Positions 1 through 42,753 of a stretch of DNA of 42,753 bases are shown here, piece after piece. Numbering within the stretch: the first letter of the stretch is position 1; each line of letters opens with the position of its first letter. Source of the stretch: Nitrososphaerota archaeon (GTDB lineage: Archaea > Thermoproteota > Nitrososphaeria_A > Caldarchaeales > JAVZCJ01); assembly GCA_038874475.1 (NCBI GenBank), contig JAVZCJ010000003.1, forward strand, positions 123,463-166,215. The letters are read 5' to 3'. The translations under genes and the position numbers were made by a program. Under the pieces are notes generated by a model. The model had not been told where the DNA came from, made no database searches, and saw nothing but the letters and a program-made list of their open reading frames with translations.

Positions 1-696
1 TTACAACTTTTTCTATTAAGCAAAGCGGCTAAACAAGAAGGTTGCAATAATATTATAGCAATTATTCCTTATCTTGCATATTCAAGACAAGACAAAGCTT
101 TTAAGAGTGGTGAAGCTATTAGTATAAAAATAATTTTAGATCTTTTAAAATCATGTGGAATAAATGAGGTTGTAACAATAAATTCTCATAGCCCATGGAT
201 ATTTAAAGAAGTCAATATAAAAGCAGAAGATTTATCAGCAATCCCATATTTATCAAAGCATCTTTCATCAATGAATCTTATTAAACCAATAATTTTTTCT
301 CCAGGAAAAAAAGGTTCTTTAATGAGTAAAGAAGCTGCAAATATTATTGGATGTGACTTTTCTTCTGTAGAAAGCAAAAGGAATATTGATACTGGAGAAG
401 TTGAAGTTAAAATAGAAAATGAAGAGAATATTAAAGGAAGAGATACTATAATAATTGATGATATAATAAGCACAGGTGGAACTATTTTAAACATTATCAA
501 AAAAATGTTAAAATTTAAACCTAATAGAATAATTGTTGGTTGCATTCATCCACTTCTTATAAATAATGCTGATAAAAAAATTTTAGAAGCAGGAGCTGAA
601 ACAATAATAGCTACAAATACTATTGAAACTATTTATAGTAAAGTATCAATAGCTCCATTAATAGCTGATTATTTAAAGAAAAAGTTAAATGTATAA
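1..696 (+). CDS. prs: Ribose-phosphate pyrophosphokinase, 5' end cut by window
   Basis: The frame is open from the first base and encodes 231 residues, so the N-terminus lies outside the window. The enzyme makes PRPP from ribose 5-phosphate and ATP for nucleotide, histidine and tryptophan synthesis. Family marks are the PYLAYSRQDK segment near the start (ATP/ribose-phosphate region) and the PRPP-binding loop IIIDDIISTGGT around residues 153-164, followed by GCIHPLL. The stop overlaps the next gene's ATG by 8 nt, implying co-transcription with the tRNA methyltransferase. An internal ATG at 271 is not the start, because conserved motifs lie upstream of it. Confidence 0.95.
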   Translation, partial: LQLFLLSKAAKQEGCNNIIAIIPYLAYSRQDKAFKSGEAISIKIILDLLKSCGINEVVTINSHSPWIFKEVNIKAEDLSAIPYLSKHLSSMNLIKPIIFSPGKKGSLMSKEAANIIGCDFSSVESKRNIDTGEVEVKIENEENIKGRDTIIIDDIISTGGTILNIIKKMLKFKPNRIIVGCIHPLLINNADKKILEAGAETIIATNTIETIYSKVSIAPLIADYLKKKLNV

Positions 697-1723
697 AGTA
701 TTTTTTAGACTTTCTGGAAAATACCCATCTCTTCCTTTAGCCGAATTAAAAGCAATTCTAGAATCTTTAGAATATGAATATAAAATTCTTGAAGAAGATT
801 CTTGCATAGTATTAATAGAATTAGATAAAATTTTTTTAGAAAAAGTAATAGAAAGAGCAGCCTATACAAAAGCCGCATACATGTTTTTATCCATAGGAAA
901 AAATTATAATGAATTAATTGAAAATATAGAAGAAGAAACAATAGAGAGATTTATTCCAAAAAATGTAAGATTTGAGGTACGTGTAAAAAGAATATTGGGA
1001 GCTGAAGTTGATACATTGAAAATGGAAAAAATGCTTGGAGAAATACTTCTTAAAAAATTTAAAGAAGCTAAAGTAGACCTTACAAATCCGATGTATAGAA
1101 TACATTGCTTAGTTACTCCATCAAAACTTTACCTTGGATTATTATTAAGCGAAAAAGAGAAAAAATGGATTCATAATAGGAAGCCTATTAATAGACCATT
1201 TAATTTACCAAGCAGTTTACAACCAGAATTGGCAAGATGTATGGTTAATTTAGTAAGAAGAAAATCTGGAAGTATTATTTTAGATCCATTTGTAGGAACT
1301 GGAAGTATATTAATCGAGGCAGAATTAATGAATTATAATGCTATTGGTTTAGAATTGAAAAGATGGATTTGTGACGGAGCATTAAAAAATATTAAGCATT
1401 TTCTTAATGATTATTTAGGGATAATAAATGCCGATGCTAGATATCCCCCATTAAGAAAATCTATTGATGCAATAGTAACGGATCCTCCCTACGGGAGGTC
1501 TGCTACATTAATGGGTAAAACTCTTGAAAAACTTCTTAAAGAATTCTTTAATTCAATACAAGAAATATTAAAAAAGGGAGCATACATATGTTTTGCAATA
1601 CCAAGTGAAATAAATTTAGAAAATATAATAAATCATATGAATTTAAGAATAATTGAAACATATGACATTATAGTACATGGTTCATTAACGCGTAAAGTAA
1701 TTGTTTTACAAAAAATTTATTAA
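689..1723 (+). CDS. tRNA (guanine10-N2)-dimethyltransferase, THUMP-type
   Basis: 344 residues, the usual size for archaeal TrmG10. The N-terminal half (about 1-165) is a THUMP-type RNA-binding region; the C-terminal half is a Rossmann methyltransferase. It shows the SAM-binding motif DPFVGTGSILIEAE (about residues 199-212), an acidic motif GLELKRW, and the catalytic motif IV TDPPYG near 263-268, typical of N2-guanine methylation. The family methylates G10 of tRNA to m2G/m2,2G. The ATG lies inside the 3' end of prs (8-nt overlap). RNase Z follows 54 nt downstream, so the two may form a tRNA-maturation unit. Confidence 0.93.
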   Translation: MYKVFFRLSGKYPSLPLAELKAILESLEYEYKILEEDSCIVLIELDKIFLEKVIERAAYTKAAYMFLSIGKNYNELIENIEEETIERFIPKNVRFEVRVKRILGAEVDTLKMEKMLGEILLKKFKEAKVDLTNPMYRIHCLVTPSKLYLGLLLSEKEKKWIHNRKPINRPFNLPSSLQPELARCMVNLVRRKSGSIILDPFVGTGSILIEAELMNYNAIGLELKRWICDGALKNIKHFLNDYLGIINADARYPPLRKSIDAIVTDPPYGRSATLMGKTLEKLLKEFFNSIQEILKKGAYICFAIPSEINLENIINHMNLRIIETYDIIVHGSLTRKVIVLQKIY

Positions 1724-1777
1724 ATTTAGAAAAATAAAGTTTTAAATTTAAGATAAATAAAGAGAAAGTGAATATTA

Positions 1778-2701
1778 ATGAGTAATTTAAAAATCATTTT
1801 TTTGGGAACTAGTGGTGGTATGCCTTCAAAAAAGAGAAGTTTACCATCTGTAGCTATAAAATATGAGGGGGAATTAATTTTGTTCGATTGTGGAGAAGGG
1901 ACTCAAAGACAAATGCTTTTAGGAAAAATAGGCTTTAAAAAAGATTTCAAAATATTCATTTCTCATCTTCATGGGGACCATATTTTAGGAATTCCGGGAT
2001 TATTATATACTATGAATATGCTTGATAGAAAATATTCTATTCAAATATTTGGTCCAAAAGGAATAAAGGATTCTATTGAAAAATTAATGAATGCAAGTAT
2101 TGGAGAAGTAAATTTTCCAATAGAAGTAAATGAAATTGATGAGGGAAATATTTTAGAAACAAAGAAGTATTCTATTAAAGCTATTAATGGAAATCATGTA
2201 GTAAAATCTCTTGCATATTGTTTTGAAGAAAAACCTAGACCAGGTAAAATGATTATAGAAAAACTTAGAGAATTAGGAATACCACGAGGGCCATTATGGG
2301 GAAAACTTCAAAGAGGAGAATCTATAAATTTTAAAGGAAAAATTATACACCCTAATGAAGTTACTACTCCACCAAGACCTGGAAGAAAAATTGTTTATAG
2401 TGGAGATACTAGACCATGTGAAAAAATATTAAATATGGCAAAAAATGCTGATGTATTAATACATGATTCATCTTTTGATGATTCTCTTAAAAATAAAGCT
2501 TTTGAAGAGGGGCATTCTACTTCTTTAGAAGCTGCAAATATAGCAAAGGAAGCTAATGTAAATAAGCTATTTTTATTTCATATAAGTCCAAGATATGAAA
2601 AAGATGATAGTATTTTATTAAAAGAAGCAAGAAAATTTTTTCCAAATTGTGAAATAGCTGAAGATTTTCTTACATATGAAGTACCCTACAGAAATATTTA
2701 A
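1778..2701 (+). CDS. rnz: Ribonuclease Z (tRNA 3' processing)
   Basis: 307 residues, full length for the short archaeal/bacterial form. It is a metallo-beta-lactamase-fold endonuclease that cuts the 3' trailer from pre-tRNA. The zinc motif SHLHGDH lies at residues 62-68 (H63, H65, D67, H68). The SGDTRPCE segment carries the bridging Asp, EGHST lies near residue 247, and FHISPRY near 263 supplies the last His. The substrate-binding stretch rich in P, R and G (about 155-205) is typical of archaeal RNase Z. It follows the G10 methyltransferase on the same strand. Confidence 0.95.
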   Translation: MSNLKIIFLGTSGGMPSKKRSLPSVAIKYEGELILFDCGEGTQRQMLLGKIGFKKDFKIFISHLHGDHILGIPGLLYTMNMLDRKYSIQIFGPKGIKDSIEKLMNASIGEVNFPIEVNEIDEGNILETKKYSIKAINGNHVVKSLAYCFEEKPRPGKMIIEKLRELGIPRGPLWGKLQRGESINFKGKIIHPNEVTTPPRPGRKIVYSGDTRPCEKILNMAKNADVLIHDSSFDDSLKNKAFEEGHSTSLEAANIAKEANVNKLFLFHISPRYEKDDSILLKEARKFFPNCEIAEDFLTYEVPYRNI

Positions 2702-2712
2702 AAAATTTTAAT

Positions 2713-3489
2713 TTATTCCTTTTTTAAAAAACAAATAATTTTATTTAGACTTTCAAATGGATTTTCAATATCTTCCATAGTCATGTAATTTTTATATTCT
2801 TTTCTTTTTAATATCTCTATTATTTTATACCAATCTACTTTACCTTTTCCAACAATTTGATGAGAATCAAAAGACCCATCATTATCATGTATATGAATAT
2901 TTATTATTTTATCAAACAATTCTAAAATATATTTCTCGATTTTTCCATTTATATTTGCATGTCCAATATCAAGACAAAAATCAATATTTTTATAATCATT
3001 AATATCATATTTAAAAAAATTAATACATTCTGATAATTCAGACATCATATAAGATAAATTTTTTAAACCATTTTCTACAAGTATTAATATTCCATATTCT
3101 TCAGCTTTTAATGCTAATTCTATTATTCCATTTTTTGCATATTCATATTCTTTTTCCTTTTCAATACCATATTTTTTTCCAGGATGAATAACTACGTATT
3201 TTGAATTAAGTTTATTAGCCCAATCTAATGTTTCATATAAAATATTTAATATTCTTTTTCTCTCATTTATATCAAGAGAAGAATAAGTATTTGCATTAAA
3301 TGGAGCATGAATATTTATTTCAATTCCAATGGATGATAAATCTTTTATTTTTTTAAAAACTTTATCATTTATTTTTAATGAGCCTTCATTAGGAATTTCC
3401 CAGAATTTAATTTCTGAATTTTTTATTATTTCTTCAATATAATCTATTGATTTATTAATAAGAAAAAGAGAAGATATTGAGAAGATCAA
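2713..3489 (-). CDS. Sugar phosphate isomerase/epimerase-like TIM-barrel protein
   Basis: About 258 residues of the AP endonuclease 2 / xylose isomerase-like superfamily. Visible landmarks are NIHAPFN (His on strand 2), YVVIHPGKKYG (strand 3), LVENGLKN (Glu ligand), FCLDIGHANING (Asp/His pair), NIHIHDNDGSFDSHQIVGKGKVDW and a final TMEDIENPFES (Glu), which together form the usual metal site. The substrate cannot be read from sequence. The longest reading starts at a TTG at 3513 inside the upstream gene. I prefer the TTG at 3489, which removes the overlap, gives a start resembling relatives (MIFSISSLFL) and has GAGTGAT just upstream. It is co-directional with UPF0201. Confidence 0.82.
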   Translation of the reverse strand: MIFSISSLFLINKSIDYIEEIIKNSEIKFWEIPNEGSLKINDKVFKKIKDLSSIGIEINIHAPFNANTYSSLDINERKRILNILYETLDWANKLNSKYVVIHPGKKYGIEKEKEYEYAKNGIIELALKAEEYGILILVENGLKNLSYMMSELSECINFFKYDINDYKNIDFCLDIGHANINGKIEKYILELFDKIINIHIHDNDGSFDSHQIVGKGKVDWYKIIEILKRKEYKNYMTMEDIENPFESLNKIICFLKKE

Positions 3490-3494
3490 GAATA

Positions 3495-3881
3495 TCACTC
3501 TTGAGTAAGCCAATCAATTATTTTGTGCGGATCATCATTTTCAATTATAACTTTAATTGGTCCAAGAGGAGATTCTCCTATTGGCTCTGAAAATGATATT
3601 TGCCCAACTGAAGCAACTTGCTTATTTAAATAAAAAATAATCTTTTTCCCTTCAATACCTTTAAGAAATATTGCTTTTGCAGCTGCTCTAATTTTTCTAA
3701 TTTTTAATAACATTTTAAATTTTTTTAAATCTTCTAAATTTTTTAATTCAGCTTCTAAAAATTTTTCTTCATTTTTATTAATTAAAATTACATTAGCTGT
3801 TGGAAAAATATTCTTAATAGCTTTCTCAACTTTATCTTTATTTTCTGTATTATTAAGGATAGAAGAAATTTTAATAATCAT
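3495..3881 (-). CDS. UPF0201 family protein
   Basis: About 128 residues matching the archaeal UPF0201 family. The conserved C-terminal half is IRAAAKAIFLKGIEGKK, then NKQVASVGQISF, GESPLGPIKVII and IIDWLTQE. The molecular role is not settled. In some archaea, for example Archaeoglobus AF_1395, this domain is fused to a UPF0200 kinase-like domain. Here the UPF0200 gene lies about 3.9 kb away on the same strand with two less AT-rich genes between. An ATG at 3920 gives 13 more residues, but the ATG at 3881 has a GGTGA ribosome-binding site at proper spacing and fits family length. Confidence 0.85.
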   Translation of the reverse strand: MIIKISSILNNTENKDKVEKAIKNIFPTANVILINKNEEKFLEAELKNLEDLKKFKMLLKIRKIRAAAKAIFLKGIEGKKIIFYLNKQVASVGQISFSEPIGESPLGPIKVIIENDDPHKIIDWLTQE

Positions 3882-3999
3882 TTTCACCATTCCATTAATA
3901 ATTGTAAATTCAAATAACATTTATGCTTGAATAAATATTTTCAATTTTAATAATTAAAAAAATGAGATAAAAATTAAGAGAAAAGGAGTATATTATAGA

Positions 4000-4052
4000 A
4001 GAGCATGGTCACTATGTAAGTGCTTTTTTGTAGCTTTTTACGTAGATGCTCT
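4000..4052. terminator. Imperfect hairpin downstream of the VWA gene
   Basis: AGAGCAT (4000-4006) pairs with ATGCTCT (4046-4052), and CTATGTAA (4012-4019) pairs with TTACGTAG (4038-4045) with one G-T wobble. The left arm has a 5-nt bulge and the loop is T-rich on the plus strand. It sits just past the 3' end of the minus-strand VWA gene and upstream of UPF0201. It could be a transcription terminator or processing stem, or a remnant of an inserted element. Only the pairing is directly seen. Confidence 0.45.
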
Positions 4053-4084
4053 AAAGAAGGAAATTTTAATAAGAGTTACTTTTC

Positions 4085-6619
4085 TTACGTCTTTCCAAAA
4101 GCAGCGTAAGATAGCACTTCTGCTTTATCTCCAAGTGTATATATGCAATCTACTTCAAGACCAAATTCTATTGCTCTTGGTATTATTTGTATTCCATCTA
4201 GCACAATAACTATCTTATGAACTGCTTTTGCTTCATCCTCGAAAGGTGGATAGAAGCCCCCTAAAGTATCAAGAGACTGTGCAAGAAGATCAAGAATGTC
4301 CGCTAATTCCTTAAGCATATTTGCCCAGTTCTCGATATCCTCCTGTGTCTTCAGCGCATTCCATGCTGTGTCTTGTATGGAGTCTACTATTTCTCTATAC
4401 TCATAGAAATCCCAAAACATTCCCTCCTCCCAATCATCATAGTTTTCTCCTTGAGGTACATAGCTCTTAGCACTCTCTAATGCTGCGTATAGACCTGTTT
4501 TAGCTCTATCAATATAATAAACCTTAAAAACGCTTTCAATGAAAACTTTTTCATAGTATGGCATTATTTCGTTAACAAGCTTTTTTTCAAACATTTCTTC
4601 TTCTTCAACTTGGCTCATATTCTCAGACTTAGCTATCTCGTGCAATCGCGCAAGTTCTATACAATCAGAAATCATCTGGATGATAGGTGACTTGTAAGGC
4701 ATATCTGGAATCTGTTCCAAAATAAATTTAACAAGGTCGGATATGAGCTTTGTTCTAATATACGTCACTAGCGCGACAAGCGCTTTTTCAACAGCTTCCT
4801 TGGCTGCTGTAAAGCGCCCACCTGTTAGAATATCGTATGCTAACTCCAGTACTGCTGCTGCTAATATCTCTTTGAAGGACATTTCTCTAGCAATTGCGAA
4901 TCCTTTCAACGCCCTAATAATTTTATAAATGTCTTTTATTATTTCCATGAAATCCTTAATTGCATTTTCAAGTTCACGTTGAGCATATTCATTAAAGTTT
5001 GCGTAACCTGAAAGAGCAACATAAAAACGTTTGATAGCTACCATCTCTTGCCATGTTATTCCATCTGCTTCTAGCTCATTTAACCACTTCTCAGCTTCAG
5101 CAACAAAATCTTTAAATGGGTTATCAGGTAATGAATATTCATCCAAGTCTTTTAGTAATCCTCTAGCCTTTGCAAGTTCCATTTCTCTTTCCCCAGTTTT
5201 AACTCTTAATGTGAAATTCAACCCTTCTGCTGGGATCTCAATCCTACGCCTCTCTTCATATCTAAGAGTTTCATAGCTATATACTGGATTACCATGTGTA
5301 CGGGTAATTAGATAATAATTGCCAATAGGCATTCTGTCAATGAAGATTAAACCATTTTTTGGTTTCTCTTGCGATTGAGTACATATCTTACGATCTCCCA
5401 TTTCTCTATAGAAGTATAACCAAACATCATCAGTAGGATTTCCACCTTCATCATAAACATTAATCATAAGTTTTGCTGTTTGTTGATAAGGAACATAAGA
5501 AAAACTGCATTCTACCCATTCACTAGAACGACTAGGATCTATAGCTTTAATCGTAACTCTTACAGTATAATTATGTGGATCTCCTGGTATATTAAGCTGA
5601 CTTTTCCATGCAAAAAAGTATTGACTTTCTACAATTTGATCACTTTTTATCTTAATATCCTCTTGTTGAAAAGGCCACGATATACGTGTTCCGAATGTTT
5701 CAAAGCCAGCCATTGCTTTTGGGTTTATATTAGCATCAAAATATCCTTTTAGATGTTGCAACTTCTCAGGTTGGCTATATAATATTTCAAAACCTTTATC
5801 TTTAAGAAATAGCTCAACAGCTGATAAAGTTGCAGCAGAACAATCTGGAGCATACCAGAAGGTTCCATATACACTTTTTGCTGGGGAATCGGTAATAATC
5901 ACAATAACTTTTCGTGCATCTTTTCTAAAATCAAATTCACTTACTACTAACATCAATTGATCATAGCTTGCAGCAGGATCCCACCATTCACCACCACTTA
6001 GCTGTACATTATCCAACCATTGATGAATTTCTTCAGCTTCCATAGTGCCACGAAAAGGCATCGTGAATGCCCAATTAGTATATGATGCGGCAGGAGAATT
6101 TTCCACAGTACTCCCTTCATATTTTACAACTGCCATACGAAAATCAACATGCTCAGATAGAAGTCTATCAACAAATTCATGAAGCTCAGAATGTATTCCA
6201 GGCATTTCATCTTCCATTGAACCTGTCATATCCACTAGAAAGACAATATCCAATTTCTCATCAGTAACAGATCTTTCCCAGAATCCATCTCCATAAAACT
6301 GATAATACGAGTTTGCTTCACCAAATTCATAATCGACAAAAGTAATTGGTAGCTCTTGAATAACATTTCCTTTTGAATCAAGAAGAGCTTCAGAGAGACT
6401 AAAATCATTTAAAGATAATCCAGTTACCCATTTTCCTTCTGGATCTTTCATTGATACAGAAGCCCAAAGAAGGCATTTACCAGCTGCATGATCCCAAAGC
6501 GAAAAATTGTTTAAAACTAATCGCGTTCTTTTCTGAATTAATGTTTGCCAAATAACGAATGAAGATGCTGCAATTATAGCACCTATTAGAATAATAACTA
6601 TTATACTTTTTGGTGTTAT
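4085..6619 (-). CDS. Membrane-anchored von Willebrand factor A domain protein
   Basis: 844 residues if translation begins at an AUA codon at 6619. From the first ATG (6451) it would be 788 and lose an obvious membrane anchor. Reading from 6619: a single hydrophobic segment (about residues 6-24), a VWFA-type beta domain with VTGLSLNDFSLSE, and a VWA domain with the MIDAS motif DMTGS (D130, T132, S134) and ITDSPA (D244). A second beta-sandwich (about 385-470) and a mostly helical C-terminal half follow. Likely an extracytoplasmic metal-dependent adhesion or scaffold protein. The in-frame stop at 6638-6640 confines the start to 6617-6637, where no ATG, GTG or TTG exists. Base composition is less AT-rich than adjacent housekeeping genes, suggesting separate ancestry. 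Confidence 0.8.
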   Translation of the reverse strand: MTPKSIIVIILIGAIIAASSFVIWQTLIQKRTRLVLNNFSLWDHAAGKCLLWASVSMKDPEGKWVTGLSLNDFSLSEALLDSKGNVIQELPITFVDYEFGEANSYYQFYGDGFWERSVTDEKLDIVFLVDMTGSMEDEMPGIHSELHEFVDRLLSEHVDFRMAVVKYEGSTVENSPAASYTNWAFTMPFRGTMEAEEIHQWLDNVQLSGGEWWDPAASYDQLMLVVSEFDFRKDARKVIVIITDSPAKSVYGTFWYAPDCSAATLSAVELFLKDKGFEILYSQPEKLQHLKGYFDANINPKAMAGFETFGTRISWPFQQEDIKIKSDQIVESQYFFAWKSQLNIPGDPHNYTVRVTIKAIDPSRSSEWVECSFSYVPYQQTAKLMINVYDEGGNPTDDVWLYFYREMGDRKICTQSQEKPKNGLIFIDRMPIGNYYLITRTHGNPVYSYETLRYEERRRIEIPAEGLNFTLRVKTGEREMELAKARGLLKDLDEYSLPDNPFKDFVAEAEKWLNELEADGITWQEMVAIKRFYVALSGYANFNEYAQRELENAIKDFMEIIKDIYKIIRALKGFAIAREMSFKEILAAAVLELAYDILTGGRFTAAKEAVEKALVALVTYIRTKLISDLVKFILEQIPDMPYKSPIIQMISDCIELARLHEIAKSENMSQVEEEEMFEKKLVNEIMPYYEKVFIESVFKVYYIDRAKTGLYAALESAKSYVPQGENYDDWEEGMFWDFYEYREIVDSIQDTAWNALKTQEDIENWANMLKELADILDLLAQSLDTLGGFYPPFEDEAKAVHKIVIVLDGIQIIPRAIEFGLEVDCIYTLGDKAEVLSYAAFGKT

Positions 6620-6630
6620 TTTATCCCCCT

Positions 6631-6648
6631 CTTTATTTTAAAATAAAG
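6631..6648. promoter_or_regulatory. 18-bp perfect palindrome in the VWA gene leader
   Basis: CTTTATTTTAAAATAAAG is a perfect 18-bp palindrome. It lies between a TATA-like TTATATA (about 6655-6662 on the minus strand) and the strong ribosome-binding site GAGGGGGAT (about 6623-6631), near the expected transcription start. That is a typical place for a repressor operator. A and T runs make short palindromes easier to get by chance here, so the regulatory reading is an inference. Confidence 0.45.
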
Positions 6649-7151
6649 TACTTGTGATATATAAAATTTTATACTTACTTTTTAAACTTATGAGAGGCAT
6701 ATTAAGCTATAGCTTAAGAAATTCTAAGGTTAAGGCATAGCATTTAGAATTAAATAAATTAAATTTATAATGAAAAGAATATATAATAATGAGATAATAC
6801 TGATAATTTTAAAAGAATGAATATCATTTAATAAAATAACCTTCAGAAAATGGTAAAATCAAATTAGTTTATAAGATATGCTATTATAAGAAAACTTAAG
6901 ATAAGATATTATTAGAACAAATATTCAATTAAGAATAATAGATGAAAATGTTTTTAAGAAAAGCAAATAGTTTGATTCAAATATTACTTAAGAATTTAAA
7001 AAAGCAATTAAGCATTTTAATATAACAAAAATATTCTAATCTTCAACTATCGGATGATTTTCCATTAGGAAAAATATTAACCGCTTACATTATTTAAAAA
7101 ATAATAGGAATTTATTATCTTTTTCTAATTAAAATATTTAAGATTACAATA
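6649..7151. other. AT-rich intergenic region, no gene seen
   Basis: About 500 nt with stop codons in all frames and no tRNA-like or clearly repeated structure. It holds the presumed promoter of the VWA gene at its left end. Its right end is the 3' side of the DUF4342 gene. It may be a decayed insertion scar, but I see no recognisable remnant. Confidence 0.5.
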
Positions 7152-7469
7152 CTATTCTCTTCTTTCCACGATTATCTTGCATTTAGTCGCTATTGCTGCA
7201 ATTACTCCTAAAGCAGCCATCCATGGCGCCAAGAGAGCACCTATAACACATACGGTAGCAGGTATCTCAAGTAGCATTTCTCCCTTCTCATTCTTAACAA
7301 TTATTCTCGTGACATTCCCTTCATGAATAATCTTTTTAATTGTTTTAACAAGCTCTTCCGAGGAAACGGAATACTCTTCTCTTGAAACTTTGCCCACAGG
7401 AGACCCGCAAATATAACAATAAGCAACATCTTCAGGTAATTCCTTACCGCACTCTTGACAACGCTTCAA
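7152..7469 (-). CDS. Zinc-ribbon DUF4342 small membrane-associated protein
   Basis: 105 residues. The N-terminus is a zinc ribbon (CQECGKELPEDVAYCYICG, residues 4-22, two CxxC pairs). The rest matches the DUF4342 pattern: SSEELVKTIKKIIHEGNVTRIIVKNEKGEMLLEIP, then a hydrophobic hairpin (about 73-95) and KCKIIVERR. The family is uncharacterised and often occurs with a small zinc ribbon or a ubiquitin-associated-like domain. The gene stands alone between the VWA gene and UPF0200, is less AT-rich than its housekeeping neighbours, and looks like part of the same inserted segment. Confidence 0.8.
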   Translation of the reverse strand: MKRCQECGKELPEDVAYCYICGSPVGKVSREEYSVSSEELVKTIKKIIHEGNVTRIIVKNEKGEMLLEIPATVCVIGALLAPWMAALGVIAAIATKCKIIVERRE

Positions 7470-7745
7470 ACATTCATCACTTACACTAGAAAATTCTTTT
7501 CATGTTTTTAAAGTTTTTCTAAGCTTGAAGCTTTAACTCATCCCATCAATTTGGAGAAAGTTTCCAGTCATTCTCTAATGAAGTTTTCTCTGATTTTAAA
7601 TGCGTATTTATTTTTTAAGTATCTTAAATATCTTGCTTAAGTCTTTAAAAGTAGCATTAGGATTATAGACTTTTTTATAAAGAAAAATATAAGCAGGCTG
7701 AAGAAGACCTAGTACCAGGACTAAACTATGATATTGAAAAAAAAT

Positions 7746-8339
7746 CTAGCAACGATCTTTTTTACTTATAATTGATGAAATTTTTTGAATTTGTTTATTT
7801 AATTCTTTCAATGTTCCATCATTTAAAATATAAAAATCTGCTTCAGCTAAAACTGCTCCTAATCCTATTAAAGATTCTATTCTATCTCTTTTAATAAATT
7901 CCTCAAAACTTGATGGGTCATCTTCTCTTCTTCTTTTAAATAATCTTAGAAACCTATTTTCTTTAGATGCTATTACAGCTAATAAAATAAAATTTTCAAA
8001 ATTTTTTTTAAAAAAATCTAATTCATGAATGCTCCTTATACCATCAATAATTATTACTCCATTTTTAATATTTGATAGTTTTATTTCTTCAAATATTTTT
8101 TTAGCAATAATATCTTCCCCTTCTTCTTCTCTTATTTTAATCATAATTTTTTCTAAATTATTTCTAGAGGGTTCTATATTCCTTTCTTTAGCTATTCTAC
8201 GAATTATATCTCCCATTATATATATTGGAGCATTAAATTTTTTACTTAATATTTTACATACTTCTGTTTTCCCTGCTCCTGGCATTCCAGCTATTCCAAA
8301 TACTAACAATTTCTTTAGATCATTGGATTCTTTAATCAT
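7746..8339 (-). CDS. UPF0200 P-loop kinase-like protein
   Basis: 197 residues of the archaeal UPF0200 family, related to adenylate and dephospho-CoA kinases. A Walker A loop GMPGAGKT lies at residues 18-25, YIMGDIIRRIAKER corresponds to the NMP-binding region, VIIIDGIRSIHE is Walker B-like, and FKRRREDDPSSFEEFIKRD is the lid-like segment. Substrate unknown. It lies 36 nt downstream of pdaD, so co-transcription is likely. Its usual genomic partner UPF0201 is about 3.9 kb further downstream. Confidence 0.87.
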   Translation of the reverse strand: MIKESNDLKKLLVFGIAGMPGAGKTEVCKILSKKFNAPIYIMGDIIRRIAKERNIEPSRNNLEKIMIKIREEEGEDIIAKKIFEEIKLSNIKNGVIIIDGIRSIHELDFFKKNFENFILLAVIASKENRFLRLFKRRREDDPSSFEEFIKRDRIESLIGLGAVLAEADFYILNDGTLKELNKQIQKISSIISKKDRC

Positions 8340-8375
8340 TTTTGAATAATCTTATCCTCTAGAAATATAAAAATT

Positions 8376-8924
8376 TTATTCGATTATGAATACTGCTGCT
8401 GCAATAGTAGTAGTCCATTTACCATCTTTATCCCCTATAGCAGATTGACAAATTCCTTTAGTTTTAATATATTTACTTTTTATTTCATATGTTTCTCCTT
8501 TTTCTATTATCTCTATTTGCTCTCCTGTTAATCCAAGAGTTGTAGCAAGCATTGTAGCTGCAAGATATTCTGCATAAGCTTCACTTTTCTTTTCAGTTTC
8601 TCCAAAAGCATGATGTTCACTTATGTATCCATAACTCTTATTTCCTATTGGAAGAGCTAACCCTATAGCAGAGCTAATTAATCTATGTGGTTCATTTGTA
8701 GAATTTTTTGACATTACGCAAAAAGTTATTTGTCCAGGTTTAAGCATTTTAACTCCTTCTTCTCTAGGGATCAGTTTGCATTCCGGTGGAAAAATACTTG
8801 AAACATAAACTAAGTTACATTTTTCAATTCCAGCATCTCTTAAAGCTAATTCAAAACTATGCAAATAATCTTTATGTTTTCCTACACCTCTAGTAAAAAA
8901 CATATATTTTGGTATCATTACCAT
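8376..8924 (-). CDS. pdaD: Pyruvoyl-dependent arginine decarboxylase
   Basis: 182 residues, a normal length. The proenzyme self-cleaves within LVYVSSIFPPE, between Ser42 and Ser43, converting Ser43 to the pyruvoyl cofactor. Other family marks are LKPGQITFCVMS, GLALP and SEHHAFGETEKKSEAYAE. It converts arginine to agmatine, the precursor of polyamines and of the agmatidine tRNA-Ile modification. A second ATG at 8918 is an equally possible start. It heads a probable two-gene unit with UPF0200. Many Crenarchaeota instead use a SAM-decarboxylase-derived enzyme, so this form is mildly informative about lineage. Confidence 0.93.
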   Translation of the reverse strand: MVMIPKYMFFTRGVGKHKDYLHSFELALRDAGIEKCNLVYVSSIFPPECKLIPREEGVKMLKPGQITFCVMSKNSTNEPHRLISSAIGLALPIGNKSYGYISEHHAFGETEKKSEAYAEYLAATMLATTLGLTGEQIEIIEKGETYEIKSKYIKTKGICQSAIGDKDGKWTTTIAAAVFIIE

Positions 8925-8991
8925 TCCTTTTTACAATCTTATTTATTCTTAAAAAGCTATTTATAAACTTTTTGGTTCCATTATTCTCTGA

Positions 8992-9453
8992 TTAACTACC
9001 TTTAGCACTTACTTTCCTTTTTAATTTTACTTGTAGAATTCCATTACGGTAAATTGTTTCCATAATTTCAACTTCTTCATAAATTTTAACAAGTTTTCTA
9101 AAACCTTGCCCTCCCAAAATCTTCAAATCATGATCGATAAGGCTGACTTTAACTTTATTTTCAGGACCTGGTACTTCCGCGATTATAGTTATTTCTGTTC
9201 CATAGTCAATAACATCGTAAATCCACTTAGTCTTAGAAAGAGGTTGTGCTATTTCTTCCTTTATTGTTTTTTGAATTTCTTTTAACCAAAAAATAAGTAA
9301 TGTTACAGCCAATGCAGTAAGTATGAATCCTAATAAACCTCTTTGGAAACGAATAAGGAGTATTGCTATTATTCCTATAGCAACCAAACCTATTATTATG
9401 ACTATAAGAGGAATCATATCGGCCATATCTTCCTTTATACGCATTTTTACCAT
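8992..9453 (-). CDS. Membrane-anchored Hsp20/alpha-crystallin-like protein
   Basis: 153 residues. Two transmembrane helices (about 13-33 and 40-57) precede a cytosolic domain (about 75-150) with the small heat-shock beta-sandwich pattern: TKWIYDVIDYGTEITIIAEVPG, then VKVSLIDHDLKI and a late NGILQVKLKR. Soluble Hsp20s lack the membrane hairpin, so this looks like an alpha-crystallin fold fixed to the membrane face. It starts 4 nt after the UPF0182 gene ends, so the two are almost certainly one transcript. A membrane-protein chaperone role is an inference from fold and context only. Confidence 0.75.
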   Translation of the reverse strand: MVKMRIKEDMADMIPLIVIIIGLVAIGIIAILLIRFQRGLLGFILTALAVTLLIFWLKEIQKTIKEEIAQPLSKTKWIYDVIDYGTEITIIAEVPGPENKVKVSLIDHDLKILGGQGFRKLVKIYEEVEIMETIYRNGILQVKLKRKVSAKGS

Positions 9454-9457
9454 CTAA

Positions 9458-12286
9458 TCATCCCTCTAAAGAAATAGTAATATAATGAAGTTCTATTATA
9501 CCTCTAACATTAACTAGAACGCCGAAGTTTACTTTAGAATTTTCAGTCCACATTAGTATCTTATCGGCATCTTTACCCCAATTCTCTATGAAGGAATTAA
9601 CAAGTTCTCTAGCTACATTCCATTGATCTTCAGATATGTAGTTTACTTCTCCTTCTTGAAAAGAGACAGTAGGATAGATTGTCTTAGGCTCCACAACAGT
9701 TAAGCCATTATCCTCAAAAAGTTTCAAGATATTCTTTAACCTCTGCTCTTTTCCTATCTCCTCGGATGGTGGCGGAGCTTCCAAGCCGACCAGTTGAACT
9801 AAGAAAGATTTAAAAGATTCTTCAACACTATTTCCAAGACCAACATGATATTTTCCCGTAAAAGCAGCTCCAACAGTTACTATTGTTCCTAACTCAGCAA
9901 CAACTCCAGGGGCACCAGCTGTATAGACAGGGATGAAGTATACATCATGGTCTCCTATACGGTAAAAGATAATATCACCGACACGTGGTTCACGAAGCAA
10001 TGTTTTCAACTTTGCAAAGTCAGGATTTTTCTCCATAGCCTCTAGCACAGCGGTAGGACCGAGTAGCTTCGTTGGAGAATCTATATCTACCTTATAGAAA
10101 ATCATTTCACCAAAGTTTTCATAATCATTTCGTACAATCATGTATCCTGCAAGATTTCGACCACCTGCACCTCGAAGCTCAAGCGATAAAAGCCCAATAT
10201 ATTCAAATTTCTCAAATCCTGGAGGCTTAGCTATTACATAGTACGTGTCCAATCCCATTGGTATTTCAAAAAATTCCTTTGCTACGATAAATGTGGCTGG
10301 ATCTGTTACGTGGAAAAAGTTATACATGCTTACTTTCCACTCAAATAATTCCTCAGGGTATCTAAGCTGTTTCTTTAACCAATCTGGAACCTCTGTAAAT
10401 ATGTATTCACCATAGGCTTTCTTAAAAAGTTCACTAAAATAGTCATTTCCTAGTATTAGAAGTTGAATTTTCCCATGATAAATGTCGATTAAGGCATATC
10501 CTACAAGCCTCATAAGCGGGTTGCCACCACTCCAAGGAACATTTCCTCCATTAAGACGGATAATTAGAGGCATGAGCCAATAAGTGTTTATACCATCTGT
10601 CACTGGAAGTATATCTATGTTTCTTCCTTCAAACTGATATTCAAAATAGGGAAAAAGAAGTTTCATCCTATCGTAGACATCTCTATATCGTAACACATGG
10701 ATTGTCTCACTCATATAAGACCAAAAGAAAACTGGATCAAAGAGCCAGCTTAAGGGTGGAGGAATATCTATTCCACCTTTTCCATCGTAAAAAAAGCCTC
10801 CAAGCTCATCACTTTTCTTCCGATTGACTGGGAATGCGCTCCATGTTTCACTGAATAAGCCCCCTTCACCATAGTAAACTCTTCTTTGCTGGAAAAACTG
10901 TTCTGTTTCAATAATCGTGCCCGTATGAGCGTCTAAGATAAGGAAGCCTGCAGGCACGTGTGTATAGACCAAATGTTGAGCATACCATCTATCTTCTGGA
11001 CGAACAGTTACAGGCAATATAGGTTTCATTGATGCACTCCAATAGATATCATTCTCAAAACGAAGAATGTCTGAATCTTGAAAGTCAATATAGGGAATTA
11101 ATCCAATTTCAGGTTTTAGCTTAGCAAAAGCAGCTTGCCAGTCCCATAAGCGTATCTTACTTAAGAGTTCTTTATGCATAGCAACATAGGCAGATATGCG
11201 TTCTGGTGAGATAGGTTTTACACCAAAATCGTAAGGTATTTCTTTCACATCATCCAGTTCAGCTAAGTATCGATTAACGGCAATTTGTTGGGCTACATAT
11301 GGTCCTCTCCACTCAACTTTCCTAGCATCTGCGATGCTGTTCTGAATTGCCATAGCTGACCCAGCTAAAAGTATTATTATAAATATTGTTAAGGCACGAA
11401 GAATTATTGAACGAGGTGTAATAGTGAATAACCACTTTTTTCTAATTCCATCTAGATAAGAAAAAAAGGCGAATACTCCACTAAGGATTGTTAATAATCC
11501 AATTACGACCTTAGTGTTATAGTCAATGAATGATGAGAAAAAGAATTTGCTCATCATCCAGAAAAGCCCTAAAGCTATTAAGGCTTCAATAACACCAATA
11601 CGCCAACGTGTCTGTAGACTCTCACCTTTTAACTCTTCAACACTTGGTGTAATGATACGCACCAATTGAGTTAAAAACACTAAAACTATTAAACGGATTT
11701 CTATCGCTCTAAGAATAGGAGTAATTATTAGAGTTAGAGACGGAATTAATGGTATAACATTCGTTTTAGCATAGGACAAATCCATTGGGGGTGTTATGAA
11801 AGGAAGACTGAAGATTTTCCATATCTTTTCTATGCCTATTTCCCAACCTTGTATCATACCATATATAGTCATACCGAAAATCATATTCCTAAAGAAGAGA
11901 ATACCTATAATGACTTTTGTTACTTGCCAAGCTGCAAATCTTCCGGGCGACATCTTGAAGGTTTTGAAGTCAATATAACGGGATGGGATAGTTCTAAGTC
12001 TTTCTTTACGCATAAGTCGTAATATCAGTCTTATAGCCCACCAGAATAATGACCTTCTATTCTTGAAATCGAATCTAAAAAAAGCAATTACAGCTAAAAT
12101 CAAACCGCTCAGAAACTCGAAATATATTGGCCGGATAAAGAGCTCCCCAAATTCTAATACGTTCAACCAGAACCAGACAAGTTGTTCCATTACAGCAAAG
12201 AGTACAAGCAAGACTACTACAATTATAAGAATCCATAACATTGAACGTCCATAAGGAAAGCCCACACTCTTTGATGAATTATACAA
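9458..12286 (-). CDS. UPF0182 (COG1615) large membrane protein
   Basis: 942 residues, typical for UPF0182. The N-terminal third (about 10-330) holds seven or eight transmembrane helices. The remainder is a large domain with family-type segments such as VNRYLAELDDVKEIPYDF, WYAQHLVYTHVPAGF, YYGEGGLFSETW and GNVPWSGGNPLMRL, probably extracytoplasmic. The function is unknown in the sources I can recall. It is translationally linked to the Hsp20-like membrane protein 4 nt downstream. Codon use is less AT-rich than in flanking housekeeping genes, which may point to transfer. Confidence 0.88.
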   Translation of the reverse strand: MYNSSKSVGFPYGRSMLWILIIVVVLLVLFAVMEQLVWFWLNVLEFGELFIRPIYFEFLSGLILAVIAFFRFDFKNRRSLFWWAIRLILRLMRKERLRTIPSRYIDFKTFKMSPGRFAAWQVTKVIIGILFFRNMIFGMTIYGMIQGWEIGIEKIWKIFSLPFITPPMDLSYAKTNVIPLIPSLTLIITPILRAIEIRLIVLVFLTQLVRIITPSVEELKGESLQTRWRIGVIEALIALGLFWMMSKFFFSSFIDYNTKVVIGLLTILSGVFAFFSYLDGIRKKWLFTITPRSIILRALTIFIIILLAGSAMAIQNSIADARKVEWRGPYVAQQIAVNRYLAELDDVKEIPYDFGVKPISPERISAYVAMHKELLSKIRLWDWQAAFAKLKPEIGLIPYIDFQDSDILRFENDIYWSASMKPILPVTVRPEDRWYAQHLVYTHVPAGFLILDAHTGTIIETEQFFQQRRVYYGEGGLFSETWSAFPVNRKKSDELGGFFYDGKGGIDIPPPLSWLFDPVFFWSYMSETIHVLRYRDVYDRMKLLFPYFEYQFEGRNIDILPVTDGINTYWLMPLIIRLNGGNVPWSGGNPLMRLVGYALIDIYHGKIQLLILGNDYFSELFKKAYGEYIFTEVPDWLKKQLRYPEELFEWKVSMYNFFHVTDPATFIVAKEFFEIPMGLDTYYVIAKPPGFEKFEYIGLLSLELRGAGGRNLAGYMIVRNDYENFGEMIFYKVDIDSPTKLLGPTAVLEAMEKNPDFAKLKTLLREPRVGDIIFYRIGDHDVYFIPVYTAGAPGVVAELGTIVTVGAAFTGKYHVGLGNSVEESFKSFLVQLVGLEAPPPSEEIGKEQRLKNILKLFEDNGLTVVEPKTIYPTVSFQEGEVNYISEDQWNVARELVNSFIENWGKDADKILMWTENSKVNFGVLVNVRGIIELHYITISLEG

Positions 12287-12618
12287 AGTTGACCAGCTTT
12301 CATTTAAGTATTTAATAAATATTGTTCTGTGGCTTTATTTAAATCTTTACTTATAGCAGTTTTGTAGAAAAAATAGTAGAAATCATATGAATAATATTCA
12401 ACTCAGCATAAGCTTAGCTTTTATCTAAAAAAAAGGAGCATAAGAAGAATATTTTTATACTTCTTGAAATTTTATTGATTAATAGCATTCAAGATAAAGA
12501 AAGTTTATTTAATAGTAAAGCAAATCTAAATATATTTTAAGTATTAATAAAGTTTATAAAATAAGAAAGATAAAAAATTTTAAATAAATGATAGAATATT
12601 AATAGTGAGTGGCTAAAA
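12287..12618. other. Divergent intergenic region
   Basis: 332 nt between the start of the UPF0182 gene (leftward) and thpR (rightward), so it should hold both promoters. A short inverted repeat (AAGAA with TTCTT around 12441-12466) and several TATA-like AT tracts are visible, but none stands out. No ORF or RNA gene is recognised. Confidence 0.5.
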
Positions 12619-13188
12619 ATGTCTGAAACCATAAGATCATTTATTGCAATAGATATTAAAAAGAAAGAAATAATTGATAAAATGATTAAAATTCAAGAAG
12701 AATTATTATCAACTGGAGGAGATATAAAATTAGTTGAAAAAGAAAATCTTCATATAACATTATGGTTTTTAGGAGAAGTTTCTTCTCAAATACTTAAAAA
12801 AATTTTTGAAAATATTGATAAAATAAGTTTTGAACCATTTAAATTAACTCTTTCTAAAATAGGTTATTTTCCAGGTGGAAATAGAATCAATGTAGTTTGG
12901 GTTGGAGTTCAGGATGAGTTATACAATTTAAGAAAAATATTTTATCAATTATCTGAAATACTCGACCCATTGGGTTTTAAATTAGAAGGAAAAGATTTTG
13001 CTCCGCATGTAACACTTTGTAGAGTTAAATCTTCTAGAAATAAAGATAGATTATTAGATAAAATAAAAGAATTATCAAATATAGAATTTGGAGTTGAAGA
13101 AGTATCAGAAATATTTATTAAAAAAAGTACATTAACTCCTAAAGGTCCAATATACACAAATATTTATACTCTGCGAGGAAGAAAATAA
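12619..13188 (+). CDS. thpR: RNA 2',3'-cyclic phosphodiesterase (2H family)
   Basis: 189 residues, normal for the archaeal ThpR/LigT group. The two catalytic HxT motifs are HITLWFLG (about residues 51-58) and HVTLCRVK (about 130-137). The fold opens with the typical IRSFIAIDI strand. The family opens 2',3'-cyclic phosphates and can ligate tRNA half-molecules with 2'-5' linkage in vitro. GTGAGTGG just upstream serves as ribosome-binding site. The TAA overlaps the ATG of the CCA-adding enzyme by 1 nt, tying a 2',3'-cyclic end-processing enzyme to tRNA 3'-end synthesis. Confidence 0.93.
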   Translation: MSETIRSFIAIDIKKKEIIDKMIKIQEELLSTGGDIKLVEKENLHITLWFLGEVSSQILKKIFENIDKISFEPFKLTLSKIGYFPGGNRINVVWVGVQDELYNLRKIFYQLSEILDPLGFKLEGKDFAPHVTLCRVKSSRNKDRLLDKIKELSNIEFGVEEVSEIFIKKSTLTPKGPIYTNIYTLRGRK

Positions 13189-14588
13189 TGGATAAATATG
13201 ATGAAATCATTGATTATGTTTTAAAAAAAATTAAACCATCTGAAAAAGAATTGGGAGAAATAAATTCTTTAGCTTCAAAAATAATTAATAAATGTAAAGA
13301 AAAATGTATTAAAAATAGTTTAGAAACAGAAGTAATACTTAGTGGTTCAACTGCAAAAAATACTTGGCTTAGAAAGTTAGGAGAAATAGATGTATTTGTT
13401 TTATTTAATGAATCCTTAGATGAGAAAAAAATTGAAGAATATATTATTAAAATAGGGAAAGAAGTTATAAAAGATTTGAATGGTAATTATAGATTAAGAT
13501 ATGCAGAACATCCATATGTTGAAGGATTTATAGATAAATATAGAGTAAACATTGTAGCAGCTTATAAAGTTCCTAAAGGAGAATGGAGAAGTTCTGCTGA
13601 TAGAACGCCATATCATACAGAATATGTTAATTCCAAAATTGACGATTATTTAAGAGATCAAATAAGAATTTTAAAAGCATTTTTAATAGGCTGTAAATTA
13701 TACGGTGCAGAAATAAAAATTGGAGGTTTTAGTGGATATTTAGTAGAATTGCTTATAATAAACTTTGGTAGTTTTTTGAAAGTTATAGAAGAAGTAGCAA
13801 AATGGAAACCACGAGTATACATAGATATTGAAAAATTATTAAATGAAGAGGAGGCTTTAAAAAAATTCCCTTATAATCCATTAATAGTGATAGATCCAGT
13901 AGATAAAAATAGGAATGTAGCAGCTGCTGTTACAAAAACAAAGTTTTCTGAATTCATTATTTCTTCTAAATTATTTCTCAAAAACCCATCAAAAAAATTC
14001 TTTTTCCAAAAAAAATATAGGCCAAGAACAATTAAGCAAATAATTAAAGAAATTAAAAAAGAAGAAAGAAATATTTTAGCAATTTCATTTATAGATAAGG
14101 AAATTAAACCTCCAGATGTTTTATGGGGAGAATTACTAAAAACTCTTAATGGAATAGAAAAATTAATGAATAGAGAAGGGTTTAAAGTAATTAAATGTGA
14201 TGCATGGAGCAATAATAAAGATTGCTTACTTTTATATGAATTACAAACTCTTCAACTTCCAAGGAATTATAAACATATAGGTCCACCAGTATATATAAAA
14301 AATGCTTTAGATTTTATTGAGAAAAATTTAAAAAATAAAGATACTATCTCTGGTCCTTGGATAAAAGGTTATAGAATATATGTAGAAAAGAAGAGAAATA
14401 TACAAAATGCAAGAGAATTTTTAATTGAAAAAATTAAAAGAAATGAAGTATCAATAGCAAAAAGATTATTACCTAAAATATTAAAAGGGAAAATGATCGA
14501 AGGGACAGAAATAGCAAAATTATGTAAAAATATTGAATTAAGAGAATTTATAGATAATTTTCTAAAAGGAAGAGCACCATACATATGA
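13188..14588 (+). CDS. cca: CCA-adding tRNA nucleotidyltransferase, archaeal class I
   Basis: 466 residues, the usual length. Nucleotidyltransferase signature: SGSTAKNTWL (52-61) then EIDVFVLF (66-73). AEHPYVEGF and ADRTPYHTEYV are conserved CCA-enzyme segments, and ILKAFLIGCKLYGAEIKIGGFSGYLVELLI belongs to the central domain. The tail GPWIKGYRIYVE...A lies in the C-terminal body. It builds or repairs the tRNA 3' CCA. Two of the three carboxylates usual in characterised archaeal enzymes look substituted: E66 precedes D68, and the VDVVP strand reads VNIVA. It overlaps thpR (1 nt) and the kinase gene (4 nt). Confidence 0.93.
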   Translation: MDKYDEIIDYVLKKIKPSEKELGEINSLASKIINKCKEKCIKNSLETEVILSGSTAKNTWLRKLGEIDVFVLFNESLDEKKIEEYIIKIGKEVIKDLNGNYRLRYAEHPYVEGFIDKYRVNIVAAYKVPKGEWRSSADRTPYHTEYVNSKIDDYLRDQIRILKAFLIGCKLYGAEIKIGGFSGYLVELLIINFGSFLKVIEEVAKWKPRVYIDIEKLLNEEEALKKFPYNPLIVIDPVDKNRNVAAAVTKTKFSEFIISSKLFLKNPSKKFFFQKKYRPRTIKQIIKEIKKEERNILAISFIDKEIKPPDVLWGELLKTLNGIEKLMNREGFKVIKCDAWSNNKDCLLLYELQTLQLPRNYKHIGPPVYIKNALDFIEKNLKNKDTISGPWIKGYRIYVEKKRNIQNAREFLIEKIKRNEVSIAKRLLPKILKGKMIEGTEIAKLCKNIELREFIDNFLKGRAPYI

Positions 14589-15361
14589 GTTACATATCGA
14601 TGAGTTTAAATGAATTATTAAAATGTAAAGATAATCGTTTCTTAAAGATTATATGCTATCCTATAGTATCGAATGAATGCTTTCAATATAGAATAAAAAA
14701 ATTAGAAGAACTTGAAATTGAAGAAATAATTTTTAATCAAAAAGATAAAAATATATCTCCAATTGGAAAAGGATGCAAATCAATAGTTGTTTTAGTAAAA
14801 AGGAAAGGGGAATTATTGGCTGCAAAAATATTAAGAGTTGATTCTTCAAAAGAAGATTTATTACATGAAGCTGAAATGCTTAAGTATGCAAATAAGATTG
14901 GTATAGGGCCATTATTTATAGCATCAAATGAATTAATTATTTTAATGGAATATATAAAAGGTTTAGAAATGAGAGAATGGATTATTAATCTTGAAGAAGG
15001 TAAAATAGAATTATTGAGAAATGTTTTAAAAAATTTATTAATAGATTGTTATAAGCTTGATAAAGCCGGAATAGATCATGGAGAATTAAGCAATGCAAAA
15101 AAACATATTATTATAAAAAATAATTTCAAACCAAAACCAATAATAATAGATTTTGGAAAAGCTAGTTTAAATAGAAAGCCATCAAATGTATCATCTATTA
15201 TTAATTACTTATTTTTCTCAGGGAATCTTTCATTAAAAATTTCAAAAATGCTTTCTATTAATAAACCTCCAATAGGATTTATTAAAGAATATAAAAAGGA
15301 TTATTCTGAAGAAAAATTTTTAAAAATATTAAAAGAAATTATTGGCGAAGGACTAAATTAA
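14585..15361 (+). CDS. COG2112-type predicted Ser/Thr protein kinase
   Basis: 258 residues, a compact protein-kinase-like fold of the archaeal COG2112 group, akin to RIO/Bud32 kinases. The nucleotide loop IGKGCKSIV spans 60-68, the ATP lysine is K81 in AAKIL, the hinge is LMEYIKGLE (120-128), and the metal Asp is D189 in IIIDFGKAS. The catalytic-loop position reads DHGELSN (164-170): the usual catalytic Asp is a Glu, possibly a family trait. The ATG overlaps the cca stop (ATGA), so it is the third gene of a tRNA-end operon. Its target is unknown. Confidence 0.82.
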   Translation: MSYISMSLNELLKCKDNRFLKIICYPIVSNECFQYRIKKLEELEIEEIIFNQKDKNISPIGKGCKSIVVLVKRKGELLAAKILRVDSSKEDLLHEAEMLKYANKIGIGPLFIASNELIILMEYIKGLEMREWIINLEEGKIELLRNVLKNLLIDCYKLDKAGIDHGELSNAKKHIIIKNNFKPKPIIIDFGKASLNRKPSNVSSIINYLFFSGNLSLKISKMLSINKPPIGFIKEYKKDYSEEKFLKILKEIIGEGLN

Positions 15362-15368
15362 ATACTTC

Positions 15369-16424
15369 TTACTTAGCTTCAACTTTAATTTTTTTAGATT
15401 TCTTTTTATTTGATATTTTTATAATCGAAGATAAATCTTCTGAACTTATTTGTTTTAATTCAATATATTTACTTTTTTCAGCTTCTAATATTATTTTTTC
15501 ACCTTTTTCACTTCTAGCTATTACTGTTGACCATCCTTCAGGAGAGCCTACTCCTCCAATAGATATATCTGCAAGTTCAGCTGTATAATCTGTGCATATT
15601 GAACATGTAGGCCTAACATATTTTTCTATATTTTTTATAGGTTCACTCAGTAAAATTTCTCCATCACTGCTTACAATGAATTTATTCTTTTTTATAGCAA
15701 ATTTACTAATTTTATTCAAATCTATATTTTTTTCACGTAAATAGTTCATAAGCTCTTTATATCCATATATTTCCATACAGAATAAGCCTATAGTTAATGC
15801 AAGACTATCGATCATTTTATGTTTTAAAGGAGTTGTTTGCATTCTTCTAATAGCTTGAATTTGACAAGGTGTTCCAACAAAACCAATTTTCTTTTTTGCA
15901 TATTCAAAATATGCAGACATTAAGCCTAATACATTAGAACTAACAGTATATCTTGTTCCAGCAGATTTTAATAAATCCTCATAAGATAATGCTACAAAAG
16001 GTTCAGCTTTCCATGCTTCTTTTTTACTTATACCACTAACTACAGCAGAATCAATAATTCCATTTTCAAGACAATAAGCTAAAATTGAAGTTACAGCACC
16101 ACCATCTTGACATTTATTTAATATATCATTTTTTAATGATCTAGCTGAATATACGGATCTATATATTCCAATAGGTTCATCATCAGAACGTTTTCGACCA
16201 AAAATATTTTCTTCTATATAATCTATTGGAAGCTCTATTCTAGGACATTGATAATAACATAATTGACAAAGAATGCATTTACCTTTAATAGTTGGTTTTT
16301 CATTTTCCATGGATAATATATCTACTGGACATACAGAAACACATGCTCCACAAGCAACACATATTCCTTTATTAATAACATTTGTTAAAAGTGTTCCAAA
16401 AATTTTTGGTTTTTCAATGCTCAT
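15369..16424 (-). CDS. FrhB/FdhB-type F420-dependent oxidoreductase beta subunit
   Basis: 351 residues. The N-terminal ferredoxin domain has CVACGACVSVCP (C22, C25, C28, C32) and CILCQLCYYQCP (C50, C53, C56, C60), ligands for two [4Fe-4S] clusters. The rest is the FrhB fold: CQDGGAVTSILAYCL, GTRYTVSS, GFVGTPCQIQAIRRMQ, GLFCMEIYG and CSICTDYTAELADISIGGVG. The family moves electrons between FAD/Fe-S and coenzyme F420 or other partners. No hydrogenase, formate dehydrogenase or sulfite reductase gene is adjacent, so the partner is unknown. GGTG seven bases upstream supports the ATG. It is convergent with the kinase gene (7-nt gap). Confidence 0.9.
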   Translation of the reverse strand: MSIEKPKIFGTLLTNVINKGICVACGACVSVCPVDILSMENEKPTIKGKCILCQLCYYQCPRIELPIDYIEENIFGRKRSDDEPIGIYRSVYSARSLKNDILNKCQDGGAVTSILAYCLENGIIDSAVVSGISKKEAWKAEPFVALSYEDLLKSAGTRYTVSSNVLGLMSAYFEYAKKKIGFVGTPCQIQAIRRMQTTPLKHKMIDSLALTIGLFCMEIYGYKELMNYLREKNIDLNKISKFAIKKNKFIVSSDGEILLSEPIKNIEKYVRPTCSICTDYTAELADISIGGVGSPEGWSTVIARSEKGEKIILEAEKSKYIELKQISSEDLSSIIKISNKKKSKKIKVEAK

Positions 16425-16630
16425 GACAAAACACCATTTAAAGATAATAAAATCTTAAAATTTAAAATTTTCCATAACAAAATAAAATATAAGTTTTAAA
16501 GCATCCCTAAAATTATAATGCCGATTATATTTTTCTTAAGATTTTTTTAGAATAAACAATAATAAATTATAAATATGGTAAATAAAAAAAGCTTATATGT
16601 ATAAAATTTTTATTTCTTTTCTCTCTATTA

Positions 16631-17584
16631 TTATTTTGTTAAGTATCTCCATGAAAGAGTTATGCCTATAATCGATAAGGTCACTGCAAATATACTGAGA
16701 AATATAAAGTCTATTATTAGTGCTGAAATATCTAATGGCAATATAGTTAATTGTCTAATAGCATCTGTTAAATATGTAAGTGGATTTACACGAGCTATTA
16801 CTTGAATCCATTCTGGCATTAAAGATATTGGAAAGAAAGTATTACTTGCAAACATTAATGGCATAGTAATTAAGCTTACAAATTGCATAGGTCTCTCCAT
16901 TCTAGTCGACCTTATAGAAAATGCAAGAAATACTGATGAAAAACCAACACTAAGCAGAAATATTGCAGCATAAACCCCAAGTATGTTAAAAAAAGTAAAT
17001 GTTTGACTTACCTGCAATCCAAGTAAATATGCAAGTATTAAAATCACAGTTGCTTGAAACATTGCTCTAAAAGTAGCATTAAGAATTTTTGCAAATATTA
17101 TTGCTGCACGTGGCACTGGGGTACTAAGAACCTTATCTAAGAAACCTAAGCGTCTATCCCAAACTATGGACATGCCACTAAACATCGTTGTAGTCATAAC
17201 AATCATAGAAATCATGCCTATAGCCATGTAGCTAAAATAGTCAGTAACACCAAAAGTATTTTGCATAACAGTCGTACTTATGTTAGAAAATATTTGCTGG
17301 AATGCTTGCGATATTACTGCACCAGGAATAATAACTTTATCTACAGGAAGATTTAGAAGTTTCCCTGGTATTTCTATATCATGTATTTGTATTCTGCTTA
17401 CGCCACCAGATGAAAATATTCCTTGTATATTCATGGATTTTCCTAAAAGTCCCATCCATATTAATGGTTGAAGTATAAACATTAAAAGCATTATTGGATC
17501 ATTAAGCCATTTCTTAAGCTCTCTAAGTGTTAAAGCCCATAAACCACGAAGTAAGCTTGGATTATATTCATTTATGCTACTCAT
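16631..17584 (-). CDS. ABC-2 type exporter permease
   Basis: 317 residues with six predicted membrane spans, one near 28-48 and the rest between about 135 and 315, plus an extracytoplasmic loop of roughly 80 residues between spans 1 and 2. The segment WDRRLGFLDKVLSTPVPRAAIIFAKIL is the conserved ABC-2 coupling region. MQFVSLITMPLMFASNTFFPISLMPEW and VNPLTYLTDAIRQL are typical of DrrB/NodJ-like drug or lipid exporters. The start overlaps the ATPase stop by 4 nt, so the two form one exporter. Substrate unknown. Confidence 0.9.
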   Translation of the reverse strand: MSSINEYNPSLLRGLWALTLRELKKWLNDPIMLLMFILQPLIWMGLLGKSMNIQGIFSSGGVSRIQIHDIEIPGKLLNLPVDKVIIPGAVISQAFQQIFSNISTTVMQNTFGVTDYFSYMAIGMISMIVMTTTMFSGMSIVWDRRLGFLDKVLSTPVPRAAIIFAKILNATFRAMFQATVILILAYLLGLQVSQTFTFFNILGVYAAIFLLSVGFSSVFLAFSIRSTRMERPMQFVSLITMPLMFASNTFFPISLMPEWIQVIARVNPLTYLTDAIRQLTILPLDISALIIDFIFLSIFAVTLSIIGITLSWRYLTK

Positions 17585-18588
17585 GCTCTTGCCCTCCTTA
17601 GAGTTATTCTGCGTATTCTGAAATCCTCTTTAGATTCTTCCATATCACGCATTGACCTACCAGTATATTCCAAGTAAACCTCATTTAAAGTCGGTTTTGT
17701 AAGTGAAAGCTTTGTTACAGTATAGCCTCTTTTTCGCAAAGCTTCAATTATAAGCGGGGCTGTCACTTCTCCATAAATAGCTTTAATATAATATGAGCCA
17801 TTTTCATTTTTAACATCCTTAACATTTTCAACACTACGAATAATTTCGCTTACATCTGTATTCTCTTTAATGTTTATGGTTATTATATCGCCGCCTATAC
17901 TATCTTTAAGCTCGCTAGGAGTTCCTGTTACAATTATTTTGCCATAGTCAATTATAGAAATACGATCGCAAAGTGCATCTGCTTCCTCTAAATAATGTGT
18001 AGTCATAAAAATTGTCATATTGTATTCTTCCTTAAGCTTTTTAATATATTCCCATGTTGCAGTTCTTGTTTGAACATCTAAACCCAATGTAGGCTCATCT
18101 AGGAAAAGAACCTTTGGTCTGTTAATCAATCCACATGCAAGTTCAAGTCTACGACGCATACCTCCAGAGTATGTTTCAACTTTTTTATCTTTAAATTCTA
18201 TTAATTCAACAAGTTCCAAAAGTTCAATAGCACGTTTCTTAGAAATTTCACGAGAGATTCCGTACAAATCTGCACAAAGCATTATGTTTTCATAACCTGT
18301 TAAATCTTCATCTGTAGTATATTCTTGTGGTACAACACCTATCACTTTTCTTACCTCATGTGCTTGTTTTACAATATCATATCCTAGGATAGATGCTTTA
18401 CCTTCAGTTGGTTTTAAAATTGTTATTAACATATTAATGGTTGTAGTTTTTCCTGCTCCATTTGGACCTAAAAATCCAAAAATTTCTCCATCTTTTACAC
18501 TAAAACTAATATGATCTACTGCTACTAAATTTTTATTAAAAATTTTAGTTAATCCTTCAGCTTTTATTACTTCATTCATTTTTATCAC
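17581..18588 (-). CDS. ABC exporter ATPase (DrrA-like)
   Basis: 335 residues. Walker A GPNGAGKTTTINML lies about residues 42-55, Q-loop VPQEYTTDEDLT near 93, signature YSGGMRRRLELA near 140, Walker B KVLFLDEPTLGLD near 160, and switch His in MTTHYLEEADAL near 196. A C-terminal regulatory domain of about 100 residues ends in LSLTKPTLNEVYLEYTGRSM, as in DrrA/CcmA-like exporters. It overlaps the PadR gene start-side by 17 nt and the permease by 4 nt. Translation is thus coupled across all three genes. Confidence 0.93.
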   Translation of the reverse strand: MIKMNEVIKAEGLTKIFNKNLVAVDHISFSVKDGEIFGFLGPNGAGKTTTINMLITILKPTEGKASILGYDIVKQAHEVRKVIGVVPQEYTTDEDLTGYENIMLCADLYGISREISKKRAIELLELVELIEFKDKKVETYSGGMRRRLELACGLINRPKVLFLDEPTLGLDVQTRTATWEYIKKLKEEYNMTIFMTTHYLEEADALCDRISIIDYGKIIVTGTPSELKDSIGGDIITINIKENTDVSEIIRSVENVKDVKNENGSYYIKAIYGEVTAPLIIEALRKRGYTVTKLSLTKPTLNEVYLEYTGRSMRDMEESKEDFRIRRITLRRARA

Positions 18589-19123
18589 TTTTTAATTTCT
18601 TATTTATTTCTTCAATCTTTTCTGCAGTTTCATCTATAATTTTCTGAACTTCTTCAATAACTTGTTCTGAAAACATTTTTTCTAAATTACTTCCAAGGTC
18701 AAAAAATGCTATCATAAGCCTTCTCATAGATTTTTGTATTCCAGCAATTTTTTCAAAAGGTATTTTGAATAATAAAGGTTCTAAAAATGGCGGTCCTAAA
18801 AATTTTGCTTCTTCTCTAAGTTTTTCTTTTACTTTCCTTTGTTCTTCTAAAAGTTTTTTACCTTTATCTGTAAGCGTATAATATTTTACTCCACTTTCTT
18901 CAATCGGCATTTCTTTTATATATCCATTATCTTGCAACCATGCTAAAAGAGGATAAACTGATCCTGGACTCGGCCTCCAACAACCATTAGTTCTTTTATC
19001 GATTTCATCCATTATTTCTGCACCTGACATAGGTTTTTCATTTAATAATTCAAGTACATAATGTCTTAGAAATCCTTTTGGAACAATAGCTGTATGTCTC
19101 ATCCATTTTCTAAATGGAAACAT
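18572..19123 (-). CDS. PadR family transcriptional regulator
   Basis: 183 residues. The winged helix (about 18-100) shows the PadR pattern HYVLELLNEKPMSGAEIMDEID, SPGSVYPLLAWLQDNGYI and YYTLTDKGKKLLEE. A helical C-terminal dimerisation region follows, ending in a coiled coil (DETAEKIEEINKKL). PadR proteins repress adjacent efflux genes and release on binding the drug. Here it is the first gene of a PadR-ATPase-permease operon, so autoregulation is expected. The mapped effector is unknown, and no clear operator palindrome stands out in the 138 nt upstream. Confidence 0.9.
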   Translation of the reverse strand: MFPFRKWMRHTAIVPKGFLRHYVLELLNEKPMSGAEIMDEIDKRTNGCWRPSPGSVYPLLAWLQDNGYIKEMPIEESGVKYYTLTDKGKKLLEEQRKVKEKLREEAKFLGPPFLEPLLFKIPFEKIAGIQKSMRRLMIAFFDLGSNLEKMFSEQVIEEVQKIIDETAEKIEEINKKLKSDKNE

Positions 19124-19261
19124 TTTATCACCATTGATATTAATTTTGATATTAAAAGCGATATATAAACTTTTCCATTTATCAATAGTTTATTATCTTT
19201 AAAATTCGACATTATATTTAAAAAATAAAGTTAAAGTAGGATTTTAAATTAATAAATATTA

Positions 19262-19840
19262 TTAAACTTTTCTAAAAGCTCCACAGTTAGGGCATTTTGT
19301 TTCATTTTCAGGAAATAATGTTCCACAATATTCACATGGAATCATTTTTGGAGCTTGCGCTACTTGAGCTAATGGTGCTTGGGAAAATTGTAATTCTATT
19401 GTTTTACTTGTTGCATCAGGTCTGCCATCTACTGCAATAACACCTTTTAATAACCAACTTACTTTTCTATCCATGCTTTTATATGTAGGCGGCAATCCTA
19501 TAGGTGTTTGAATTTTAAATGGAAAATTTCCTTTAAAACCTTCATAAATATGAATTGCTCCACTTAACTGTGGTTTAATTGAAAAAAGCTTTGTTGTTTC
19601 CCAAACTTCTCTATCTTCATATCTTTTTAATGTTTCATTATAAACTCTTTTTATTCTGCGTATAGATTCTAAACATTCAAATTCGCATCTTATTTCATTA
19701 GAATCGAATTCTTCTTGAGAGTCGATATAAAGAATTCCTTCTACATCATCACCAGGTGTAAATACTTGTTTTTTAAGAGATATAGAAATATTTGCTTTAG
19801 GAGGGGTTATTTTTTCTTTTAATTTTTTGAATATACTCAT
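19262..19840 (-). CDS. Arrestin/Spo0M-like protein with C-terminal zinc ribbon
   Basis: 192 residues. Residues 14-150 show an arrestin-type beta sandwich: ANISISLKKQVFTPGDDVEGILYIDSQ, FPFKIQTPIGLPPTYKS and VSWLLKGVIAVDGRPD, as in Spo0M and arrestin-N proteins. A low-complexity Q/A/P linker leads to a C-terminal zinc ribbon, CEYCGTLFPENETKCPNCG. Related zinc-ribbon-tailed forms are common in archaea but unassigned. It is a single gene with its own upstream AT-rich region. Function unknown; a cytosolic adaptor or binding role is only a fold-based guess. Confidence 0.72.
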   Translation of the reverse strand: MSIFKKLKEKITPPKANISISLKKQVFTPGDDVEGILYIDSQEEFDSNEIRCEFECLESIRRIKRVYNETLKRYEDREVWETTKLFSIKPQLSGAIHIYEGFKGNFPFKIQTPIGLPPTYKSMDRKVSWLLKGVIAVDGRPDATSKTIELQFSQAPLAQVAQAPKMIPCEYCGTLFPENETKCPNCGAFRKV

Positions 19841-20079
19841 TTCATTTTTTTATATATTTAGAAAAATATTTAACTTTTATTAATAATTAAAAATTGAAAT
19901 TATTTTTAATAATTTAAAAATTAAAGAAAGTAACATTATTATTAAAATCTTTTGAATTCATAATTCTTTATATATTAATTCTTGCAAATTTTTAGATTTA
20001 TAAAAAAGATTGAAAAATTTTAATATTTTATTTTAGAAAGATTTATTAAGAAGAGATAGGAAGAGCTTAAATTCTTATA

Positions 20080-20712
20080 ATGTATAATAATATAATGGTG
20101 ATGATGGTGGAGCTTTCCTCAATAATTGAAGACGTTAAAGTTAGAGAAATTATGTCAAGTCCAGTAATTGAAGCAAATGAGGAAGATAATATTCAAACTA
20201 TTGCTGAGAAAATGAAAAAATACCATATAGGAAGTATAGTTATAATGAGAAATGGGAAACCAATAGGAATAATTACTAAAAGAGATTTAATAGATAAAGT
20301 TATTGCAGAAAATAAACTTCCAAGTCAAGTAAAAGCTAGAGAAATAATGTCTTCTCCAGTTTATGAAGCTTCACCAGATGATGAAATAAGTAAAATTGTT
20401 AGAAAAATGAATGATTTAAAAGTTAGTAGATTAATAGTTACTTATAAAGGCAAACTTGTTGGAATAGTTAGTTTAAAAGATGTGCTTCAAGTAACTCCTG
20501 AAATAATAGATTTAATAAGAGAGAAAATAAAATTAGCTGAAAGTGCTATTGCTGAAAGGAAAAAAGAATTAATGGAGGGATATTGTGATTCTTGTGGAGA
20601 ATGGTCAGATTCTCTTTCAGTAATTGATGGACAATTTTTATGTGAAGAATGTAGAATTGAAATTGAAAAAGGTAAGAGAGGAGCAGGAATAGAAGAGGAA
20701 GAGACAGAATAG
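20080..20712 (+). CDS. Tandem CBS-domain protein with C-terminal zinc ribbon
   Basis: 210 residues from the first ATG. Several ATG/GTG codons follow within 30 nt (20095-20107), and a start near 20104 is plausible. Two CBS motifs: residues about 20-75 (VREIMSSPVIEANEEDNIQ to IGIITKRDLIDKV) and 85-140 (AREIMSSPVYEASPDDEIS to VGIVSLKDVLQV), forming one adenine-nucleotide-binding Bateman module. A C-terminal treble-clef or zinc ribbon has CDSCGEW and CEECR. It is probably a ligand-sensing regulator. The Mut7-C gene starts 7 nt downstream, suggesting joint transcription. Confidence 0.88.
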   Translation: MYNNIMVMMVELSSIIEDVKVREIMSSPVIEANEEDNIQTIAEKMKKYHIGSIVIMRNGKPIGIITKRDLIDKVIAENKLPSQVKAREIMSSPVYEASPDDEISKIVRKMNDLKVSRLIVTYKGKLVGIVSLKDVLQVTPEIIDLIREKIKLAESAIAERKKELMEGYCDSCGEWSDSLSVIDGQFLCEECRIEIEKGKRGAGIEEEETE

Positions 20713-20719
20713 AATTAAG

Positions 20720-21178
20720 ATGATTTTAATGGAAAATGAGAAAAAATTTTTAGTTGATTCTATGTTAGGAAGCTTAGCTAGATGGCTTAGAATAATTGGA
20801 TACGACACTATTTATTGGATAGGCGAAGATAAGGATTTATTAGAAAAAGCTTCTTTAGAAAAAAGAATAATTTTAACAAAAGATAAAAATTTACATTCTC
20901 AAGCAATAAAAAATAATATTAAAGCAATTTTAATTAAAAATAACGACATAGTAAGTATATTTAGGCAATTAATATTAGAAATTGGAATAAATGTGAAAAT
21001 AAATTTTGGAAAAACAAGATGCCCATTATGCAATAGCTTACTTATTATGGATAAGAATTCTATAAAAAAAATTTGGAATTGCCCTTCATGTGGGAAAAAA
21101 TATTGGATTGGGAAACATTGGAGAAGTATTGAGAGAATGCTGAAAACATTGGAAAGAGAACTCACCTTTAAACTTTAG
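20720..21178 (+). CDS. Mut7-C RNase domain protein with zinc ribbon
   Basis: 152 residues. It begins with the Mut7-C (PF01927) signature FLVDSMLGSLARWLRIIGYDT, a PIN-like nuclease fold with an Asp in FLVD and further acidic residues in RIILTKDKNL. Residues about 100-125 form a zinc ribbon with CPLCNSLL and CPSCGKKYWIGKHW. Family members are thought to be RNases; the substrate is unknown. It follows the CBS protein after 7 nt. ATG codons at 20720 and 20729 are alternative starts. Confidence 0.88.
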   Translation: MILMENEKKFLVDSMLGSLARWLRIIGYDTIYWIGEDKDLLEKASLEKRIILTKDKNLHSQAIKNNIKAILIKNNDIVSIFRQLILEIGINVKINFGKTRCPLCNSLLIMDKNSIKKIWNCPSCGKKYWIGKHWRSIERMLKTLERELTFKL

Positions 21179-21179
21179 C

Positions 21180-21276
21180 TCCTCCTTCGATACTAATGAT
21201 TTATTTTTGTGGCTCTGTTCGCGCCAGCATTCTTCAAATGCTCATATCATTGCATATTTCATGCTTGAAGGAGGGT
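21180..21276. ncRNA. Possible structured RNA or element remnant
   Basis: A non-coding stretch, less AT-rich than usual here, bounded by an 8-bp inverted repeat CCTCCTTC (21182-21189) and GAAGGAGG (21267-21274). Inside is a small hairpin GCATT-CTTCA-AATGC. It abuts the Mut7-C stop codon. It could be a 3' regulatory or stable RNA, a terminator-like structure, or the end of a vanished element. No family is recognised. The remaining bases to 21465 are AT-rich and hold nothing I can name. Confidence 0.3.
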
Positions 21277-21465
21277 TTTGGGTTAAGTTCCTAAACCTTC
21301 TCCTTCCAGACTCTTAGAGTTTAGAAGAAGCTTTAGAAATTTCAGAGTGGTTTAAGGTAAAATAAACATTAAAGAAGAAATTTTATATCTTAAAAATCTT
21401 AATAAAAATACTTAGCTTTTTAGTTGTGTCCTTTATGCTTTAGTTATCTTTTGTTTAGTTAGCGA

Positions 21466-21750
21466 ATGAGCAGTTTTTTATGGACAAAAGCTATAAAATC
21501 TATAGATATTGATATTTATATGAATTTTGAAAATTTTTATAAAATCCAATCGATTTTAATTGAAAAAGGAATTTTCATTAATTTTAATCCAAAGCTTAAA
21601 AAATATAGCACAAAAATTGAAGAAGTAGATATTGATATTTATACTCCTGATCAATGTGGATTGGTAATACCATGTAAAGATGTTTTCAAAAATAAATGGT
21701 TTGAAACAATAGGAAGGTTTAAAGCTTTTAAGCAAGCATTAGTAAGCTAA
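21466..21750 (+). pseudogene. Truncated nucleotidyltransferase-like fragment
   Basis: 94 residues. The fragment begins just before a DxD-like nucleotidyltransferase motif (KSIDIDIYMNF) and continues through VDIDIYTPDQCGLVIP and FKNKWFETIGRFKAF. It resembles the middle of an AbiEii/DUF6036-like nucleotidyltransferase. The glycine-rich N-terminal strand-turn that should precede the DxD is missing, as is the C-terminal helical part. No matching piece is visible in nearby frames. It looks like a remnant left beside the incoming exporter/ATPase block. Confidence 0.55.
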
Positions 21751-21777
21751 TCGGTTGTTTTTCAAGGAGGTTACCGA

Positions 21778-22776
21778 ATGGATTTTGCGGTTCAAGTTAA
21801 TGGTCTCGTTAAGGTTTATGATAGGAAAGTGAAGGCTTTAGACGGCGTTGACTTAAATGTAGAGCCTGGAGAAGCATTTGCATTGCTTGGTCCGAACGGT
21901 GCTGGAAAAACTACGCTTATGCGTATTTTGACAACGCAGATTAAGCCTACTGCCGGAGAAGCATATGTTTTCGGTTTGAATGTTGTTCGTCAAGGCAACA
22001 AGGTTAGAAGGTTGGTAAGTTATGTTCCTCAAGAGATGAGTGTTTGGACGGATATTAGTGGTTATGAAAATCTTTTAATTTATTCTAAAATTTTCGGCTT
22101 GCCAGTTGCTGAAAGGGAAAAAATAATTGATGAAGTATTAGAACATATGGGTTTAACTAGCGTGAAGGATGATTTGGTTCGGACATATTCTGGCGGAATG
22201 ATTAGAAAGCTTGAAATAGCGTGTGCCATGCTTATTAAGCCAAAAATCATGTTTTTAGACGAGCCAACTATTGGTTTGGATCCTGCTGCACGAAAAGTTG
22301 TTTGGGAGAGGTTAAACGTTTTCAAGAAAGAGTATGGTGTAACTATATTCTTTAATACACATTATATGGATGAAGCCGACTTATATGCGGATGACATAGT
22401 CATAATTAATCAAGGAAAGATAGTGGCAAGAGGCACAAGCGAAGAGTTAAAGCATTCGTTGGGCGGCGAAATTGTTGCATTTACACTTGAAAAGGCTGCC
22501 CTTAAACCTAAAATTGTTGAAGAATTTCGAAAATTAGGTTTCGTAAGGGACGTTTTTGTTGATGATAGAAGTTTAAGCGTGTTTGTTGATGATGCTGAAT
22601 CTACCTTGTCTAGTCTAATGAATATCTTAAAAAGTGAGGGTATATTCGTGGGGAAAGTTTCTATTACTAAGCCAACTTTGGATGATGTTTTCCTTAAATA
22701 TGTTGGGGCACGACTCGAGGAGAAAGGCAGAATTAGCGATGTAACGCATATGCGTTACATGATTAGGAAGGGATAA
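21778..22776 (+). CDS. ABC exporter ATPase, second system
   Basis: 332 residues. Walker A GPNGAGKTTLMRIL near 40, VPQEMSVWTDISG, signature YSGGMIRKLEIA near 137, Walker B IMFLDEPTIGLD, switch FFNTHYMDEADL, and the C-terminal tail SITKPTLDDVFLKYVGARLEEK. It is a close design match to the ATPase at 17581-18588 but less AT-rich in codon use. AAGGAGGTTACC upstream is a strong ribosome-binding site. The permease starts 3 nt after its stop. No PadR gene accompanies this copy. Drug or lipid export is inferred. Confidence 0.92.
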   Translation: MDFAVQVNGLVKVYDRKVKALDGVDLNVEPGEAFALLGPNGAGKTTLMRILTTQIKPTAGEAYVFGLNVVRQGNKVRRLVSYVPQEMSVWTDISGYENLLIYSKIFGLPVAEREKIIDEVLEHMGLTSVKDDLVRTYSGGMIRKLEIACAMLIKPKIMFLDEPTIGLDPAARKVVWERLNVFKKEYGVTIFFNTHYMDEADLYADDIVIINQGKIVARGTSEELKHSLGGEIVAFTLEKAALKPKIVEEFRKLGFVRDVFVDDRSLSVFVDDAESTLSSLMNILKSEGIFVGKVSITKPTLDDVFLKYVGARLEEKGRISDVTHMRYMIRKG

Positions 22777-22779
22777 AAT

Positions 22780-23544
22780 ATGATGGAGGGCTTAAAAAAT
22801 ATGCTGGTTATGATTGAGCTGGAATTGAGGAGACTACGCCATGATAGGACGGAAATCTACTTTAGGGCTGTTCAGCCAATCCTTTGGATAGCCATTTATG
22901 GTCCAGTGATGAGCAGTGTTAGGGCTATACCGACCGGCGGAGTACCATACACAGACTTCATAACTCCAGGCGTTATGATTCAAACAACAACTTTCGTCAG
23001 TATATTTTATGGGTTAATGATGGTTTGGGAGCGGGACTCTGGCATATTAAAAAAACTACTTGTCACGCCAGCTTCAAGGTATTCCATGGTGATAGGCAGA
23101 TCTATGGCTTCAGGCGTAAGGGCTTTGTTTCAAGCCCTAATAATTCTACCCATAGCCCTCATAATCGGCGTGAGATTCATACCTAATCCAGCCTACTTCG
23201 TTCTGGCCTTCACAATAATTTTCTTTGCTTCAGGTGGATTCGCAGCAATATCCATACTTGTTGCTTCCTTCATGAAAACTAGGGAAAGGTTTATGGGCAT
23301 AGGTCAAGCCATAATTATGCCCCTATTCTTCGCAAGCAACGCTCTATATCCAATCCAAATGATGCCCCCAATCCTAAGAGAATTTTCAACGTTCAACCCT
23401 TTAAGCTATGTTGTCGATGCAGTAAGAGGCTTACTAATAACCGGAGAAATTTCAAATATCATGTTAGATTTGGCGGCAATTGCAATATTTGATGCTGTAA
23501 TGTTTATTATAGCATCAATAAGTTTCAAACGCATTATAGAATAA
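22780..23544 (+). CDS. ABC-2 type exporter permease, second system
   Basis: 254 residues with six expected membrane spans. Conserved ABC-2 segments: RHDRTEIYFRAVQPILWIAIYG (span 1), YTDFITPGVMIQTTTF, WERDSGILKKLLVTPASRYSMVIGRS (coupling region), GIGQAIIMPLFFASNALYPIQMMP and FNPLSYVVDAVRGLLITG. It is shorter than the PadR-linked permease because it lacks that protein's long first loop. It forms one transporter with the preceding ATPase and shares the less AT-rich composition of this block. Confidence 0.91.
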   Translation: MMEGLKNMLVMIELELRRLRHDRTEIYFRAVQPILWIAIYGPVMSSVRAIPTGGVPYTDFITPGVMIQTTTFVSIFYGLMMVWERDSGILKKLLVTPASRYSMVIGRSMASGVRALFQALIILPIALIIGVRFIPNPAYFVLAFTIIFFASGGFAAISILVASFMKTRERFMGIGQAIIMPLFFASNALYPIQMMPPILREFSTFNPLSYVVDAVRGLLITGEISNIMLDLAAIAIFDAVMFIIASISFKRIIE

Positions 23545-23586
23545 CATGAAAAAATAAAGGGTATCTCAGCCTAGAAGGTGAAGAAA

Positions 23587-26580
23587 ATGAGTAATCGAAA
23601 AATGGAGAATGTTATTGTTGGCGAAGTTTTAGGTTGGGCTCTGCCAAGTGCTGAAGAAGTTTTAACTTTGCCAGTTGAGGAACTTCTTTCACGTCTGAAG
23701 TCTTCAATGGATGGGCTTTCCTCTGAAGAGGCGGAAAAGCGTCTTGAAATTTTTGGCTATAACGAGCTTATTAGGAAAAAGAGGAGAGTAGCCATCATTG
23801 ATTTCCTCTCCCATTTCAAAAGTCCGCTGGTAATAATTCTTCTTATCGCTGGGTTGATTTCTGGCTTTTTTGGAGAAGTTGTGAACACAGCTATCATATT
23901 TGTTATAGTGACATTCGGCATAGTCTTAGACTTTTATCAAGAATCTAAAGCTGAAAAAGCTGCTGAAATGCTGAAGCAAAAGGTGGCGATAACAGCTACC
24001 GTTCTTAGGGATAGAGCTAAAAGGGAAGTTAAGCTTGCGGAGATCGTTCCAGGAGACATAATATTTCTTTCTGCAGGAGATATCGTGCCTGCAGACGCTC
24101 GTGTCATAAGTGCAAAAGACTTGTTTGTGAATCAGTCTGCATTAACTGGTGAATCTTTTCCGGTTGAGAAGACTAGCTTACCGCTGAAAACTTTTGATCC
24201 TTCGATAACAGAGTGGAGCAACTATCTTTTCATGGGCACTTCTGTTGTGAGTGGGACAGCAACTGCTGTTGTCGTGAAAACTGGAAGCCATACAGAGTAT
24301 GGGAAGATTACAAAGAAGCTTGTGGAAAGGAAGCCAGAAACGGAGTTCCAGAGGGGTATTCGAAGTTTTGGTTATATGATAATGCAGGTAACTTTTCTAC
24401 TAGTTATATTTGTGTTTTTCATTAATGCCCTCTACATGCGAAGTGTACTTGATTCGCTTCTTTTTGCTGTGGCTTTGGCTGTGGGATTAACGCCGGAGCT
24501 TCTGCCAATGATAATTTCAGTGAATCTATCTAAGGGAGCAGTATCAATGGCTAGGAAGGGTGTTATTGTGAAGCGCCTAGCAGCCATACAAAATTTTGGG
24601 AGCATGAACGTTTTATGCACAGACAAAACTGGAACTTTGACAGAAAACCGGATAAAGCTTATCCTACACATAGATCTTAACGGCAACGAAAACGATAAGA
24701 TTTTGCTTTACTCTTACCTTAACAGTTACCACCAGACAGGACTTAAAAGCCCCTTAGACGAGGCCATACTAAGAGTTAGAAATGTAGATGTGAAAGATTA
24801 TAAGAAAGTTGATGAGATCCCTTTTGATTTTGTCCGTAAACGCCTATCCATAGTTGTTGAACATCAAAATCAACGGTTCATGATCACTAAAGGTGCTCCT
24901 GAGGAGGTTACTAAGGTCTGCTCTTTCTACGAGGTTGGAGAGGTTATAACTGATATAACAGATGAGGTACACCGAAATATCGAGCAAAAATATGCTGAGC
25001 TTAGCGCTGAGGGTTATAGGGTTTTAGCCGTAGCCTATAAACGTTTAATAGAAGACAAGCCCATTTACACGGTAAGCGATGAAAAAGAAATGGTGTTTTT
25101 AGGCCTCATAGCTTTCCTTGACCCACCGAAAGAAACGGCGAGAGAAGCTTTACAGCTTCTAAAAGATGCCGGCATAGAGTTGAAAATTCTCACAGGTGAC
25201 AATGAACTGGTAACAAGGAAAGTTTGCGAGCACTTAGGCTTTGATATAAGAGGAGTTGTTACTGGAAGCGAAATTGCTCAAATGCATGATGATGCTCTTG
25301 CAAGAGTTGCCGAGGAGGCCAACGTGTTCTGTAGAGTTACACCAGCCCAGAAAGACAGAATAATAAACGCATTAAAAAACAATGGGCACGTTGTTGGATT
25401 CTTAGGGGATGGAATAAATGATGCACCTTCACTGAAAATGGCGGATGTCGGCATATCTGTAGACAATGCGGTTGATGTTGCAAAAGAATCAGCAGACATA
25501 ATTCTCTTACAGAACGATTTAACAGTACTTCACGAAGGAGTTTTGGAAGGCAGGAAAACTTTTGGCAACACCATGAAGTATATCATGATGGGTGTAAGCT
25601 CAAATTTTGGAAACATGTTCAGCGTGGCTGGAGCATCGTTGTTTCTGCCTTTCCTGCCGATGCTGCCCATACAGATATTGCTTAACAATCTTCTCTACGA
25701 CCTTTCTCAGTCAACAATACCTACAGACGAAGTTGATCGAGAATACATTGAAAAACCTAAAAGGTGGGACATACAGTTTATTAGGCGGTTTATGGTTTGC
25801 CTTGGGCCCGTCAGCTCCCTCTTCGACTTCTTGACATTCTTTATAATGCTTTTCATCTTTAACGCTTCTGAGCCACTGTTCCAAACTGCTTGGTTTATCG
25901 AATCTCTAACCTCGCAGACTCTTGTAATCTTTGTCATTAGAACAAAGAAGTCACCTTTCTGGAAAAGCAAACCAAGTAGACTTTTACTGCTTAGCAACAT
26001 AGCAATAATAACATTCGCGTTAATATTCCCTTACACACCATTAGGAGCAATTTTCAAGTTTGTAAAACTTCCAGCAACCTTCTTCGTGGCTTTGGCTGCA
26101 ATTCTCGGCACTTATGTGGTACTAGCTGAAATTATCAAAAGCTGGTTCTATAAGAGATACGGCTATCGCTTAGAACAAACTCTTATTCCGCCCAAGAAGA
26201 TTGGAATATACCTTACTAAAACTGTAAAACTTGTCCAAAATGTCATAGCCATCATCTGTCTCCGCCCAGAAGACGAAATAACAATCGACTCTCTCCTAGA
26301 AGACTTAGAAAGAAGCATAGAATACCCACTTGATTACCACCAACTCAGCCACATAATCCAATACTTGAAACGTGCAGGACTCATAAGCTTTGAGTGGCAC
26401 CAAAGAACAATTAAACGCGAAAAATCACTAAAAGAGTACGTAACAAAACAGTTAATGGCTGGCGAGCTATGGTCAAAAATAGCCCAAGACTGGCATAAAA
26501 TCAGCAGAACCATCAAAGAAAAATATGGAAAAGTAAATTTGGAATATCAGGAAATTCTACTTCATAAAACCCCAGAATAG
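23587..26580 (+). CDS. P3B-type magnesium-transporting P-type ATPase with C-terminal extension
   Basis: 997 residues from the ATG at 23587, chosen because GGTGA lies just upstream; a GTG at 23578 would add three. Order: cation-ATPase N domain (GLSSEEAEKRLEIFGYNEL), actuator TGES, membrane motif GLTPELLPMI, phosphorylation motif CTDKTGTLT (Asp about 345), hinge FLGDGINDAPSLKMADVG, then six C-terminal spans. PELLPM and overall order fit MgtA/MgtB Mg2+ importers. After the last span (about residue 863) come some 130 soluble residues absent from standard MgtA, including a winged-helix-like stretch (DYHQLSHIIQYLKRAGLISFEW). It lies 42 nt after the permease stop and shares its composition. Confidence 0.9.
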   Translation: MSNRKMENVIVGEVLGWALPSAEEVLTLPVEELLSRLKSSMDGLSSEEAEKRLEIFGYNELIRKKRRVAIIDFLSHFKSPLVIILLIAGLISGFFGEVVNTAIIFVIVTFGIVLDFYQESKAEKAAEMLKQKVAITATVLRDRAKREVKLAEIVPGDIIFLSAGDIVPADARVISAKDLFVNQSALTGESFPVEKTSLPLKTFDPSITEWSNYLFMGTSVVSGTATAVVVKTGSHTEYGKITKKLVERKPETEFQRGIRSFGYMIMQVTFLLVIFVFFINALYMRSVLDSLLFAVALAVGLTPELLPMIISVNLSKGAVSMARKGVIVKRLAAIQNFGSMNVLCTDKTGTLTENRIKLILHIDLNGNENDKILLYSYLNSYHQTGLKSPLDEAILRVRNVDVKDYKKVDEIPFDFVRKRLSIVVEHQNQRFMITKGAPEEVTKVCSFYEVGEVITDITDEVHRNIEQKYAELSAEGYRVLAVAYKRLIEDKPIYTVSDEKEMVFLGLIAFLDPPKETAREALQLLKDAGIELKILTGDNELVTRKVCEHLGFDIRGVVTGSEIAQMHDDALARVAEEANVFCRVTPAQKDRIINALKNNGHVVGFLGDGINDAPSLKMADVGISVDNAVDVAKESADIILLQNDLTVLHEGVLEGRKTFGNTMKYIMMGVSSNFGNMFSVAGASLFLPFLPMLPIQILLNNLLYDLSQSTIPTDEVDREYIEKPKRWDIQFIRRFMVCLGPVSSLFDFLTFFIMLFIFNASEPLFQTAWFIESLTSQTLVIFVIRTKKSPFWKSKPSRLLLLSNIAIITFALIFPYTPLGAIFKFVKLPATFFVALAAILGTYVVLAEIIKSWFYKRYGYRLEQTLIPPKKIGIYLTKTVKLVQNVIAIICLRPEDEITIDSLLEDLERSIEYPLDYHQLSHIIQYLKRAGLISFEWHQRTIKREKSLKEYVTKQLMAGELWSKIAQDWHKISRTIKEKYGKVNLEYQEILLHKTPE

Positions 26581-26665
26581 CCTCTAAAAATGCAAGCCAA
26601 ATTCTGTTGGTTATCGTTAATAGAATGTTATACTCTTGAAGCTACTTGCAAAATTTGACTCATTT

Positions 26666-26846
26666 TCAACAAGAGTTAATTATGGCTTCAATCATCCAAG
26701 CAGTTAAACCCAAAACTTTCTGGCGAACAGGAAAATAGGGTGAATTTCTCCTCAAGAACTTCATTATAACCATACTGCTCCAACCTACTCTCAACTTCAT
26801 CCTGCCTTAATCCTAAGCTCAAATCCGTTTCCAAAAAATTATCATC
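26666..26846 (-). pseudogene. Frameshifted N-terminal remnant of a P3A-type ATPase
   Basis: On the minus strand the three frames in succession read: DLSLGLRQDEVESRLEQYGYNEVLEEK, then PIFLFARKFW, then LGLTAWMIEAIINS. Joined, they match the start of P3A (proton-pump type) ATPases, where the GL-x-EVE-x-RL-x-YGYNE N domain runs into a KFWGLTAWMIE membrane entry. At least two frameshifts and loss of everything downstream mark it as dead. It faces the intact P3B ATPase across about 85 nt. Confidence 0.6.
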
Positions 26847-27227
26847 TCTTCTATAACTTAGCTTGTCATATTTTTTACAGAAAAATATAAAGTTATTCGA
26901 GGATTCGAACGGTAAGGATAACCTATCTTCATGTCATATTCAAAACTTAAAGGAGAAGAGATAAATATTCTTCCAAAAGAATGCATATAAAATATATGAT
27001 TAATTTCAAATAAAGAGTATAAAGAATAAAATAATTCCATTAGTTGTTTTTTATTTTATTCGGATATATTATTATAATTCTTCATTATGGAGATGTTTAA
27101 AAATATTTATTCTAAATATAAATAATATAAAAAATAAAGATAAATTATTTAACTCAGAATAAATAATAAATACGTGGAAATATTTGATAAATAGAAAAAT
27201 TAATTTAATTAAAGAGAGTGTTAAAGA
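26847..27227. other. AT-rich intergenic region before AMMECR1
   Basis: About 380 nt with no supported gene. A 60-codon minus-strand frame here has no family features. A GGATTCGAAC string at 26901-26910 resembles a tRNA T-loop on the minus strand, but the flanks do not pair. The right end should hold the AMMECR1 promoter. Confidence 0.5.
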
Positions 27228-27848
27228 ATGAAAAATATGAAGCTTTCATTAGAAGAAGGAAAAATATTAATTAAAATTGCTAGAAAAGCAATAATAGAAT
27301 ATCTTGAAAAAGGAATTATAATTCCTCCTCCTGAAGTATCTGAAAAACTTCTTAAGAAAATGGGTGTATTTGTAACATTGAATGCTATAAGAGAATATGG
27401 TAAAGAATTAAGAGGATGCATAGGTTATCCTCAACCAATTTTCCCATTAATTGAAGCAACTATAAGGGCTGCTATAAGCGCAGCTACTGAAGACCCTAGA
27501 TTTCCACCAGTAGAAATTGATGAAATGGATAATATAGTAATTGAAGTTAGTGTTTTAACAGTTCCACAATTAATAGAAGTTGATGATCCAAAAGAATACC
27601 CTAAAAAAATAAAAATTGGAGAAGATGGATTAATTGTTGAAAAAGGATTTTATAGAGGTTTACTTTTACCACAAGTTGCTATTGAATGGAATTGGAATGA
27701 AGAAGAATTTTTATGTCAAACATGCATTAAAGCTGGCTTAGATCCATCTTCTTGGCTTGATAAAAAAATTAAAATATACAAATTTCAAGCACAAATATTT
27801 GAAGAGGAAGAACCAAATGGGGAAATTTTTGAAAGAAAAATTGCTTAA
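27228..27848 (+). CDS. AMMECR1 domain protein
   Basis: 206 residues, the normal archaeal length. Signature LRGCIGYPQP (about residues 64-73) is followed by ATIRAAISAATEDPRFPPV, IEVSVLTVPQLIEV, GLIVEKGFYRGLLLPQVA and TCIKAGLDPSSW. The family is nearly universal in archaea and eukaryotes, and its biochemical role is unproven. A second ATG at 27237 is an alternative start. It is convergent with the glycosyltransferase gene, separated by 1 nt. Confidence 0.93.
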   Translation: MKNMKLSLEEGKILIKIARKAIIEYLEKGIIIPPPEVSEKLLKKMGVFVTLNAIREYGKELRGCIGYPQPIFPLIEATIRAAISAATEDPRFPPVEIDEMDNIVIEVSVLTVPQLIEVDDPKEYPKKIKIGEDGLIVEKGFYRGLLLPQVAIEWNWNEEEFLCQTCIKAGLDPSSWLDKKIKIYKFQAQIFEEEEPNGEIFERKIA

Positions 27849-27849
27849 T

Positions 27850-28566
27850 TCACCTATAAGAAATATATTCTTTTAATGTTCTACCTGTAAGAATATATTG
27901 TGCATAAGCTTTCATCCAATATTTTATCCATTTCCTATATCCGCCTTTTTCATATCTTCTAAAAGAGCTATATGTTTTTGCATTAGTGTTTATAATTATT
28001 TTACCAAATTTACTTACTTTATAGAAAAAATCTGTATCTTCTGCAACATTTAATTTTTCATAAAAACCTCCTATTTTATTAAAAGTTTCTTTTTTCACAG
28101 CAAAACCTATTGCACACACTCCTACTGCTGGAAGTTTTAAAGAATTAAAAATTTTTAATAAAAATGCAAGCTTACACATTTTCTCAGCTTTACGAGAACC
28201 TTCTAAAGGAAATGGGTAACCCATTACACCAACTATTTTATTTGAAATTTTAAACGATTTAACAATTTCTTTAATCCAATTAGTTGAAAGAATAGCATCA
28301 GCATCTATAAATACAAATATTTCTCCATTTGCAATTTTTGCCCCAAGATTTCTTCCAGCAGCAATATTTGTATTTTCTATAATTATTTTATTAGTATATT
28401 TTTTTGCAATTTCTACTGTTTTATCTATTGAACATGAATCGCTTAAAATAATCTCTATATTTTTATATGTTTGATTTTTAAGAGATTTTAAACAATTTTC
28501 TATATATTTTTCTTCATTTTTTGTAGTTATAATTATTGAAACCAATGAGTTCGACATGAATGACAC
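27850..28566 (-). CDS. Family 2 glycosyltransferase
   Basis: 238 residues, a GT-A fold. SIIITTKNEEKYIENCLKSL (10-29) is the nucleotide-binding start, ILSDSCSIDKT carries the first Asp, GRNLGAKIANGEIFVFIDADA gives the DxD metal motif (about 91-95), and VAEDTDFFYKVSKFG carries the catalytic-base ED. The short C-terminus ends with a weak hydrophobic helix. It transfers a sugar from a nucleotide or dolichol-phosphate donor; the acceptor is unknown. An ATG three codons in (MSNSL) is an alternative start. Confidence 0.88.
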   Translation of the reverse strand: MSFMSNSLVSIIITTKNEEKYIENCLKSLKNQTYKNIEIILSDSCSIDKTVEIAKKYTNKIIIENTNIAAGRNLGAKIANGEIFVFIDADAILSTNWIKEIVKSFKISNKIVGVMGYPFPLEGSRKAEKMCKLAFLLKIFNSLKLPAVGVCAIGFAVKKETFNKIGGFYEKLNVAEDTDFFYKVSKFGKIIINTNAKTYSSFRRYEKGGYRKWIKYWMKAYAQYILTGRTLKEYISYR

Positions 28567-28594
28567 ATCTCTTCTTAAATTTATAAATTATATT

Positions 28595-29389
28595 TTACTT
28601 TTTAATAATTGCTTCCCATCTTTTTGTAATCATATCTAATAACTCAGGTTGTAATTGATATAAAGTTTTTGCTTCACCTTTTGGTATAAATATACGAATT
28701 CTAAAAGATTTACTAAGATGTGTTAAAGATTCAAAATAGTATTCTGGTTTTCTAAGTTGCTTATCAATATATTTTTCATGAAATTCTTCAATTGCAGGCT
28801 CTATGCATTTTTTTATAATTTCTTCATTTGAAAGACCATGTGGAAAACTTAAAGAGAAAACATATCTTATAAAGCCTTCATGAGTACAATTTGTAATTCT
28901 ACTATTCATTACTTGCGTATTTGGTATCAATAGAATATTAAAAGCTGGAGTATATAATTTTGTATAATTTATTGTAATCTCTTCTACTTGACCTTCTATA
29001 TTATCACCTATTTTTATATAATCTTTTACTTTAAAAGGCCTACTTAAAATCACATAGAAACCTGCAATTATGTTATTTATTGTTTGAGATGAGCCAAATC
29101 CAAGAGCTGCTCCAATAAGAGCTGAGCTACCAAGAAACCAAGTTGCCGGTACTTCATATATAGTAGATATAATGGCAATAGCACTAACTATCACTAATAC
29201 ACGAAGAATAAGAAAAAGAGAATTTGTTATATGAGGTTCAAGTTCAAGTTGCTTACTAACACGTGTAAGAGTGCGACTTAAAAATTTGTATATTATTAAC
29301 ACTATTATTATAACAATTAAGCTTATGATTAAACGTGCCGTTTCTATATTAAATTGATTAATAAAGTTTATTATATTTTTAACGATCAT
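28595..29389 (-). CDS. MscS family mechanosensitive channel
   Basis: 264 residues. Three membrane helices (about 17-37, 57-80 and 86-112). The last contains the pore pattern GSSALIGAALGFGSSQTINNIIAGF, rich in Gly/Ala as in MscS TM3. A beta domain follows with FKVKDYIKIGDNIEGQVEEITINYTKL and LIPNTQVMNSRITN, then an alpha-beta C-terminal domain. It releases solutes on osmotic downshift. It is co-directional with the glycosyltransferase downstream after 28 nt and the four-span protein upstream. Confidence 0.92.
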   Translation of the reverse strand: MIVKNIINFINQFNIETARLIISLIVIIIVLIIYKFLSRTLTRVSKQLELEPHITNSLFLILRVLVIVSAIAIISTIYEVPATWFLGSSALIGAALGFGSSQTINNIIAGFYVILSRPFKVKDYIKIGDNIEGQVEEITINYTKLYTPAFNILLIPNTQVMNSRITNCTHEGFIRYVFSLSFPHGLSNEEIIKKCIEPAIEEFHEKYIDKQLRKPEYYFESLTHLSKSFRIRIFIPKGEAKTLYQLQPELLDMITKRWEAIIKK

Positions 29390-29487
29390 TTTATTTACGA
29401 AATTATTTTAAGACTATTTAAATTTTTCATTAATTTAGAAGAAAAAATAAAATTCCTTAAAACCACAATGAATAATTGAGAGAGAAC

Positions 29488-29919
29488 TTAAAAGGTTATT
29501 GGTGGTCGTTTAAGCTCCATCGCAAGTAATACTATAAAACCACCTATAAGTATTATAAGGCCTGCTATTGGAGCTGTAACTAAAAGAATTGCACCCATCG
29601 TTACTGCTATAATGCCTGCATGACGGAATTTCTTTTCACTGAAACGTCGCTCTGCTAATATGCTTACAATTCCCATGCATATGAATGTAATCAATGAATG
29701 TATCAGCATATTAAAAGTTTGTCCACTACCTAAAATAAATGGTTTACCTTCCACTATCATCATGAAAAGTTTTATGGCATAATATATACCATAGACTAAA
29801 GTTGCAAATATACCTATTCTTATTAGAATATCACCAAATTGTAATAATAGATTAGCACTATCCTTCCAGTAATCCCTTACTCTTTTTTCTTCAGTTTTCT
29901 TTTCTCCCAAAGTAATCAT
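29488..29919 (-). CDS. Four-span membrane protein of unknown function
   Basis: 143 residues. A charged amphipathic N-terminus (about 1-20) precedes four predicted membrane helices, near 27-54, 68-88, 98-113 and 115-134. There is a short polar loop with RRFSEKKFRH between helices 2 and 3, and the tail is ELKRPPITF. No catalytic motif is visible and I do not recognise the family. It lies 98 nt upstream of the MscS gene on the same strand. Confidence 0.65.
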   Translation of the reverse strand: MITLGEKKTEEKRVRDYWKDSANLLLQFGDILIRIGIFATLVYGIYYAIKLFMMIVEGKPFILGSGQTFNMLIHSLITFICMGIVSILAERRFSEKKFRHAGIIAVTMGAILLVTAPIAGLIILIGGFIVLLAMELKRPPITF

Positions 29920-30038
29920 TAATCTATTTTAATTAATGATATATAAATTTTTTCTTAATTTTAAAAATTTTCATTCTCCACTTTAAAATAAAGTTTAATC
30001 TACTAATACAATTTTTTATATATTCATACTTCTATTTA

Positions 30039-31544
30039 TTAATAAGGGAAAAGAATAATATTGCCTAGTAGCCATAAACAACCTAAAGTTATAGTTATTA
30101 AAACTATAGGTACTCCGATCTTTAACCAATAACTTAAACTTATGCTTTGGCGAAATTCTCTATCAAGCATTCCTAAAGAAACGATATTCGCTGTTGATGC
30201 CACCATTGTAAGGTTACCACCATATGTTCCAGCATATAATAAAGCCCACCAGAAAGGATAAGGATTTATTCCATATTCACTAATGTTTTTTACAACTGGG
30301 ATTAAAGTTGCAACTACTGGCACATTATCGATAAAGCCAGAAAGTATAGTAGCAGAATAAAGCGTAGCTATAAGTAAAAGTAAATAATTCCCTCCTGTAA
30401 TTGAATAAAGTTCTTCAGCAAAAATTTTTGTTAATCCAACATAAGAAAGAGCGCCAGCTTTTGCAAATAAAAGCATGAAAAATAGTAAAGTTCTCCATTC
30501 TATATGTTTTTCAACATACTCAGCTATTTCTTCAGGTGACAACAAAAAAACAATTCCGGCAAAAAGAAAGGATGCTATTAATAGCATTGCGTTCTTTTCA
30601 AGGTCTAAAAGTGTTTCAATTATAGAATGAGTTGCTATAAGACTTATTACACTAATGAAAAGAACTACGCTTATTTTAAGCTTTTTCTTATCTATAGTAA
30701 AAGAAAACTCTTTTTCTAATTCTGTAAGAGAAATACTTTTAATTTTCTCACGAAATTCTTCAATATGCAACTTAAAAAATTTTAAGCTAATAAAAATTGT
30801 TATCAAAACACATAGAATCGCGATTGGAGTAGCCCATCTTGCAAATTCCCAAAAGGTCAATCCTGCTTCGAATGCAATTAATATACCAACAGGGTTTCCA
30901 AGTAGAGTAGCTGAACTACCTATATTTGTTGCAAAAACTGCACTTATTATAAAAGGTACAGGATTTAATTGAAAAAATTTGCATATTTCAAATATAAGAG
31001 TCATTATAATTAAAATAGATGTAACTTCATCAACCAAAGCTGCAAAAATTGCTGAAAGAAACATCAGTACGATCATCACTAACGTTGGTTCCCATTTTGT
31101 AAGCTTAAGTAGATTGATTGCTATCCAACGAAAAAAGCCCGATTCCTTAAGATACGCAACAACAACCATCATACCTATTAGAAATAATATAACATCAAAA
31201 TGCATGAATTCGAGCATATGTTTTACATCTAGCGTTTTAGTAGCAAGAAAAAGCGCAACCCCTATAGTTGCGATAATTAACCTATATCTCCAAAATAATA
31301 ATGTTGCTAATACTGTTTCAAGGAATATAACTGATGCTACTATTTGAGTGAAATTAAAGCCAAAAAAATACATAACTGCACCAAAGGCTACGCCCGCCAA
31401 TATACTTAAAGTTAATTTTAGTCTGCCCTCAGTTGCATAAAGATATTTTATCCATGAAAAAATGCTAGCTAATTTCATATCACTTTCATCACCAAATGAA
31501 TGCCGCTTCTTTTTAATTGTTTTTAAAAAATACTTGTTTATCAA
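30039..31544 (-). CDS. ArsB/NhaD-type ion transporter
   Basis: 501 residues from the first ATG; an ATG at 31481 (MKLASIFSW) would remove 21 charged residues. It has about twelve membrane helices of the ion transporter superfamily. Two inverted-repeat signature regions are visible: LVDEVTSILIIMTLIFEI with NIGSSATLLGNPVGILIA in the first half, and GFIDNVPVVATLIPVV with GGNLTMVASTANIVSLG in the second. This fits NhaD-like Na+/H+ antiporters or ArsB-like anion exporters, which cannot be separated by eye. No ars regulator or arsenate reductase is adjacent. Confidence 0.85.
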   Translation of the reverse strand: MINKYFLKTIKKKRHSFGDESDMKLASIFSWIKYLYATEGRLKLTLSILAGVAFGAVMYFFGFNFTQIVASVIFLETVLATLLFWRYRLIIATIGVALFLATKTLDVKHMLEFMHFDVILFLIGMMVVVAYLKESGFFRWIAINLLKLTKWEPTLVMIVLMFLSAIFAALVDEVTSILIIMTLIFEICKFFQLNPVPFIISAVFATNIGSSATLLGNPVGILIAFEAGLTFWEFARWATPIAILCVLITIFISLKFFKLHIEEFREKIKSISLTELEKEFSFTIDKKKLKISVVLFISVISLIATHSIIETLLDLEKNAMLLIASFLFAGIVFLLSPEEIAEYVEKHIEWRTLLFFMLLFAKAGALSYVGLTKIFAEELYSITGGNYLLLLIATLYSATILSGFIDNVPVVATLIPVVKNISEYGINPYPFWWALLYAGTYGGNLTMVASTANIVSLGMLDREFRQSISLSYWLKIGVPIVLITITLGCLWLLGNIILFPY

Positions 31545-31739
31545 TTTTTATAATCTCTTCATCTCATTATAACTGTCAAGAGTCATTCTATTTAATAATG
31601 TTTAAAATTCTTAAAGTGAAAGATAAAAAGTTTTCAAAAGTATTATAAGATATAGTATGTATCATTTTTTATTTTTCTGAAAAAAAGAGTAAAATCTTTA
31701 TTTACCTAATCAGTACTGACTATAATAAGAGTGATGAGT

Positions 31740-32748
31740 ATGTTTTTAATCCCTCCTTGGGAAATTAAAAGGGAGCTTTTAATAAGATTTGAAGCTACTA
31801 CTGATGAAAAATATGGGAAAAAACCTGAAGAAAGAAGCATTAATGAACTATTATCTTTAGGATTAATAAATCTTGATAAACCTAGAGGCCCTACAAGCCA
31901 TGATGTAACTGCAAATATTAGAAAAGTTTTAGAAAGAGAGCATATTGGTCAAGGCGGGACTCTAGAAAAATAGGAGAAATCCCGCTGTTTCAGGAGTATT
32001 ACCAATAATGCTTGAAGAAGCTACTAAATGCTCTAGAATATTTATGCATAGTGGAAAGCAATATGTTTGTTTAATGAGACTTCATGAAAAACGTTCAGAA
32101 GAAGAAATAAGAAATGCATTAAAGTTTTTTACAGGAGATATTTATCAAGTTCCTCCAATAAGAGCATCTGTAAGTAGGAGAGTTAGAATACGTACTATAT
32201 ATAAAGTTGAATTGCTTGAAATAGATGGAAAAGATGTTTTATTTATTATAGATTGTTCAGCTGGAACATATATTAGAAAATATTGTTACGATATAGGATT
32301 ATATTTAGGTTGTGGGGCTCATATGCAAGAATTACGTAGAACAAGAGTTGGATCATTAACTGAAGATGAAGCAGTAACTTTACCTGAAATTTATAAAGCT
32401 TATATAGAATGGAAAGAAAATAAAGAAGAAAAATACATTAGAGAAATTGTTAAACCTATAGAATATTCTTTAAAAATCATACCTAAAGTATATGTTCTTG
32501 ATTCAGCTGTTGATGCGATTTGTCATGGAGCAAGTGTAGCTGTAGGTGGAATTTCTATGCTTGAAAATAATATAAATAAAGGAGATATGGTTGCAATATT
32601 AACTTTAAAAGGAGAAATTATTGCTTTAGGAGATGCTCTTATGACATCTAATGAAATTCTTGAAAAAAATTCAGGTTTAGCTATAAAAACAAATAGAGTA
32701 ATAATGAAGCCAAATACTTATCCACGTTTATGGAAAAAGAAACATTAA
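31740..32748 (+). CDS. cbf5: tRNA/rRNA pseudouridine synthase Cbf5, split by a 13-nt intron
   Basis: Exon 1 is 31740-31965 and exon 2 is 31979-32748; spliced length is 331 residues. GTG at 31731 and ATG at 31734 are alternative starts. Without splicing, frame 1 hits TAG at 31971. Spliced, the catalytic motif reads GGTLDPAVSGVLPIMLEEATK, with Asp76 formed across the junction. Downstream are RASVSRRVRIRTIYKVELLEI, SAGTYIRKYCYDIG and a C-terminal PUA domain (about 245-331). Cbf5 is the catalytic subunit of H/ACA snoRNPs (with Nop10, Gar1 and L7Ae) and also acts on tRNA U55. GAGTGATG before the ATG is the ribosome-binding site. Confidence 0.92.
31966..31978 (+). other. 13-nt BHB intron in cbf5
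   Basis: Outer helix GCGGGA (31954-31959) pairs with TCCCGC (31980-31985). A 3-nt bulge AAA (31977-31979) follows on the 3' side. The 4-bp central helix is CTCT (31960-31963) with GGAG (31973-31976), including one G-U. The 5' bulge is AGA (31964-31966). No inner helix exists, so this is a relaxed hBH form. Cutting after the second base of each bulge removes AAAAATAGGAGAA and leaves CTA-GAT-CCC, the Leu-Asp-Pro of the catalytic motif. Confidence 0.88.
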
Positions 32749-32769
32749 AAACTTTTTATTTATCTTGAA

Positions 32770-32777
32770 TATAAAAA
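32770..32777 (+). promoter_or_regulatory. TATA box of tRNA-Ser
   Basis: TATAAAAA is centred about 20 nt before the first tRNA base, so transcription would start a few bases upstream of the mature 5' end, as expected for archaeal tRNA promoters. It lies just after the cbf5 stop, so the tRNA can be transcribed independently. Confidence 0.55.
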
Positions 32778-32832
32778 TGATTTAATTAATAAAGCCGGGG
32801 TACCAAAGATTGGTTAATGGGCCAGCCTGGAG

Positions 32833-32844
32833 TAATTCTTAGTA
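32833..32844 (+). other. 12-nt intron at tRNA position 37/38
   Basis: The intron TAATTCTTAGTA sits at the canonical site one base 3' of the anticodon. BHB parts: outer helix is the anticodon stem. The 3' bulge TAA is 32843-32845. The central helix is CTGG (32827-32830) with TTAG (32839-32842), two pairs being G-U. The 5' bulge AGT is 32831-32833. The remaining AATTC forms a bare loop with no inner helix. Cleavage after the second bulge base on each side gives a 7-nt anticodon loop. Confidence 0.85.
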
Positions 32845-32878
32845 AGCTGGTGCTCCATTGTGAGCGCGTGGGTTCGAG

Positions 32879-32900
32879 GCCAAGTTATGCTTGGCGAAAT
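32879..32900 (+). other. 22-nt intron in the T-loop, position 59/60
   Basis: A complete bulge-helix-bulge: outer helix is the T stem; 3' bulge ATT (32899-32901); central helix TTCG (32873-32876) with CGAA (32895-32898); 5' bulge AGG (32877-32879); inner helix CCAAG (32880-32884) with CTTGG (32890-32894) and loop TTATG. Cutting after the second base of each bulge removes 22 nt and leaves a 7-nt T-loop TTCGAGT with U54, U55, C56 and A58 in place. Confidence 0.88.
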
Positions 32901-33154
32901 TCCCACCCCCGGCGCCAATTTTAAAGCTTAAAAAATTAATAGATATCATTAAGTATTCTATGGAGAATCAAATCGAAGATTCTACTTTAAATGTAATTTT
33001 AGCTTAATATACTAAAAATAAATTTCTTTTTATCATTATTCTTTTTCTTTTATCTTTAAACGTTACGATAAATGATTAAACGAATTTTGTCTTAAAATGA
33101 AACATTTTTTGTTTAATTATAAGTTATAATTCATAGAATTTCAAAAAAAGAGGT

Positions 33155-33684
33155 ATGATAAAATATGATAAGAGAAAATATAATTTAGCATGTATTTTAT
33201 CTTCTCAATTAATATATAATTTTGATCGATCAATAATTGGAGATGCAGAAACTAAGCTATTTATGATGCATGATAGTGAAAGAGATATAGATGCAATTAT
33301 AAATATTACAGGGTGCGAAATATTAAGACAAGTATTACCTTCATTAAAACAATTTGAAGCGATAACAATTAGAAAACAAGAAATTGAAGAATTAATGAAA
33401 ACAACAAGAGGAAGATTGTATCCTACGATTACTTTGCTTATTGCTTCTCTTAAACCATATTTTAAAGAAGAAAAATTAAAGAAGTAAGAGAAGAAAAGAA
33501 AAAAGAAATTGATTTCTTGAAAATAAAAGAAGAAATAATTAAAGAGAAGATTCTTCCAAATGATAAAATAGAAAAATTAAAAATTGAAGATATAGAAATA
33601 TTAAATAATTTTGAAAATATTTCAATTCAAGAAAAGAATAGATTAAAAGAAATAGGATTAATAAGTTATTTAAGATTTAAATAA
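33155..33684 (+). pseudogene. C-terminal remnant of a HerA/VirB4-like ATPase
   Basis: The first frame (33155-33487, 110 residues) reads KRKYNLACILSSQLIYNFDRSII, AETKLFMMHDSERDIDAI and LPSLKQFEAITIRK. This is the C-terminal part of HerA/DUF87-type ATPases (sensor strand, arginine-finger area and final strands). The Walker A and B halves are missing upstream. After its stop the adjacent frame stays open to 33684 as a charged helical tail ending in LKEIGLISYLRFK, consistent with a frameshift near 33480. HerA-like ATPases work with nucleases in DNA end processing or defence, and a PD-(D/E)XK nuclease gene follows 21 nt later. Confidence 0.55.
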
Positions 33685-33705
33685 TAATTTTATTATTAGT
33701 AAATT

Positions 33706-34119
33706 ATGATAAAGAGGCTTTCTCAAAAGGAAGTTGAAAGGAAAATTAAAGGTCATAAAGCTTTTGAACGTGGCATTCTTTTTGAAGTTAAAGTTGGAAA
33801 TTGGTTAAGCGAGCAGGATTATAAAATATCTCATAGAAAGAGAGGACGATATGGAGAAGTTGATATTATAGCTACTAAGCGTAAACATTTATTCGGAAAA
33901 GAAATACTTTTTGTTGAGTGTAAAGATAAAGAAAAAATTACACTTAAAGATTTTGTGCATTTTGTTAAAAAATTTGAAGCTTTTCTAAGAAAAGAGCCTA
34001 ATGCTAAAGGCTTATTTGTTTATAGAGGAGAATTGGATAAGGATGCTAAAGCATATTATGACTCACAATTACGTGATGACTTGTATGAAAGAATAGAAAT
34101 TAAAAAATGGAGAAAATAG
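33706..34119 (+). CDS. PD-(D/E)XK (Mrr/HJR-like) nuclease domain protein
   Basis: 137 residues. The nuclease core is visible: an N-terminal helix with GILFEVKVGNWLSEQDYKI, then YGEVDIIATKRK (catalytic Asp, about residue 52), and ILFVECKDKEKI (ExK, about 69-71), followed by TLKDFVHFVKKFEAFLRK (signature helix) and KGLFVYRG. The order matches restriction-endonuclease-like Mrr_cat and Holliday-junction-resolvase-like domains. It lies just after the HerA-like remnant. Possible roles are DNA repair or defence; the target is unknown. Confidence 0.75.
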   Translation: MIKRLSQKEVERKIKGHKAFERGILFEVKVGNWLSEQDYKISHRKRGRYGEVDIIATKRKHLFGKEILFVECKDKEKITLKDFVHFVKKFEAFLRKEPNAKGLFVYRGELDKDAKAYYDSQLRDDLYERIEIKKWRK

Positions 34120-34167
34120 AAAGAAAAGACTGATATAAAAATTAACAGGGTTAAAAATTGGCGCTCA

Positions 34168-34192
34168 TTAATTGCTTTTCTAAAACAATTAA
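34168..34192. repeat. Short hairpin after the nuclease gene
   Basis: TTAATTG (34168-34174) and CAATTAA (34186-34192) form a 7-bp stem with an 11-nt loop, about 50 nt past the nuclease stop codon and before the 34-residue ORF. It is AT-rich and weak, so it may be a terminator or chance. Confidence 0.3.
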
Positions 34193-34236
34193 ATTTTACT
34201 AATTCTATAAAAATAATTAAAGGATGAGGTGGTTAA

Positions 34237-34341
34237 ATGGTTAGAAAAAAGAAGAAAGTAACCTTTTGGGCAACAAAAAAAGTTCCAAAAAGAGTAAAAG
34301 TTACGTTTTACGCAAAAGTAAAAAAACGAAAACGCAAATAG
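34237..34341 (+). CDS. 34-residue basic peptide
   Basis: An ORF from ATG 34237 to TAG at 34339-34341 encodes 34 residues, over a third of them Lys or Arg. It has two related beta-like stretches, KKVTFWATKK and KRVKVTFYAK, ending in a basic tail. AGGATGAGGTGG upstream is a strong ribosome-binding site, unlike random ORFs nearby, and the codons are not a simple A-run. I do not recognise a family. Its basic, repeated strand pattern suggests nucleic-acid binding, which is an inference. Confidence 0.5.
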   Translation: MVRKKKKVTFWATKKVPKRVKVTFYAKVKKRKRK

Positions 34342-34737
34342 CATTTATTTCATGATGTAGATGATGTAGTTTCTTTTTTGAAAAAGGTATTGATAAAAAG
34401 CAGAAGAAATCAAAAATAGTTAGAGTCCAACAAATAATTAAAGAATATTGATTTTAGGTTCTAAAAATTAGGCAGTATTTAATATTGAACGATGAGAAAG
34501 ATAGAAGATCCTATTTTTAAAAGAAAAAATTTTAAGAAATGAAAATTTGGAATATCTTAAAGATAATTAAAGTTGTAGATATATCAATAAAAAGGCTTTT
34601 TAGCTCCAATCAATATAGATAGGTGAATAATAAGATTTGAAAAATAAACCAATATTAAGTTAAATAAACGAAAATAAACCAATATAAACTAAAGAATTAA
34701 AATAAAATTTATATTATCATAAATTTTTTATAAAATT
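34342..34737. other. Intergenic region with direct repeats and a leaderless promoter
   Basis: 396 nt without a supported gene. A 15-bp direct repeat AAAATAAACCAATAT occurs at 34641-34655 and 34671-34685, with a related AAATAAAC at 34662-34669. A TATA-like TTTATATT at 34708-34715 is centred about 26 nt before the ATG at 34738. That spacing puts the transcript start at or near the start codon. No ribosome-binding site is seen, so the next gene is probably leaderless. Confidence 0.5.
34641..34685 (+). repeat. 15-bp direct repeat upstream of the transglutaminase-like gene
   Basis: Two exact copies of AAAATAAACCAATAT start 30 bp apart (about three helical turns), with a partial AAATAAAC copy between. 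They lie 23-38 bp upstream of the TATA-like box, where an activator or repressor could bind. Purely positional evidence. Confidence 0.4.
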
Positions 34738-36024
34738 ATGAGTGAAAAGGTTTTTTCTGCAATATATATAGGGGGACATCCTAATTTTCAGAAAAAAGAA
34801 AATGTTAGAATATACTTAGCATCTGATGAAATAAAAATTGCTCCTCTTGCTATAAAAATTAAGTATAGCGATATTAAAGAAGTTGGAATAACTGAAATTG
34901 GTTTTGAAAAATTTCTTAAAATTAAATGTAGTATAAATTCATCAATTTATGAATTATACTTTAGCGATGTTTCAAATATAGATGAACTTAATAATGAATT
35001 GAAAAAATTACGTGAAAAACCATTAATAGAAGAAATTGAAAAGCCTAAGATTGAAATTGAAAAACTTAAAAAAGAGAACGAGACTTTGAAAAGCGCAATT
35101 ATTGCAATAAGTGCTATATTAATGGCAATTTTATTAGGTCTTTCCATTTTTATATTTCAACTTTCTATACAAAAAGGAGAGATAATTACCATAGAAAAAA
35201 CATCGATCTCTACTGTTGAGGTTATCCCATCTGACATCCAATATAAACTTGCTGAGTTACAGTCAAAGTATGATGAATTGCAGGCGAGATATGAGAATTT
35301 AGAAGAACAATATAATGAAGTAAAATCAAAGTATGATAAAGTTCTTCAGATGAAAGATATTTTAGGAGAAGTAAAGTATTATAGAGTGATTTATATGTTT
35401 ACCAAACCAGAAATCTTTGGAATAAAAATTCCTTTTCCCGTTCCTACAAATGATATACATTTAGAAATTTCTGCAAGAGAATATATAGAATACCGTTTAA
35501 AAAGTCATACTCCAGGAGTTTTATCAGAAAGAGAAGATACAGAAATACCTCAATATATAACATTAAATGATCCAACAATTAGATACATAGCAAATTGGAT
35601 TAAAAATACTTATGATTCTGATATGGATAGGATTAATGCAGTTTTAATGATTACTCATCAATTAAAATACATACAAACATACTATAGAAAATATCCTTTA
35701 GAAACACTAGTAGAGTTTTCAGGAGATTGTGACTGCATGACTGTTTTAGGTCTATCTATAATTAAGGCTATGGGATATGATTGTGTTGCTATTCCTTGTA
35801 TAGTAAAATCATCTCCGGATGATAAAGGTGGTGCACATATGATGGGGGCAGTTTATCTTACAAACATGCCTAAAGATAAACAATATATTGAAGTTGATGG
35901 GAAAAAATATTATTGGTGCGAATTTACTGGAGATTTATCTAAAGGCTGGACAGAATGTTTATTTGGAAGAACTGTTGGGGACATGGTTTGGTATGAGATA
36001 TCCTTTAGAGTAATAAAGATCTAA
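34738..36024 (+). CDS. Membrane-anchored transglutaminase-like protein
   Basis: 428 residues. Residues 1-90 form a beta-rich domain resembling PH/GRAM-type folds (VRIYLASDEIKIAPLAIKIKYSDIKEV). A short helical linker, one membrane helix (118-143) and a coiled coil (about 166-205) follow. A transglutaminase-like cysteine-protease domain (about 255-428) shows SGDCDCMTVLGLSIIKAMGYDC (candidate nucleophile C331), GGAHMMGAVYL (H367) and YYWCEFTG (E395 at the usual Asp position). The N-terminus is probably cytosolic and the catalytic domain outside. No ribosome-binding site; probably leaderless. Function unknown; peptide or protein processing is inferred. Confidence 0.75.
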   Translation: MSEKVFSAIYIGGHPNFQKKENVRIYLASDEIKIAPLAIKIKYSDIKEVGITEIGFEKFLKIKCSINSSIYELYFSDVSNIDELNNELKKLREKPLIEEIEKPKIEIEKLKKENETLKSAIIAISAILMAILLGLSIFIFQLSIQKGEIITIEKTSISTVEVIPSDIQYKLAELQSKYDELQARYENLEEQYNEVKSKYDKVLQMKDILGEVKYYRVIYMFTKPEIFGIKIPFPVPTNDIHLEISAREYIEYRLKSHTPGVLSEREDTEIPQYITLNDPTIRYIANWIKNTYDSDMDRINAVLMITHQLKYIQTYYRKYPLETLVEFSGDCDCMTVLGLSIIKAMGYDCVAIPCIVKSSPDDKGGAHMMGAVYLTNMPKDKQYIEVDGKKYYWCEFTGDLSKGWTECLFGRTVGDMVWYEISFRVIKI

Positions 36025-36207
36025 AATAAAAAAATTAAAGGTAGAAAATTAGCTTACTATTCATAGAGATGAGAAATATTTAATGGTAAAAAATTTAGAT
36101 TAATATGACGAATAATTTATATTAGTTTTTTAAAAAATAATAAAAATCTTCAGTTATCTTGCAAATTTTCTATAAATATTTTTATAAAAGTAGAGGCTGA
36201 GGCTGTG

Positions 36208-36309
36208 ATGGTTTCTAGAAACTTAAATTATAGGGATGAACGAGGCGAACCAATTTATTGGGTTAGTTGGGTTTGGAAAATTTCATGGAGACCATATAAA
36301 GAGGGATAA
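36208..36309 (+). CDS. Possible 33-residue Trp-rich ORF
   Basis: ATG 36208 to TAA 36307-36309 encodes 33 residues with five Trp, including EPIYWVSWVWKISWRP. GAGGCTGAGGCTG lies upstream, and the stop falls 4 nt before the ATG of the PaREP1 gene, which would suit a leader or small operon partner. The region also reads openly in the PaREP1 frame. No family recognised. Confidence 0.35.
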   Translation: MVSRNLNYRDERGEPIYWVSWVWKISWRPYKEG

Positions 36310-36313
36310 AAAT

Positions 36314-36997
36314 ATGTCAAGTTCTCAATTTTATTTAGATTCTCAATTTTATAGAGAAGAAAAGATAGAATCACCGAATCTTGCTTATTTAGAAGAAAAA
36401 AGGAAAGAGGAAGAAAAGGGAAGCACTTTAAAAGGAACTAGATTATTTACAATTAACTCTTTAAAGAAAGAAGAGACAGAAGAAGGGCCTTCAATTATTG
36501 AATTTAAATTAATTGATGAAATTGAAGATAATTTACGTAAAAAGCTAAAAAATGGAATCAAGTTAACAGAAAATGATAGATTAAATATAGAGGAAATGGC
36601 TGAAATCTCGGGATGGAGTAAAGATGATATTATGAATGATTTAAAGAAAATTTCAAAAGATTATCAAGAATATTTATCTCTTTTCAAGAAATATTACAAT
36701 GAAGCTGAAAGCCTTAAAGATAAGGACAGTAGGCAATCATCCGAAAAACTTTGGGGGGCAATTACAGCCTTAATGAAAGCTTATGCAATTAAATCTGGTG
36801 TTATTATTTCACAATGGAGTAGGAGTAAACTAGATAAGTTTGTAGAGAATAATATACCAAGAGAATGGAAAAAAGATTTCTATAACCTTTTAAGTAAAGG
36901 AGATAAGCTCCATAAACATTTCTATGAGGGACACATGACATCTGAGCATTTTAACATGGTTTTTAATGAATGTAAAGAACTAATAAAAAAATTTTGA
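36314..36997 (+). CDS. PaREP1 family protein
   Basis: About 227 residues from ATG 36314, which has GAGGGATAAAA upstream; an ATG at 36236 would add 26 residues overlapping the small Trp-rich ORF. The N-terminal 120 residues are charged and helical. The C-terminal part matches PaREP1 (PF05942): YYNEAESLKDKDSRQSSEKLWGAITALMKAYAI, KFVENNIPREWKKDFYNLLSKGDKLHKHFYEG. This family, expanded in crenarchaea, has a HEPN-like four-helix fold. A canonical HEPN RNase motif (RxxxxH) is not obvious, so nuclease activity is unsupported. Confidence 0.75.
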   Translation: MSSSQFYLDSQFYREEKIESPNLAYLEEKRKEEEKGSTLKGTRLFTINSLKKEETEEGPSIIEFKLIDEIEDNLRKKLKNGIKLTENDRLNIEEMAEISGWSKDDIMNDLKKISKDYQEYLSLFKKYYNEAESLKDKDSRQSSEKLWGAITALMKAYAIKSGVIISQWSRSKLDKFVENNIPREWKKDFYNLLSKGDKLHKHFYEGHMTSEHFNMVFNECKELIKKF

Positions 36998-37168
36998 AGT
37001 CTGGATTGATATTTTTAAAAGAGGAAAAACACAATCTTTTAGATAGAATAGTATTTTAAGAAAGATAAAAAACTTTAAAGAAGGATGTCTTAATTCTTTA
37101 TATGATAAATTAAAAGGACACCTTTATAGCTTCTTTCATAGAATTTAGTTCAAACTTAGTTAAATCTT

Positions 37169-38136
37169 TCAACGAAACTCGGGTTCAAGTCCTGTAAACC
37201 ATTGGCTTTCCATAATTATCTTTACTTGTTCATCAAGTTCCCTTTTATTCTTAAAAATTCGATCTACTAATTTGACAGAATCTTCTTTTATCTCGTTTAG
37301 AAATATTTCAAAATGTTCCTTTTTTATAACGTTAATTAGCATATTTTCAAAATAGTGTTTGGTATGACATTTTCCTTCTAGCAAGATTTCATCCTCTTCT
37401 TTTACATTACCATCACACCATGAATAAAGCCTTCCGTCAAAAATTAGAATCGGAAAAAAATATTAATCTGAAAGGCCCCTTTTTCGTTTTTCCTCTTCAT
37501 TAAACAAGCCCCAGCATGAATCCCGCTGGATGCCAAGATCAGATCATATTTAGTGGCTTTGATGAGTGTGTTTATAGCCTCAAAAATTTCAGAAGTATGA
37601 CCTTTGCTCCTGTTCTTTCTAAGTTTAATTTCTTTGTAGGTCACAGCCTTCTTTTGTTTAACAAGACATCTGTAAATCTTGGGCGTAATTATCTTAAGTT
37701 CTGAAAGAAACTTCATACTTCTTGCTATTTCTGGGGTAACTAGTGCTTCTGCCTCTCTAATTAAACTCGGGTCTATATTTAAGAATTGAGTCTCGAAGAG
37801 TGCCGGAAGGCGTTTCCTATACACAAATTCTTCCTTAAGTAAGCTTTGTCTTTTCACAACAGTTAAAAAATCAAGAGATTGTATGTTAGTTACTCGCCTA
37901 ATTTCTTCTCTATTTCGAGCTCGAGAAAAAAATACCCAAGCAAATTCCTCACTTTTCTTACATTCAATTATCAAGGCTACAGTTAATCGAAACGGCTTAA
38001 TAGATTTTCCATTAGATCCTTCATTTAGAGACTTGTATGCTTTTTATGTCGATCTCTCTCCATTTTTCTTCATCTCTAAAGGAAAACCTGTTTTTTCGAT
38101 TTCCTTTCTAATAAACTCAACTTCTTTTTTCTTCAT
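37169..38136 (-). pseudogene. Decayed PD-(D/E)XK nuclease gene
   Basis: Pieces of one protein occur in successive frames: MKKKEVEFIRKEIEKTGFPLEM (from ATG 38136), then REIDIK (candidate catalytic Asp), then AYKSLNEGSNGKSIKPFRLTV leading into ALIIECKKSEEFAWVFFSR (ExK). That frame runs to a stop at 37444. The remaining tail, IFDGRLYSWCDGN onward to 37169, needs a -1 shift at a T7 tract (minus strand, about 37457-37463). An N-terminal stretch also looks deleted between FPLE and REIDI. Three shifts plus a deletion mark it as a pseudogene, although the nuclease signature is still readable. Confidence 0.6.
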
Positions 38137-38273
38137 TTTTTCATCTAATTTATCTTCAAGGTTAGTAAGTAGTTTGTGAAACTTCTATTTTCTTAATTAT
38201 GATGCTAATTACTACAGCAAGTTTGGGAGTTTATTATCGTTTTACTATCTTATTGGCTCTGCAAAAACATAAT

Positions 38274-39074
38274 TCATACAACGGTTTCTCCTCTTGATAA
38301 TCTACTTATTTCCTCAGGCTTTAAGGCAAATATATTGGTCCCCCTTCTTATATAGTATCTCCTGTCTTTTGTATATTGGTAGATGGTTTTTCTGTCCCAT
38401 GGAGGAATAATAATCATTATGACCCTTGAACCCATGACATTTCTATCCTTAATATAAACAGTTGGTTGCGGAGATATTGTATTTCGAATCGAATTTTGTA
38501 TTTTCTGATCAAAATCTTGCCTTCTTACATCGCTACCGACAATCGACCCATCGTCATCGATTCCATAAAAGATTATACCTCCATTTTTAGTATGTAAGAA
38601 ACCAGCGATCTCTTTTGTTATTTTATCCACATCAATTCCTGGAGCTTTGAATTCGTACATCTGATCTTCACCATTTCTACATATGTCCAGAATTTCTCTT
38701 TCAGAGGGCACGTGTATAGTAGGAGGTTTAGGGCCTTTTACTCGTATCTTAGAAGTTTTCTTTATGAGTAAATCAGTTCGGGCAACATCTTCAAAATAGG
38801 AAAGAGGAATATGTTTTATCAATGGATTTTTCTCATAAACACGGGTACCCTCCTTTAAGATTAGATTTCCTTTTGAGTCTTTTTTCTCTCTCACGAGTTC
38901 CATATCTCTAAGCTTTTCTATGTCATGTAGAACTGAGGAAAGAGACCTGCACATCTTTCTTGCGATCTCTTTATTTGATCTCTTACCATTTACCAGCTTA
39001 AAGACTTCTAACCTCTCAGGAGCACCAGAGAAAATTAACCTTCCTCTTGATATAAGCTCTTGGACATTAACCAT
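38274..39074 (-). CDS. Winged-helix plus AlbA_2/Schlafen-type domain protein
   Basis: 266 residues. Residues 17-75 form a winged helix (APERLEVFKLVNGKRSNKEIARKMCRSLSSV). Residues about 125-245 form an AlbA_2 (Schlafen AAA_4-type) domain: DQMYEFKAPGIDVDKITKEIAGFLHTKNGGIIFYGIDDDGSIVG, then VIMIIIPPWDRKTIY and YYIRRGTNIFALKPEEI. The ExK in YEFK and the GGIIFYGI strand are hallmarks. AlbA_2 proteins act as regulators or nucleases in several defence settings. It is the last gene of a three-gene operon whose other members carry the same winged-helix module, 12 nt upstream. Confidence 0.8.
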   Translation of the reverse strand: MVNVQELISRGRLIFSGAPERLEVFKLVNGKRSNKEIARKMCRSLSSVLHDIEKLRDMELVREKKDSKGNLILKEGTRVYEKNPLIKHIPLSYFEDVARTDLLIKKTSKIRVKGPKPPTIHVPSEREILDICRNGEDQMYEFKAPGIDVDKITKEIAGFLHTKNGGIIFYGIDDDGSIVGSDVRRQDFDQKIQNSIRNTISPQPTVYIKDRNVMGSRVIMIIIPPWDRKTIYQYTKDRRYYIRRGTNIFALKPEEISRLSRGETVV

Positions 39075-39086
39075 TAAGTTTTCGCC

Positions 39087-39512
39087 TTAAATAGGAAATA
39101 TTTTCTTGTAAAATTTTCCCCCAGGTTTCTCTATTTCATAAATTATTCTATTCTCTTCCCATTCTGCAAGTATTGGTGATAAAGTTCCAGGAGTTACTCC
39201 AATAATTTTAGCAATTTGAGACAATGTATGTTTACCATCACAGGCATTATAACCTTTAATGTAGTTATCAGGATTCTGCTTTTTAGCGGTTACTATTTCA
39301 CGAACCTTATCTGGAGTGAATGCAATTCTTCCAAGTAAGGATATGATAATTTCATTTTGTTTAATTAACTTTTTAATGTCTTCGTCGCACATTTCTCTTC
39401 TCATGTTTTTTCCTTTATTTGCTTCCTTTTTCTCTTTGATCATTTGATAAATTCGTCTAGGATTTTTACTTATTATCTCGTGCGATGTTTTCATTATTTC
39501 TTTACGAATCAT
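39087..39512 (-). CDS. Winged-helix regulator with CDGKHT motif (long form)
   Basis: 141 residues. A charged helical N-terminus (1-80) is followed by a winged helix (about 84-141): IKGYNACDGKHTLSQIAKIIGVTPGTLSPILAEWEENRIIYEIEKPGGKFYKKIFPI. CDGKHT (91-96) recurs in the upstream gene. The last strands form the wing. It overlaps the upstream gene by 4 nt (translational coupling) and precedes the AlbA_2 gene by 12 nt. It is probably a DNA-binding regulator; ligand unknown. Confidence 0.75.
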   Translation of the reverse strand: MIRKEIMKTSHEIISKNPRRIYQMIKEKKEANKGKNMRREMCDEDIKKLIKQNEIIISLLGRIAFTPDKVREIVTAKKQNPDNYIKGYNACDGKHTLSQIAKIIGVTPGTLSPILAEWEENRIIYEIEKPGGKFYKKIFPI

Positions 39513-39817
39513 ACCACCTTCACATAAAAGATTTTATTTCCTTTCCTCTCAGATTTTATTAAACCACCATTTTCTAGCTCCTTTAAATATCGGCTAATCA
39601 AGGGTTGAGGTTTTGCTAGCTCCTTTGAAATCTCTAATACTGTATGCTTTCCATCACAAAGATCATATACTTTAGCTCTAAGATCAGAAGCGAGTAATCT
39701 ACTTTTCGACATTTCAATCATACTCTTTTGTCCTAATCTTAATAGCGAAATGATGTCGCTCAATTTAGAGGATATTTCTTCAAGTACTTCTATTATCTCT
39801 TTTTTATTTTTTGGCAT
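39509..39817 (-). CDS. ArsR-like winged-helix regulator with CDGKHT motif (short form)
   Basis: 102 residues. A helical N-terminal arm (1-35) precedes a winged helix: LRAKVYDLCDGKHTVLEISKELAKPQPLISRYLKELENGGLIKSERKGNKIFYVKVV, with CDGKHT at 54-59. It resembles archaeal ArsR/MarR-like repressors. It is the first gene of the operon and lies 12 nt from a cluster of inverted and direct half-sites overlapping the promoter, so autoregulation is likely. Confidence 0.8.
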   Translation of the reverse strand: MPKNKKEIIEVLEEISSKLSDIISLLRLGQKSMIEMSKSRLLASDLRAKVYDLCDGKHTVLEISKELAKPQPLISRYLKELENGGLIKSERKGNKIFYVKVV

Positions 39818-39828
39818 CCAGACACCTT

Positions 39829-39857
39829 TATAAGTAATATAACTTATATAACTTATA
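39829..39857. promoter_or_regulatory. Candidate operator with three half-sites
   Basis: TATAAGT (39829-39835) is an inverted copy of ACTTATA (39842-39848), which is repeated directly at 39851-39857. The cluster starts 12 nt upstream of the first winged-helix gene and includes the TATA-like sequence, so a bound regulator would block transcription. The half-site content is AT-only apart from one G/C, which limits certainty. Confidence 0.45.
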
Positions 39858-40198
39858 TTTAAGTTTTAATGACTATTAAATTTTTAAATCCCTTTCAATT
39901 CTTCCGAATTTCTTAATCCATTAAATAAGTTTCAAGTTTTACCATTTTTCAAAGGAAGAGCATTTTTTTCTAATAGTAGTAGTTTTAAAGCCTCGAAGTA
40001 AATAAACATTAAGCAAGATATTTTCTCTTTAATCATTAAAGTGCTTATAACATTTATATCACTTAACTTAAAAAATGATATAGATTTCCGTGAAATTATT
40101 TCATTTATGGGAAGATTTCTAAAAAATATAATAAGAAGAAATAAAAATAGGTTTAACAAATTACAAATAGGAAAGAAAGGTATGTGAGGTATAAAAAT
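39858..40198. other. Intergenic region, ambiguous reading frames
   Basis: 341 nt between divergent genes. A 97-codon minus-strand frame and an interrupted plus-strand frame (ending about 40186) overlap here. Neither shows a recognised domain, a good ribosome-binding site or convincing codon pattern. It holds the promoters of the winged-helix operon and of the small HTH gene. Confidence 0.4.
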
Positions 40199-40375
40199 AT
40201 GAAAAAAGAGAGAATTAATTATCAAAAAGACGTTAGAGATCTTCTAATTATCCTCCTTCTGGCATGTGGTATAGAAGCAAAGACTATTGCCAAGGTTTTA
40301 GGTGTAGTTCCGAGCGCGATTACAAACAGGTTTCCAGTAACAGAAATTCAAAGCCAAAGCAAGTTAATTAAGTAA
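40199..40375 (+). CDS. Small helix-turn-helix protein
   Basis: 58 residues from ATG 40199, chosen because GTGAGGTATAAA precedes it; an ATG at 40184 gives five more. The core VRDLLIILLLACGIEAKTIAKVLGVVPSAITNRFP is a helix-turn-helix of the sigma/resolvase type, ending soon after the recognition helix. It may be a free-standing small DNA-binding protein or a truncated regulator. It lies at the outer edge of the accessory island. Confidence 0.55.
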   Translation: MKKERINYQKDVRDLLIILLLACGIEAKTIAKVLGVVPSAITNRFPVTEIQSQSKLIK

Positions 40376-40879
40376 AAGCTTGGTGTGTAATTTATCGAGA
40401 AAAAATCTATCCCAAAGACCCATCCTAAATGAGAAAAGTTGAAGTTTCTTCACAACCTCTTCTAAATCTTCTTTTATAAAGGAAAGAGTCTTTAAATGAG
40501 TAAAAGAAGGTAAAAGTAAATGAAAAATTGAAATTAAGCTAAAGAGGCTCTATCCATATTTCATTTAGATCTTTAGCCTTTTTTGAGATATATTAAAGCA
40601 TCTTTAATAATATTCTTTAATTCTGCATCAAATTTTATTTTGTTTTCAATATAAAGATCATAAAGAATTTCTTCAATAATATTTTTATCTAAAATTAAAG
40701 GTGCTTAATAATCATTTTATAATTTTAAAAAGAAAGAAAATGAAGAGTCTTAATTATTTAATAAGAATAAATCATAATGTTTTTTATAATTTTAAAAATT
40801 TCTTAATAAATTTCTTATTTTTTTCTATAAATTTATATATCTTTTTACATAATTTATTAATGAAAAAAGAGGGACTTAT
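40376..40879. other. Intergenic region with a minus-strand coding remnant
   Basis: 504 nt. On the minus strand 40704-40573 is open without a start codon and reads APLILDKNIIEEILYDLY then FDAELKNIIKDALIYLKKG. This is a plausible C-terminal helical fragment of an unidentified protein. The rest is AT-rich. A 61-codon plus-strand frame (40701-40886) has low-complexity F/N/L content and is probably not a gene. Confidence 0.35.
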
Positions 40880-41965
40880 TTGTTAAAATACATTGGAATC
40901 CCTTCTTTATTTATAATTTTATTATTATTTTTTCCTATTTCTTTTTATTTCAATATTATTTCAATAAAATTTAATGAAAATGATTCTTTAACTATTGAAG
41001 TAGGAAACATTACAGTATATAAAGATGTAGATGATGATAAATGGTATGCATCTATTGATAATCTTTTCATAAAAAATGAACATTATTATGTAATAGAAGA
41101 AATTGATTGGGGAGAAATTTATAGGAATGGAAATATTTTCTATGTAAATATTCAAATAAAGAAATATAGAAATAAAACTCTAAATGAAGATGTTTTTGGA
41201 TATTGCAATACTTATGAAATAGGATTTTTAGAAGATGGAAATTATACTTTTATGGTATATATAAATGGAGAATTATATCCGGAAATTAAAAATTTTATTG
41301 TTGAAAATGAAATTGGACTTAGTTTCTTAGCATATCCATATATAGAATGGAATGGAAAAGAATGGATTGCAAGAATTGTATTACATTCAAACATGGGTCC
41401 TAAAGGGGTTCATTGGGGAAATATTGAAAGAACAAAAGAAGGATTTGAAATTAATATTAAAATAGATGAATGGACTGGTACTCCACAAAAACATACTTCT
41501 ATATATGGAGAATATGATTACATTTTAGGAATATTACCAGAAGGAGAATATTGGCTATGTATTTATGTGAATGATGATCTTCATACTTATGTTCCATTTG
41601 AAATAAAAAGAGTTTTTACTACTTATATTCCATTTACATATACAACAATTGAAACATATACTTATGAATATCCTACTGAAACAATAATTATTACTGAAAC
41701 TAGAACATTTTCATCTAAATTAATAACTACAACAATAAATGTAAAAGAAACATCTAAAACAACCATATTAGAAACAAAAACAATTCAAAAATCTGAAGTA
41801 ACATCAACTATGCCTGCTTTCCCTAAAACATCTTCTATTCAAACATTTAAAGAAACAAAGAAAGAAGGAATAGAATCATGGATTGTACCATCAACTTTAT
41901 TCATTATTGTTATTTTAATTACTTTCTTACTATATTACATTCTTTTTAAAAGGAGAGAAATATGA
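40880..41965 (+). CDS. Exported two-repeat beta protein with Thr-rich stalk and C-terminal anchor
   Basis: 361 residues from a TTG at 40880 with AGAGGGA upstream. Signal-like hydrophobic N-terminus (about 8-31). Two homologous beta domains follow: about 33-147 with IDWGEIYRNGNIFYVNIQI and LEDGNYTFMVYINGEL, and about 150-252 with VHWGNIERTKEGFEINIKI and LPEGEYWLCIYVNDDL. A Thr/Ser-rich stalk (about 255-325) leads to a C-terminal membrane helix (about 333-356) with a KRRE stop-transfer. It is a cell-surface protein of unknown role. Its stop overlaps the pilin-like gene by 4 nt. Confidence 0.72.
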   Translation: MLKYIGIPSLFIILLLFFPISFYFNIISIKFNENDSLTIEVGNITVYKDVDDDKWYASIDNLFIKNEHYYVIEEIDWGEIYRNGNIFYVNIQIKKYRNKTLNEDVFGYCNTYEIGFLEDGNYTFMVYINGELYPEIKNFIVENEIGLSFLAYPYIEWNGKEWIARIVLHSNMGPKGVHWGNIERTKEGFEINIKIDEWTGTPQKHTSIYGEYDYILGILPEGEYWLCIYVNDDLHTYVPFEIKRVFTTYIPFTYTTIETYTYEYPTETIIITETRTFSSKLITTTINVKETSKTTILETKTIQKSEVTSTMPAFPKTSSIQTFKETKKEGIESWIVPSTLFIIVILITFLLYYILFKRREI

Positions 41966-42450
41966 AATTAAAAAATAAAAAAGGAATAAGTATAGTAGTT
42001 TCTACAGCAATTTTAGTTTCTTTATGCTTGATTATTGTAATCGCAGTAGTGATGTGGCATTCTGGTATTGTTGGAACATTAACAAATATAGAAAGAGTTG
42101 AAATTGTAAGAGCTAGTTGTGAGAAAGGAATCGAAGATTATGTTTTCATAGCAATAGATATAAAAAATAGTGGAGAGAGAACTGTAAGAGTATGTCAAGT
42201 ATCAATAAATGGAAAGCCATTTAAAGAATTCGCTCCTGGAACAAAAGTTGTTCTAGCAAATGTTCAAGGAAAATACTTAGATCCAAATGATGAGAAAACA
42301 TTTGAACCAATCGAACCTGGAGAAATTGGATTAGTTGGAATAGGAATCCCATTAAATGCAATTTCAATTGGACAAAAAATTCACATAAAAATACATACAA
42401 TTAGTGGAGGAGAATATCCAGTAACAATAATGATAGACATTAAAAAATGA
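41962..42450 (+). CDS. Archaeal type IV pilin-like protein
   Basis: 162 residues. The class III signal peptide is clear: basic NKKG, then a hydrophobic helix ISIVVSTAILVSLCLIIVIAVVMW, with prepilin-peptidase cleavage expected after Gly8. The remaining 125 residues form a beta-rich domain (EIVRASCEKGIEDYVFIAIDIKNSGERTVRV). It starts inside the preceding gene's stop (ATGA) and is followed 10 nt later by another exported protein gene, so it belongs to a surface-structure operon. No pilus ATPase or platform gene is in the window. Confidence 0.82.
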   Translation: MKLKNKKGISIVVSTAILVSLCLIIVIAVVMWHSGIVGTLTNIERVEIVRASCEKGIEDYVFIAIDIKNSGERTVRVCQVSINGKPFKEFAPGTKVVLANVQGKYLDPNDEKTFEPIEPGEIGLVGIGIPLNAISIGQKIHIKIHTISGGEYPVTIMIDIKK

Positions 42451-42460
42451 GGTATAAAAA

Positions 42461-42753
42461 ATGAGAAAAATAATAACTATATTTTCAATATTTTTCATTT
42501 TTCTATTATTATTTGATTCTATTGCTCCTTTAATAAAAATAAATGCATATGAGATTAAAAATATTAAAAATTTAAAAAATTATGAAGATAAATTTGTTTT
42601 CTCAATTGAAGGAAAAAATATAGAAATTTCAATAGATTCACAATATAGATTTTATCCAATAGAAGTTGAAGATAAAAGTTTCTTAATAGGAATAGTAAAT
42701 ATAGATAATGATAATGATGAAATATCTAAAGAAATTTCAAGAGGAGTTTTATT
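42461..42753 (+). CDS. Exported protein, 3' end cut by window
   Basis: ATG 42461 with GAGGTATAAAA upstream opens a frame that stays open to the window edge (97 codons visible). An N-terminal signal-like segment (RKIITIFSIFFIFLLLF) is followed by a beta-rich, charged region (FVFSIEGKNIEISID, then YPIEVEDKSFLIGIVNI). It starts 10 nt after the pilin-like gene and is probably the third gene of the operon. No family can be assigned from the visible part. Confidence 0.7.
   Translation, partial: MRKIITIFSIFFIFLLLFDSIAPLIKINAYEIKNIKNLKNYEDKFVFSIEGKNIEISIDSQYRFYPIEVEDKSFLIGIVNIDNDNDEISKEISRGVL

Follow-up and report, generated by a model that had tools for sequence, protein, structure and literature searches.

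Archaeal tRNA genes can carry non-canonical introns of the bulge-helix-bulge (BHB) type, and position 59/60, in the T-loop, is one of their known sites (PMC4090602). For Thermoproteales, Fujishima et al. (2010), as cited in PMC4090602, described intron transposition among tRNA genes. BHB introns are also found outside tRNA genes, the cbf5 mRNA of Crenarchaeota being a case cited in PMC7714728.

The window analysed here, the whole stretch of 42,753 nucleotides, comes from an uncultured archaeon and contains a tRNA-Ser(GGA) gene interrupted at 37/38 and at 59/60, as the initial annotation had noted from the letters; this observation was confirmed. The gene resembles the systems of PMC4090602 in i) the 59/60 position, ii) the BHB geometry, iii) the co-occurrence of a 37/38 intron, and iv) an EndA encoded by two genes, but differs in belonging to Caldarchaeales rather than Thermoproteales and in sharing its T-loop intron with a second serine tRNA gene. 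This type of tRNA intron is already known, and the distinctive part is a T-loop intron identical in two serine tRNA genes.

Structure and detection of the tRNA-Ser(GGA) gene

The features of the locus are listed in Table 1. All stems of the tRNA are intact: acceptor GCCGGGG/CCCCGGC, D-stem CCA/TGG, anticodon stem CCAGC/GCTGG, variable arm GCTC/GAGC and T-stem GTGGG/CCCAC. The GGA anticodon, the long variable arm and the discriminator G73 identify it as a serine tRNA. Excision of the introns leaves the loops CTGGAGA and TTCGAGT, each of 7 nt, and both ARAGORN and the alignment with orthologs indicate that exact removal of the two yields a standard tRNA. The isotype originally proposed was borne out by the ARAGORN call on the spliced form and by intronless orthologs aligning without gaps, and the insertion sites, the lengths of 12 and 22 nt and the 7-nt loops also stood. 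The span had been given as 32794-32917; its start is correct, while the gene stops at 32914 and the remaining letters are the CCA that follows.

Table 1. Features of the tRNA-Ser(GGA) locus in the window
Feature	Position	Strand	Remarks
tRNA-Ser(GGA) gene, including discriminator G73	32794..32914	+	121 nt unspliced, 87 nt spliced
37/38 intron, 12 nt, TAATTCTTAGTA	32833..32844	+	BHB geometry, shuffling; 11-nt counterpart in G001
59/60 T-loop intron, 22 nt, GCCAAGTTATGCTTGGCGAAAT	32879..32900	+	BHB geometry, shuffling; identical in Ser(TGA); 27-nt counterpart in G001
cbf5, archaeal pseudouridine synthase, TruB/dyskerin type	31731..32748	+	next gene upstream of tRNA-Ser(GGA); start codon provisional
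cbf5 BHB intron, 13 nt, AAAAATAGGAGAA	31966..31978	+	excision restores frame ...GQGGTLDPAVSGVLP...

Without its intron mode, ARAGORN called the doubly spliced sequence tRNA-Ser(gga) and made no call on the unspliced gene or on either singly spliced form. In intron mode, the form from which only the T-loop intron had been removed was misread as Thr(ggt), with the 12-nt intron placed off register. It had been anticipated that ordinary finders would overlook the gene, and this proved right: given the whole unspliced window, ARAGORN and Rfam at the gathering score both reported no tRNA here, and Rfam at a relaxed E (up to 10) gave a chance match only.

BHB geometry and splicing endonuclease

By geometry, both introns have the BHB arrangement, a 4-bp central helix between two 3-nt bulges at the splice sites. 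At 37/38 the central helix is CTGG/TTAG, with bulges AGT and TAA; its two G-U pairs and the absence of an inner helix agree with the initial annotation. At 59/60 the central helix TTCG/CGAA lies between bulges AGG and ATT and is followed by an inner helix, CCAAG/CTTGG. When the 22-mer was shuffled, the central helix arose in 3.7% of the shuffles, and its combination with 5 or more inner pairs in 0.04%; for the 12-mer, the 37/38 central helix arose in 1.4%. A chance origin of this geometry is unlikely, strongly so for the T-loop intron and moderately so for the 37/38 intron. The comparative evidence given below, i.e. gap-free intronless orthologs and a congener with both introns, is stronger than these shuffling statistics. 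Nearest-neighbour folding of the isolated T-arm preferred a shifted inner helix (-18.2 kcal/mol) over the BHB form (-13.5 kcal/mol); since a gap at least as large was found for 20 of the 53 T-arms of the survey described below, themselves predictions, the gap is not unusual.

Two genes of the family PF01974 are present in each of two genomes of the genus. The first protein matches 3p1z_B, the catalytic subunit of Aeropyrum pernix, at E 1.8e-48 and retains a His that is Ala in 3ajv_B; the second lacks this His. Both 3p1z and 3ajv are structures of Aeropyrum pernix proteins. The genes for separate catalytic and non-catalytic subunits correspond to an EndA of the broad-specificity (alpha-beta)2 type, its assembly being predicted. 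Splicing endonucleases of this type cleave relaxed BHB motifs (PMC6379350). The heterotetrameric EndA of the same genome would thus be expected to cut both introns of pre-tRNA-Ser(GGA), after which a tRNA ligase would join the three exons into a standard tRNA-Ser with a long variable arm.

Orthologs and age of the introns

In the following, G000 is the source genome, G001 its congener, and f1 to f4 are families of the order. The Ser(GGA) gene of G001 is likewise interrupted at 37/38 and 59/60, its introns measuring 11 and 27 nt, with the BHB geometry intact. With the spliced form as query, five intronless Ser(GGA) orthologs aligned without gaps over both junctions. Among the Ser(GGA) loci read in other families, many are intronless, and an anticodon-loop intron occurs in several of those from f2 and f3; a T-loop intron of the G000/G001 kind was absent from every one of them. 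The gene cbf5 is a conserved neighbour that precedes Ser(GGA) in f1, f2 and f4 (13 loci), and its adjacency in f2 and f4 indicates that the Ser(GGA) genes there are orthologs in place. Given the intronless orthologs in other families, the most likely course is that both introns were gained in the genus or its family, which is sampled by two genomes only, after its split from the order's other families.

If the introns were instead ancestral to the order and lost elsewhere, the T-loop intron in tRNA-Met of Pelearchaeum, of the same order, and the wide use of the T-loop site by introns in many other archaea would be in keeping; however, the intronless orthologs in f2, f3 and f4 would then require several independent losses of both introns, which makes this history improbable. 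It is less probable still that the gene is a decaying pseudogene with two insertions, the genuine Ser(GGA) lying elsewhere. The presence of two insertions in one gene and the failure of ordinary finders to call it are what such decay might produce, but every stem is intact and the BHB geometry at both sites is preserved in G001. Nor does a substitute appear in the source genome: four genes have GCCGGGG...CCCCGGC ends, namely Met, Ser(CGA), Ser(GGA) and Ser(TGA), none of the four at intronless spacing, and acceptor-end pattern searches of the assembly, which is 97.5% complete, found no intronless Ser(GGA) copy, although a copy with a different acceptor, or one outside the assembly, is conceivable.

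The recent gain favoured here has a parallel in Caldiarchaeum subterraneum, which belongs to a related lineage. In that archaeon the tRNA-Thr(GGU) intron is heterogeneous, and the authors of PMC3293823 connected this with a mobile element. The likeness to our locus lies in the recent gain of a tRNA intron; the mobile element has been described for the Caldiarchaeum case.

The T-loop intron common to Ser(GGA) and Ser(TGA)

Each of the two genomes has a single T-loop intron sequence in both Ser(GGA) and Ser(TGA), 22 nt long in G000 and 27 nt in G001; the two versions differ from one another. In G001, the variable arms of the two genes are identical as well. The window matches G001 C8 with 97.5% identity over 5.7 kb, the match ending at tRNA-Ser(GGA); the 94 bp 3' of the window gene, single-copy in the source genome, match the flank of the G001 Ser(TGA) gene instead. 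A search for the reciprocal exchange of 3' flanks between the two loci gave no such case.

Because recombination between the Ser(GGA) and Ser(TGA) genes explains both the identity within each species and the swapped 3' flank, the shared intron points to recombination between tRNA genes. Once gained, the T-loop intron was probably shared or homogenised between the two through their near-identical 3' parts. A separate insertion of the intron copy in each species, by transposition as proposed for Thermoproteales and without recombination of the flanking tRNA sequence, would rest on the same kind of evidence as was used there, near-identical introns in different tRNA genes (as cited in PMC4090602). 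The genomes studied here share with the Thermoproteales, as far as that citation describes them, such near-identical introns within one genome, but they combine identity within a species, difference between species and 3' flank exchange, a pattern that points to recombination of homologous tRNA parts. Recombination is the simpler fit to three observations: both species have the intron at one site and in one pair of genes, G001 has an identical variable arm, and the 3' flank was exchanged. Repeated transposition is rather unlikely, although the first copy of the T-loop intron could still stem from it.

Recombination may have a broader role. We tentatively propose, as a possibility somewhat short of even, that in this genus recombination among tRNA genes with a common acceptor and T-stem, i.e. 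Ser(GGA), Ser(TGA) and perhaps Met, both spreads T-loop introns and keeps them identical. The tRNA genes would then be recombination partners that take introns with them, and rearrangement breakpoints would be left 3' of these genes. The T-loop intron of tRNA-Met in G000 is a different one and is absent from tRNA-Met of G001.

Several further features of these genomes were observed. The stretch that contains tRNA-Ser(TGA) has opposite orientations in G000 and G001, one breakpoint of the inversion lying directly 3' of the tRNA, and inversions near this gene complicate comparison of the 3' flanks. In both genomes, Ser(TGA) apparently has two more insertions in the anticodon arm beside its T-loop intron, with approximate splice sites; in Ser(GCT), near tRNA-Met, the T-loop is interrupted by a long insertion that forms a strong inner hairpin and has a central helix deviating from the TTCR/YGAA rule; and Ser(CGA) has insertions in the D-loop and the anticodon loop and an uninterrupted T-loop.

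Distribution of T-loop introns

Named genomes were surveyed with a single pattern that selects tRNAs whose acceptor is CCCCGGC. It matched 104 stretches, 53 of which passed a test of the T-stem, the acceptor and the central helix that also required two or more inner pairs, a conservative count since the strict filter drops some likely real cases mismatched at the first inner pair. As a control, 80 titled rows were counted by title: 40 of 60 archaeal rows passed and none of 20 bacterial rows did. Titles that passed include Woesearchaeota, Micrarchaeota, Bathyarchaeota, Thaumarchaeota, Methanothrix, Nezhaarchaeota and several Asgard groups. Isotype calls by ARAGORN in open intron mode were ambiguous for the survey loci and were left out. 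A generic T-loop pattern run across the order gave mostly chance matches, a reversed control matching about as often, and only its matches with tRNA context were retained.

The source genome belongs to Caldarchaeales and not to Thermoproteales. In the same order, the locus of genome G010 is identical over 3034 bp to Candidatus Pelearchaeum maunauluense, placed by NCBI in Candidatus Caldarchaeales. T-loop introns had been described as uncommon and as known mainly from Thermoproteales-like genomes; this does not hold, as 59/60 is listed as a known site (PMC4090602) and the 53 survey loci are spread across many archaeal groups, by which a restriction to Thermoproteales-like genomes fails. The initial annotation mentioned neither the sharing of the T-loop intron with Ser(TGA) nor the cbf5 intron.

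The neighbouring cbf5 gene and its intron

The upstream gene is presumably cbf5, a name based on sequence resemblance. The match to cbf5 is broken after GTL in all 13 cbf5 loci read in f1, f2 and f4, and the cbf5 intron therefore looks old in the order, the adjacent tRNA introns looking recent. As far as PMC7714728 cites the crenarchaeal cbf5 mRNA intron, the two are alike in being BHB introns of the same gene, a likeness established at the level of the gene; unlike the crenarchaeal case as cited there, the present intron is only 13 nt long, has no inner helix and occurs in Caldarchaeales.

Implications

Taken together, we consider it very probable that the window encodes a functional, single-copy tRNA-Ser(GGA) with two BHB introns predicted to be spliced by EndA. 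These introns most likely were gained recently, and the T-loop intron was probably involved in recombination with Ser(TGA). An apparently single-copy serine tRNA is overlooked by common finders, and T-loop introns are spread more widely in archaea than the initial annotation assumed. The locus offers a clean example of tRNA introns that were probably gained recently, as the corresponding genomic position holds orthologs that lack them, and the sequences of the two species allow one to follow how tRNA genes come to share an intron.
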